Shown here: positions 1 to 48,554 of the stretch, in pieces | Position numbering within the stretch: the stretch's first letter is position 1 | How the letters are laid out: each line of letters opens with the position of its first letter | DNA from: Methylotenera sp. | Lineage (GTDB): Bacteria; Pseudomonadota; Gammaproteobacteria; Burkholderiales; Methylophilaceae | Direction: 5' to 3' | Assembly: GCF_029945535.1 (NCBI RefSeq) | Contig: NZ_JAQSCU010000003.1 | Span: forward strand, 1-48,554 | Length of the DNA stretch: 48,554 nucleotides | Position numbers and translations under genes: made by a program | Notes under the pieces: generated by a model | What the model saw: only the letters and a program-made list of their open reading frames with translations | Database searches by the model: none | What the model was told of the DNA's origin: nothing

Positions 1-54
1 GGGTGGGTCAATTTTAAATGCAATTGGTGGGTCAGTTATTAATGCAATTCAACA
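1..54. mobile_element. IS21-family-like terminal repeat, left edge
   Basis: The first 54 bases are an exact inverted copy of the last 54. Inside are two 22-bp direct repeats (4-25 and 28-49, three mismatches, period 24) built on GGGTCA and AATGCAATT. Multiple internal repeats of this kind and an outer CA end (53-54) are typical of IS21-family (istA/istB) ends. No transposase gene lies in the window. The element body would be to the left, outside the window. Confidence 0.7.
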
Positions 55-462
55 CTATTAGCAATCAATTTCTCTTAAATGTTGTGGATGCCACCTTCAA
101 TTTTCCAGAATAGTGTTCATGGAACACAATTTACTATTTCATTTTACTGAATAATTAACTGTTATTTAGTCTTTCAAAACCATACTCTAGGTAATAATTT
201 TGTTACCTGTAGATCAGGTAAGTAAAAGCTGTGATGGCTTAGATAATGCATTTTCAGATGAAGTGGCAAGCTAATTTATAAGTGCCAAACATATAGAAAA
301 CTGATATTGGATCGTTACGTTATTAAGCATGAGTCTACGCATTTCCTAAACATATTTTTGATTGATGTGTAAGAAATGAATGACTGGCACGACTAACGAT
401 TGCTTAGTGCAATTTCCCAATTTTGGGATTTAACTTTTAAATAATCAAATCAGGAGATTTTC
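55..462. other. AT-rich non-coding stretch with a promoter for the EF-hand gene
   Basis: No supported gene is present between the IS end and position 463. The only structures seen are a short inverted repeat at 189-208 (AGGTAA/TTACCT arms) and the ECF-type promoter motif at 368-393. The sequence next to the IS end does not read as part of any recognisable interrupted gene. Confidence 0.6.
368..393 (+). promoter_or_regulatory. ECF-type promoter motif TGTAAG-N16-CGAC, site 1
   Basis: TGTAAG at 368-373 and CGAC at 390-393 are separated by exactly 16 bases, about 70 bp before the EF-hand gene. The same two boxes with the same spacing occur before the yedZ1 operon and before msrB. Around the second box sites 1 and 2 are nearly identical (GCACGACYAACGAT). 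A -35/-10 pair with this spacing suits a group IV (ECF) sigma factor. Assignment to the sigma factor at 5505 is inference. Confidence 0.6.
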
Positions 463-939
463 ATGACTTTTCAACACACAAAATTAGCTTTAATTGTCGG
501 AGCACTTCTTTCAACAGTAGTTTTTTCTAATTTTGCATCTGCGGATGCGATGGTAGGCACAGGTGGTTACAACCGTGAGATGCACACGATGGGCATGATG
601 AAAATGATTGATGCCAATGGTGACCATATGGTTTCACAAGACGAGTTCACTGAATTCTACGGCTCTCTTTTTGACATGTTAGATGCCAATAAAGACGGTG
701 CTCTTGACGCTAAAGAATGGGTCGGTGTTAAAGGGCATACTGCGTTAAGCATCACTACTGGGGGTTATGCAAATCAACTACGCACCATGAAAATGATGGG
801 TAAGATGGATACTGATGGCGACCATAATGTTACCAAAGAGGAGTTCCTAAGTTTCCATGAAGCCGCCTTCAAAACCATGGACAAAAAAGGTAATGGCATC
901 ATTGATGCACAGAATTGGTTAAGTAAACATGCTGGTTAA
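463..939 (+). CDS. Exported Met-rich EF-hand protein
   Basis: This 158-residue protein has a Sec-type signal peptide (about residues 1-27, ending ASA). Four EF-hand-like loops follow: D50-E61, D74-E85, D116-E127 and a weaker one at D140-N151, where the last acidic ligand is Asn. The first three have the DxNxD or DxDxD pattern needed to bind calcium. The helices before loops 1 and 3 are unusually Met-rich (MHTMGMMKM, and MKMMGKM before loop 3). An AGGAG ribosome site precedes the ATG. It stands alone, with a promoter motif upstream and a hairpin downstream. The function is not known. Sharing a promoter type with methionine sulfoxide reductase genes suggests that its exposed Met residues take part in periplasmic oxidant buffering, which is inference. 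Confidence 0.85.
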   Translation: MTFQHTKLALIVGALLSTVVFSNFASADAMVGTGGYNREMHTMGMMKMIDANGDHMVSQDEFTEFYGSLFDMLDANKDGALDAKEWVGVKGHTALSITTGGYANQLRTMKMMGKMDTDGDHNVTKEEFLSFHEAAFKTMDKKGNGIIDAQNWLSKHAG

Positions 940-952
940 GTTATGACCAACA

Positions 953-990
953 CCACATACAAGGTCGGCTTTTAATGGACCTGTATGTGG
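953..990 (+). terminator. Hairpin terminator after the EF-hand gene
   Basis: Arms CCACATACAAGGTC and GACCTGTATGTGG pair over 13 bp with one bulged A, starting 14 bp after the stop codon. Only a short T-rich stretch follows (CTTTAAG), so it could also be an mRNA-stabilising hairpin. Confidence 0.6.
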
Positions 991-1037
991 CTTTAAGAAA
1001 ACTAAGCATTATTTTTTAATAAATAATTAAAATTAGT

Positions 1038-1063
1038 TGTAAGTAAATGATTCACAGCACGAC
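1038..1063 (+). promoter_or_regulatory. ECF-type promoter motif TGTAAG-N16-CGAC, site 2
   Basis: TGTAAG at 1038-1043 and CGAC at 1060-1063 have a 16-base spacer. The second box continues as CAACGAT, matching site 1 at 6 of 7 positions. It lies about 80 bp before the cytochrome b gene and would drive yedZ1-yedY1-mrpX. Confidence 0.6.
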
Positions 1064-1141
1064 CAACGATACAGAAACCTAAATTAGATTTTCTAACTTT
1101 TGAGAAGAATTAGTTTATAACTTAAGAGAGGCTAATATTTT

Positions 1142-1759
1142 ATGCAAATATCTCTTCATCCGCGCTATGTAAGAATATGCCATTGGGTCAATGCATTAGC
1201 TATATTTTTGATGGTCACAAGTGGCTGGCGAATTTACAACGCTTCACCTATTTTTAACTTTCTATTTCCTAAATCCATAACAATCGGTGGTTGGCTTGGA
1301 GGTGGAATACTATGGCATTTTGCAGCGATGTGGATGTTAGTAATAAATGCATTGATTTATTTGATGGTAAATATTTTATCTGGTCGAATGCAATCCAAAT
1401 TCCTTCCGCTTTACCCCAAACAGTTGTTCACTGATTTACGTAATGCACTTTTATTAAAACTTCAACATTCTGATATTACCCATTACAACGCTGTTCAAAA
1501 AGCAGCTTACTTATCTGTAATGCTTGGGATTTTCATAGCTATTATTTCTGGTTTAGCCGTATGGAAGTCTGTGCAATTTCCACTTTTAAGAGAGTTAATG
1601 GGTGGATATGACAATGCTCGAGTGGTGCATTTTTTTGCAATGACATTCATTGTTTCTTTTGTAATGATTCATTTACTAATGGTGGCATTAGTACCAGCAA
1701 CACTTAAAACCATGTTGTTCAGCCGTAAACAGGTCATTCAACAAGGAGCGGACAAATGA
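1142..1759 (+). CDS. Cytochrome b561-type membrane subunit, YedZ1-like
   Basis: This 205-residue protein has about four hydrophobic segments (roughly 15-35, 55-78, 122-142 and 160-185). Histidines at positions fit for binding two b-type haems are H14, H59, H163 and H177. This is the layout of the cytochrome b561/hydrogenase cytochrome b family. It overlaps the following molybdopterin protein by 4 bp, so the two are coupled. The likely job is to pass quinol electrons across the inner membrane to that exported reductase. The arrangement with a Met-repeat protein matches the yedY1-yedZ1-mrpX hypochlorite-response locus described in Azospira suillum. That the electrons reach protein methionine sulfoxide is inferred from that precedent. 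Confidence 0.85.
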   Translation: MQISLHPRYVRICHWVNALAIFLMVTSGWRIYNASPIFNFLFPKSITIGGWLGGGILWHFAAMWMLVINALIYLMVNILSGRMQSKFLPLYPKQLFTDLRNALLLKLQHSDITHYNAVQKAAYLSVMLGIFIAIISGLAVWKSVQFPLLRELMGGYDNARVVHFFAMTFIVSFVMIHLLMVALVPATLKTMLFSRKQVIQQGADK

Positions 1760-2529
1760 GCAAACGTTCACCTAATGATTTAATAGATACAAAATATCTT
1801 ATCAAGCAAGTCGAGAAAGAACTAGAGAGCTCTAGCCGAAGATTGTTTGGTAAACAAATACTCAGCCTTGGTAGTTTATCTCTCCTTAGCGGTTGTGCGC
1901 TAACTGATGGAGATTCAGCCGAGAAAATGCTTGTGTCTGTATCGCGCTGGAATGACAGAGTACAAGCTTTTCTTTTTGATCCAAATAAATTGGCCCCAAC
2001 TTATCCAGAAAGCATGATTACAAAGCCATTTCCATTCAATGCTTATTACGGTGAAGATGAAATACGGGATGTTGATGGCACTAGATATAAATTGGAACTT
2101 GGTGGCTTAATTCGAGAGCGTAAGCCTTGGACCCTGAGTCAGCTTGCCATGTTGCCGCAAACGAGCCAGGTTACTCGCCATATATGTGTTGAAGGATGGA
2201 GTGCTATTGGCAAATGGGGTGGAGTTCGATTTTCCGACTTCCTTAAAATGGTGGGGGCAGATACTACTGCAAAGTATGTCGGTTTTAAGTGTGCTGATGA
2301 CTACTACACAAGCATCGATATGCCAACAGCGCTCCATCAACAAACCTTACTTACGCTGACCTTTGCTGACCGGATTTTACCTCGTGAATATGGCTTTCCA
2401 ATGAAATTACGAATCCCTACAAAACTAGGTTTTAAGAACCCAAAACATATTACAGAGATATACGTAACAAATGATTATCCCGGTGGTTACTGGGAAGATC
2501 AAGGATATAACTGGTTCGGCGGTGCCTGA
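1756..2529 (+). CDS. Exported molybdopterin oxidoreductase, YedY1/MsrP-like
   Basis: This 257-residue protein is of the sulfite-oxidase fold family (oxidoreductase molybdopterin-binding domain, about 95-245). C144 in RHICVEGWSAIGKWGG is the expected molybdenum ligand. The N-terminus carries a twin-arginine motif (SRRLFGK, R28-R29). A hydrophobic stretch ending LLSGC (C47) follows, so it may be a Tat-exported lipoprotein. It starts four bases inside yedZ1. By analogy with YedY1 and MsrP it should reduce methionine sulfoxide in periplasmic proteins, with the Met-repeat protein encoded next as the probable substrate. Activity on other S-oxides or N-oxides cannot be excluded. Confidence 0.85.
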   Translation: MSKRSPNDLIDTKYLIKQVEKELESSSRRLFGKQILSLGSLSLLSGCALTDGDSAEKMLVSVSRWNDRVQAFLFDPNKLAPTYPESMITKPFPFNAYYGEDEIRDVDGTRYKLELGGLIRERKPWTLSQLAMLPQTSQVTRHICVEGWSAIGKWGGVRFSDFLKMVGADTTAKYVGFKCADDYYTSIDMPTALHQQTLLTLTFADRILPREYGFPMKLRIPTKLGFKNPKHITEIYVTNDYPGGYWEDQGYNWFGGA

Positions 2530-2577
2530 GCTTGTTTTTTGGCAATTTTGCCTATTTTAAAAGTGGAGTAATAAATC

Positions 2578-2847
2578 ATGTCTAAATTATTAAGTGTTTT
2601 ACTAGCAGCAACTTTAACATTCTGTATTTCAAGCTCATTCGCAGACGAAATGAAAAAAGATGAAATGGCAAAAGAATCTATGTCAAAAGATAATATGGCT
2701 AAAGACGGTATGAAGAAAGATGAAATGAAAAAAGACAAAATGATGAAAAAAGATCACATGTCTAAAGATTCAATGAAAAAAGATGGTATGAAGAAAGATG
2801 AAATGGCTGGTGACGACATGAAAAAAGAGGAAATGAAACACGAGTAA
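2578..2847 (+). CDS. Pentapeptide MXKDX repeat protein, MrpX-like
   Basis: This 89-residue protein consists of a signal peptide (1-22, ending FA) and a purely repetitive mature part. Met recurs every fifth residue from M25 to M55. One inserted residue resets the register and the period continues from M56 to M86. The mature chain has 14 Met in 67 residues, with Lys, Asp and Glu between them. This matches the MXKDX pentapeptide repeat family and the MrpX peptide of the Azospira suillum hypochlorite response, thought to act as a sacrificial methionine sink regenerated by YedY1. It sits 48 bp after yedY1, with a GGAG ribosome site. Confidence 0.88.
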   Translation: MSKLLSVLLAATLTFCISSSFADEMKKDEMAKESMSKDNMAKDGMKKDEMKKDKMMKKDHMSKDSMKKDGMKKDEMAGDDMKKEEMKHE

Positions 2848-2860
2848 TTCTAAGTAACTT

Positions 2861-2896
2861 AAAACAGGCTCATTTATTCATTTGTGAGTCTGTTTT
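2861..2896. terminator. Bidirectional terminator between mrpX and the LysR gene
   Basis: AAAACAGGCTCA pairs with TGAGTCTGTTTT with a single mismatch across a 12-base loop. The A-tract on one side and T-tract on the other allow it to end transcription from both convergent genes. Confidence 0.8.
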
Positions 2897-2915
2897 CTGG
2901 CTATAAGTATGACAC

Positions 2916-3815
2916 CTAGTTCAATGCTGGGTCAGCACGAAGTCGTTCAATTGCCATATCTAGAAAAGTTCGTGCTTTTCTAGTTGCATGTCTACCTTCG
3001 TGATGCACTACATGTACAGGTAGTGCTGGCGGTTCAAATTCACTCAATACAACTTTAAGTTTCCCATCACGCAATTGATCCGATACCTGATAAGACATAA
3101 GTCGAACAAGGCCGAAACCACTTTCTACAGCCGCTACAGCTGAATCGTTAGTAGATGTTGTTAGTCGTGGTTGAAGTTTTATGATACTTGGAACTCCATT
3201 TACCATTAGTCGCCATTCCTGTGTTGGTGTCACTGCACTTGCCGATATAATCACATGTGATTGAAGTTCATCAGGAGCTTTTGGAATGCCGTGTTTTTCA
3301 AGATACTTAGGAGAGGCACAAATTATTCGACGCACATGACCTACAAGTACAGCCTGCAATGATGAGTCTGGCAACTCACCAATTCGCACAGCCACATCCA
3401 TTCCCTCATCTATCATGTTAACCACTCGATCCAAGAATAAACAAGAAGCGCTCATTTCTGGGTAACGTTGTAGATAATCAGTAATAATGGGGGTAATAAA
3501 TTTAGCTCCAAAAAGTACGGGGGCTGTCAGCGATAGTCGGCCGCGGGGACTGCTATTTATACCGCCAACCGACTCATCAGCTTCGGTGACTTCAGCTAAA
3601 ATTCGGCGGCAATCTGTGACATAACGCAGTCCTGCATCAGTTACGCGAACGACCCTTGTAGTTCGAGTTAATAAGCGGACACCAAGGTGGGATTCCAGCT
3701 CGTTAATTGCTCGAGTTACTGCTGGGGGGGATATGCTGAGTTTGCGTGCAGCACCAGCAAATCCATTGGTATCTACCACAGCTACAAAGATGTTAATTAA
3801 ATGTAGTTTATCCAA
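2916..3815 (-). CDS. LysR-family transcriptional regulator
   Basis: This 299-residue protein has an N-terminal winged HTH (about 1-60, with the LysR pattern GFAGAARKLSISPPAVTRAI). A LysR substrate-binding domain covers about 90-290. It is transcribed convergently with the mrpX operon and lies 98 bp downstream of the GST gene on the same strand. Those two genes could be co-transcribed or autoregulated together. The effector is not evident. Confidence 0.85.
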   Translation of the reverse strand: MDKLHLINIFVAVVDTNGFAGAARKLSISPPAVTRAINELESHLGVRLLTRTTRVVRVTDAGLRYVTDCRRILAEVTEADESVGGINSSPRGRLSLTAPVLFGAKFITPIITDYLQRYPEMSASCLFLDRVVNMIDEGMDVAVRIGELPDSSLQAVLVGHVRRIICASPKYLEKHGIPKAPDELQSHVIISASAVTPTQEWRLMVNGVPSIIKLQPRLTTSTNDSAVAAVESGFGLVRLMSYQVSDQLRDGKLKVVLSEFEPPALPVHVVHHEGRHATRKARTFLDMAIERLRADPALN

Positions 3816-3913
3816 GACTTTTTTCCGGCCTTAATTTTGTGTCATTTCGCAATGACGGTTTAAATGTAGTATGCGTATACTGATCTGAATCAAGCTGATA
3901 TAAACATTCCAAA

Positions 3914-4579
3914 CTATCCATCGTATTTCACTTTAAGTCGGACAAATGCTTTTATAGCATTAAGTCGATCTTGCATAATTGTTTGAACATGTGGACGTGA
4001 TTCCATAAGTTGCATGTAGCTGCTTATATCTGGTAAAACTTGTTCAAGTATATTTTCATTGTAGATTTTCTTGGTTGCTAATTGGATCATTGTAAAGTGT
4101 ACAAAAGCTACACAATCGGCGGCTGTGAACGTAGCCCCCAAAATATAGGGTGAAAACTTTGATATTTTAGTTACTGCTTCAAGCCCCTTAGTGAGTCTAT
4201 ATTTAACGTCCAGTTTAGTTTCATTCGAAACACTACCCCCAAAAAAAGACTCTTTATACAAACGGCGAGCTACCCATTCACAATTTAATTCTAAATGTTG
4301 AATAAGCTCTCTACATTTAGCTCTCTGGAATAGATCAAGAGGAAACATAGGTAATTCTGGATAAAGGTCTTCTAAATAATCCAAAATAACTTGGGACTCA
4401 GACAAACTACCGTTTCCTGTCTCGATATACGGTATCTTTCCTAGCGGTGAGGATTGACCTAATAGCTCTTGTTGCCAGGGATAAACCAACTTCTCTTCAA
4501 ACGATATGTCTTTCTCGAGCATTATCAATTTGAGTTTATTGTAGTAATTGCTAACCCCGAAACCGCACAAAGTAATCAT
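3914..4579 (-). CDS. Glutathione S-transferase family protein
   Basis: This 221-residue protein has an N-terminal thioredoxin-like GST domain (about 1-78). It carries the cis-proline P50 in GKIPYIE and the glutathione-binding E61-S62 pair. An all-helical C-terminal domain follows. The position of the catalytic cysteine or serine is not typical (SNYYNK near residue 10, possibly S10). The role in conjugation of electrophiles is general to the family. It sits in a cluster of redox-defence genes and shows no promoter motif of the ECF type. Confidence 0.8.
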   Translation of the reverse strand: MITLCGFGVSNYYNKLKLIMLEKDISFEEKLVYPWQQELLGQSSPLGKIPYIETGNGSLSESQVILDYLEDLYPELPMFPLDLFQRAKCRELIQHLELNCEWVARRLYKESFFGGSVSNETKLDVKYRLTKGLEAVTKISKFSPYILGATFTAADCVAFVHFTMIQLATKKIYNENILEQVLPDISSYMQLMESRPHVQTIMQDRLNAIKAFVRLKVKYDG

Positions 4580-4932
4580 CCGAATATCCCTGCTACTTTA
4601 GAAAAATGCTGTGTTTATCTAGTATCTGAAAGTGTCTCATACTTTATAGGATTACGATAAATTGTGACAATAATGTCCCCCATTTAGCTGTGATTAAATA
4701 TTTGGATAGAACAGTCTATTTGGACTAAGACTGTTTCTGGAGATGTCTAAATCTGTTGCAGTACAAATAACTCAATCTTTTCTCATTCGAAAAATATAAC
4801 TTCATTATTCCACCTCACGCAACTATGAATTACATATAACGTATATTCCGAATTTTAGTGGGTTCAATGATACTGCTGTTAGCCCGGCGCAAATTGCAAT
4901 GGTCAAATCCTCAGGCTCCATGAGAAACCAAC
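4580..4932. other. Non-coding region before the AhpD-like/sigma operon
   Basis: The 353 bp between divergent genes must hold promoters for the GST gene and the AhpD-like/sigma pair. I find a perfect 8-bp hairpin at 4710-4735 (AACAGTCT/AGACTGTT). I find no copy of the TGTAAG-N16-CGAC motif, so the sigma gene is not obviously autoregulated by it. Nothing else is recognisable. Confidence 0.55.
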
Positions 4933-5508
4933 ATGAACCGTATTAGTATTATTGATCATAAAAATGCCAATGCCGAACAAAGGAAAATGCTTAACAGCAT
5001 TCAATCAAGTCAGGGAATCGTGCCAAACCTTCTCAAGGTATTTGTTAACTCTCCAGTTGCATTAAAAGCATTCCTTGGCCTGCAAGGAGTATCAAATGCG
5101 GGATCACTTTCTCCCCAGACTAGGGTACGTATTGCATTAGCTATAGCAGAACAGTACTCAAGTGAATACTGTTTATCTTTATATACAGTTTCAGGACGAA
5201 GAGTCGGTCTTACAGGAAATGAGATGACCTCGAATCGTAGTGGATCAAGTGAGGATGCACGGGCTTCAATAGCCATTCGATTAGCATTGAGTATCTCAAA
5301 AAATATGGGGGATATTTCAACTTTTGAGCTAATCGAGGCTCGCGAAGCTGGATATAGGGATGCTGATATTGTCGAAATTATTACTCATGTTGGCATGCAT
5401 CTACTAGCAAGCATGTTGAGCAAGGCTAGCAATATCGATATTGACTCACAAGATGTGCAGCCGATCTACACAAGTCCAACTATAACAAAATCGGAACCTT
5501 CACCATGA
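4933..5508 (+). CDS. Degenerate AhpD/carboxymuconolactone decarboxylase-like protein
   Basis: This 191-residue protein is collinear with the intact paralogue at 6392: both begin with about 30 residues ending GIVPNL, and the active-site region falls at the same numbers. The paralogue has C77, C80 and H84. This protein has S77, C80 and Y84, so the CxxC/His peroxidase relay is lost and only one Cys remains. The C-terminus carries an extra polar tail of about 15 residues. The stop codon overlaps the start of the ECF sigma gene (ATGA, 5505-5508), giving translational coupling. I infer a non-enzymatic role, possibly as a partner or sensor for the sigma factor. A decaying duplicate is the plain alternative. 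Confidence 0.75.
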   Translation: MNRISIIDHKNANAEQRKMLNSIQSSQGIVPNLLKVFVNSPVALKAFLGLQGVSNAGSLSPQTRVRIALAIAEQYSSEYCLSLYTVSGRRVGLTGNEMTSNRSGSSEDARASIAIRLALSISKNMGDISTFELIEAREAGYRDADIVEIITHVGMHLLASMLSKASNIDIDSQDVQPIYTSPTITKSEPSP

Positions 5509-6239
5509 ATCTTGCTTATTCTAAGACAAGTTTAACTCCAGTTACACACTCCTTACATGCAATATTGGCTAGCAAGTTAAGCTCTAATGATTATGTGCGT
5601 GATATTCAACTACAGGATTTATCGAGTAGTCTAAATTTTAATATCATTAACGATGCAACAATTACACATATACACCAAATTGAACCAAATAAAGTCAATC
5701 ATGAATTTGTCGAACTAATAGTCGCAATGCGGCCTATGCTGGAAAGAGTGGCTAGACTCAAGCTTCGCAATAGTGCATGGGCGGAAGATGCTGTTTCGGA
5801 CACCATAGTTGCTGCGTTGGAAAGGCCAAGTGCATATTCAGGTCGTTCGATGATGCGTACTTGGTTAGTGGGAATCCTAAAAAACAAAATTGTTGATCAA
5901 ATTCGTCGCCACACACGTGAATGCCAGAGCATTTCTTTCGAAGATGATGTGGATATTAGTGACTTTATGCCTACTAATGAAAGTATTGAGGACGACTTGC
6001 AAGCCAAATGGAGCAATCCAGAAGAAAGTTTAAGTAAACTACAATTCATTGCTAAACTGAATCTATGTCTTAAAGAAATACCCGTGCAGCAAGCAAATGC
6101 GTTCATTTTGAAATATGCACTAGATAAAGACACAGATGAAATATGCGATGAACTTAGTATTACTACAAACAACTTAAATGTAATGCTACATCGAACTAAA
6201 GTTCAGCTACGCATATCGATGCAAGTTCAGTACTTATGA
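5505..6239 (+). CDS. ECF-type RNA polymerase sigma factor
   Basis: This 244-residue protein has a sigma-70 region 2 (about 70-137, with ERVARLKLRNSAWAEDAVSD) and a region 4 (about 181-236, ending NNLNVMLHRTKVQLR). The motif DTDEICDELSITTNNL is characteristic of one ECF subgroup. About 65 unassigned residues precede region 2, longer than usual. It overlaps the degenerate AhpD-like gene by 4 bp. No zinc-type (zf-HC2) or NrsF-like membrane anti-sigma gene is found on either side, which is unusual. A shared promoter motif before three nearby transcription units makes those its likely regulon, by inference. Confidence 0.85.
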   Translation: MNLAYSKTSLTPVTHSLHAILASKLSSNDYVRDIQLQDLSSSLNFNIINDATITHIHQIEPNKVNHEFVELIVAMRPMLERVARLKLRNSAWAEDAVSDTIVAALERPSAYSGRSMMRTWLVGILKNKIVDQIRRHTRECQSISFEDDVDISDFMPTNESIEDDLQAKWSNPEESLSKLQFIAKLNLCLKEIPVQQANAFILKYALDKDTDEICDELSITTNNLNVMLHRTKVQLRISMQVQYL

Positions 6240-6391
6240 GCTAAAGCTATATTAATAATTATTCCATTTAAAGGAATTATATATTGCAATAAAAGGATAT
6301 TCTTCTAATTTATGTAATTGGCTATAGTAGATCCATTCGCTAGAACTAACGTGAATAAACTAAACTTTAAACATATAAATGGAGAATTATC

Positions 6392-6940
6392 ATGGCTAGA
6401 CTTGTTATACCATCTGTAGAGAAATCACCAGAAGCTTCTAAACCTTTGTTAGATGCTGTAAATAAACAATTAGGAATTGTGCCAAATCTGATGAAACTTG
6501 TCAGCAACAGCCCCGCTGCCCTTGAGGGGTATTTATCATTGAATGCTGCTTTAGGTAAAGGCGTATTGCCAGTAACTTTACGCGAAAGAATTGCACTTAC
6601 AGTTGCAGAGTTTAATGAATGTGAGTACTGCTTAGCTGCGCATACATATATTGCCCAAAATATTGCTAAAATTGATGTAAATGAAATTGAAGCAGCCCGC
6701 AGCGGAACATCTAGTGATCCAAAAACTGAGGCCGCTTTGCATTTTGCATATCGTGTTGCATCACAACGCGGTAAAGTTATTGATCAAGATTTAAGAACAT
6801 TACGTGATGCTGGTTTTGATGACGCAGGCATTGTTGAAATTGTGTTGAACGTAGCCCTAAATGTACTAACTAACTACATAAATAATGTGGCTCTAACGGA
6901 TGTAGATTTCCCTAAAGTCCAACTTAAAAAAGTAGCTTAA
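6392..6940 (+). CDS. AhpD-like carboxymuconolactone decarboxylase family protein
   Basis: This 182-residue protein has the complete AhpD-type active site: E73, C77, C80 and H84 in AEFNECEYCLAAH. Such proteins use a CxxC pair and a nearby His for thiol-dependent peroxidase or disulfide reductase chemistry. A GGAG ribosome site precedes the ATG. It lies 153 bp after the sigma gene and is a paralogue of the gene at 4933. It is probably a peroxidase-type stress protein. The substrate and electron donor are unknown. Confidence 0.82.
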   Translation: MARLVIPSVEKSPEASKPLLDAVNKQLGIVPNLMKLVSNSPAALEGYLSLNAALGKGVLPVTLRERIALTVAEFNECEYCLAAHTYIAQNIAKIDVNEIEAARSGTSSDPKTEAALHFAYRVASQRGKVIDQDLRTLRDAGFDDAGIVEIVLNVALNVLTNYINNVALTDVDFPKVQLKKVA

Positions 6941-6950
6941 TTAGAAGTAT

Positions 6951-6985
6951 ACGCTTGCTAGTGCACATAGATTACCAGCAAGCGT
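6951..6985 (+). other. Hairpin in the leader of the FMN reductase gene
   Basis: A perfect 9-bp stem (ACGCTTGCT/AGCAAGCGT, 17-base loop) ends 12 bases before the next ATG and is not followed by a T-tract. It may terminate the AhpD-like transcript, or occlude or protect the start region of the next gene, which lacks a clear ribosome site. Confidence 0.45.
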
Positions 6986-6997
6986 TGAACGCAACTC

Positions 6998-7540
6998 ATG
7001 AAAATATTGGCTATTTCAGGTAGTCTTAGATCTAAATCACATAATACTGCCTTATTGCAAACTGCGATGCGCGTTGCGCCAGTAGATATTACTATAGAGG
7101 TTTATACTGACCTCGGTCACCTGCCACTAATTAATCCTGATTTAGAAACTATACTCCCTCCAATAGTAGCTATATTACGTAGTAAATTAATGGAATCGGA
7201 TGCTGTGTTAATAGCGACTCCAGAATACGCTCATGGTATTACGGGATCTTTAAAAAATCTTCTGGACTGGATGGTTAGCTGCGAGGCTTTTGTAAACAAA
7301 CCAGTTGGACTGTTTAATACATCGCCTCGGGCAGTTCATGCTCAAGCATCACTAAGAGAAGTTATTTCAGTAATGTCAGCTTTAATTGTCACAGAAGCAT
7401 CTGTAACTTTGCCAATACTAGGCTCAAAATTGAATGAAAAAGAGATGATTTACGACCCAACCATTACGACAATGCTAATTAAGGCACTTAGTGCATTACA
7501 GTTATTTACTATTCAGCAAAATTTAGAAATAAAAATCTAA
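6998..7540 (+). CDS. NAD(P)H-dependent FMN reductase family protein
   Basis: This 180-residue flavodoxin-like protein begins with the FMN phosphate-binding SGSLRSKSHNTALL (7-20). It has the family motif PEYAHGITGSLKNLLDW (75-91). Relatives reduce FMN, quinones, azo dyes or chromate. It follows the AhpD-like gene by 57 bp on the same strand and fits the local theme of quinone or electrophile detoxification. No good Shine-Dalgarno is visible, and a hairpin sits just upstream. Confidence 0.82.
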   Translation: MKILAISGSLRSKSHNTALLQTAMRVAPVDITIEVYTDLGHLPLINPDLETILPPIVAILRSKLMESDAVLIATPEYAHGITGSLKNLLDWMVSCEAFVNKPVGLFNTSPRAVHAQASLREVISVMSALIVTEASVTLPILGSKLNEKEMIYDPTITTMLIKALSALQLFTIQQNLEIKI

Positions 7541-7568
7541 CTAAAGTCGTTTAAAACTTAATATGGCA

Positions 7569-7599
7569 ATTATAGGCTGACTTTATGTCAGCCTATAAT
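7569..7599. terminator. Strong hairpin between convergent genes
   Basis: A perfect 13-bp stem (ATTATAGGCTGAC/GTCAGCCTATAAT) has a 5-base loop. It lies between the FMN reductase gene and the convergent DUF1348 gene and probably serves both, although T-tracts are short. Confidence 0.75.
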
Positions 7600-7624
7600 T
7601 CGATCCACTGAGGAAAACCGTTAT

Positions 7625-8104
7625 TTACAAACCTAGATCACTCAACCCAGGGTGATCATCTGGACGACGCCCAAGAGGCCAGTGAAACTTACGCTCTGAC
7701 TCATTGATTGGTAAGTCATTGATACTTGCAAAACGCTTTTGCATTAATCCGTTTTCATCAAACTCCCAGTTCTCATTTCCGTATGATCGGAACCAATTGC
7801 CATTTTGATCGCACCATTCATACGCGAAACGAACTGCAATTCTGTTGTTTTCGAATGCCCATAATTCCTTGATTAAGCGATACTCGACTTCATTTGCCCA
7901 TTTACGAGTTAAAAATGCTTCAATTTCCTCTCTTCCGTGTGGAAATTCAGAACGGTTGCGCCAAACACTATTTAATGTGTAGGCAAGAGCAACACGTTTG
8001 GGGTCACGACTATTCCATCCATCCTCAGCCATTCTTGCTTTCTGAATAGCTGTTTCACGAGTAAAAGGGGGTAGAGGTGGGCGAGTTTCATTAATAGTAT
8101 TCAT
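7625..8104 (-). CDS. DUF1348 / NTF2-like small protein
   Basis: The protein has 159 residues counting from the ATG at 8104, which has AGGAGA seven bases upstream. A longer reading frame to 8185 would overlap the upstream gene and has no such site. The sequence ([31 protein letters not shown]) matches the DUF1348 group of the NTF2-like superfamily, a cone-shaped fold with a hydrophobic pocket. The function is not known. It is encoded 40 bp after the PNPOx-like gene, probably in one operon. Confidence 0.8.
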
Positions 8105-8144
8105 AGCATTTCTCCTATTCAATAAATTATGTTGATTAACATTA

Positions 8145-8747
8145 TTATTTCTGTTGCATGAGCTCTCGAAGCCGTTTGTTTTCATCTATTAAAGGTTTTA
8201 AAACGTGTTCTAACTCAGCTTCGGTATAACGTCTAGTGATATGCTGTGGGCAGTTCCATTCGAAGGCTTCAACTTTAATTAAAATCCCTCTTTCTACACG
8301 CGCTCGATAGCCTGGAACTTCAAGGCGAGCAATTAATTCAGGCTCATTCTCCTTATGGATAATATGTGTTTTACCCCATACCTTAAGACGCCTTCGATTG
8401 GGATAATCCATTAAAATAAGTGAAATACAGTTGTTAAAATTTAAGTTTCCAACACTAATGTACTGCCTATTCCCCGTGAAGTCAGCATAACCAATCGTGC
8501 TGGAATCTAACACTCGTAAAAATCCTAAGGGGCCGCCTCGATGCTGCACATATGGCCACCCAGACTCGGAAACAGTAGCTTGATAGAAGCTATCGCGTGA
8601 CTCGATAAACGTAAGCTCACGTTCATCCAACTCACTGCTTAGTTCTTCCATTTGTTCATAGCCTCTATTACGCTCTCGACTGCCGTATCGACTCTGAGCA
8701 GCTTTAACGCTATCAGTAAAGCAAATATTGGAAAATGCATTGGACAT
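8145..8747 (-). CDS. Pyridoxamine 5'-phosphate oxidase-like flavin-binding protein
   Basis: This 200-residue protein has the split-barrel PNPOx fold pattern. It includes [26 protein letters not shown] (about 47-72) and [23 protein letters not shown], typical of FMN-binding general-stress members. It most likely binds FMN, with no evidence for true pyridoxine oxidation. It is first in a two-gene unit with the DUF1348 gene. The 250 bp upstream hold its promoter, but I see no recognisable operator. Confidence 0.8.
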
Positions 8748-9000
8748 TGTAAAACCTTATCTTTTTCCACGGAAAACTGAAGCTACCTCGGGAATTTTCA
8801 TTTATTCTTTCAACTTAAATATATATCAAAGTAGAAACGTCTACGACAATTCTGACAGATAATACTAATGATAAGAATATCTATAAATTGCAATATACAA
8901 TTCCAAATAATGGAATTGTATAAATGGATATTTTCGCTTTAATTATTAAATAAAATGAAATGGTATAAGGTAGTTTATATTTTATTGGTCGAGCAAATTG

Positions 9001-9678
9001 CTATTGAACTTCAACAGATCGGATTTGAGTGGATAATGCAGACTGACGATTTAGGAAAAAATCGTGAAGTAATTCAGAATAGTTTGAAACCACAGCGCTC
9101 TTGACTGAAGGACGATCAGCTAATCTTCGCCTCCAAGCAGATACCTTGGGAAGGTTATTAAAAAAGCCAAAATCTTTGATTACTTCAAGCGTATCAAAGT
9201 ATCGAAAAACTGGACCAAAGACGGCATCTACGATAGAAAATTGGATTCCATTAAAGTAAGGCTGATCGTTAAGGACTGCCTCAATATGCTCAAACTTTGC
9301 TCTAATTTCAACGACTTTAGCTTCTAGCAACAAATTATCAGTTGCATTATAAAAGCCACCAATGGAGTTTAATATTGATGATCCAAATTCCATCCATGCA
9401 CGATTTTCCGCACGTTTTAGCGCATCTTCTGGGTGCATAAAAGGATAATGCGAGTCTTCAAGATATTCACATATAACGGATGATTCAAATATTGGACTTT
9501 CATTTACAAGCAAGACTGGAGTCTTGCCAAGAGGTGAAATCTTTAAAAACCAATCAGGCTTATTTGCAAGATCAATATCTTTTCTCTCAAATGAAATGCC
9601 TTTTTCATTAAGTACAATTGCCACACGTTGAACATATGGACAAAGTTTGTGACTAATTAGTGTTAGATGTTGTGACAT
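9001..9678 (-). CDS. Cys-type glutathione S-transferase family protein
   Basis: This 225-residue protein has a GST N-terminal domain with CPY at 13-15, the usual place for a redox-active or catalytic Cys in beta, omega and stringent-starvation-type GSTs. The cis-proline is P54 and the glutathione-binding pair is E65-S66. The helical C-domain spans about 90-205. A Cys at this position favours thiol transfer or dehalogenation over simple conjugation. It lies downstream of the msrB-msrA unit on the same strand, 81 bp away. Confidence 0.82.
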   Translation of the reverse strand: MSQHLTLISHKLCPYVQRVAIVLNEKGISFERKDIDLANKPDWFLKISPLGKTPVLLVNESPIFESSVICEYLEDSHYPFMHPEDALKRAENRAWMEFGSSILNSIGGFYNATDNLLLEAKVVEIRAKFEHIEAVLNDQPYFNGIQFSIVDAVFGPVFRYFDTLEVIKDFGFFNNLPKVSAWRRRLADRPSVKSAVVSNYSELLHDFFLNRQSALSTQIRSVEVQ

Positions 9679-9759
9679 AACTTTCTCATAACTTTAAAAA
9701 TACCTTAACCATCCAAGATATTAATTTAATATCATTTAACTTTCGTTTTTACGCAATTC

Positions 9760-10476
9760 TTACAAGACTACGTTACTTAGTTTTACGGGATGATCAAGAT
9801 AATATTTCGGAAATAGATGCTTTAAGTTTTCTACTTTAGGTAAGTCATTTATTACAATGTAGGAATAGTTTGGATTGTTAATTAAAAAGTCCTGATGATA
9901 ATCCTCAGCCGCATAAAAACCTTTAAAAGGATCAACTCGAGTAGCAATAGCATGTGGATATACTTTAGATTTGTTTAACTGTGCAATATAAGACTCAGCA
10001 ATATTCTTCTGAGACTCATTACTGTAGAAAATTTCCGATCGATACTGAGTACCTGAATCTGGGCCTTGCCTGTTCAGTAAGGTTGGATCATGAGCTACTG
10101 AAAAGAAAATGTGCAGTAGCTGACCATATGTCACTTCGGCAGGATCAAAGGTAATCCGAACTGACTCGGCATGCCCAGTTGCTCCTGTACTTACTCTATT
10201 ATAATCAGCACTACTCTTGTCTCCTCCAGCGTATCCTGCCACCACCTTACGTACACCTTTAACATGCTCAAAAACACCTTGAACGCCCCAAAAGCAGCCA
10301 CCAGCTAAAACTGTAGTTTGAAGAGTTCCTGTGGCCTTTTGATTATCAATTGTAGGAGGAGCAATAATCGTTGGTGCCTCACCTGCCTTTAAATGCGGTT
10401 GCCATAAAGTGTAAATTGCGCCGATTACTATTATAGAAATTAGTTTTTTATTCCAACCATTTTTAGTGAATAACAT
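9760..10476 (-). CDS. msrA: Peptide-methionine (S)-S-oxide reductase, membrane-anchored/exported
   Basis: This 238-residue protein has an N-terminal hydrophobic segment (about 11-26) acting as an anchor or uncleaved signal, then the MsrA domain (about 53-215). The catalytic C61 lies in the hallmark GGCFWGVQ. No other Cys exists in the protein, so the usual resolving cysteines are absent and recycling must use an external thiol. It repairs S-epimer methionine sulfoxide, here on the periplasmic side. It is 44 bp downstream of msrB in one operon. The shared upstream motif ties it to the same stress response as the YedY1 operon. Confidence 0.93.
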   Translation of the reverse strand: MLFTKNGWNKKLISIIVIGAIYTLWQPHLKAGEAPTIIAPPTIDNQKATGTLQTTVLAGGCFWGVQGVFEHVKGVRKVVAGYAGGDKSSADYNRVSTGATGHAESVRITFDPAEVTYGQLLHIFFSVAHDPTLLNRQGPDSGTQYRSEIFYSNESQKNIAESYIAQLNKSKVYPHAIATRVDPFKGFYAAEDYHQDFLINNPNYSYIVINDLPKVENLKHLFPKYYLDHPVKLSNVVL

Positions 10477-10520
10477 TGATTACTCCTTAAATCATATAAG
10501 TGTTAAATTGACGTCAGCCG

Positions 10521-11129
10521 TTAAGTTCTTGGAATGAAATTCAACGCCACAGAATTCATGCAATAACGCAAGCCTGTGGGTTGCGGCCCATCGTTAAATA
10601 CATGTCCAAGATGAGCGTCGCATCGGTGGCACGATATTGCATCGCGTTGCATACCAAGGCTATTATCTAAGCTCTGTATTACATTAATTGATGATATGGG
10701 CTTCCAGAAACTAGGCCAGCCTGTACCAGATTCGAATTTCGTTTTTGAGTCAAAAAGAGCAGTATTACAACAAATACAGCGGTAAACTCCATCAGCGTGA
10801 TTGTTCCAATACTTACCAGTGTATGGTGCTTCTGTACCGGCACGACGAGTTACTTGATAAGTTAATAGCGGCAATTGAACACGCCAATCAGCATCACTTT
10901 TAACCACTTGCGGCAAACGAACGACACCTTCACTTTTCCCATTTGTCGAGAAATTCTCTATTGATAGCTCTTGTCCAGGTTTAAGGTTAGAACTACTATC
11001 TGCAAAAGCATTAGCTATCAATGTGTTGGCCACTGTTGAAACCAAAACATACTTGAGTAAATTTCGACGGGTAATAAATTTCTTTTCAAGCGACTGATCT
11101 ATGGTTTTGCTAATTGGTTTCGACATCAT
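10521..11129 (-). CDS. msrB: Tat-exported peptide-methionine (R)-S-oxide reductase
   Basis: This 202-residue protein begins with a twin-arginine signal (R21-R22 in TRRNLLKY, hydrophobic to about residue 43, ending AFA). The MsrB domain covers about 75-200. Zinc ligands C118/C121 and C167/C170 and the catalytic C190 (RYCMNS) are all present. It reduces R-epimer methionine sulfoxide in the periplasm. It is first in the msrB-msrA operon with the ECF-type promoter motif about 47 bp upstream. The different export routes of the two enzymes are notable: Tat here, an N-terminal anchor for MsrA. Confidence 0.93.
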
Positions 11130-11175
11130 TTTTCATCCTAAGGTAACAATAGGTAATTCTTGATTACCTTCCTTT

Positions 11176-11201
11176 GTCGGCGGATGCGGTTAAAACTTAC
11201 A
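11176..11201 (-). promoter_or_regulatory. ECF-type promoter motif TGTAAG-N16-CGAC, site 3
   Basis: Read on the minus strand, TGTAAG (11201-11196) is followed after 16 bases by CGAC (11179-11176), 47 bp before the msrB start. Box sequences and spacing are identical to sites 1 and 2. The spacer is unrelated, which argues for functional conservation and against recent duplication. Confidence 0.6.
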
Positions 11202-11332
11202 GATGCTTAGGAATATTTTTTATAGATAAGATTGTGAGTAGTTAATTGAATGTAATTTTCTTTTACGCAATTGCATTCAAAAAGTATCAGAAAATGTCCC
11301 TAAATAGCCATAGCACTGATTTTGAATGTCAG

Positions 11333-11782
11333 CTATTCTACGTTTGCCTGCTTCGGCATACGACGAAATCCACCAGCCATGCGGTTCCAAAAATTGGCCA
11401 ATGATATGGATATACTTAATTCAACAATTTCTAAATCTGAAAAGAATTGTTTCATCGTACTGTATTCAGTTTCTCCCGCGTGGGTTTGCGCAATGTTCGT
11501 CAGTGATTCAGCCCATGCTAACGCTGCTTTTTCACGCTCATCAAAGAAAGGTGACTCTTTCCAGACAGGCAAACTGTCAAGGCGTTGTTGTAATTCACCA
11601 AGTTTTCTAGACTCTCTAAGATGTAAATCTACACAATAAACGCATCCGTTGACTTGCGAGACACGCGTTTCAACTAAGGCCCGTAGCTTTCCATCAATAG
11701 TGAACTGCTCAAGCCCTTGAGTAATATTGCGCATTTTTGTAATAAGTTCTGGCGAATGTAAAAAGTAATCAATACGTGACAT
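11333..11782 (-). CDS. AhpD-type carboxymuconolactone decarboxylase family protein
   Basis: This 149-residue protein has an intact AhpD-type active site, C47, C50 and H54 in NGCVYCVDLH, within a helical bundle. It is the last gene of the hxlR-monooxygenase-AhpD unit, 38 bp after the previous stop. It is probably a thiol peroxidase or alkylhydroperoxidase-like protein acting with the quinol monooxygenase-like protein in electrophile or quinone stress, inferred from its neighbours. Confidence 0.82.
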   Translation of the reverse strand: MSRIDYFLHSPELITKMRNITQGLEQFTIDGKLRALVETRVSQVNGCVYCVDLHLRESRKLGELQQRLDSLPVWKESPFFDEREKAALAWAESLTNIAQTHAGETEYSTMKQFFSDLEIVELSISISLANFWNRMAGGFRRMPKQANVE

Positions 11783-11820
11783 ATATGTTTAGATTTAGTA
11801 ATTTTATGAAATGAGTTTAA

Positions 11821-12102
11821 CTAAAGAATTTGCTGCTCAATTTCATCTAAGTAAATAAAGTTAGGCGCTTTGACGCCAGCTTTCTGTCTTATTTGAATTA
11901 ACTCAGGTGATTCAAAAAATCGCCGAGCGTTTTCTAACGTAGACCACTTGGAAAAATGCACAATATTATTTGCATCACTTTCATAACGTAGTAATTGGTA
12001 GCTTATTTCACCAGCTTGTTTTCTCATTACTGCAGCTTGATCAAAAATGGCCTTCCAAGCAGGGTATGACTCCACCTCATGAATAATTAGTACGTGATGC
12101 AC
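11821..12102 (-). CDS. Antibiotic biosynthesis monooxygenase (ABM)-like small protein
   Basis: This 93-residue dimeric ferredoxin-like domain protein has sequence features of the ABM superfamily (repeated strand-helix pattern, VESYPAWKAIFDQAA and FSKWSTLENARRFFESPE). Members oxidise quinols or polyphenols or degrade haem without cofactors, but several have no known activity. It starts one base after the stop of the HxlR regulator gene, so co-expression is expected. Confidence 0.75.
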   Translation of the reverse strand: MHHVLIIHEVESYPAWKAIFDQAAVMRKQAGEISYQLLRYESDANNIVHFSKWSTLENARRFFESPELIQIRQKAGVKAPNFIYLDEIEQQIL

Positions 12103-12103
12103 A

Positions 12104-12607
12104 TTAGCCTCTACTGTTCATTTTTAATTTACTAGATGCCAATCTAGCTAGGACTCCTTCGGTAGCACCCTGGCCTGGCTGAACGGTGACGTTTTCATAA
12201 GTAATGGCTAACAAACTCTGCTTGTCAGTGAGTATAGGTTCTAGCAATTTGCCAGTTAGGCGATCGGCTAATTGAACATAAGCACCATTAGGCGCCAAAT
12301 GCTGATTCCCCCATTTGGTTAGCGTAACCAGTACTGGAAAAAAATCACGACCCTTCTCAGTCAAGATGTATTCATATCTTTTTGGCCGCTCTATGTAGAT
12401 GCGTCTTTCCAGCAAGCCATTTTCTGTTAAGTGCTTAAGTCGCCGTGTCAGACTGTTAGTTGCAATTCCCAAACTGTTCTGGAATTCATCAAACCTTGAA
12501 AGTCCGAGAAATGCATCGCGCAAAATTAAAATACTCCACCATTCTCCTACACATTCTAGGGCTTGCGCTGCCGAACAATCCATTCCTTTGAAGCTGGTAT
12601 GTTTCAT
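12104..12607 (-). CDS. HxlR-family transcriptional regulator
   Basis: This 167-residue protein has an HxlR winged HTH (about 11-105). C11 lies in the N-terminal FKGMDCSAAQ, the position where YodB, HypR and QorR carry the redox-sensing Cys that reacts with quinones, aldehydes or hypochlorite. A second Cys is at 19. It is followed with a 1-bp gap by the ABM-like gene, then by the AhpD-like gene, so it probably controls its own operon. Sensing of electrophiles is inferred from family precedent. Confidence 0.85.
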   Translation of the reverse strand: MKHTSFKGMDCSAAQALECVGEWWSILILRDAFLGLSRFDEFQNSLGIATNSLTRRLKHLTENGLLERRIYIERPKRYEYILTEKGRDFFPVLVTLTKWGNQHLAPNGAYVQLADRLTGKLLEPILTDKQSLLAITYENVTVQPGQGATEGVLARLASSKLKMNSRG

Positions 12608-12892
12608 ATTGAAAATAACTTTATCTTATTAACTTTCATTATGCAAGTTACAAATTAAATGTCTTCCTAGAAACAAGTGAAACTCATCAACAGGAATGTC
12701 TCTAATGGGCTCTGATCGAATTTTATGACCGTCTACTGTCGGGCTTTATAATCGCATTTCTTCAAAGCCGCCACTGAAAATCTTCACTGCCGACCCAAAC
12801 CGGAAGTTCATTTATCAAGCTTAACCGGCAGGAGGATGGGACTAAGGTTTCAGTAATTTTGATTAAGAAAGAGAGTTTGCTAATGTGTAGAA

Positions 12893-13831
12893 TTAAGGCT
12901 TGAAGGTCTGGGAATTTGAACTCAAGGCCGAAGATACGTGCTCGACAAACGCCCTTACCTTGGCAGAATGTTTGCGTTCGGGTGGACTTACGAGATGTAT
13001 TGGAGATTGGGGTGACTCCCAGTCTGGCATAAGTCGCACAACTTCCCCACTTGCCAACTCAGCGTCGAATAACCAAGTGGGCGCAAAGCCAATGCCCATT
13101 CCTGATAACACGGCTGAGCGTTGCACCTCGCTGCTGTTGGTTTGAATGTGCCCCTCAACACGAATACTCTTGTTGGTTCCCTTCGCCACCGACGCACCTA
13201 TTCCAGCTGTGAATGTCCATAAATTGCTACTAGAGGACCCTATGTAAACTATACATTCGTGCTTATATAGGTCTTCCGGATTAACGGGGAGTCGAACACC
13301 TTCGGGAAGAGATAGTAGGTAGTCGTGGTGGGCGAGTAGCATGCGATGCGAGGTGCCAATTCGCCTTGCGATGAGCCCACTGTCGGGCAAATCCCCAATT
13401 CGAACTGAAACATCAACCCCCTGTTCAACCAAGTCGATAAATCCATCATGCAGGCGCAGGTCGATTTTTACATCGGGGTGCGCCAATAGAAATGACTTCA
13501 CCAAAGGCATTAACTTCAAACGGCCAAAACCGACCGAGGCAGCAATACGTATCCAGCCCCGTAGTTGCTCTTCTCCTTTAATTAGAGCAGATTCGGCCTC
13601 CGCAATTTCAGCGACCAATCTTCGGGCCTGCTCGAAATAGCGCTTACCCTCTTCGGTCAAGGCAAGAGACCTAGTCGTTCTGACAAGCAGTTTTGTCCCC
13701 AACTCTCTCTCCAATGCGGCCACCTGCTTGCTTATTGCGCTTTGTGTGGCACGCAATTCGTCTGCCACGGCGGAAAAACTACCCGACTCGACCACTCTCA
13801 CAAAAGTTTGCATAGCAGAAAGTTTATCCAT
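12893..13831 (-). CDS. LysR-family transcriptional regulator
   Basis: This 312-residue protein has the LysR HTH (1-60, GSFSAVADELRATQSAISKQV) and substrate-binding domain (about 90-300). It is divergent from the monooxygenase-peroxiredoxin-old yellow enzyme genes beginning at 14020, the usual LysR arrangement, so it most likely activates them. Its GC content and codon use look higher than those of the genes to its left, suggesting separate origin. Confidence 0.87.
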   Translation of the reverse strand: MDKLSAMQTFVRVVESGSFSAVADELRATQSAISKQVAALERELGTKLLVRTTRSLALTEEGKRYFEQARRLVAEIAEAESALIKGEEQLRGWIRIAASVGFGRLKLMPLVKSFLLAHPDVKIDLRLHDGFIDLVEQGVDVSVRIGDLPDSGLIARRIGTSHRMLLAHHDYLLSLPEGVRLPVNPEDLYKHECIVYIGSSSSNLWTFTAGIGASVAKGTNKSIRVEGHIQTNSSEVQRSAVLSGMGIGFAPTWLFDAELASGEVVRLMPDWESPQSPIHLVSPPERKHSAKVRAFVEHVSSALSSNSQTFKP

Positions 13832-13861
13832 AACCGCCCTATATATTCTTTTTACTACTAA

Positions 13862-13890
13862 TTGATAGTATAAAAACTAGTATATATCAA
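13862..13890. promoter_or_regulatory. Candidate LysR operator
   Basis: TTGATA at 13862-13867 and TATCAA at 13885-13890 form an interrupted inverted repeat in the divergent promoter region between the LysR and ABM-like genes. The T-rich/A-rich arms suit a LysR site. It is assigned by position and symmetry only. Confidence 0.4.
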
Positions 13891-14019
13891 CCAAATGGAA
13901 TCTGTCAAAGTAGCGTCTTCGATCAACTAGGAGGTGAGATTAATTTCTTCTGGTATCGGAGGTGTAATTATATACATTTAAATTTTATTAATACCAACTA
14001 TTAAAGATAGGAAATAAAA

Positions 14020-14316
14020 ATGGCAAAGTTCGCGTTTTTTGTTGATTTGAAGGCTATACCTGGAAAGGAATCTGAAGTTGAAACGTTTCTAGAGAAGGAG
14101 GCTTCGCTGGTGAGAAAGGAGTCTGGAACGCTGAGTTGGCATGCAGCTAAAGTGGAAGGTGAGCCTGGAGTATATAGAGTCTTTGACACTTTCGATACTG
14201 AAGCTGCACGTGAGGCTCATATGAATGGTGAGGCTGGGCAGGAGTTCGTGGCGAATGCGGAGAAATACTTCGTGGAAGCAAAGATTCAAAAGCTTACGAT
14301 CGTAGCTCAGAAGTAA
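14020..14316 (+). CDS. Quinol monooxygenase-like (ABM family) protein
   Basis: This 98-residue protein has an ABM domain (KFAFFVDLKAIPGKESEVETFL, then GTLSWHAAKVEGEPGVYRVFDTF). This is the pattern of the YgiN-like putative quinol monooxygenases. It lies divergent from the LysR gene and upstream of the peroxiredoxin-like and old yellow enzyme genes. An AGGA ribosome site precedes the ATG. Oxidation of quinols is a family expectation, not shown here. Confidence 0.8.
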   Translation: MAKFAFFVDLKAIPGKESEVETFLEKEASLVRKESGTLSWHAAKVEGEPGVYRVFDTFDTEAAREAHMNGEAGQEFVANAEKYFVEAKIQKLTIVAQK

Positions 14317-14321
14317 GATAT

Positions 14322-14422
14322 TTGGGCAGCGCTTCGAAGTGAGACAAGTGCTATTGGATCGCGAATCTCGATAGATTTTTGCCCTCAGCGATGGCCTCAT
14401 GCAGGCGTTGCCCAAGTTTTTT
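14322..14422 (+). terminator. Possible long-loop terminator after the ABM-like gene
   Basis: TTGGGCAGCGC (14322-14332) can pair with GCGTTGCCCAA (14405-14415) at 10 of 11 positions, followed at once by GTTTTTT. The loop of about 70 bases is longer than usual, so the call is weak. The 236-bp gap holds no other gene. Confidence 0.4.
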
Positions 14423-14552
14423 GATAAGTACAATTAACACAGAAAATCCACGACATCACAGTGATGGTCATTCAACTTGGTTATTGGACGAATGCTTTCG
14501 CAGTCCTATCAGCGAATTGCCCATCAAAACAAAGTCACAAAGGAGATATTTT

Positions 14553-15230
14553 ATGCAACTCGAACAAACGCTTGCCGAACTAAAAGATAAGTTCGCGAGA
14601 ATCCTTCCGGAGAGCGCTTCCGCTACAATGGAGGGTCATATGGAATTCCTGCGCGAAAGCGGAGCGGTTGACAGGATCCTCAAGCCTGATGCGAAGGCAC
14701 CCGAATTCATTTTGAGAAACCAACACGGCGAGGACATCTCGTCTATTAACCTAATCAAGAAGGGTCCGCTTGTAGTAAGCTTCACCCGCGGAAGCTGGTG
14801 CCCATTTTGCTCAGCAGAAGTTCGCGCGCTTAATGAAGTGTATGACCAGTTTCAGCAGGCTGGCATCGAGCTCGTCGTACTTTCTCCACAAAGCTTTGAT
14901 AGAACTCAAAAGCAGGCGACGACCGAGAAGCTGAAATTCAATTTGCTCGTGGATAAGGATAATGTGATCGGCAAGGCCTTTGGATTAGTTTACACGTTCC
15001 CTGAGGACCTGAAAAATGTATACCTCAACGTATTGAAGTTGGACATTCAGGCTGCGAATGAATCGAGTGGCTGGCAACTCCCTATCCCAGCCCGCTTTGT
15101 CATCGACCACAGCGGCGTTATTCGCGATTCGAAAGCGAACCCAGATTATCGTTATCGTCCTGAGCCTTCGGAAGTGTTAGACATCGCAAAGCAAGTCATT
15201 AAATGTTCTGCATTTTCAAACTTACTTTAA
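14553..15230 (+). CDS. Peroxiredoxin-like AhpC/TSA family protein
   Basis: The protein has 225 residues from the ATG at 14553, chosen because AGGAGAT lies just upstream. The extra 58 codons of the open frame before it have no family resemblance. The thioredoxin-like AhpC/TSA domain (about 45-215) carries C83-x-x-C86 in SWCPFCSAEVRAL, a CxxC arrangement found in peroxiredoxin-like rather than classical 2-Cys proteins. It probably reduces peroxides with a thiol donor. It ends 12 bp before the old yellow enzyme start, so the two are co-transcribed. Confidence 0.82.
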   Translation: MQLEQTLAELKDKFARILPESASATMEGHMEFLRESGAVDRILKPDAKAPEFILRNQHGEDISSINLIKKGPLVVSFTRGSWCPFCSAEVRALNEVYDQFQQAGIELVVLSPQSFDRTQKQATTEKLKFNLLVDKDNVIGKAFGLVYTFPEDLKNVYLNVLKLDIQAANESSGWQLPIPARFVIDHSGVIRDSKANPDYRYRPEPSEVLDIAKQVIKCSAFSNLL

Positions 15231-15242
15231 TTGGAACTTACT

Positions 15243-16343
15243 ATGACCACACTTTTTGATTCAATTTCTATTGGTGATTTGACCCTTTCTAATCGGGTGT
15301 TTATGGCGCCACTTACACGTAATCGGGCAGGACCCGATGGTGTTTCTGGAAATTTAGCGGCGACGTATTACGCCCAACGCGCCACGGCTGGGTTAATTAT
15401 CACTGAAGCAACTCAGATTTCTCCTATGGGTAAAGGTTATAAAGATACTCCAGGCATATATACAGAAGAGCAAGTGTTAGCTTGGTCGCGGGTGGTTGAA
15501 TCGGTCCATGCTGTTGGTGGAAAGATATTTCTCCAGTTGTGGCATGTCGGTCGAATATCTCACTCAAGCCTCTTACCGGATGGTACACAACCGGTTGCGC
15601 CTTCAGCGATTCGAGCACGTAGTCAAACTATAACAAATGAAGGTTTCGTCGATGTATCTGAACCGAGGGCACTGACTCTTTTAGAGATAAAACAAACAAT
15701 TGACGATTATGCCGTTGCAGCCTCAAATGCAAAGAAGGCAGGGTTTGACGGCGTAGAGATTCATGCTGCGAATGGTTATTTGATAGATCAGTTTCTTGAA
15801 TCGACAACCAATCACCGCCTTGATCTCTACGGTGGCAATGCCGAGAATCGTACACGATTTCTTTGCGAAGTGGTGGAAGCTGTCCTTAGCGTTTGGGATG
15901 CATCTAGAGTGGGTGTTCGCCTCTCACCATTCGGCACATTCAATGACATGTCAGATGCGAAACCTGAAGAAACTTACCTCCGCGCAGTAGATGACCTCAA
16001 TCAGCTTGGATTGGGTTATTTGCATATCGTTGAACCCGACCCTAAGTATGTCACAACGACGGACACACAGAAATTTCTTTTTCAGAAGTTACGCAAACAC
16101 TGGAAATCCGTGTATGTCGTAAATGGGGGGTATGACTTGGCTCGTGCAGAGAGCGCCTTGTCCAGCGGCTACGCAGACGCGGTATCGTTTGGCCGGCTTT
16201 TCATCGCGAATCCCGATCTGCCTGTGCGCCTAAGTCTCCATGGACCCTTGAACGTCCCAGATACTGAGACCTTTTATGGCGGTGGAAATCGTGGCTATAT
16301 CGACTATCCGAATTGGGTTAACGATAATCCATCTAATCTCTAA
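15243..16343 (+). CDS. Old yellow enzyme family alkene reductase
   Basis: This 366-residue FMN-dependent TIM-barrel enzyme resembles N-ethylmaleimide reductase (NemA). The start region FDSISIGDLTLSNRVFMAPLTRNRA, the substrate-binding H174/N177 with catalytic Y179 in EIHAANGYLIDQFL, and the FMN-binding end (NGGYD, SFGRLFIANPDL) are present. It reduces activated C=C bonds of enones, maleimides and quinone-like electrophiles with NADPH. The ATG at 15243 is preferred over the upstream TTG. It is last in the LysR-controlled group, and the pairing with a peroxiredoxin points to reactive electrophile defence. Confidence 0.9.
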   Translation: MTTLFDSISIGDLTLSNRVFMAPLTRNRAGPDGVSGNLAATYYAQRATAGLIITEATQISPMGKGYKDTPGIYTEEQVLAWSRVVESVHAVGGKIFLQLWHVGRISHSSLLPDGTQPVAPSAIRARSQTITNEGFVDVSEPRALTLLEIKQTIDDYAVAASNAKKAGFDGVEIHAANGYLIDQFLESTTNHRLDLYGGNAENRTRFLCEVVEAVLSVWDASRVGVRLSPFGTFNDMSDAKPEETYLRAVDDLNQLGLGYLHIVEPDPKYVTTTDTQKFLFQKLRKHWKSVYVVNGGYDLARAESALSSGYADAVSFGRLFIANPDLPVRLSLHGPLNVPDTETFYGGGNRGYIDYPNWVNDNPSNL

Positions 16344-16468
16344 TAACGCGAAGAGTATAACTTGATTATTAAGTGTTTAATTTCAATTCAAATGATTAGC
16401 TATCATTAAATAGTTCATGAAATTTGTACTTTTTAAGTAAGTTAATAGCCTGCAGTATAATGGTACCT

Positions 16469-16783
16469 ATGATTCAGTTTGTTCACCCGAATTTAGAAGA
16501 TATAAGCCTTGCTAGCGTGCTTGGCGCGCTAGCCGACCCTTTGCGCCTGCGTATTGTGGGCAATTTACTTAATAAAAATGACTGTATGTCTTGCTCTGAA
16601 GCATTGCCTTGCCCAAATATGGAAAAATCTACACTAATGCACCATTTTCGTATTATGCGTGAGACGGGTCTAATTCCCACTGAAAAAGTTGGTTTAGAAA
16701 ATCGCATTGTTTTGCGCACTTTTGATATTAAGATGCGCTTTCCGGGCTTGCTGAATGAAATGATGAAGTATGCCATATCCTAG
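16469..16783 (+). CDS. ArsR-type HTH regulator with Cys cluster
   Basis: The protein has 104 residues from the ATG at 16469, with alternative starts at 16460 and 16424. A winged HTH of ArsR type is seen (ALADPLRLRIVGNLL, then STLMHHFRIMRETGLI). Three cysteines, C39, C42 and C48, sit between the first helix pair and the recognition helix (NDCMSCSEALPCP), fit for thiol-based or metal sensing. A TATAAT lies only 7 bases before the 16469 ATG, hinting at a leaderless transcript. It precedes the ABC transporter genes by 54 bp and probably regulates them. Confidence 0.75.
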   Translation: MIQFVHPNLEDISLASVLGALADPLRLRIVGNLLNKNDCMSCSEALPCPNMEKSTLMHHFRIMRETGLIPTEKVGLENRIVLRTFDIKMRFPGLLNEMMKYAIS

Positions 16784-16837
16784 CGCTCCTTCTTTAATTG
16801 CCTTCTGTGGCAGCCTCTTAGTCAAAATGGTACAAAA

Positions 16838-17767
16838 ATGATCTCAGACCACACTAATGCCATCGCTATCGCGGGGCTAAATAAAACATACGAAACCGGC
16901 TTTCATGCACTCGATAACATTAATTTGGAAATCAAACGCGGCGAGATTTTTGCACTGCTCGGCCCTAACGGTGCTGGGAAAACGACTCTGATCAATGCGG
17001 TATGCGGTATTGTGCGACCAACCAGTGGCACAATCACAGTGGCGGGCTACGATATCATTACACAGTATCGTCAAGCGCGCTCGACATTAGGCTTGGTACC
17101 ACAGGAACTGACGACCGATGCGTTTGAATCGGTTTGGAACACGGTTACGTTTAGTCGGGGTCTATTTGGAAAGCCACGCAGTCCGGCTTACGTTGAAGAT
17201 GTTTTGAAACGCATGTCACTATGGGATAAAAAAGACGAGCAGATTCGCCGGCTTTCCGGCGGCATGAAACGGCGCGTGATGATTGCCAAGGCGCTATCAC
17301 ACGAGCCAGAGATTTTATTTCTAGATGAGCCATCAGCCGGGGTAGATGTTGAGCTGCGTAAATCAATGTGGGCGCAGGTGCGCTCTTTAAGCGAAACAGG
17401 CGTAACCATCATTCTTACCACGCATTACATCGAGGAAGCACAGGAAATGGCGAATCGTGTCGGCGTCATTAACAAAGGCAAGTTGATACTCACCGAAGAT
17501 AAAAACACGCTCTTGCGAAAAATGGGTAAACGCCATATGGTGTTCGCACTGCGCGATCCGGTTTCGGTCATTCCTATGGAATTGTCAGCCTATCCGCTAA
17601 CACTTGAAGATGACGGTAGCAAACTGGTACTTGCCTATAATGATCAAGATGACAACGACATTTCGGAAGTGCTGGATCACCTGAAATCCAGCGGCATTCG
17701 ACCACGAGATATCTATAGCCGTCAGAGCAGCCTCGAAGATATTTTTATTCAATTGGTGGAGGCTTAA
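16838..17767 (+). CDS. ABC transporter ATP-binding protein
   Basis: This 309-residue protein has a DrrA/YadG-type domain. Walker A is GPNGAGKT (42-49), signature LSGGMKRR (139-146), Walker B ILFLDEP (159-165) and the H-loop H196. A C-terminal extension of about 80 residues is typical of drug or polysaccharide exporters. It ends directly before the permease ATG. The pair has higher GC than the region left of it. The substrate is unknown. Confidence 0.9.
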
Positions 17768-18529
17768 ATGAATTATCGTGGCATCCTCGCGATCTACAAA
17801 TTCGAAATGGGGCGCACCCTGCGCACCGTAGGCCAAAGCATAGCTTCGCCGGTGATTTCTACCGTGCTTTATTTCATCGTGTTTGGCTCGGCGATTGGCT
17901 CACGAATGCAAGCAATAGATGGCGTGCCATATGGCGCATTCATCGTGCCGGGATTGGTAATGCTTACAGTATTGGGGCAAAGTGTATCTAACGCATCGTT
18001 TGGTATTTACTTCCCGCGTTTCACCGGCACTATTTACGAAATCCTCTCAGCGCCACTTTCCTTTATCGAAATCGTGCTGGGCTATGTGGGCGCTGCGGCC
18101 ACGAAGTCAGTGATTATCGGCACCATTGTCTTGGCTACTGCAGGATTTTTCGTGCCATTGCATATCACTCATCCATTATGGATGGTGTTTTTCTTGGTGA
18201 TGACTTGCATCACATTTAGTATGCTCGGTTTTATCATCGGAATTTGGGCGGATGGATTCGAGAAACTACAGCTCATCCCGCTACTGGTAATCACGCCGCT
18301 GACCTTCCTTGGTGGTAGTTTTTATTCGATCAATATGCTGCCTCCTTTCTGGCATCAGGTATCACTGGCCAACCCTGTCGTTTATTTAGTGAGTGGGTTC
18401 CGCTGGAGCTTTTTTGAGAAGGGCGATGTGAGTTTAGAAACTAGTGTCATCATGCTTCTTACATTCAACGCACTCGCGCTGGCTATCATAGGCTGGATAT
18501 TTAAAACCGGCTACCGCTTAAGAAAATAA
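17768..18529 (+). CDS. ABC-2 type transporter permease
   Basis: This 253-residue integral membrane protein has about six hydrophobic segments and the ABC-2 C-terminal pattern ([32 protein letters not shown]). Its ATG follows the stop of the ATPase gene with no gap. Together they make a two-component exporter of the YadG/YadH or DrrAB type. Substrate prediction is not possible from sequence. Confidence 0.9.
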
Positions 18530-18787
18530 CGCGTGTTTAACTGTCAAAGCCCTAACGCAAAAAATGCTGATAAGATTCTAGACGAGTCTTTATGGCTTAT
18601 TTTCGACGTCAATAGTTAGCAATCATCAGCAAAGCCTTTCCTATGACGTAAACGTTGGCTAGGGGCCCAAAGGCTCTCAAATCTAAAGTCCGTTATTTGG
18701 AAGCTTGAAAGCTGACTGAACTAACTTATGAAATCGACCAATGCAATCAGTGATGTTTGAATTATTAAAAACTACTACTTTTCAGGC

Positions 18788-19714
18788 CTAATTTATGAAA
18801 CGGTGAATTGCCTCGTTGGCGTTATCTTGAAATAAAGTATTTTTCAAATCAGTAAAAAAAGTGCTTTGGTCAACCACGTCACCTGATAACTTACCCTGTT
18901 TGCTGGCATAAAAAACGCCACTTTTATAGCGTTCATCCGAAATGGCATCTACAAAGCGTTTTGCTCCTACTTCCAGCGTATGCACCATTCCGCCCATCAA
19001 AGGAAATACAATAGGCATCATCAAATACTTCAACATAAACCGCATTGGCGGGGGAAGACTATTTGGCGCCTGAGTTCCTTTTGTATTGCCTGGGCTCACA
19101 ACAATAAACTTGAGCTTAGGATATTTTCTTGCCATTGATAACGCCCACATGGTTGCTGCATATTTGACATATGCGTATGCCTGCAATGCATCGAACTTCT
19201 TACCAAAATATGATCCATCAAGAACAGAAGCAAACTCATCTACAGAAGAAGTCCTCATCGAAACTGGTTTTATTCCAAGCATCTTTACTCCTGGAACAGC
19301 TTCCGCACTAACTATTAGAACTGCTTTTCTTAACTTATCACGTTTAATTAATTCCTCCACTAAAATTACATTACCTAAAATATTCGTAGCAGCTAATTCA
19401 TTCATACCGGAAGACGTAAAATTCGCAGCCGTTTTCCCAATTACTCCACCAGCATTTAAAATTATTGCATCGATAGGTTCCTTTATTTCTTCTACTGCTT
19501 TCCTTACAGAATTTGCATCAGTAACATCCCCAATAATAATTTCAAAAATCTTTTTCCCAGTTTTCTCCTCAAGGTCTTTTTTTGCTAACTCTGCTCTCGC
19601 TTGATTTCTACAAAAAAGAAATACCTTTTTTGTTTCCTTTTTCAATGCCAACTGTCGGGCAGTCTCTTTCCCAAGCCCAATATTTGCTCCAGTTATTAAT
19701 ATACTTTCGTTCAT
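18788..19714 (-). CDS. Short-chain dehydrogenase/reductase, low-GC
   Basis: This 308-residue protein has the Rossmann motif TGANIGLGKETA, a NAG motif (LNAGG) and the catalytic YAYVK. It is markedly Lys-rich (KKETKKVFLFCRN, KKDLEEKTGKKIFE) and AT-rich compared with the truncated SDR and tetR directly beside it. This suggests recent acquisition from a low-GC donor. The substrate is unknown. It lies 23 bp upstream of the remains of another SDR gene and may have replaced it next to the TetR regulator. Confidence 0.85.
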   Translation of the reverse strand: MNESILITGANIGLGKETARQLALKKETKKVFLFCRNQARAELAKKDLEEKTGKKIFEIIIGDVTDANSVRKAVEEIKEPIDAIILNAGGVIGKTAANFTSSGMNELAATNILGNVILVEELIKRDKLRKAVLIVSAEAVPGVKMLGIKPVSMRTSSVDEFASVLDGSYFGKKFDALQAYAYVKYAATMWALSMARKYPKLKFIVVSPGNTKGTQAPNSLPPPMRFMLKYLMMPIVFPLMGGMVHTLEVGAKRFVDAISDERYKSGVFYASKQGKLSGDVVDQSTFFTDLKNTLFQDNANEAIHRFIN

Positions 19715-19736
19715 GTTTTCTATCCTTTTTAGGTTA

Positions 19737-19880
19737 TTAATGAGCGGTCGTTTCCTTTAACCGAGCCAAACTGCGCCCGGTGACGATGGACTGGCAGTAG
19801 ACCTTAGCGGCGAGCAGGCTGGCTGCCGCATAACCGACTACGGAGGTGGCGCCAGTGACGAGAGCGATAGAATGGTTCAT
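19737..19880 (-). pseudogene. Truncated SDR gene remnant (N-terminal 47 codons)
   Basis: From the ATG at 19880 a frame of 47 codons reads as the start of an SDR Rossmann fold (HSIALVTGATSVVGYAAASL). It runs to a TAA at 19737, where low-GC sequence begins. The nucleotide-binding motif TGxxxGxG is altered (SVVG instead of SGIG). No continuation of the domain follows. The fragment is GC-rich like the adjacent tetR, so the original divergent tetR-SDR pair appears to have been broken. Confidence 0.78.
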
Positions 19881-19956
19881 AATTTGTTCCGTGGTTAGGG
19901 TTAAGCTCGAACCAAGCCCGCCTGTGAAGTCAGGGCCGCCTTGCTAATTTCGAACT

Positions 19957-20011
19957 ATTTAGTTAGAATATATTGGTGCACCGAGCGCTGTCAAGGAGTT
20001 TCTAACTAAAT
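19957..20011. promoter_or_regulatory. Inverted 12-bp repeats flanking the tetR start
   Basis: ATTTAGTTAGAA (19957-19968) and its exact complement TTCTAACTAAAT (20000-20011) face each other across 31 bp. The second arm overlaps the tetR ATG. The position in the divergent promoter region suggests an autoregulatory TetR operator made of two half-sites or one operator plus half. Confidence 0.55.
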
Positions 20012-20660
20012 GTTTCAAAATACTGTTAAACCTTGTGGGAGACCACGTAGCTTCGACGAGGGGCGTGCGCTAGAAATGGCGACTCAGGTGTTCTGGTTGA
20101 AAGGCTACGACGGAGCGACGATCGACGATCTCGTTGCTGGGATGGGTGTGGGTCGGCCAAGCCTGTATGCCATCTTTGGGAATAAACAGACATTATTCTT
20201 GCGCGTTCTTCAGGCGTATACGGAAAAAAAGGGCGCGCGCGTTACGCAAGCACTCCTCTCGCCGCAGACCCTTCGCGACTCCCTCGCCAGTTTCCTGAGA
20301 TCCGCCGTCGAAAGTGCGACCGAAGAAGGCTCCGCCCAGGGATGTCTCGCATTATGCGTTGCCCCGCTCGTGAACGATGTTAAGGTCCAAGAGATCCTAC
20401 AGAACGCAATGGCTGGCGTCACGGCGCTAGTAGAACATCGCTTCCGGGACGGGGTCAGCACGGGAGAAATCCCGCCTGACTTTCCTGTGGCCGTTCGCGC
20501 AAGCCAGCTCATTGATTTTGTTCGTGGCCTGACCATGCGTGCATTGCTAGGCATCCCGCGCAAGACTCTTCTCAAAGATGCCGAGGAAGCGGTCGACTTA
20601 GTGCTCCTGCCACGGGGTGGAAATGCGGCTCCTAAAGGGATGTTTAACGAAAGATGTTAA
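20010..20660 (+). CDS. TetR-family transcriptional regulator
   Basis: This 216-residue protein has a TetR HTH (about 15-65, GATIDDLVAGMGVGRPSLYAIFGNKQTLF) and a C-terminal ligand domain typical of the TetR_C regulators of SDR genes. GC is clearly higher than the window average. It is divergent from the truncated SDR at 19737-19880. The stop is preceded by a short run that may reflect a shortened or altered C-terminus. Confidence 0.85.
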   Translation: MFQNTVKPCGRPRSFDEGRALEMATQVFWLKGYDGATIDDLVAGMGVGRPSLYAIFGNKQTLFLRVLQAYTEKKGARVTQALLSPQTLRDSLASFLRSAVESATEEGSAQGCLALCVAPLVNDVKVQEILQNAMAGVTALVEHRFRDGVSTGEIPPDFPVAVRASQLIDFVRGLTMRALLGIPRKTLLKDAEEAVDLVLLPRGGNAAPKGMFNERC

Positions 20661-21151
20661 ATTGCATCGATTATTGACCCACGTAACGATACTAGTCTAC
20701 TCACAACCTGTGCAGGAGACAAGGAGTAATACTTTACAGAGCGTCCGCAAATGCCTAACTGCCGATGCTGATAGCGGGAAGAGAATCACAAACAAAAAAA
20801 TATCGACCGCATAAATCCTTCTAAGCTATGGGTGATTGTGAACATAACGAATGAATTAAGGAATCTGTACAAAAAGAATATTCATATGCGCATTATTCCG
20901 TTTTTTGATGTGAACGGCAAGTCGAAGGTCTCTTATGGGCCCAAAGCTGACACCCAATGGTTGTCAGCTTTTATAATATTCAAATACATTTGAAATATTT
21001 AAATTGTGTTCTTTCAGCCAGGAAACATTATGAATAGTTTGAGCAGGGTAATTTCTTTAGTATCAAATATATGCTCTTGTAGTTGTTTAACGATCTTCAT
21101 TAAACTAGAGCCAACTAACTCGTCCCGAACGTTATTGAAAGCACTTCAAGA
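20661..21151. other. Non-coding stretch between two TetR genes
   Basis: No gene is supported in these 491 bp. The only clear structure is the hairpin at 20943-20971. Short open frames here have no family resemblance or ribosome sites. Confidence 0.55.
20943..20971 (+). terminator. Hairpin terminator
   Basis: A perfect 10-bp stem (AAAGCTGACA/TGTCAGCTTT) has a 9-base loop and is followed by TATAATATT. It is isolated about 280 bp after the tetR stop, so it may be left over from a gene now lost. Confidence 0.6.
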
Positions 21152-21727
21152 TCATGGTATCAATCCAACAAATCTATAAGTCTCGATGGCGGTATCGTAT
21201 ATAGATATATCATTGCGTCCACGGGATACTAGCTGAGCACCCTGTACCGCAGCGAATATTGCCAAGGCCTGTTGGTTTATTAGTGCTTTAGTCGTTGTAG
21301 CGTTTTTACCCAACGTCAATAACAACACCTGACGAATCCAGTCCACATTCATTTCCGTAAACCTAATAACCTCTGTCCTGACTTCTACTGGCAATTCCTG
21401 ATGCTCCGCAGACATGATTCCCCCAAGGCACATCCGGTTCTCATTTAGTAAAGTATCTCGAAATACATTGGTATAGCGTTGAAGGCATTCTACCGGAGTT
21501 AAATCTTCTTCTAGGACGCCATCGAGATAATCCTTGAAGTCGGACGTGTACTGGGCAGCAAGTGCCCCTCCCAAATCCCCTTTTGTTGGGAAATAATAAT
21601 GGATGCTTGAGCTTTTGACGCCCACATCCTTAGCCAACTCTTTAAAACTTAAACCACTGTAACCCTTGGCTTGCACGGTCGTGCGGCCATGTGCCATGAT
21701 CTTTTGCTTCACATTTTGCTCGGTCAT
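21152..21727 (-). CDS. TetR-family transcriptional regulator of the amidase gene
   Basis: The protein has 191 residues from the ATG at 21727, which has GAGGG five bases upstream. An in-frame GTG at 21742 is less likely. The HTH is at about 20-60 (GLSFKELAKDVGVKSSSIHYYFPTKGDLGG). It is divergent from the amidase gene, with two copies of a matching palindrome between them. It thus probably represses both itself and the amidase until a ligand releases it. Confidence 0.87.
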   Translation of the reverse strand: MTEQNVKQKIMAHGRTTVQAKGYSGLSFKELAKDVGVKSSSIHYYFPTKGDLGGALAAQYTSDFKDYLDGVLEEDLTPVECLQRYTNVFRDTLLNENRMCLGGIMSAEHQELPVEVRTEVIRFTEMNVDWIRQVLLLTLGKNATTTKALINQQALAIFAAVQGAQLVSRGRNDISIYDTAIETYRFVGLIP

Positions 21728-21743
21728 ATTGCCCTCTTTCACC

Positions 21744-21767
21744 TCTCTACCTACAAATAGATAGACA
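21744..21767. promoter_or_regulatory. TetR operator copy 2 (imperfect)
   Basis: Read on the minus strand this 24-bp site matches the perfect palindrome at 21800-21825 at 19-20 of 24 positions. It lies 16 bp upstream of the tetR ATG, a suitable place for autorepression. Confidence 0.6.
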
Positions 21768-21799
21768 CATTTATAAAATCTAGTATATCATGGACTTTC

Positions 21800-21825
21800 T
21801 TGTCTACCTACTGGTAGGTAGACAA
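21800..21825. promoter_or_regulatory. TetR operator copy 1 (perfect palindrome)
   Basis: This is a perfect 26-bp palindrome with arms TTGTCTACCTAC and GTAGGTAGACAA around TG. It lies 30 bp before the amidase ATG at 21855. A second imperfect copy lies before the tetR gene. Confidence 0.75.
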
Positions 21826-21854
21826 ACTAACTAAACATGATTGGAAGAACTAAA

Positions 21855-23279
21855 ATGACTACAGAAAACAGCAATCTAGGCAATCCGATTCACTATATGG
21901 ATGCCACCACCCTGGCTCGTCTAATTAAGACTAAAGAGATTACCTCACGCGAAGTTGTACAAGCGCATCTGGATCGCATCGCTGCAGTGAATCCTAAGGT
22001 CAATGCCATTGTTACATTACTGGGCGAGCAAGCATTGGATGCTGCAGATGAAGCCCAAAAAGCAGTGATGAGCGGTGCAAAGCTTGGGCCACTTCATGGA
22101 GTACCATTCACAGCAAAGGACGCCCTAGACACCGTCGGCGTCCCGACTAAACGGGGCTCCAAGCTGTTTGAGAATTATGTACCGGAAAAAGATGCGACAT
22201 CGGTAGCTAGGTTTAAGGCGGCCGGAGGCATCCTGCTAGCAAAAACCAATTTACCTGAATTCTCAGCCTGGACAGAGACAGATAATCTGGTGACAGGGCG
22301 TACCAATAATCCCTGGAACCTTGACAGGACACCCGGCGGATCATCTGGCGGTGAATCAGCTGCCATTGCTGCAGGCATGTCACCCATCGGCATTGGCAGT
22401 GATGTAGCCATCTCCGTACGCGGTCCTGCGGCATTCACAGGTATTGCTGCTCTGAAAGCAACCCATGGACGTGTTCCTTACACAGGTCATTATCCTGCTA
22501 ATATTCAACGTTGGTGGCATGTTGGCGCAATGGCTAGAACAATTGGGGATGTGGCTCTTGGTTACTCCATCATCAAAGGAACCGATGGCGTCGATGGGTA
22601 TGCTGTGCATGCCAGGGAAGCCAGCCCGGGATTAACGAGGATTTCAGGACAACCACTTCGCGTGGGCTGGGCAACAGAATTGGCATTTGGACCAGTCGAT
22701 CCAGAAATCACCGTGGCCGTAAAGAATGCCGCCGCGCAACTGGCTAATCTAGGTTGTATTGTTGAGGAAGTTACCCTTCCTTTCCTGAATGACCCATTAT
22801 CCGCTCTAGCGACAATGATTTATGCTGAGTTGGTACCCTCCATAAAGGCACTTGCCGCAGGTCGCGAATCAGAATTACATTTTATTGGCAAAGGTATCGT
22901 GGATATGGCAGACCCTTCTTTTTCGGATTACCTAGCGGCAGAAGCCAATGGTGAAGCTCTTAAATCAGCATTTGCAAAATATTTCGAAAAATATGATGTG
23001 CTACTTTGCCCAGTGAATCCAATGACTGCTACGCCTCATGGAGCACAAGAACTGATCGTAAATGGCCAAAAAGTTTCTTGGATGCATGTTATGAGTTCAA
23101 CATCTGCTTTTAACTTAACTGGGTTACCGGCCCTGTCAGTTCCGTTTGCAATAAGTTCTGAAAATCTGCCAATTGGTATACAGCTGGTTTCCAAATGGCT
23201 TGATGAAGACACAATCCTCCGTATAGGTTCATTGTTAGAACGTAAAGGGGGCTTGGGCGATTTAAGGCCACCTTTGTAA
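21855..23279 (+). CDS. Amidase-signature family enzyme
   Basis: The protein has 474 residues from the ATG at 21855, preferred because GGAAG precedes it (an upstream ATG at 21837 has no ribosome site). The Ser-cisSer-Lys triad is present: K88 (FTAKDALD), S164 (GGSSGGE) and S187 (GSDVAISVRGPA). The two glycines that normally precede the nucleophile and form the oxyanion hole (GGS) are Ala-Ile here. This could mean a distinct subfamily or altered catalysis. It hydrolyses an unknown amide. It is controlled by the divergent TetR. Confidence 0.87.
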   Translation: MTTENSNLGNPIHYMDATTLARLIKTKEITSREVVQAHLDRIAAVNPKVNAIVTLLGEQALDAADEAQKAVMSGAKLGPLHGVPFTAKDALDTVGVPTKRGSKLFENYVPEKDATSVARFKAAGGILLAKTNLPEFSAWTETDNLVTGRTNNPWNLDRTPGGSSGGESAAIAAGMSPIGIGSDVAISVRGPAAFTGIAALKATHGRVPYTGHYPANIQRWWHVGAMARTIGDVALGYSIIKGTDGVDGYAVHAREASPGLTRISGQPLRVGWATELAFGPVDPEITVAVKNAAAQLANLGCIVEEVTLPFLNDPLSALATMIYAELVPSIKALAAGRESELHFIGKGIVDMADPSFSDYLAAEANGEALKSAFAKYFEKYDVLLCPVNPMTATPHGAQELIVNGQKVSWMHVMSSTSAFNLTGLPALSVPFAISSENLPIGIQLVSKWLDEDTILRIGSLLERKGGLGDLRPPL

Positions 23280-23286
23280 GATTTGG

Positions 23287-23314
23287 AGACTCTTATACAG
23301 TTGTGTAAGAGTCT
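23287..23314 (+). terminator. Hairpin after the amidase gene
   Basis: A perfect 9-bp stem (AGACTCTTA/TAAGAGTCT, 10-base loop) begins 8 bp after the amidase stop and is followed by ATTTGG. T-richness after it is modest. Confidence 0.6.
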
Positions 23315-23317
23315 ATT

Positions 23318-23330
23318 TGGACTTCACCCG
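23318..23330. repeat. 13-bp motif shared with 46457-46469
   Basis: TGGACTTCACCCG occurs exactly here and near the IS3-family remnant at 46.5 kb. At the latter place it lies where the right end of that IS would be, so this copy may be a relic end of the same type. No transposase remains were seen near this copy. Confidence 0.3.
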
Positions 23331-23393
23331 TTTCAATAGATATATCATAATGTCCAAGTTCACATTTGAGCGAATAGAGCATAACAAACTGCC

Positions 23394-24800
23394 CTAAACT
23401 AAGAAATTGAAAAGCGAATTGCCTATATTTGACGATTGGCTTGAAGTCCCTGTCGAACTTCCCTGTGTATTTTGCTGTGAATATAGCTTAACCAATGCAT
23501 TAGCTTGGGTGGTCAGTGCTTTCTCAAGACTGGTTTTTTTCGTATTAAGTGTCGTAATGTCTTGGTTTACAGTCGCTACTTTCTTGCTAAGCTCACTAAC
23601 TGGACTTAACATTCCTTGAATTTGACTGACCAGATGATCAGCAATACCTGAACCACTATTGGTGAATAGCTTTGCTACACTGGCAGGATCCGAACTAATA
23701 GCCTCTTGTAACTTACTAGCATCGATTGTCAAGCTACCATTTTTCTCTGAAGTAACTCCTATCTTTGTCAGTGCCTGTGCAGTTGTGCTATTTGAGCCAA
23801 GGGCACTGGAAGCTAAAATACCTTTGAGCTGACTTTGCGTGCGCAAAGCCGATCCGTCAGCTTTCAGTTCACCTTGCTGCAAACTGCTCAGTTTTGTATT
23901 CAATGTATTGTAAGCATTGACTAGATCCGTCACGTTTTTAGCAACTTGCGTAGAACCTTGAGCAACAACCAGTTCGCTTGTCCCTTTTGAAGTGAGGTTC
24001 AAAGTTGTACCGGGTAAAGCTTTAGTTAGTGTATTGCTTGGGCTGCTTATCGCCGTGCCATTGATAGTTAATGTGGCATCTTGCGATGCTGCTGTTTGGT
24101 TTAAGTTTTTAACGCCTGCAGGATTGTATGTTAATAAATTCTGCAATGCTGAATCACCGCTGACATTGATACGCATACTACTGGAGGCGCCTGTAGGTGA
24201 ATTTAATTCAAGGGCATAACCAGTGCCACTAGAGATCACTTTGGCAGACACGCCGATATTGGCTTCATTAATGGCGGAAGCGATGCCTTGCAAGGTATTA
24301 CTGCCGCTTGGAATAACAACTGTTTTTGCGGGAGTTATAGCTGCATTTTTTGTAAAAGTATTGCCTGAGGTAGTGCCAAACTCGAAGACAATCTTGCTTG
24401 ATACCGCAGAGCCAATTGCCAAATCTGGGCTTGCGATTTTATTGGACTGCAACACATGTCCTTGTGCGAGTTGATTCACTTGGATTGCATAAGTACCTGT
24501 AACAGAGCTATTTGAGGTGGCTGCGGATAACACATTTGCTGCAGAAGATGATGCCGATAGATTGAGGCCATTACCAGAAAGTGATTGTGCAACCCCCTGA
24601 AATGATGCCAATGCACTTTGTAGTTGCCCTAGTCCAGAAAGCACTGTTTTATCGGCGGTCAATGCTGCATTTAACTTTGGGGCTATTGTATTTTGCGATT
24701 GCATAATTTTACTAACTTTTGCATATACATCGACAGAAGCATTGCCAGTGGTGTTGGTACTAAATTTAGTAAAATATGCCGACAGATTGATAGTGCTCAT
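23394..24800 (-). CDS. fliD: Flagellar cap protein FliD (hook-associated protein 2)
   Basis: This 468-residue protein has the FliD N-terminal domain (about 20-120, with TYAIQVNQLAQGHVLQS) and C-terminal domain (about 230-450, NVTDLVNAYNTLNTKL, with TKIGVTSEKNGSLTIDASKL). A coiled-coil C-terminus follows. It caps the growing flagellar filament and helps flagellin fold. Ser, Thr and Asn are abundant, as usual. An AGGAG ribosome site is present. No other flagellar gene is in the window, so it is an orphan copy. It might be an extra cap, a relic of a lost locus, or used in adhesion. Confidence 0.88.
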   Translation of the reverse strand: MSTINLSAYFTKFSTNTTGNASVDVYAKVSKIMQSQNTIAPKLNAALTADKTVLSGLGQLQSALASFQGVAQSLSGNGLNLSASSSAANVLSAATSNSSVTGTYAIQVNQLAQGHVLQSNKIASPDLAIGSAVSSKIVFEFGTTSGNTFTKNAAITPAKTVVIPSGSNTLQGIASAINEANIGVSAKVISSGTGYALELNSPTGASSSMRINVSGDSALQNLLTYNPAGVKNLNQTAASQDATLTINGTAISSPSNTLTKALPGTTLNLTSKGTSELVVAQGSTQVAKNVTDLVNAYNTLNTKLSSLQQGELKADGSALRTQSQLKGILASSALGSNSTTAQALTKIGVTSEKNGSLTIDASKLQEAISSDPASVAKLFTNSGSGIADHLVSQIQGMLSPVSELSKKVATVNQDITTLNTKKTSLEKALTTQANALVKLYSQQNTQGSSTGTSSQSSNIGNSLFNFLV

Positions 24801-25006
24801 ATTGTGACTCCTTGTTTAGAACATGTCATCTCAAACATGTATTTAGGAGCGAATTGGAAATAAGCACGATCCATAAGACATGATTAGAACACTATTTTTT
24901 GAGGGGTCATTTTCTAATATGACGACATAAGTTCCACCAATTCCTCATATTGCTTTTTAGAGCCCGTAGATTAGCCACGCCACTGCAAGTAGGCAAAATA
25001 ATGTGT

Positions 25007-25029
25007 GATGTGTCTTTTTATGACACATC
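25007..25029. terminator. Hairpin after the AraC-family gene
   Basis: A perfect 8-bp stem (GATGTGTC/GACACATC) has a 7-base loop (TTTTTAT), just beyond the end of the AraC gene at 25038. Outer T-tracts are weak. Confidence 0.5.
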
Positions 25030-25037
25030 CTTAACGT

Positions 25038-25859
25038 TTATTTGTTTAATCCTGCCCACTCGGCTGGAGGTATGCCAATTTCACGTGCAAAAGCTCGCGT
25101 AAAGGCCGCCTGAGAGCTGTATCCAGTCGAAGATGCAATCACCTTTAATTGAATACCCTCTAAGAGCATATCTTTTGCAACCTTGATTCTCCAAGCAGTT
25201 AAATATCCAATTGGTGATATGCCTACCGTTTTTAAGAAATAAGTTGCAAATTTAGTTCTGGACATATAGACAATATCTGCAAGTTGCTCAAGCTTCCAAT
25301 TCTCCTCTGGATGTTCATGGATGGCTCGTAATGCCGCACCTAAATGAGTGTCTAGCATGGCATACAGCACACCTTTAGTGATTTGTTGTTTGCTCACTGC
25401 CATTCTAACCAATAAGACTAGAATGTATTCAAACAGGGTGTTGAGTGCTTTAAATCTGCCAATTTCATCACCATTAAACTCCTCGATTAGAGCGGAAATC
25501 GCAGGCATCCCTTTTTTAATTTCACTAAATGGGAAAATGATGGTTTCGGTAATGCCAAGTGGAAATGTCTGCCCCATATGTACACCAAAATCAAAGGATG
25601 CGCAGATGATGTTGCTACCCGATAGACTTCTTGATCTTAATTTATATTGGCAGGTCGTCGGACAGAGTAACAAACTAGGCTCATGGACCGGAATAGTAGT
25701 GCATCCTGGCCTGATAAGATCTATACCTCCCTGATCCAATATGTGAATAAAAGCAGTGCCAGGTGGCTTATCCAATTCGAGTGTGCCGATGACCTTCCCT
25801 CCAAAAAATAATCTTCCACTTAAATGGATTTGGTCAAAGAATTCGGATAAAACATCCAT
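25038..25859 (-). CDS. AraC-family regulator with cupin_6-type sensor domain
   Basis: This 273-residue protein has an N-terminal cupin-like domain (about 1-150) and a C-terminal AraC HTH pair (about 170-270, WKLEQLADIVYMSRTKFATYF). The architecture is that of the group containing the hypochlorite sensor RclR. Cysteines C53, C66, C70 and C86 lie in the cupin part. C86, in NIICASFDFG, is in the strand that carries a conserved Cys in that group. It is divergent from the isochorismatase-type hydrolase and probably regulates it. Sensing of reactive chlorine or electrophiles is inference. Confidence 0.8.
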   Translation of the reverse strand: MDVLSEFFDQIHLSGRLFFGGKVIGTLELDKPPGTAFIHILDQGGIDLIRPGCTTIPVHEPSLLLCPTTCQYKLRSRSLSGSNIICASFDFGVHMGQTFPLGITETIIFPFSEIKKGMPAISALIEEFNGDEIGRFKALNTLFEYILVLLVRMAVSKQQITKGVLYAMLDTHLGAALRAIHEHPEENWKLEQLADIVYMSRTKFATYFLKTVGISPIGYLTAWRIKVAKDMLLEGIQLKVIASSTGYSSQAAFTRAFAREIGIPPAEWAGLNK

Positions 25860-25990
25860 TTAGGTATCCCCAGTTAAAAATTCCGTACGTTGAGTAAAAG
25901 GTCTTTGTAACTAAAAAAATATAATCTGTTCACTCATCTAGTTAGCCATTTGCACCTGGTGAGTACATTTTAATAATTAGGAGCTTGTAA

Positions 25991-26713
25991 ATGAGTAGTC
26001 ATCAGGAAATTAAACATGTAAATCCATTATACGCAGATCCGAAAAATCCAGTCTTGCCCAAACCTGGCATGGAGTTAGATTTATCTAGAACAGCCTTAGT
26101 AGTTATAGATCCGCAAATCGACTTTCTAAGTCCAGCGGGTGTTACATGGCCCTTTTTTGGGGAAAGTATTACCGAGAATAATACAGTTGAAAATATTGGT
26201 AATCTCTTTGCAGGCGCAAAGAAAGCTGGCATCACGGTAGCTGTTTCTCCTCATTACTATTATCCAACTGACCATGATTGGGACTTTGGTGGTGCGTTGG
26301 AAAAGTTAATGCATAGTATTGGAATGTTTGATCGCAAAGGACCATTAACACTTGAAGGTTTTGAAAACTCAGGTGCTGATTTCTTACCCGAATATAAGCA
26401 GTACATATTGGATGGTAAAACTATTATTGCATCTCCCCATAAGATTTATGGCCCTGAAACTAACGATTTAGCATTACAGCTTAGAAAGAAAGGTGTATCT
26501 CAAATTATTCTTGCTGGGATGGCGGCAAATCTATGCGTGGAATCTCATTTGCGAGAACTATTAGAACAAGGATTTGAAGTTGCTGTAGTTAGAGATGCAA
26601 CAGCAGGTCCACGGGCACCTGAGGGAGATGGTTATTTAGCCGCTATAATCAATTATCGTTTTATTGCAAATGCGTTATGGACAACTCAAGAGACTTTGGC
26701 TAAATTAGGTTGA
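25991..26713 (+). CDS. Isochorismatase-type cysteine hydrolase
   Basis: This 240-residue protein has the catalytic triad D40 (VVIDPQIDF), K151 (SPHKIYGPE) and C182 (GMAANLCVESHL). An unusually long insert of about 60 residues separates the first two. Members hydrolyse N-carbamoyl amides, nicotinamide, isochorismate or small imides. AGGAG precedes the ATG. It is divergent from the AraC-family gene, with 131 bp between, and convergent with the mutase gene. Substrate not predictable. Confidence 0.83.
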   Translation: MSSHQEIKHVNPLYADPKNPVLPKPGMELDLSRTALVVIDPQIDFLSPAGVTWPFFGESITENNTVENIGNLFAGAKKAGITVAVSPHYYYPTDHDWDFGGALEKLMHSIGMFDRKGPLTLEGFENSGADFLPEYKQYILDGKTIIASPHKIYGPETNDLALQLRKKGVSQIILAGMAANLCVESHLRELLEQGFEVAVVRDATAGPRAPEGDGYLAAIINYRFIANALWTTQETLAKLG

Positions 26714-26750
26714 GTATAGTAGTTTCAATTATAGAAAATCTTGATGGATT

Positions 26751-26796
26751 AATGACATAAGACTTTGCCCAACTAACGTAATCGTCTTATGTCATT
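26751..26796. terminator. Bidirectional hairpin terminator
   Basis: A perfect 13-bp stem (AATGACATAAGAC/GTCTTATGTCATT) has a 20-base loop between the convergent hydrolase and mutase genes. Confidence 0.8.
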
Positions 26797-26817
26797 ATTA
26801 TTTAATAGCATCTAGCT

Positions 26818-28935
26818 TTAGATGTTAAATAAATTTACTAATTCATTAGCTATATCGGTAATACTATCCCCTGATTTGAACACCGCAGCGACACCATGAC
26901 TATGTAGCGTTTTAATATGCTCTTCTGGGATTACGCCTCCTATAACGATATGAAATTTCTTTTGATATTTTTTGAGGACTGATGTTAATACTGGCAATAA
27001 CTCTAGGTGAGTTCCGACTAAACTTGAAACACCAATAACATCAACATTACGTTGAACTGCTTCGCTTACAGTTTGTTCTATAGACTGAAACATAGGTAGT
27101 TGGTGGACTTCGAACCCCACATCAGTTAACGCAGCAGCGATTACATTTGCGCCTCTATCGTGTCCATCCTGCCCCAATTTTGCAATAAGTATTGCAGGCT
27201 TTCTTTTGAGTTTGATTGCTAAATCGTTTACTCTGATACAGCAACTTTCCCAGCCTTCGTTACTCTTCATGCAATCTTTATATATGCCGGAAACATAAGA
27301 CGGTGCTTTAGAATGTCTTTGCCACACCTTTTCTAATGCCTCAATACATTCGCCAATCGTTGCACGCGCTTTAATTGCATGAATAGTTGCGTCGAGCAAG
27401 TTCCCGCTTGAGGTTTTAGCAATATTAGTTAAGCTGTTTAGTGCCCTTTTAACGGCAAGTTGGTCGCGATTTGATTTTAATTGAATCAGGTTGTCAATTT
27501 GTTGACTACGTATTCTCGAGCTATCTATATTTAAATACTCGGTGGATTGATGGCTCGCAACGCTGTTATGCTGATTTAACCCAACTATTACATGCTTACC
27601 ATTATCTACATTTGCTTGGGTCGTGGCAGCAGTGGTTTGAATATGTCTGTTTATCCAACCTGACTCCAAAGCTTTAACAACACCGCCTTCTTCATCGATT
27701 TCAGTAATAATAGATTTAACTTTTTCTACAACATTTGCGGTTAATGATTCCATCATGTAAGAACCAGCCCAAGGGTCGATTACATCGCATATGCCAGTTT
27801 CATGTTGAATAATTAGTTGGGTATTGCGGGCTATCCTAGACGAACCCTCTGAAGGCAATGAAATGGCTTCATCGTAAGAGTTAGTATGCAAAGACTGTGT
27901 ACCACCAAAAATAGCAGCTAGAGATTGTAGCGTCGTTCTCGCAATATTGTTCATGGGCTCTTGAGCAGTCAATGACCAACCAGAAGTTTGGCAATGCATA
28001 CGTAAAGCTTTGGCTTTAGCTGATGTGCCTCCAACACTCTCAACTATTTCACACCATAAAACTCTTGCAGCTCTGAGTTTTGCTACTTCTAGATAAAAAT
28101 CGGAACCAACTCCAAAAAAGAAACTTAGTTTTTCACAAAACTGATCTACATTTAGTCCGCGCTGTACGGCGTGTTTTACATATTCACGGCCATTTGCAAG
28201 AGTTAGTGCAAGCTCTAGTATTGGATCTGCACCTGCCTCTTGAAAGTGATAGCCAGAAATCGACATTGCATTGAAGCGCGGCATATTTTTCGCTACATAC
28301 TCCACCACATCTGCCGCGACTCTCATTGATGGCTGAGGTGCGAATATATAGGTATTTCTTACCATAAACTCTTTGAGAATATCATTTTGAATAGTGCCAG
28401 AAAGCCTTTCAGCTGAAACTCCCGACTCTTCCGCAGCCACTATAAATGCTGCTAAAATTGGTAACACAGCACCACTCATTGTCATTGAGACGGAGATTTT
28501 ATCAAGTGGAATGTTAGCCAAAAGTCGCTTCATATCCTCAACACTATCAATTGCAACTCCCGACATACCAACATCTGCACCTGCTAATGTATGGTCAGAA
28601 TCGTAACCCCGATGGGTTGGCAAATCAAACGCGATGGATAGCCCCTGACTGCCTTCTGCCAATGCTTGTTGAAACAAGCGGTTGGTGTCGTTTGCATCCG
28701 CAAAACCTGCATATTGTCTAATCGTCCAAGGCTTTTCTGTATACATGGATTTATAGGGACCACGTAGAAAAGGGACCTCGCCAGGCTGGCTATTTAAATG
28801 AGGTAAATCGCTAGTATCCTCAGCCGTGTATAGCGATTTAATTTCGATTTTGCTTGAAAGTGATTTAGATTGATTAATCTCAAGGTACACAGAGTGGTCG
28901 TTTGCGGATGCGACTAAGTTGTTTTGATTTTTCAT
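26818..28935 (-). CDS. Methylmalonyl-CoA mutase-type enzyme (single-chain, with B12 domain)
   Basis: The protein has 705 residues from the ATG at 28935. The open frame extends 23 codons upstream but then overlaps the preceding gene. The TIM-barrel acyl-CoA domain has the MYTEKPWTIRQYAGF region with the Tyr, and MVRNTYIFAPQPSMR with the Arg, that fit methylmalonyl-CoA over isobutyryl-CoA. The C-terminal cobalamin domain has the DxHxxG motif (D590, H592, GQDGHDRGA). It interconverts succinyl-CoA and (R)-methylmalonyl-CoA. It is last in the Nit1 operon, 5 bp after the LnmK-like gene, which suggests it feeds methylmalonyl-CoA to that protein. No separate small subunit, MeaB chaperone or epimerase gene is nearby. 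Confidence 0.88.
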   Translation of the reverse strand: MKNQNNLVASANDHSVYLEINQSKSLSSKIEIKSLYTAEDTSDLPHLNSQPGEVPFLRGPYKSMYTEKPWTIRQYAGFADANDTNRLFQQALAEGSQGLSIAFDLPTHRGYDSDHTLAGADVGMSGVAIDSVEDMKRLLANIPLDKISVSMTMSGAVLPILAAFIVAAEESGVSAERLSGTIQNDILKEFMVRNTYIFAPQPSMRVAADVVEYVAKNMPRFNAMSISGYHFQEAGADPILELALTLANGREYVKHAVQRGLNVDQFCEKLSFFFGVGSDFYLEVAKLRAARVLWCEIVESVGGTSAKAKALRMHCQTSGWSLTAQEPMNNIARTTLQSLAAIFGGTQSLHTNSYDEAISLPSEGSSRIARNTQLIIQHETGICDVIDPWAGSYMMESLTANVVEKVKSIITEIDEEGGVVKALESGWINRHIQTTAATTQANVDNGKHVIVGLNQHNSVASHQSTEYLNIDSSRIRSQQIDNLIQLKSNRDQLAVKRALNSLTNIAKTSSGNLLDATIHAIKARATIGECIEALEKVWQRHSKAPSYVSGIYKDCMKSNEGWESCCIRVNDLAIKLKRKPAILIAKLGQDGHDRGANVIAAALTDVGFEVHQLPMFQSIEQTVSEAVQRNVDVIGVSSLVGTHLELLPVLTSVLKKYQKKFHIVIGGVIPEEHIKTLHSHGVAAVFKSGDSITDIANELVNLFNI

Positions 28936-28940
28936 TTGGT

Positions 28941-29792
28941 TTAAATTCTTTGTTTTCTGGTGAATACATCTGCTATTTTTAAACCATTTCCGTATATTTC
29001 GCACCAGTGTGTAATAAATTTGGCATTATTATTTATTGCACATAGTCTTATCTTTAACTTGTCGCCGACGTTTATATTTCCATAGAAAAACATATGTCGG
29101 TCTGAAATTGATGGTAAATCCTTAGCGTTAAACCACGCCCATTCGGCCCTATCAATAAATGCTTGGAAACTAGCAAAGTACAAGAAATTAGCGCCATTAA
29201 AATCATTGTTCGGGCATGGTGAGAATTCAATTTCTTTGAGTGTGCTTTTTGAGCTACGTAGAACTCCTAAATACTTATCCCATACCTCAGTACGAATTAT
29301 CTTTACTTGCTGCATTAATTCGCTTGCTTCTGATTCTGGTTCGCTAATATTGGGGTTTATGAAATTAGCACGGCTTACGGTTTGATTATTGCCAGCCTCA
29401 CGTCTGAAAACAAAGGTTGATAGCATTTCAATGTGGGATACATCACTGCCAGATATGAGTTGATGCGAGCTGTAATATCTGGCCTGACCTGCTTTAGATA
29501 CTTGGCTAGAAATACTAAATCTTTGATTTTCTACAACCTCATGAAGCTTTGCTGATGTGATTCGAACTGCTGTAAAAGCAGCGTAAGACTTGTTGCCATT
29601 CAAATCACAGAAGTCTGGCTGGCGCTTTCCACTCAAGCTTGCCAGCCCCATCCAATGCCTGTGCCCACACTCTTTTAGCAACCAGTTCTCGGATAGGCCC
29701 TGATAAGCAAGCTGAGGCATTCCAGCGAAATAAACCCCAGTCTGACTATCAACAGACAAATTTTTTACGTTCATCAAGGTTGCGTTATACAT
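28941..29792 (-). CDS. LnmK / Pnap_2097-like double-hotdog protein
   Basis: This 283-residue protein resembles the biosynthesis-cluster family that includes LnmK, a bifunctional acyltransferase/decarboxylase turning methylmalonyl-CoA into propionyl-S-ACP. Recognition rests on overall pattern: an N-terminal hotdog-like part with GLSENWLLKECGHRHWMGL, and a second hotdog part with NFLYFASFQAFIDRAEW and HMFFYGNI. The start overlaps the stop of the flavin oxidoreductase gene (TAATG) and the mutase follows 5 bp on, so all three are coupled. Function in a nitrilase cluster is unknown, and no acyl carrier protein is seen here. Confidence 0.65.
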   Translation of the reverse strand: MYNATLMNVKNLSVDSQTGVYFAGMPQLAYQGLSENWLLKECGHRHWMGLASLSGKRQPDFCDLNGNKSYAAFTAVRITSAKLHEVVENQRFSISSQVSKAGQARYYSSHQLISGSDVSHIEMLSTFVFRREAGNNQTVSRANFINPNISEPESEASELMQQVKIIRTEVWDKYLGVLRSSKSTLKEIEFSPCPNNDFNGANFLYFASFQAFIDRAEWAWFNAKDLPSISDRHMFFYGNINVGDKLKIRLCAINNNAKFITHWCEIYGNGLKIADVFTRKQRI

Positions 29793-31105
29793 TAGACGGC
29801 AACCATTGTTTTTGGAGTTGCGGATTGCATTTGACGTGCTTTAATGTGTTCAGCTAGATAATGCGCATCTCGGCTAATCCCTGAAAATCTCCCCGAACCC
29901 CATGTATGTAACCATGGAAGACCAATAAAATACAGTCCTGAATGCGGAGTGACTCCACGCGTATGCTCAGGATTTCCTCTACCATTGAACACTGGGGCAT
30001 CCACCCAGCTAAAATCTGGCTTAAAGCCTATGCACCAAATTATAGTTGTAATACCTTCAGCAACAACATCTAGGTTTGTACGCTCTGCTGATGGCTTCCA
30101 AACGGCCTCATAGGCACTGCTTGGCGGTGCATCTATATTATTTTCCAATATAAACTTATCGATACCCGCGTTGATTCGGTTATACACATGGTCCGCCTCG
30201 TCTAACTTTTCAACTAAGTCAGGTGCGAATTTAAGTACTCCAGCCTCTAAGCCATCCAAACGGCCGTATAACTCCATACCTTCATTAGCAAACTTTCTAA
30301 GGTCTATGTCACGACCTCCATCTCGACCAGTTAAGTAATGATTTGAATTATCTCGCACACCTTCACGGAGTGGATGTTCATTCACAGGCATGTCGTAGTA
30401 ATTCATATCGCACAGCCAGTCAACGACATCTTTACCACGATAGAAACGTGCGCAACGAGGTGAGTCACCAACAGCTAAAAAGACTTTTCTACCAGTCAAA
30501 TGCAAGTCTTCAGCTATTTGCGCACCAGACTGGCCTGAACCAACAACCAACACATTACCTTCTGGCAATGCTTGTGGATTTTTATATTGCTCAGAATGAA
30601 TTTGTTTAATTCCATTGGGTAAACGCTCAGCAAGTCTAGGAATGATAGGGGTATGGTAACCACCAGATGCAACTACGACTTGATCTGCGGTGTAAGATCC
30701 AGTTGAAGTAACCACATCGAATCCATTATTAACGCCACTATATTTTTTTGGTTTAATCGACTTAACCTCAACACCTTCAAGTACTGGCGCATTAACCATC
30801 TTTATAAAACCATCTAAATATTCAATGATTTCATCTTTAACCATGAATCCATTCGGGTCATCCCCTTGGTATGGATAACCAGGCAGGTCGCATTGCCAGT
30901 TTGGCGTTACTAAACAGAAAGTGTCCCATCGCTGGGTACGCCAAGTGTGCGTAACTGTGTTTTTTTCTACAACTAAATGGTCAATATTATTTTGCTGTAA
31001 ATAATAGCTCATTGATAAACCTGCTTGCCCACCACCAACGATAATCACACTGAAGTGTTGGGGTTTTGATTGATGTGCTGCATTGATTTGGGTAATTTCT
31101 GACAT
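29792..31105 (-). CDS. MSMEG_0569-type flavin-dependent oxidoreductase (Nit1 cluster)
   Basis: This 437-residue FAD/NAD(P)H enzyme has two Rossmann motifs: GGGQAGLSMSYYL near the N-terminus and GSGQSGAQIAEDL near residue 185. The pattern is that of flavin monooxygenases of the Nit1 cluster. It lies 45 bp after the MSMEG_0570-type gene. It would oxygenate or oxidise a nitrogen-containing intermediate, which is inferred from family and cluster membership. Confidence 0.85.
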   Translation of the reverse strand: MSEITQINAAHQSKPQHFSVIIVGGGQAGLSMSYYLQQNNIDHLVVEKNTVTHTWRTQRWDTFCLVTPNWQCDLPGYPYQGDDPNGFMVKDEIIEYLDGFIKMVNAPVLEGVEVKSIKPKKYSGVNNGFDVVTSTGSYTADQVVVASGGYHTPIIPRLAERLPNGIKQIHSEQYKNPQALPEGNVLVVGSGQSGAQIAEDLHLTGRKVFLAVGDSPRCARFYRGKDVVDWLCDMNYYDMPVNEHPLREGVRDNSNHYLTGRDGGRDIDLRKFANEGMELYGRLDGLEAGVLKFAPDLVEKLDEADHVYNRINAGIDKFILENNIDAPPSSAYEAVWKPSAERTNLDVVAEGITTIIWCIGFKPDFSWVDAPVFNGRGNPEHTRGVTPHSGLYFIGLPWLHTWGSGRFSGISRDAHYLAEHIKARQMQSATPKTMVAV

Positions 31106-31150
31106 ATTAAATTCCTTATAATCTTAAGTATTGATGTCTATAGATATATT

Positions 31151-31435
31151 TCAACTAAACTTGATGACTTGAACTTTGGCATCAGTCATATCTTTAAATT
31201 TAATCGAATCGTGTTCGAGAATCTCCAACTGATCCTGAGCGGAAGAGCAGGCATAGCCATAAACGGCCCGTACACGTTCAGATGCAGCATTTAAACCATC
31301 TCTAGCTAGATTCATAAACTCCTCTAAGGGGTAGGTTTTGCCTTCCGAGAGGTACTCTTTAATAGTAGAAGATGGGGAGTAACATTTCGCTTCGGTTTGG
31401 TCTGGCCAAACAATATGAAAATTAACAACTGGCAT
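31151..31435 (-). CDS. MSMEG_0570-type nitrogen starvation response protein (Nit1 cluster)
   Basis: This 94-residue protein begins MPVVNFHIVWPDQTEAKCYSPSS and ends DAKVQVIKFS, typical of the small conserved Nit1-cluster protein. A cluster role is known only through co-occurrence. It lies 19 bp downstream of the AIR synthase-like gene. Function unknown. Confidence 0.8.
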   Translation of the reverse strand: MPVVNFHIVWPDQTEAKCYSPSSTIKEYLSEGKTYPLEEFMNLARDGLNAASERVRAVYGYACSSAQDQLEILEHDSIKFKDMTDAKVQVIKFS

Positions 31436-31454
31436 AATTGGATCCTTAATATTC

Positions 31455-32474
31455 TTAATTTAAAAATGACTTCGCAACTGTTTTTGTTTTTAACTTTAAC
31501 TCAGGCGGCAAAATGAATGCTGAGTCGAGAAAGTTCCAAAGCACTGCGTCATCTTCACCGTCGCTGGTAAGTGTTACGTTATTAGTGTTGTTTACATCGC
31601 CTATGCTTACGCATGTGAGGTTTCGTTCGTGAAATTTTTCACAAACTTTAGCTTCATTTTCTGGCCTGACGGAGAGTAAAAAACCGTAACTAGGAAATGC
31701 AGATAGCCAACGAAGAATAGGTACACTTGGTGGTGTAGGCAGACTGTTCATATTGATGACTGCACCTACTTTTGAGCATTCAAGCAACATGAGTGCAGTT
31801 CCTAATACACCTGCCATGCTAATGTCCTTGGCTGCATCACATAGCCCAGACTCAGCCAACTGCGGCAATATTTCCAAGTCCGCTCTCAGTCGCTCAGGCG
31901 CGGCCCTAGCAGAGGCATTCCAATACGGATAGATGCCTTCAAACTTTCCACGCATATCAACAGCCATTAGCAGTCTATCGCCAGGTTTTGCATTGAAACT
32001 GGAAAGTAATTTATTTGCTCGACCTAATATCGATACAGCTAACTGCCCTTGATTTGCACGTGTATTGGTATGCCCACCTACAATTGGAACACCATATATT
32101 TTCGAGGCAGTCGCCATGCCTTTTAATACTTGTTCGGCATTAACTGTGCCATCACTCCATAAAGCATTGACCACTGCGGTTGGTCGACCGCCCATTGCAT
32201 AAATGTCGCTGATATTGACCATGACGCCGCTATAACCAGCAAACCAAGGCATTTCACGAACAAACTCACTGACTAAGCCTTCAATGGCTAGCAATAGATA
32301 ACCGTCTCCATCTTTGATGGCAGCAGTATCATCCCCAACAGCGATTGCCTGCGACATATCATCCATACCACCTGGTAGCGTGTTGCCTAAGGTTGCGAGT
32401 ACTCCAGCTATATCTGTTTTATGCTGAAAATAGCGGCTAGTTCTCAGGGCTCTAACTATATCTACGAGTGCCAT
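31455..32474 (-). CDS. Sll0787-type AIR synthase-like protein (Nit1 cluster)
   Basis: This 339-residue protein is of the PurM/selenophosphate synthetase/ThiL superfamily: an N-domain with VGDDTAAIKDGDGYLLLAIEGL and GYSGVMVNISDIYAMGGRP, and a C-domain with DISMAGVLGTALMLLECS. It should bind ATP and phosphorylate or activate an amide or carbonyl oxygen. The substrate in the Nit1 pathway is unknown. The next upstream gene ends 2 bp away. Confidence 0.85.
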   Translation of the reverse strand: MALVDIVRALRTSRYFQHKTDIAGVLATLGNTLPGGMDDMSQAIAVGDDTAAIKDGDGYLLLAIEGLVSEFVREMPWFAGYSGVMVNISDIYAMGGRPTAVVNALWSDGTVNAEQVLKGMATASKIYGVPIVGGHTNTRANQGQLAVSILGRANKLLSSFNAKPGDRLLMAVDMRGKFEGIYPYWNASARAAPERLRADLEILPQLAESGLCDAAKDISMAGVLGTALMLLECSKVGAVINMNSLPTPPSVPILRWLSAFPSYGFLLSVRPENEAKVCEKFHERNLTCVSIGDVNNTNNVTLTSDGEDDAVLWNFLDSAFILPPELKLKTKTVAKSFLN

Positions 32475-32476
32475 AA

Positions 32477-33097
32477 CTAGTGCTTAGACTGAATAACAAA
32501 ACCACTTTGCGGCGTAAGGCAAGGCGGATATTTATCAAGGTTTGCCTGCATTAAATGATGAGAGCGGCCGAGTATGGTTTCCTCTTTTAAAATACTCCAA
32601 TGCAAACGTCTAAAAAGCGGTACATTTTGACTTTGTACGTGCGCTAAAAACGTATGGCAACCTATTGCATTAGCGCTAGTAACCGCAAGCTTAATTAATG
32701 TTGCTCCTAGCTTTCCTTGATTCCTAAAATCTTCATGTACTGCTAATCTTGAGCCATACCAAAGACCAGGCGCATCTTCATGTATTCTCACTGTACCAAC
32801 CACCTGATCTGGCATGCCTGCAATGCAGGCTAAAGCAATAATCAATTGCGCTCTATCATCTGTAGCATCCCTGTCATCTTCAGCAAAAATTCCCTGCTCT
32901 TCACAAAACACATCACGCCGCAATTGATACGCTTCAGACTCCTCCCAAGGCAAAGTGGCCCACTTAACTAAATACTCGACTGGAGTGTAAGTAGCGAAAG
33001 GAACTTCTTGCTTAAAGGTTAAATATTCGCTTAATGAAGATGCAAAACCATTATCTAAAATGGCAGTACATAAGTTTGATTCCATCAGCATTTTCAT
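32477..33097 (-). CDS. MSMEG_0567/Sll0786-type GNAT N-acyltransferase (Nit1 cluster)
   Basis: The protein has 206 residues from the ATG at 33097, chosen because AGGAG lies four bases upstream and it follows the radical SAM stop (33103). A longer frame from 33157 would overlap that gene by 55 bp. The GNAT fold is visible in VGTVRIHEDAPGLWYGSRLAVHEDFRNQGKLGATL (acyl-CoA binding loop RNQGKLG). It would acylate an amine in the pathway. Substrate unknown. Confidence 0.82.
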   Translation of the reverse strand: MKMLMESNLCTAILDNGFASSLSEYLTFKQEVPFATYTPVEYLVKWATLPWEESEAYQLRRDVFCEEQGIFAEDDRDATDDRAQLIIALACIAGMPDQVVGTVRIHEDAPGLWYGSRLAVHEDFRNQGKLGATLIKLAVTSANAIGCHTFLAHVQSQNVPLFRRLHWSILKEETILGRSHHLMQANLDKYPPCLTPQSGFVIQSKH

Positions 33098-33102
33098 GAC
33101 TC

Positions 33103-34233
33103 CTAAACGGTAACTTCGTAGGAAGAGAGCGTTGAACACGCTCCGCATTTGCCACAACCAGCTTTAATATCAACTGATCGCATGTCGTTTTTAATGAGCA
33201 TTTCACCGAGTGGCTTAAGTATCGATGCCATAAACTCTTTGCTTGGTGCAGGGTGGTCTTCTAAAGGTGTGCCGCTAATTGGCACAAAGGGCACAACAAA
33301 TGGATAAACTCCAATTTCTATGAGCTTGCTAGACATGTTAAGAATATCTTCAGCACTATCACCCAGACCAGCTAAGATATAGGTGTTTACTTGAGCACGA
33401 CCAAACACTTTAACAGCGTGCTGGAATGACTCCATGTAATACTCAAGGGATACGCTGGCCTTGCCTGGCATAATCTTTTCGCGCACTGCTGGAGTCACGG
33501 CCTCCAAATGCATGCCTAATGAGTCCACTCCAACAGCTTTCATTTTTTCAAACCATTCATGAGAGTCTGGTGGCTCACACTGCACTTGGATTGGTATATC
33601 TACGGCTGCTTTAATCGCAGCAACGCTGTCGCATAAAATTTGAGCACCACGATCTTTTGTAGCAGGCGTGCCTGTTGTAAGTATCATGTGTTTGATACCA
33701 TCGAGCTTAACGGCTGCAAATGCAACTTCTGCTAGCTGTTGTGGTGTTTTGTGAGCAATTGTTCTGCCTGCCGCAAGTGATTGTCCAATTGAACAGAACT
33801 GACAAGCTTTTTTGCGATTTTCATAACGTATGCAAGTTTGTAAAACAGTGGTTGCTAGTACATCATCACTATGCAACGTAGCAATATGAGAGTAAGGGAT
33901 ACCGTCTGTGGTTGCTAAAGCATAAAATTTAGGTGTTTTTGGGAAACTGATACTAGTAATCGGTATCGCACCGCGTTTAAGCGTGCTTTTTCCATCAGTT
34001 GTTTCAACCAAAAACGGCGAGTTCCAAGCGGTATTGGTATGTACTGGCACCATGATGGTCACGCCATCAATCGTCACGGCTTTATGATCTGACGGTCCAG
34101 CGCCTCCGCGACGGCTTTTTACGCCAACATCAGTTTGAATTAATCGTAAACCGACTGACTGTAATTCAGTACGAAGTTGCTGACTATTTGATACTGCATT
34201 ATTTAGCGCTAGTTGAGCATTACTCGACATCAT
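33103..34233 (-). CDS. MSMEG_0568-type radical SAM protein (Nit1 cluster)
   Basis: This 376-residue protein has an unusual radical SAM cysteine motif, C134-x9-C144-x2-C147, in [20 protein letters not shown]-terminal triple Cys group, C360/C363/C366 (CGKCGAC), may hold a second iron-sulfur cluster. It would start a 5'-deoxyadenosyl radical reaction on the pathway intermediate. The start overlaps the nitrilase gene by 14 bp. The reaction catalysed is not known. Confidence 0.87.
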
Positions 34234-35230
34234 TCACTCCTTCTTTGGTTGAGAATGGGCTACTTGTAGCTTGAGCATTAAAGGGCGGCATTTGTGCATG
34301 CATTTCGTTGGTATAAGTTGCTGGCCTGTCGTTAATCGCTAAGCTAAGCAACTCAGGTCTAGCGTAATGACCTACGGAGTCCATCATTCTCTTACGTTTG
34401 GTAATCAGTGCCATGTCCAAGTCGGCAATGACCATGCCCTCACCTTCAGTTAATGGTGGTGCCAAATGAACCCCTTCAGGCGAAATGATTGCAGTATTAC
34501 AGCCGCCACGTAATGACTTCTGTAATTTTGGGTCGGTGGTGATCGCATTAATTTGATCCTCAGTTAGCCAGCCAGTGGCGTTCACCACAAAACAACCAGA
34601 CTCCAAGGCGTGGTGACGAATGCTGACATCCATCTGGTCAGCAAAAATTTGACCTACTAAAGAACCTGGAAATTGACTACAGTGGATTTCTTCATGCTGT
34701 GTCATTAATGCGTAGCGTGCTAAAGGGTTGTAATGCTCCCAACAAGCAAGTGCTCCAACACGAGCAATTTTAGTTTGAGCAACTTTAAGACCAGACGCAT
34801 CACCTTGCCCCCAAATCATCCGTTCATGATAGGTCGGTGTGATTTTTCTTCGCTTGAGTATTAGCTCTCCATCAGTATCAAAAATGAGTTGAGTATTGTA
34901 TAAGCTACCAAAGTCACGTTCATTCACACCCAGTACCACTACCATTTTGTGCATACGCGCGCGCTCAGAAACAGCATAAGTCACGGGGCCAGGCACAACT
35001 ACAGCTTGCTCATATAGCTTTAAATGATCAGCGCCTTGCGCCATCGGTGGCTGTATGAAAGAAAAGTAAGGATAGTAAGGTACAAAGGTTTCAGGAAACA
35101 CAATCAGTTGAACACCTTTGCTTGCTGCCTCATCAATTGCATCACAAACTTTTTTGAGAGTGCCATCTGCACGTTCAAAATCAGGTGAAATTTGTACAGC
35201 AGCAGCGCGAATTACTCTTTTTTCTGGCAT
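34220..35230 (-). CDS. Nit1-type nitrilase
   Basis: The protein has 336 residues from the ATG at 35230 (an in-frame TTG four codons upstream is the alternative). Nitrilase-superfamily triad, numbered from that ATG: E47 ([13 protein letters not shown]), K129 ([13 protein letters not shown]) and C163 ([15 protein letters not shown]). The CWEHYNP signature marks true aliphatic/arylaceto-nitrilases, as in cyanobacterial Nit6803. It hydrolyses a nitrile to acid and ammonia. It is second in the operon, 43 bp after the MSMEG_0572-type gene. Confidence 0.92.
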
Positions 35231-35272
35231 ATCAATACCCAACCCTTTAAATCAAAAATACAAATTAAAAAA

Positions 35273-35755
35273 TTAAACAGTCCACGTGTCGATAATTACG
35301 GCATTGTCTTGAATCATCAGTAATTTCAAATCCAAAACATCTTGTGGAGCAATTGGGCGGATACCTGGGATTAATGAAGGTTCGCCATGGCCGTAAAGCG
35401 CCTGTAATGCAAATCGACATGCGTACACTTTGCCCCCTTCGCTCATGAACTTTGTTAATTGGTTGTTGAAGTTTAGGTGACCTGGGAATGCTTCATCACC
35501 AAGAGTAGGGAAACCACGCTGAAGGCCAAGCGTCACGCCTGGGCCGTACAAAAGAATTGATGTTTCAAAGCCTTTACGCAGCAGTCGGGTGGCTTGCAAC
35601 ATGTTGACGAAGCCGATTGAACCTTCGAATGCAACTGTATGGAATGTAACGAGTGCTTTTTGTCCTGGCTGAGCCTTAACATCCTCGAATACTTTTTCTT
35701 CGTAATCTACAAAAAAATCACCTTTTTGATGAGCTGGTTTAGTGACTGCTGGCAT
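35273..35755 (-). CDS. MSMEG_0572/Sll0783-type nitrogen starvation response protein (Nit1 cluster)
   Basis: This 160-residue protein is the first gene of the Nit1 operon. The family is named for the nitrogen-starvation-induced cyanobacterial Sll0783, and its fold resembles DsrE-like proteins ([32 protein letters not shown]). The biochemical function is unknown. The operator array 96-151 bp upstream controls the whole unit. Confidence 0.85.
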
Positions 35756-35850
35756 AGTATTTCTCCGTTTAAATTGACTGAAAATATAGAATTAGGTATT
35801 TTATGAAAGCTCAAATTCAAGCATTTCTGATGAATACAAAGTAAATACTA

Positions 35851-35902
35851 GCAATCAATATGCCACCATTAGATTATTAATATGCAATCAATGTGCAATC
35901 AA
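35851..35902. promoter_or_regulatory. Four-repeat operator array before the Nit1 operon
   Basis: Two pairs of 8-bp direct repeats (consensus GCAATCAA) occur at 35851 and 35862 (GCCACCAT, degenerate), and at 35884 and 35895. Members of a pair start 11 bp apart, and the pairs are 33 bp apart, one and three DNA turns. The same array with identical spacing lies before the porin gene at 37590-37641. Direct repeats with whole-turn spacing are what MocR-type regulators bind, and such a gene starts at 37870. Confidence 0.7.
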
Positions 35903-35990
35903 AATGTATTAATATGGTTTTTTAGACGCTAAATATTTTTTTAAAAGCAAAATTCACATAAATTTATAGATTTAAAAATGAACTCATTAC

Positions 35991-36032
35991 GCACTTTAAT
36001 GGCGCAAAATAAGCGTTTATGCACTTTAATAG
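35991..36032. repeat. Direct repeat GCACTTTAATRG, 30 bp apart
   Basis: GCACTTTAATGG (35991-36002) and GCACTTTAATAG (36021-36032) differ at one base. Their meaning is unknown. They lie upstream of the Nit1 operator array. Confidence 0.4.
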
Positions 36033-36189
36033 GGATTTAATAAGTTGAATGCGAGCATATGCATCCAGGTAACTTTAAAATGCAATCACTTGTATTTTAT
36101 TATGCGATAAAGTATCTTGGCATAACATTTATGCCATTAAGAATAGGCTTATGGGCGAGATGACGGAAAGATTGCTGATATGAAATATA

Positions 36190-36216
36190 GGCGCAAATAC
36201 ACTTGGAATTTGCGCC
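36190..36216 (-). terminator. Porin gene terminator
   Basis: A perfect 9-bp GC-rich stem (GGCGCAAAT/ATTTGCGCC, 9-base loop) begins 29 bp beyond the porin stop. On the minus strand it is followed by TATATTTC. Confidence 0.7.
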
Positions 36217-36245
36217 AACATCATTACTTGTTAAGCGGATGGTAA

Positions 36246-37511
36246 TTAAAATTGCAACTGCACACCGATAGTGAATTTATCAGTACTGGTATTGCTTGCT
36301 ACGGCACCATCAAACTTGTTTTTAGTGTATGTTGCGCTTAAGCGCGCATTATGTCCGTCAATAATGTAGTTCGTGCCTAGGTCGTATTGCTTGCTATCAC
36401 TTGATGAAGCATTTAAAGAACTCACACCGTCACCTTGCGTTGAATCAGCATCAAACTTCATAAAGCGCGCATAAGGTTGAAACTTACCCCAACCAATTTT
36501 CTGAGGGAACAGCAAAGCAACACTCGCCAAGTAAGCTTTACCAGCTGCAATACCACCTACATTAGCCGTTGAACCCGCTCCACCAAAGCTTGAAGCAACA
36601 TCCGACTTACCATCAGTATCAAATTTATAGATAGCCCCCTCCAGATCGAGTGAGCCAATACCGATGTCATGTTCAATTAGAGCATCAATGTTGTAACCTA
36701 GGTAATCTCCTTTTGCGGTATTGCTACCCACTCCATCTTTTTGATAGTTTGCAGCCACTGCTATAGATAAAATCTCCTTGCCATACAAGGTGCTTGCTGT
36801 GAAATAAGCTGGCACAGGATTAGCATCCCAAAAATCATATTGCAGGCGTGTGGCATATAGCAAATTGCTATCTTCGCTTGATGCACCACTTACGTTGTTA
36901 TGTCCATCAAAGGCGCCAGCCGAGTATGTAAAATGCGCCTCGTTCAGCTTACCCCAAACCGTAACACCCGTATCGCGGCCGTTGGTCTGGCTAGGGTATC
37001 TTGCTACGAGAGCTGGGTAGAGCCATGTACTTAAATAATATGGACCGTCCATATTCCCACGATCATTAGGCACAAGCATACGACCAGCCCAAATATTAAA
37101 TTCTGGCGAAAACTCAAACTGAGCAATTGCATCGAATACTTGAAACTTATCACCCACTCCTTTTCTAGCACTGCCGAAGCTACTTTCAGCGCCTGCTGTG
37201 GCATCAAGATTGAGTGTGCCTTTGATATATTTACTTAGACTTGCACTGGTAAATACACGGGCACTATAGACATCAAAATCACTCGATCTTGATTTTCCGC
37301 TAGGCGATCCATCTTCAGCATTTGTATAAGCCGCACGAAGCCCTAGCCCTAAGGTAAGCGACTTATCATCTCCGAAATTAATTGTTGGTCCTGCCTGCGC
37401 AGTAAGCGTGGATAAGCTTAATGAGGTAGCCAATGTTGAGATTACCGCAAGGGATAGTGCTTTACTTCTATATAGTGGCAAAGAGCGACCATATTTTTTT
37501 GATGGTGACAT
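36246..37511 (-). CDS. Outer membrane porin, phosphate-selective porin O/P-like
   Basis: This 421-residue protein has a signal peptide (about 1-40, ending AQA). It has alternating beta-strand patterns throughout and a C-terminal QLQF whose final Phe is the BAM recognition residue. The layout fits OprP/OprO-type 16-strand porins (AQFEFSPEFNIWAGRMLVPNDRGNMDG). It lies upstream of the Nit1 operon on the same strand with its own terminator and promoter, yet shares the same operator array. It therefore probably imports the Nit1 pathway's substrate. Substrate unknown. Confidence 0.82.
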   Translation of the reverse strand: MSPSKKYGRSLPLYRSKALSLAVISTLATSLSLSTLTAQAGPTINFGDDKSLTLGLGLRAAYTNAEDGSPSGKSRSSDFDVYSARVFTSASLSKYIKGTLNLDATAGAESSFGSARKGVGDKFQVFDAIAQFEFSPEFNIWAGRMLVPNDRGNMDGPYYLSTWLYPALVARYPSQTNGRDTGVTVWGKLNEAHFTYSAGAFDGHNNVSGASSEDSNLLYATRLQYDFWDANPVPAYFTASTLYGKEILSIAVAANYQKDGVGSNTAKGDYLGYNIDALIEHDIGIGSLDLEGAIYKFDTDGKSDVASSFGGAGSTANVGGIAAGKAYLASVALLFPQKIGWGKFQPYARFMKFDADSTQGDGVSSLNASSSDSKQYDLGTNYIIDGHNARLSATYTKNKFDGAVASNTSTDKFTIGVQLQF

Positions 37512-37869
37512 AATTTTCTCCGATGGTTAAGTTTGATGCCTAACGCAAATAAGCTAATGAGCTTTATGTCTGCGTAGCAAATGCACTTAGCAATCAATAT
37601 GCCATCAAAAAAATATTAAAATGCAATCAATATACAATCATAATTTGGTAATATGCTTTTGTGAGAGAGAAAATAATTTAGGAATTTCATGCGAATTATT
37701 TTAGTGCTTAAAAAAGTAAAGTTTAATGCACTAAATGAGCGCTAAAGCGCAAGCAAAGCACTACTATGTTGCTACTGTCAGTGATGAATTTACATCTCAC
37801 ATTGCATCAATTTTACGAAAAAATGACTGAATCTAATATTTTAAAAAGCAAAGAGCACTGAAAATAATA
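37512..37869. other. Divergent promoter region of porin and MocR genes
   Basis: No gene is supported in these 358 bp. They hold the porin operator array at 37590-37641 and further partial copies of its motif near the MocR start (ATTGCATCAAT around 37802). This is consistent with MocR autoregulation. Confidence 0.6.
37590..37641. promoter_or_regulatory. Four-repeat operator array before the porin gene
   Basis: GCAATCAA occurs at 37590, GCCATCAA at 37601, GCAATCAA at 37623 and ACAATCAT at 37634. Spacings are 11 bp within and 33 bp between pairs, matching the array upstream of the Nit1 operon exactly. It lies 79-130 bp upstream of the porin start, a distance similar to the Nit1 copy. Confidence 0.7.
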
Positions 37870-39261
37870 ATGTCTTCATTAACTAGCCACTGGCTTAAAA
37901 AGCTATCTGAAAGCAAAAAACCTGCTTACTTACTCATCGCTGATTTAATTGAGGAGGATATTAGTAATGATAGGCTACGCGCTCGCGATCGTTTACCCGC
38001 TTTACGAGATTTAGCTGATGAGCTTCAGCTAAATTACACTACAATTGCTCGCGGCTACAGTGAAGCAAAAAAGCGTGGCTTGATAGACTCCCAAGCAGGT
38101 ACGGGTACATTTGTACGTGGACGTCCACCTGCCATTTTGTTGCGAGATGGTAGTAGTGCTGAAATGACAATGAACATGCCACCTGAACCGGCAGGATTGG
38201 CTGCGAAACTGCAATCTGATGCTGCACGCCTCATTGAAAATGCTGATATATACAATCTTATGAGATACCAGGATTTTGGTGGCTCAGCCGAAGACCGCGA
38301 GATTGCTGCACAATGGCTAAGCCCCTATGTACCCGACTGTAGCGCGGAAAGAGTGCTGGTCAGTTCTGGCATTCATAGCATTTTGCTGGCATTAATGTCA
38401 CAGTTAGCACGTCCAGGGCAGGTTGTTTGCGTTGAAGACTTGGTTTACCCCGGAATTAAAGCAATTGCAGCTCAACTAGGTATTCGACTTCATTCAATTC
38501 CAAGTGATGCAGATGGTCCAATTGTGAGTGCGCTTGAGGATGCATGTAAGACTCAGCAGCCAAAAGCATTTTATTGTAATCCTACACTGCAAAACCCTAA
38601 TACTAAAACAATGCCTCTTAGTCGACGCCAAGCTTTGGCAGACATAGCTCTTCGTTACAATGTTCCAATTATCGAGGATGATGCATATGGGATGCTTCCA
38701 GTAGAAACGCCAGTTAGCATTGCAAGACTTGCACCTGATTTAACTTGGTATATCAGCGGATTTTCGAAATGTTTAGGCGCAGGGCTAAGAATAGGATATG
38801 TATGCGCCCCCTCAGCTCGTCAAGCACAACGTTTAGCTGGTGCATTGCGAGCAACTACCGTCATGGTAAATCCCATATCGGCTTTACTCGCCACTAACTG
38901 GGTAAAGAATGGTATCGCGAATGAAATGTTGAAAGCGGTTAGATTAGAGTCTGGTGCACGTCAAGCTATTGCACAAAGAGTACTAAAGGCATGGCCTTTC
39001 TTATCTAATCCAGATGGATTTCACATTTGGTTGCCTATCCCCCTAACTGCTGGTTGGCGTGCGTCTGAGTTTGCCTTGCAATTACGTACTCAAGGAGTTG
39101 GAGCAGTTTCAAGTGTTGCTTTTAGTACAGACAACAATCCTTTAGAAGCTGTGCGAATTTGTTTAGGAGGTCCTAATTCTAGGGACGAATGTGAACTCGG
39201 CCTGAAGCTTGTTTCTGAAACACTTGAATACCCTCATCACCTTCACATTCCAATGATGTAG
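37870..39261 (+). CDS. MocR-family regulator (GntR HTH + aminotransferase-like domain)
   Basis: This 463-residue protein has an N-terminal GntR winged HTH (about 15-85, PALRDLADELQLNYTTIARGY). A fold-type I PLP domain (about 125-455) has the PLP-binding K300 (SGFSKCLGAGLRIGY) and the aspartate in EDDAYG (269-274). MocR proteins bind PLP and a pathway amine or amino acid and act on direct-repeat operators. It is divergent from the porin and close to two matching repeat arrays, so I infer it controls the porin and Nit1 cluster. Confidence 0.88.
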   Translation: MSSLTSHWLKKLSESKKPAYLLIADLIEEDISNDRLRARDRLPALRDLADELQLNYTTIARGYSEAKKRGLIDSQAGTGTFVRGRPPAILLRDGSSAEMTMNMPPEPAGLAAKLQSDAARLIENADIYNLMRYQDFGGSAEDREIAAQWLSPYVPDCSAERVLVSSGIHSILLALMSQLARPGQVVCVEDLVYPGIKAIAAQLGIRLHSIPSDADGPIVSALEDACKTQQPKAFYCNPTLQNPNTKTMPLSRRQALADIALRYNVPIIEDDAYGMLPVETPVSIARLAPDLTWYISGFSKCLGAGLRIGYVCAPSARQAQRLAGALRATTVMVNPISALLATNWVKNGIANEMLKAVRLESGARQAIAQRVLKAWPFLSNPDGFHIWLPIPLTAGWRASEFALQLRTQGVGAVSSVAFSTDNNPLEAVRICLGGPNSRDECELGLKLVSETLEYPHHLHIPMM

Positions 39262-39342
39262 GCACGAGACTTCTGTTCGAAATGGCTTATTTTAAAATCA
39301 TGAATTTTTCTATACGACTCATCAGGCTTAATTAAAATATCC

Positions 39343-40761
39343 ATGAAACTATACGAACAGCTTGCCAATACAATTGCAGAGTCAATTCAGCAGGGTGTAC
39401 TTTGTCGTGGTGACAAACTACCTTCTATCAGACATACCAGCCACTCTAGGAATATTAGCCCTTCTACTGTTTTCCAAGCATATTATCTGCTTGAAGCTAG
39501 AGGGCTAATAAGCGCGCATGAGCGTTCTGGATACTTTGTAACTGGAGGGGCTATCGGTATTTCTCCTTCGCCGGAACCTAAATCAGAAGTGAATGAGAAA
39601 TCCACACAAGTAGATGTCAGCGAACTTGTATTTGAGGTGCTTGAATCAATACGAGCCAGAAACATTGTACCTTTAGGCTCAGCTTTCCCTAGCCCATTAT
39701 TATTCCCAATGGCTAGTTTAGCCCGAACAATGGCCTCAAGCGTTCAAGTAATGGATGCTTGGCAAAGTGTAGACAATTTGAGCCCTGGCGATCCAAACCT
39801 TCGGCGTCAAATCGCTCTTCGGTACATGATAGATGGATTAAATATCCCTACAGATGAAATTGTTGTTACTAATGGTGCGTTAGAGGCTCTAAATCTTTGT
39901 CTAATGGCTGTCACTAGGCCTGGTGACGCCGTGCTTATTGAATCACCGACTTTTTATGCTGCATTGCAATCTATTGAGCGTCTGGGACTGCGAGCCGTCG
40001 AAGTACCAAGTCATCCAAGAGATGGTATTGATCTTAAGGCAATGGAATGGGCTTTAGATCATCACAAACCTAAAGCTTGCTGGTTGATGACTAACTTCCA
40101 AAATCCATTAGGTAGCTTGCTTTCAGATGAGAAAAAGCAAGCTTTGGTTGCTCAGCTGAGCAAATACCAAGTGCCTTTGATTGAAGATGATGTTTATGGT
40201 GAGTTATATTTTGGAGAAAAAAGGCCCGCTCCGGCTAAAGCTTTTGATAAAGAAGGTTTAGTCATGCACTGCTCGTCATTTTCTAAGTGCCTTGCTCCAG
40301 GTTACCGCGTTGGTTGGGTCGCGACTGGACGATACTCTAAATTGATAGAGCGTTTAAAACTAACAACAACGCTGAGTGCGTCTGTTCCAGCACAAGTAGC
40401 ATTGGCTCAATACTTACAGAAAGGTGGTTACGATAAACATTTACGTAACTTACGCCACACGCTCTTAGTTAACCAAATTAAATTTATTGAATCCATAGAG
40501 CGGTATTTTCCTAAAGGAACAAGGCTAACACCACCGCAAGGAGGCTATTTCTTATGGATGAAACTACCTGATGGTGTAAATGCGCTCGAGCTTCACCGCA
40601 TAGCGCTTGCCAACGGAATAAGTGTAGCGCCTGGACCTATATTTTCTGCTCAAAAGGGTTTTACTGATTATATTAGATTGAACTATGGGCATATATGGGA
40701 TGCTCGCACCGAAGCGTCCTTGGCCACGCTTGGGGCAATAGTGGCGGATCTAACTCCATAA
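39343..40761 (+). CDS. Second MocR-family regulator
   Basis: This 472-residue protein starts with a GntR HTH (about 1-65, SPSTVFQAYYLLEARGLISA). Its aminotransferase-like domain has K315 (SSFSKCLAPGYRVGW) and EDDVYG (281-286). It lies 81 bp after the first MocR gene and 138 bp before the sulfite reductase gene on the same strand. It may regulate that gene, as TauR-type MocR proteins do for sulfonate use, but no operator is evident. Confidence 0.87.
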   Translation: MKLYEQLANTIAESIQQGVLCRGDKLPSIRHTSHSRNISPSTVFQAYYLLEARGLISAHERSGYFVTGGAIGISPSPEPKSEVNEKSTQVDVSELVFEVLESIRARNIVPLGSAFPSPLLFPMASLARTMASSVQVMDAWQSVDNLSPGDPNLRRQIALRYMIDGLNIPTDEIVVTNGALEALNLCLMAVTRPGDAVLIESPTFYAALQSIERLGLRAVEVPSHPRDGIDLKAMEWALDHHKPKACWLMTNFQNPLGSLLSDEKKQALVAQLSKYQVPLIEDDVYGELYFGEKRPAPAKAFDKEGLVMHCSSFSKCLAPGYRVGWVATGRYSKLIERLKLTTTLSASVPAQVALAQYLQKGGYDKHLRNLRHTLLVNQIKFIESIERYFPKGTRLTPPQGGYFLWMKLPDGVNALELHRIALANGISVAPGPIFSAQKGFTDYIRLNYGHIWDARTEASLATLGAIVADLTP

Positions 40762-40899
40762 CTTTTAAACCTAAATTCAAAACTGATATGGTTTTATTGT
40801 AACAATCTGATTCTGTTTTTTTATTCAGCAAAATACTATTCTTCGTCATTCTTAAAACATATTTGGCAATTCTAATTTGTCAAAAATTAAGGCGACAGA

Positions 40900-42642
40900 A
40901 TGTACATCTATGATGAAATAGATCAGCAACTTGTTGAGCAACGTGTTGCTCAATTTAAAGATCAAACAGCACGCTTCCTAACTGGAAAGTTGAGTGAAGA
41001 AGAGTTCAGGGTTTTAAGACTACAAAACGGCCTATACATTCAGCGCCATGCACCTATGTTACGGGTTGCAATTCCTTACGGCATGCTAGTTTCAAAACAG
41101 CTCAGAATGCTCGCTTATGTAGCACGCAGATGGGATAAGGGCTATGGCCATTTCAGCACAAGACAAAATATACAGTTTAACTGGCCACGCCTTGAGGATG
41201 TTCCTGAGATATTAGCCAAGCTTGCCACAGTGCAAATGCATGCTATTCAAACAAGTGGAAATTGCATCCGCAATACAACTACCGATCATTTTGCAGGATT
41301 AGCGCCAGATGAAATTATCAACCCATTAGTATGGTGCGAAATTATTAGGCAATGGTCTATGCTGCATCCTGAATTCGCTTTCCTACCCAGAAAATTCAAA
41401 ATTGCAGTCAGTGGTGCTCTCACAGATCGAGCTGCCGTCGGAGTACACGATATTGGGCTTCAGGCAGTAAAAGTTGACGGTGTCTTAGGCTTTAGAGTCT
41501 GGGTAGGTGGTGGGCTGGGAAGAACACCAATTGTTGGTAAACTCATCAAACCATTCGTGGCTTGGAGTGATTTATTAACATACTTGCAGGCTACGCTTAG
41601 GGTTTACAACCTTCACGGTCGACGTGATAACAAATACAAAGCACGAATAAAAATACTCGTTAAGGATTTAACGCCAGAAGTATTTGGACAGCAAGTTGAT
41701 GAGCAGTGGCAACTCATTAAAGATGGTCCAGATAAAGTGAGCGAAGAATATGTCAATGAAGTATCAAGCAGATTTGTATGGCCAAAATACGACACAACAT
41801 TGATTGAAAATGATGACTCAATCACTTTGCAAGCTGCTGGTAATCTTAAGTTTGAAAGATGGCTTCGGACAAATGTGCATGATCACAAAGTCACAGGTTA
41901 TGCATCCGTAACTGTTTCATTAAAAGCTACTGGCGTACCGCCAGGTGACATTACCGCAGATCAGATGGAAGCGATTGCCGACATCTCTGAAAAATACGGT
42001 TTCGGAGAGTTACGAGTATCTCACGAACAAAATTTAATCCTAGCTGATGTAAGAAGGCAAAGTCTTTATTCATTGTGGTTGGAACTCGATATACTCAAGC
42101 TGGCCACACCTAATATTGGCTATATCACTAATATCATTGCTTGCCCTGGTGGTGATTATTGCAGCTTAGCGAATGCTGTATCTATTCCAGTAGCCGCCGC
42201 CATACAAGAACGTTTTGACGACTTGGATTTTGTCTATGAAATTGGTGAGCTTGATTTAAATTTATCGGGTTGTATTAACTCTTGCGGGCATCACCACGTT
42301 GGCCATATTGGAATTTTAGGTGTAGATAAAGCTGGTGAAGAGTGGTACCAAATTACAATTGGCGGCAGACAAAATGGTGGCGTCAACATAGATACCAACC
42401 AAACTCAAATTAGGGGTGGTGGCGCGGCTATTGGGCGCGTGATTGGCCCGTCATTTGCTAGAGAGCAAATTCCAGATGTCATCTATTGCTTAATTCAAAC
42501 CTATTTAAGACTGCGTGATAGCGACGCAGAACGCTTCATCGATGTTGTTGAGAGGCTAGGTATCGGTCCGTTCAAAGAAGATGTGTATTCGGATCCTATC
42601 CTTTTAAAAGCGCCACTAAATACCGAGGTGGTCGATGTCTAA
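40900..42642 (+). CDS. cysI: Sulfite/nitrite reductase haemoprotein, CysI-type
   Basis: This 580-residue siroheme/[4Fe-4S] enzyme has two ferredoxin-like half domains (about 45-110 and 315-385). The cluster ligands are C415-x5-C421 (ACPGGDYC) and C458-x3-C462 (GCINSCGHHH), the order of sulfite reductase beta subunits. It reduces sulfite to sulfide with six electrons. The following DUF934 gene overlaps by 8 bp, a combination typical of betaproteobacterial assimilatory sulfur pathways. Other sulfate activation genes (cysH, cysDN) are not in the window. A nitrite reductase role is less likely but not excluded. Confidence 0.88.
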   Translation: MYIYDEIDQQLVEQRVAQFKDQTARFLTGKLSEEEFRVLRLQNGLYIQRHAPMLRVAIPYGMLVSKQLRMLAYVARRWDKGYGHFSTRQNIQFNWPRLEDVPEILAKLATVQMHAIQTSGNCIRNTTTDHFAGLAPDEIINPLVWCEIIRQWSMLHPEFAFLPRKFKIAVSGALTDRAAVGVHDIGLQAVKVDGVLGFRVWVGGGLGRTPIVGKLIKPFVAWSDLLTYLQATLRVYNLHGRRDNKYKARIKILVKDLTPEVFGQQVDEQWQLIKDGPDKVSEEYVNEVSSRFVWPKYDTTLIENDDSITLQAAGNLKFERWLRTNVHDHKVTGYASVTVSLKATGVPPGDITADQMEAIADISEKYGFGELRVSHEQNLILADVRRQSLYSLWLELDILKLATPNIGYITNIIACPGGDYCSLANAVSIPVAAAIQERFDDLDFVYEIGELDLNLSGCINSCGHHHVGHIGILGVDKAGEEWYQITIGGRQNGGVNIDTNQTQIRGGGAAIGRVIGPSFAREQIPDVIYCLIQTYLRLRDSDAERFIDVVERLGIGPFKEDVYSDPILLKAPLNTEVVDV

Positions 42643-43165
42643 TAGTCCAAGATTAATTCGACATGGTGAGCTAGAAGATGACCTCTGGCGCCTCCATGAC
42701 ATAACCTTAACAACACTCCCGCCAGATGAAGCGTATTGGATGGTTACCTTAGATTGTTGGAAGGTTAATCAAGACTCAATGAGTCAGCGTATTCATTCAG
42801 TTGCGATATTAGTCCCTGCGCATGCCGACTCCAAAGACTTCTTGCCTATAGGCGTAAGTAGTATTAACGCATTGGCAATTACGTTTATTGCTATTGATTT
42901 CCCAAACTACAAGGATGGTAGAGGCTTCTCCTTGGCTCAAATTCTAAGAACTCAATTAGGATGGCTTGGAGAGCTTAGGGCAGTCGGTGATGTACTCATA
43001 GACACCATTCATTACTTGGCAAGATGCGGGTTCGACAGTTTTTTAGTTAAAGAAGGACATGACCCAGAGCTAGCATTGAAGTCATTTGAAACATTCACTG
43101 TGCATTATCAGAAGTCATATCCCAAACCAGTAAAAATAAATTCATCACAAGTATCAGATTTTTGA
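42635..43165 (+). CDS. DUF934 family protein
   Basis: This 176-residue protein is of the DUF934 type (DGRGFSLAQILRTQLGWLGELRAVGDVLIDTIHYLARCGFDSF). The family almost always sits beside the sulfite reductase gene in beta- and gammaproteobacteria and may be an electron-transfer or assembly partner. It overlaps cysI by 8 bp. Confidence 0.85.
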   Translation: MSNSPRLIRHGELEDDLWRLHDITLTTLPPDEAYWMVTLDCWKVNQDSMSQRIHSVAILVPAHADSKDFLPIGVSSINALAITFIAIDFPNYKDGRGFSLAQILRTQLGWLGELRAVGDVLIDTIHYLARCGFDSFLVKEGHDPELALKSFETFTVHYQKSYPKPVKINSSQVSDF

Positions 43166-43187
43166 GTATTAATTAAGGACTAAATTT

Positions 43188-44624
43188 ATGAGTACTAACG
43201 ATACAGTACAAACATTTTACGATGATTACGCCGCGAGGAACTTCACCTTGATGGCAGTAGTATGGGGCGTAGTTGGTATGCTGGTTGGATTAATTATTGC
43301 ATCTCAGCTCGCATTTCCAGAACTCAACCTTGGGTTACCTTGGACGAGTTTTGGAAGGCTGCGTCCACTACATACAAATTTAGTGGTGTTTGCCTTTGCA
43401 GGTTGTACTTTATTAGGTACATCTTTTTATATTGTTCAACGCACAGGACAAACACGCTTACAGTTTCCGTTGCTGTCTCGTATTGTATTTTGGGGTTATC
43501 AAGCGTTCATTGTTGCAATCTTTATCTCCTTACCTTTGGGTTATACCTCAGGTAAAGAATATGCTGAATTTGAATGGCCGATTGATGCGTTCTTATTAAT
43601 CATTTGGATACTCTATGCAATCGTTTTCTTTTCAACAGTCTCAGCTAGAACAATAAAACATATTTACGTTGCAAACTGGTTTTATGGCTCATTTATTATA
43701 GTTGTGGCCATTCTACATTTTGTAAATAGTATGGAAGTTCCAGTTGAGTGGATGAAATCATATTCAGCTTACGCAGGCGTGCAAGATGCCATGATTCAAT
43801 GGTGGTACGGTCACAATATTGTAGGTTTCTACTTAACGGCTGGCTTCTTAGGAATGATGTATTACTTTGTTCCTAAGCAATCTGGCCGACCCATATATTC
43901 ATATCGTTTGTCTATTGTGCATTTCTGGGGTTTGATTTTCACTTACATGTGGGCAGGCTCACATCACTTGCACTACACAGCATTGCCTGACTGGACTCAA
44001 TCGGTTGGCATGGTGTTATCTCTGATTTTATTAGCACCAAGTTGGGGTGGCATGATCAACGGCATTATGACGATGTCAGGCGCATGGCACAAATTGCGTA
44101 CAGACCCTATCTTACGCTTCATGATCGTATCGTTGTCCTTCTACGGCATGAGCACTTTTGAAGGTCCAATGATGGCAATTAAAACTATCAATGCGCTTTC
44201 ACATTACACCGACTGGACCATAGGCCACGTACATTCAGGTGCATTGGGTTGGGTTGGCTTCATTGCTATGGGGGGGATTTACTACCTAGTACCTCGCTTG
44301 TATAACCAAACAAAAATGTTCAGCACTAAAGCTATTGAATTTCACTTCTGGCTTGCGACTATCGGAGTAGTGCTTTATATATCGGCCATGTGGATTGCAG
44401 GTGTCGCAGAGGGCTTGATGTGGCGTGCGATGACAGACGAAGGCACTTTAACCTACACATTTGTTGAGGTGGTGAAAGCTACCCACCCCTACTACGTTAT
44501 CCGTGTGATTGGCGGCGGCTTATATCTAAGCGGCATGATTATTATGCTGTGGAATGTATTTAAAACAGTCGCTAATGGTCAGCAGGTACTTGTGCAAATC
44601 CCTTCAAAACTTGTTGATGCTTAA
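43188..44624 (+). CDS. ccoN: cbb3-type cytochrome c oxidase subunit I
   Basis: This 478-residue protein has about twelve membrane segments. It carries the haem-copper core, including [26 protein letters not shown] with the CuB His. The haem-ligating His of [13 protein letters not shown] and of [16 protein letters not shown], and the [12 protein letters not shown] loop, are also present. It reduces oxygen with high affinity at the end of the respiratory chain. It is first in the ccoNOQP operon, with TTAAGGAC before the ATG. Confidence 0.95.
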
Positions 44625-44633
44625 GAGAACAAA

Positions 44634-45260
44634 ATGAGCTCAGATAAAAACAAAAAAACCTTCACGCATGAAAATATTGAAACTAACAATTTCTTGATGA
44701 TTGTGTTGATATTGTGCGTCATTTCATTTGGAGGATTAGTGGAAATTGTTCCACTGTTCTTCCAAAAATCAACCACAGAACCTATTAAAGGGTTAAAGCC
44801 TTATACGCCACTACAGCTCGCAGGTCGTGACATATATACGCGTGAGGGATGTTACAACTGCCATTCGCAGATGATACGTCCATTTAAGTCAGAAACTTTG
44901 CGTTACGGCCACTATTCTGTAGCGGGTGAGTCAGTGTACGACCATCCATTTCAGTGGGGAAGTAAGCGCACAGGGCCAGATCTTGCTCGTGTGGGCAATA
45001 AATACAGCGATGAATGGCATCGTATCCACTTGAATAATCCACGTGATTTGATTCCAGAGTCAGTAATGCCGAGCTATCCATGGCTGAGTGAAAACACAGT
45101 AGATGCAGTACATCTGCCAGCACATATGCGTGGGCTAAGAACTGTAGGTGTTCCATATACTGACGCGGAAATTGCTAAATCTTTCGATGAAGTAAACGGC
45201 AAAACTGAGATGGATGCTTTGGTAGCCTATCTACAAATATTGGGCACCTCACTTAAGTAA
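44634..45260 (+). CDS. ccoO: cbb3-type cytochrome c oxidase subunit II
   Basis: This 208-residue protein has one N-terminal transmembrane segment (about 20-45). A c-type haem site, C73-x2-C76-H77, lies in [11 protein letters not shown], and a distal Met in SVMPSYPWL. It passes electrons from CcoP to CcoN. It lies 9 bp after ccoN. Confidence 0.94.
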
Positions 45261-45273
45261 AGGATAGGGACAG

Positions 45274-45411
45274 ATGAATATTATAGATTTACGCATCATA
45301 TCAACTGTCGCATCCTTAATTCTGTTTGTTGGAATTTGGGTGTGGGCTTGGTCTAAACAGAATAAAAAAGATTTTGATGAAGCGGCAAACTTACCGTTTG
45401 GGGACGAATAA
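45274..45411 (+). CDS. ccoQ: cbb3-type oxidase small subunit CcoQ
   Basis: This 45-residue protein starts at ATG 45274, preceded by AGGATAGGG, and stops at 45409-45411. It has one transmembrane helix (about 9-27, rich in Ile, Val and Trp) followed by a charged tail (SKQNKKDFDEAANLPFGDE). Position between ccoO and ccoP identifies it. Its stop codon directly precedes the ccoP ATG. Confidence 0.88.
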   Translation: MNIIDLRIISTVASLILFVGIWVWAWSKQNKKDFDEAANLPFGDE

Positions 45412-46323
45412 ATGAGTGATTTTACTAGTAGTTTTTGGCCATATTTAATTTCCTTCATCACCGTCGGTGGAATTATTGGTTGCTTAGCCTTATTGTTTAG
45501 TGCAAGCAAAATGGAGCAAGTGAATGAAAGTGGTGATGTAACTGGCCATGTATACGATGGAGATATTGTTGAGTTGAACAATCCCTTACCAAAATGGTGG
45601 ATGTATCTTTTCGTTTTTACTTGTATTTTCGGGTTTATCTATTTAGCTGCTTACCCAGGTTTAGGTACATACAAAGGATTATTCGGTTGGACTGCACTTG
45701 GACAATATGAGCAAGAGGAAGCTGCTATCAGCAAACGTACTGCACCAATCTATGCAAGGTTTAGCTCAATGAAGACAGAAGATCTTGCTCGGGATGCTAA
45801 AGCCATGAACATTGGCGAGCGCATATTTATGAGCAACTGCGCTCAGTGTCATGGTTCAGATGCTAAAGGTAGCCGCGGCTTTCCAAATCTAACTGACAAC
45901 GACTGGTTACACGGTGGTAGTCCAGCTAAGATTGAAGAAACCATCACTGGTGGCCGTATCGGTATGATGCCACCAATGGCAGCAGCTGTAGGCACACCAG
46001 AAGATGTTAAAAACGTTGCTAACTATGTACTTAGCCTATCTGGCAGTATTTATGATTCTGGTCTCGCAGGTTTGGGTAAAGAGAAGTTTGCCACTTGTGC
46101 AGCTTGTCATGGCCCTGAAGGTAAAGGTAATACTGATATTGGATCGGCCAACCTCACTGACAACATTTGGTTGCATGGCGCAGGTGAAGCCGCCATTATC
46201 AAACGTATCAATGAAGGTAAAGTCAACCAAATGCCAGCATGGAAAGAAAAGTTCACACCAGCTCAGATTCATGTTTTAGCGGCGTATGTTTGGGGACTAT
46301 CTAATGCCCCTGATACTAAATAA
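45412..46323 (+). CDS. ccoP: cbb3-type cytochrome c oxidase subunit III (dihaem cytochrome c)
   Basis: This 303-residue protein has two N-terminal hydrophobic segments (about 10-32 and 63-82). Two c-type haem sites follow, C143-x2-C146-H147 (NCAQCHG) and C229-x2-C232-H233 (TCAACHG). It accepts electrons from soluble cytochrome c for the oxidase. It is last in ccoNOQP, and ccoG, H, I and S do not follow. Confidence 0.94.
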   Translation: MSDFTSSFWPYLISFITVGGIIGCLALLFSASKMEQVNESGDVTGHVYDGDIVELNNPLPKWWMYLFVFTCIFGFIYLAAYPGLGTYKGLFGWTALGQYEQEEAAISKRTAPIYARFSSMKTEDLARDAKAMNIGERIFMSNCAQCHGSDAKGSRGFPNLTDNDWLHGGSPAKIEETITGGRIGMMPPMAAAVGTPEDVKNVANYVLSLSGSIYDSGLAGLGKEKFATCAACHGPEGKGNTDIGSANLTDNIWLHGAGEAAIIKRINEGKVNQMPAWKEKFTPAQIHVLAAYVWGLSNAPDTK

Positions 46324-46454
46324 TAGCTGCAAAATCTCAAATTGATGATTAACTCTGAAAGGACTAATTGTTTGGCGACTGGCAGCAACGAGCCAAGGCT
46401 CTCAATTGAACAGTCTGCAATCAGGAAGCCTGAAATCCGTCAGAATAAACTAGT

Positions 46455-46703
46455 ACTGGACTTCACCCGCTTTGCTAGACGACTATTAGTTCCTGTTTGC
46501 AGCGCTTTAAACGCTATCGGACTCAGTTGATAAAGATAACTGTACTAACGTTACCTATTGTAAAACACTTCGATGTATTCAAATATCTCTGATTTAGCTT
46601 CTTCTCTTGTTAAGTAGGTTTTTCGTTTGATACGTTCTTTCTTCAAATTGCTGAAGAAGGACTCAGCGATTGCAGTATCATAATAATTCCCAAGTCGACT
46701 CAA
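46455..46703 (-). mobile_element. IS3-family insertion sequence remnant (3' end of orfB)
   Basis: Minus-strand codons from 46703 to the stop at 46551 translate as a typical IS3/IS150 OrfB C-terminus (SRLGNYYDTAIAESFFS, then LKKERIKRKTYLTREEAK). It includes the last catalytic Glu (AESFF) of the DDE triad. Upstream codons are lost to stops at once. About 80 bp past the stop lies TGGACTTCACCCG (46457-46469), where the right IS end should be. It lacks the left part and is inactive. Confidence 0.8.
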
Positions 46704-46886
46704 TCTATCAATCGATATATTTAATCAGAGAATAAATTTTAAATATCGCCACCTTTATTGTCTAGCATCAAATATTTTTCAAGTTTTATCATTATAGTCA
46801 CTGCCTATTGGTGAAGAAAAATGATAGTTCTTACAATTCATTGAGTTTGGCACTAGGTAAATATATTATTAATAATTGGTCCTCAT

Positions 46887-46915
46887 AAATAGCTTGCTAT
46901 TATATAGCACGCTAT
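46887..46915. promoter_or_regulatory. OhrR operator before the MarR-type gene
   Basis: The site reads AAATAGCTTGCTAT, then ATATAGCACGCTAT, two related half-repeats ending 6 bp before the start codon. The inverted site at 47440-47476 contains the same half-repeats. The placement suits autorepression. Confidence 0.7.
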
Positions 46916-46921
46916 GTAATA

Positions 46922-47401
46922 ATGGTAATTATGACAACGCAAAATAAAACTTTATTAGAAGATCAAAATTCATTGTTGGTGCTAGATGATCAGCTTTGCT
47001 TTGCACTTTATTCGACGATGTTGGGAATGAACAAGGTCTATCGTAACTTACTAAAGAAGTTGGGAATTACTTATTCACAGTTTCTTGTAATGATGACTTT
47101 GTGGGAACATGATTCGCTGTCAGTTTCGGAAATTGGGGGGCGTCTATTTTTGGATTCAGCAACGCTCACCCCTCTGTTAAAGCGGATGGAGTCTCAGGGA
47201 CTGTTATTACGTATTCGAGCTATAAATGATGAACGAAACGTCATCATTAGCCTCACAGAACAGGGCCGAGATCTCAAGCAGCGGGCAATAGAAGTTCGTG
47301 ACAGAGTCTTCTGTGCCACTGAATGCACACCGCAAGAGCTCACAAATATGCGCGACAGCCTGATTTTGTTAAGAAACAATTTGTTTAAAAACTCTATATA
47401 A
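46922..47401 (+). CDS. ohrR: MarR-family peroxide-sensing repressor, OhrR-type
   Basis: This 159-residue protein has the winged HTH of MarR (about 55-120, [30 protein letters not shown]). The family-specific sensing Cys is C26 in [11 protein letters not shown]. Oxidation of this Cys by organic hydroperoxides releases the DNA. The start could also be the ATG at 46931. It lies directly downstream of its operator and upstream of ohr, an ohrR-ohr arrangement. Confidence 0.88.
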
Positions 47402-47439
47402 AAGAAGAAAAGTTTCGGATGCAGAATAGTATCTTGCCA

Positions 47440-47476
47440 TTTAAATAGCGCACTATTAAATAGCAAGCTATTTAAA
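47440..47476. promoter_or_regulatory. OhrR operator before ohr
   Basis: TTTAAATAGCGCACTATTAA is followed by an inverted match, ATAGCAAGCTATTTAAA. Read on the minus strand, the central part matches the operator before ohrR (AAATAGCTTGCTATT, and ATAGYRCGCTAT). It lies about 55 bp upstream of ohr. Confidence 0.7.
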
Positions 47477-47530
47477 TGGCAATTAAAATTTAGGTGGTTA
47501 GTTTTTTTAACTTTAAATAGGAGATTTATC

Positions 47531-47956
47531 ATGACAATAGAAAAAGTATTATATCGAGGGCATGCCCGTGCTACAGGCGGGCGCGAAGGTCAAGTAATCG
47601 TGCCAGAATGCAAGCTAACTCTAAATTTAACAACGCCCAAAGAACTTGGAGGTTTGGGAGGTGAGGGAGCGAATCCGGAACAGTTATTTGCGGCTGGCTA
47701 CAGTGCCTGTTTTCTCAGCACGCTGAAATTAGTGGCCGGACAGGATAAAGTTATCATACCTAGTGACGCATCTATTGAGAGCACTGTAGGTATTGGAGTT
47801 ATCCCTAATGGTTTCGGTATTGAAGTTGATTTAAAAATCTCATTGCCTGGTATGTCGCGCTATGTAGCAGAGGCATTAGTAAATAAGGCTCACATTGTTT
47901 GCCCATATTCAAATGCAACACATGGAAATATTGATGTCCGTTTGACCGTTATCTGA
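47531..47956 (+). CDS. ohr: Organic hydroperoxide resistance protein, OsmC/Ohr family
   Basis: This 141-residue protein has the two Ohr cysteines C60 (AAGYSACFLSTL) and C124 (HIVCPYSNATHGN) that form the catalytic disulfide in peroxide reduction with a lipoyl donor. It is preceded by a GGAG-type site and by a matching OhrR operator. Confidence 0.93.
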   Translation: MTIEKVLYRGHARATGGREGQVIVPECKLTLNLTTPKELGGLGGEGANPEQLFAAGYSACFLSTLKLVAGQDKVIIPSDASIESTVGIGVIPNGFGIEVDLKISLPGMSRYVAEALVNKAHIVCPYSNATHGNIDVRLTVI

Positions 47957-47999
47957 ATTTTATAGTATCAACTTTGATCGTTTATAAAGGAATTAAATT

Positions 48000-48506
48000 A
48001 TGCAATCAAGTAAAAGATTATTGCTAACTCAAGCATTTTCACTCAGCTTTCTAGTATCAGGCATTACAAATGTCTACGCCGCCGATGCAGTCACAGCCGA
48101 AGGCGAAAAGCCTGTAGTAGAGCAACTCGTTAACACACTGAACAAGTTAGCTGGCGGTCCACATGATGGATATCGTGCAAGTCATGCAAAGGGAATTGTC
48201 GTAGATGGAGAGTTTATTCCAGCAAATAAAGCTGCCAGCTTGAGTAAAGCAGTGCATTTGCAGGGCAAATCAACCCCAGTAATTGTTCGATTCTCAGACG
48301 CAACAGGGTTGCCAACAATTTCAGACGCTGATGTTAACGCTTTGCCTCTAGGGATTGCCATTCGTTTCAAATTAACAGGTGGTGGCTATACAGATATCGT
48401 AAGTATTTCTACTAATGGATTTCCCACCGCGAAACCAGAAGATTTTCTGGGACTATTAAATTCAATTGCTGGTAGTGGCCCTGATGTTGCAAAACCAAGC
48501 TGTTGA
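48000..48506 (+). pseudogene. Catalase-like peroxidase gene (SrpA-type) truncated by an IS end
   Basis: The first 167 residues read as a periplasmic mono-functional catalase-related protein: a signal peptide (about 1-28, ending AYA-like) and the catalytic H62 in SHAKG. The haem-pocket region VIVRFSDATGLP follows. Family members run to about 340 residues. At 48501 the IS21-like end begins and supplies one Cys codon and a stop, so the haem-binding C-terminal half is missing here. It lies 44 bp after ohr and would have been co-induced with it. Confidence 0.85.
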
Positions 48507-48554
48507 ATTGCATTAATAACTGACCCACCAATTGCATTTAAAATTGACCCACCC
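48501..48554. mobile_element. IS21-family-like terminal repeat, right edge
   Basis: This 54-bp sequence is the exact reverse complement of positions 1-54, starting with TG and with the same two internal repeats. It enters the catalase-like gene after codon 167. The body of the element would lie to the right, outside the window. Confidence 0.7.

Follow-up and report, generated by a model that had tools for sequence, protein, structure and literature searches.

Promoter-like sites ahead of envelope repair genes in Methylotenera point to an ECF sigma factor regulon with a putative anti-sigma feedback site inside the sigma gene

Several described extracytoplasmic function (ECF) sigma factor systems resemble the one considered here, as far as the available parts of the reports describe them. 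Neisseria sigma-E (NMB2144/NGO1944), encoded next to the zinc (ZAS) anti-sigma factor MseR, controls msrA/msrB and a DoxX-DUF692-DUF2063 operon from promoters of the form GTMAGBWTT, a spacer of 12–13 bases and CGTCTAAH, and one promoter ahead of the whole operon, the sigma gene included, makes the system autoregulated (PMC2893595, PMC3240639). Haemophilus influenzae RpoE2/HrsE, likened here by description only, is an ECF hypochlorite response controlling msrAB and a DoxX cluster, with no promoter motif appearing in the available parts (PMC7907618). The ECF16 pairs SigF/NrsF of Azospira and BcrS/AbcS of Brucella drive genes for an MXKDX peptide and YedYZ/MsrPQ-type proteins, as in our locus, and differ from it in a membrane DUF1109 (NrsF) anti-sigma factor and the motif (T/C)GTAAC-N17-CGAA (PMC5748585, PMC8315932). 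An intragenic promoter in an ECF setting with a periplasmic EF-hand protein is described for Caulobacter cabp-sigV, where the sigma gene is driven from within the EF-hand gene, whereas the promoter-like site that we describe lies in a sigma gene and faces the anti-sigma gene (PMC13171946).

The window, that is, the whole stretch of 48,554 nucleotides analysed, contains three exact copies of TGTAAG-N16-CGAC (Table 1), confirming the preliminary description; their spacers differ as it had stated, yet those ahead of the EF-hand gene and yedZ1 share CACGACyAACGAT. From the end of each site to the start codon that it precedes, the distance is 69 bases for the EF-hand gene (463), 78 for yedZ1 (1142) and 46 for msrB (11129). 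Among the downstream products, MrpX matched TIGR02953 above its cut-off (67 vs. 41 bits) and adjoins YedYZ-type genes, while YedY1 fell below the cut-off of the MsrP model NF003767 (70.6 vs. 207 bits) and so does not qualify as MsrP proper.

Table 1 Promoter-like sites and genes in the window, and the sigma gene on contig C12
Feature	Position	Strand	Basis
Promoter-like site TGTAAG-N16-CGAC(TAA), upstream of EF-hand gene	368..393	+	Exact pattern match
EF-hand protein, secreted-looking, 158 aa, 14 Met	463..939	+	Pfam EF-hand; signal peptide by eye
Promoter-like site, upstream of yedZ1-yedY1-mrpX	1038..1063	+	Exact pattern match
yedZ1, cytochrome b561-type membrane protein	1142..1759	+	PF01292
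yedY1, molybdopterin oxidoreductase, distantly MsrP-like	1756..2529	+	PF00174
mrpX, MXKDX repeat peptide, 89 aa, 15 Met	2578..2847	+	TIGR02953
ECF sigma, orphan, same broad family (5505 sigma)	5505..6239	+	Sigma70_r2 + r4_2
msrA, N-terminal anchor or signal by eye	9760..10476	-	TIGR00401
msrB, N-terminal extension Tat-like by eye	10521..11129	-	TIGR00357
Promoter-like site, upstream of msrB-msrA	11176..11201	-	Exact pattern match
C12 ECF sigma; zf-HC2 ZAS anti-sigma gene directly after	L033:5999-6556		PF04542 + PF08281 (regions 2 + 4)

The expected number of such matches in the window was 0.03, and none of 100 dinucleotide shuffles reached three. Across the genome we found ten exact sites, eight of them with a sensible target, compared to two for the control pattern read backwards. 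Relatives gave no such excess: 428 sites vs. 453 for the control in the 77 family genomes with a C12-type sigma gene, and 83 vs. 214 in the 73 without one. The argument is therefore built on where the sites lie and how well they are conserved rather than on how many there are. That the three window sites arose by chance agrees with the near-control abundance across relatives, but given the shuffles and the fact that other genera have the motif ahead of these genes too, we consider the probability of this negligible. Relaxing the pattern to TGTMAG-N16-CGWC yielded 16 sites in the genome vs. 11 for the control; five of the six additional sites lay within long open frames and the sixth had no frame of at least 70 codons at the site, so these variants were not counted as members.

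Within the family, sites preceded DUF1223 in 25 of 30 loci, DoxX in 21, MsrB in four and the EF-hand gene in just two, with none for the reversed control of the first three. These denominators retain one locus lacking upstream DNA (L133), one with a broken gene (L132) and two with 2 upstream bases (L307 and L346), and three of the DUF1223 sites were counted although the mechanical start call places them within the open frame or 281 bases off. The four MsrB loci with a site, our own included, are those that have upstream DNA and encode a close MsrB with an N-terminal extension. The nine DoxX loci without a site count against the explanation that we prefer. A site stood ahead of yedZ1-yedY1-mrpX in all three other close family operons and was absent from ten distant YedY loci (34–46% identity), one of which begins at a contig edge. 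C12-type sigma genes co-occurred with DUF1223 (44 of 77 genomes with the sigma gene vs. 3 of 73 without) and with DoxX (53/77 vs. 4/73). Bufferin operons pair a DUF692 enzyme and a DUF2063 partner with a small Cys-rich protein; both operons here contained PF05114 (DUF692) and PF09836 (DUF2063), whereas Pfam gave no confident match for their small proteins, which take their name from the context. Before the Fisher test, one site, that inside the sigma gene, was subtracted in 76 of the 77 genomes with a C12-type sigma gene, and the statistical tests treat sequences as independent. The three window sites resemble switches controlling genes for the protection and repair of oxidised envelope proteins. 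The single methionine-repair response previously proposed holds in so far as the sites have the look of ECF-type promoters belonging to one regulon for methionine protection in the envelope, though that regulon is wider. The Met-rich EF-hand "sink" assigned to it does carry a site in this strain but is only an occasional member.

Alignment of 56 sites gave the full consensus TGTAAG(G/T)NTT-N12-CGACTAA, in which the bases after CGAC, absent from the search pattern, were conserved (T 84%, A 98%, A 100%). Judged from the published motifs in the available parts of those reports, this consensus shares with Neisseria sigma-E promoters the GTMAG..TT element at −35, the 12–13-base spacer and CG-C-TAA at −10, differs from them in one −10 base (CGAC), and fits them better than the ECF16 motif (PMC2893595, PMC3240639). 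A gonococcal sigma operon has TGTCAG-N16-CGTC 37 bases upstream of its DoxX frame. The shared targets, msrBA, DoxX and the bufferin operon, are matched here by sites only; yedZ1-yedY1-mrpX and DUF1223, unlike in the Neisseria regulon as reported, are members.

A further site occurs within the C12 sigma gene, in its region-4 (helix-turn-helix) codons and oriented toward the anti-sigma gene. We examined 98 loci, ten named and 88 of the family, and aligned the 75 family orthologs scoring above 220 bits to the C12 sigma; the 13 left out comprised the window sigma together with fragments and diverged paralogs, and among them the exact site was present in one fragment, a CGTC form in two paralogs and neither in the other ten. 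Codons of the internal site were nearly invariant (TGT 75/75, AAG 75/75, NCG 74/75), and CG was retained even though the residue encoded by NCG varied among A, T, P and S. Elsewhere in the order, where the search matched 130 of 300 genomes, we sampled 87 genes, comprising 27 returned loci and 60 chosen by best score and then for family coverage. TGTMAG-N16-CGWC was kept in 60 of them, representing 30 of 36 families, with TGTMAG retained while the residue changed between K and Q, and was absent from 27, including all four of one family (f44). The cysteine codon of the site was TGT in 70 of 81 genes order-wide, whereas a second and a third conserved cysteine were encoded by TGT in 27/87 and 31/87. 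Selection thus acts at the codon level. The gonococcal, Burkholderia glumae, Halomonas and Enterobacter sigma genes compared lacked the internal site, which is therefore not universal and in this respect counts against our explanation.

A ZAS anti-sigma gene (H-x3-C-x2-C) lay downstream in each of the 142 site-bearing sigma genes found (TGTMAG-N16-CGWC; 74 + 1 + 2 in the family, 60 in other families and five named), usually followed in this family by a bufferin operon. Five named loci from other families have an internal site, but no further site was found in their flanks, so only the anti-sigma gene is linked there, with bufB nearby in four; this, too, counts against our explanation. No exact site was found upstream of the C12 sigma gene, and only 3 of the 142 site-bearing loci had one upstream of the sigma gene, about 1 kb off. 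This arrangement, with the site inside the sigma gene and before the anti-sigma gene, contrasts with the reported Neisseria operon promoter and suggests that an internal promoter would give feedback through the anti-sigma factor only. Because the putative promoter falls in a conserved protein segment, it could instead be kept by constraint on the protein or on codon use, or be a nucleic-acid signal of another kind; the changing residues beneath fixed bases, the same bipartite motif before other genes and the lack of TGT bias at the other cysteines make this improbable. Among titles and opening lines of abstracts in the open-licence literature we found no description of an anti-sigma gene driven from a promoter within the gene of its ECF sigma factor.

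The preliminary description had assigned the sites to the sigma factor encoded at 5505. No ortholog of it was found in the other 149 family genomes, where sites before the target genes persist, so this proposal is probably wrong, and the main reader is most likely the C12 sigma, a relative of Neisseria sigma-E with a zinc anti-sigma factor. The 5505 sigma, which scored below the TIGR02943 cut-off (149 vs. 162 bits), is a distant paralog of the C12 sigma, with which it has 38% identity and shares its broad ECF family; it is encoded on the contig of the window sites and has much of the region-4 helix in common with the C12 sigma, but its own operon has no exact upstream site and no C12-like anti-sigma gene was found beside it. 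That it reads the sites by itself is accordingly very improbable. It may be a second reader, acquired and responding to another input through its N-terminal extension, kept in three close relatives, and coupling to the CMD-family gene that it overlaps by 4 bases; with family membership in favor and partly differing region-4 helix residues against, we treat joint reading by both sigmas as a minority possibility.

The parallel with Azospira SigF fares worse. An ECF16 pair would account for the yedYZ-mrpX homologs and, in the available parts of the reports, has a −35 element (TGTAAC) resembling that of the window sites, but its spacing and −10 (N17, CGAA) differ (PMC5748585, PMC8315932), and a genome search for NrsF (PF06532) that detected the Caulobacter control found none here; we give this reading very little credence. 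As a named relative, Cupriavidus metallidurans rpoQ-rsqA/gig was discarded (no site in the stretch; sigma 19 bits to the C12 sigma). Nine other genes with sigma70 region 2 in the genome count against any single assignment to the C12 sigma. With these included, we still consider it quite likely that the sites serve as promoters in an ECF regulon that repairs oxidative damage in the envelope, read mainly by the C12 sigma, with the internal site serving feedback through the anti-sigma factor only.

According to this model, oxidants would free the sigma factor from its zinc anti-sigma factor, and the freed sigma would initiate at the consensus before yedZ1-yedY1-mrpX, msrBA, the bufferin operon, DoxX and DUF1223, with the EF-hand and rubredoxin genes as further targets in this strain. 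Transcription from the internal site would reach the anti-sigma gene and also, as a rule in this family, a bufferin operon behind it, such that active sigma would increase the amount of its inhibitor but not of itself. It is likely, if slightly less so, that in at least 30 families of the order besides its own the sigma gene holds the promoter it reads within its promoter-reading helix codons, kept by selection on the DNA, which would restrict the helix residues (K/Q; A/S/T/P) and make the anti-sigma factor, and in some lineages also bufferins, sigma-dependent while leaving the sigma out.

These results caution that the nearest sigma gene is not safely the reader of an ECF site. They would also supply a promoter consensus that can be used for an ECF/zinc anti-sigma system which is widespread but has been little studied, and would bring both the molybdenum-dependent and the classical repair of methionine sulfoxide together with bufferins, DoxX and DUF1223 in a single regulon open to testing. 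A promoter over recognition-helix codons would be a clear case of two codes on one stretch of DNA, and the predicted circuit, in which feedback acts through the anti-sigma factor only, would differ from the usual autoregulation of sigma factors.

Exactly three TGTAAG-N16-CGAC sites occurred in the window, where the preliminary description had placed them, compared with a mean of 0.03 in shuffled sequence (0 of 100 shuffles reached three). The distance from the end of the site to the gene was 69 bases for the EF-hand gene, 78 for yedZ1 and 46 for msrB. Its domain calls also matched (EF-hand, cytochrome b561, molybdopterin oxidoreductase, ECF sigma, MXKDX repeat peptide, MsrB and MsrA), with YedY1 scoring under the MsrP model cut-off and the ECF sigma at 5505-6239 (the 5505 sigma) under that of TIGR02943. 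The interval separating the two repair operons (2916-12607) carries two GST genes and, from the CMD family, three genes or frames, as well as genes for an FMN reductase and a PPOX-type flavoprotein (some were named from Pfam or NCBIfam, the third CMD frame by eye); repeated gggtgggtca and ggtgggtcag words at 1-60 perhaps mark a mobile-element edge.

Across the 3.0 Mb assembly (19 contigs, the window being all of C3), we found 10 exact sites versus 2 for the same pattern read backwards (the reversed control). Two fell in unrelated coding sequence, and therefore 8 of the 10 had a sensible target. The DoxX gene adjoins a ferric-reductase-type (MsrQ-like) gene and a gene that we named YedY-like by eye. 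A second EF-hand paralog, 51% identical, was present at C12:61480-61941.

Exact sites outside the window (contig:position) and their placement relative to genes.
Gene or operon	Site	Placement
Bufferin operon (small Cys-rich protein, DUF692 enzyme, DUF2063)	C6:149317	~155 bases upstream of ATG
DUF1223 gene	C6:153392	31 bases upstream
DoxX gene	C10:773116	42 bases upstream
Rubredoxin gene	C14:228	53 bases upstream
ECF sigma gene	C12:42454	within gene
fxsA	C4:10525	within unrelated coding sequence
Penicillin-binding protein gene	C10:10344	within unrelated coding sequence

Sites outside sigma genes (56 distinct) also conserved bases not specified in the search, namely T (84%), A (98%) and A (100%) directly after CGAC, T at the ninth and tenth positions of the site (66% and 79%), and A six bases past CGACTAA (70%). 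The Neisseria sigma-E consensus (PMC2893595) comprises a −35 GTMAGBWTT, a spacer of 12-13 and a −10 CGTCTAAH; six bases further along, a conserved A matches the mapped gonococcal msrA/msrB start. A gonococcal record carried TGTCAG-N16-CGTC 37 bases upstream of the DoxX frame in a DoxX-bufA-bufB-bufC-sigma-anti-sigma array.

Conservation was assessed in 150 Methylophilaceae genomes, including our own. DUF1223 genes (47/150 genomes) had the exact site near their start in 25 of the 30 best loci, with one more carrying TGTCAG and one N17, while the reversed control preceded none of these 30; for DoxX (57/150) the exact site was present in 21 of 30 loci. MsrB was encoded in 100/150 genomes, and the site preceded 4 of 30 loci, all close, N-terminally extended MsrB with upstream DNA (own included); a fifth close locus had just 2 bases of upstream DNA, and none of the 25 more distant loci had the site. 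All three other close yedZ1-yedY1-mrpX operons among the 150 genomes carried it, and ten distant YedY loci had none. The EF-hand gene (36/150) had the site in 2 of 30 loci, and coordinate comparison gave two further cases (genomes G019 and G036).

The 5505 sigma, proposed earlier as the reader, does not fit this distribution: the sites persist in family genomes without its ortholog, of which there was none among the 149 other genomes sampled, where matches were 30-41% identical and mostly of the type encoded on contig C12 (the C12 sigma). Only three close relatives (74-83% over 99%; next 56%) appeared among 1064 protein matches, and its 60-odd residue N-terminal extension was common to those three only. 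Its first four bases are also the last four of a CMD-family gene (4933-5508), and we found no neighbouring anti-sigma gene of the C12 kind. We consider the C12 sigma the likelier reader. C12-type sigmas occurred in 77/150 genomes (two as fragments), and DUF1223 was present in 44 of these 77 versus 3 of the 73 without, and DoxX in 53/77 versus 4/73. Excluding the internal site, exact sites numbered 352 (control 453) in genomes with the C12-type sigma and 83 (control 214) in those without. Phylogeny and genome size are ignored in all of these tests. The genome encodes ten sigma70 region-2 genes, of which the comparison covers these two, and another of the ten may read the sites; no NrsF anti-sigma was found in the genome.

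The site inside the C12 sigma gene is under codon-level selection. It spans codons 153-161 of 185 in 75 family orthologs, within sigma region 4 (Pfam match 124-171). Codons 153 and 154 were TGT and AAG in 75/75, whereas AAG made up 219 of 743 Lys codons elsewhere in the same genes, and no other of 80 conserved degenerate positions used one codon in >97%. Codon 160 was NCG in 74/75 (exception, locus L067) compared with 589 of 2483 NCN codons ending in G elsewhere, while its residue varied (A 35, T 17, P 14, S 8, K 1).

Among 87 sigma genes from 36 other families sampled, 39 had the exact motif, 6 the CGTC form, and 60 (30 families) TGTMAG-N16-CGWC, leaving 27 without. With no selection on the motif, the site Cys codon was TGT in 70/81, compared with 27/87 and 31/87 for two further conserved Cys; codons for K or Q at the site ended in G in 67/68, and NCN codons in 66/74 versus 32% elsewhere. 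Where Q replaces K the DNA reads TGTCAG, which corresponds to the A/C choice in the Neisseria −35. Ten named loci comprised five with the exact motif (two Roseateles, Pelomonas, Hydrogenophaga and a Burkholderiaceae MAG) and five without; in the flanks of the former we found no second site, though bufB was nearby in four. Two same-genus genomes (loci L047, L053) carried diverged second sigma genes with TGTAAG-N16-CGTC in region 4, a Neisseria-like −10. A same-strand ZAS anti-sigma frame lay downstream in 142/142 site-bearing sigma genes found, and in our genome the internal site ends 94 bases upstream of the first possible anti-sigma start. Sites upstream of the sigma occurred at 3/142 loci, ~1 kb away (median ~745 upstream bases available).

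That ECF sigmas control Msr and DoxX/DUF692-type genes is known (PMC2893595, PMC3240639, PMC7907618), as is ECF16 control of yedYZ-mrpX (PMC5748585, PMC8315932), and an intragenic promoter has been described in an ECF setting, Caulobacter sigV inside cabp (PMC13171946). As far as our literature search reached, what is new is a Neisseria-type promoter for yedZ1-yedY1-mrpX, the membership of DUF1223 and rubredoxin in the regulon, and the site within the sigma gene. The mrp operon apparently switches regulators: on a Rahnella plasmid, a yedZ-yedY-MXKDX operon (L402:2517-5150) has genes for a response regulator and a HAMP-domain protein as neighbours in place of an ECF sigma.

In Neisseria, the promoter precedes the whole operon and sigma-E raises itself (autoregulated, according to PMC2893595), whereas here no conserved site lies upstream of the sigma. 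Motif, position, conservation, codon-level selection and gene order are the observed part of our case. In the mechanism we infer, an oxidant would act on the zinc anti-sigma, the freed sigma would transcribe the regulon, and the internal promoter would raise the anti-sigma and usually, in the family, a bufferin operon, such that the response would end.
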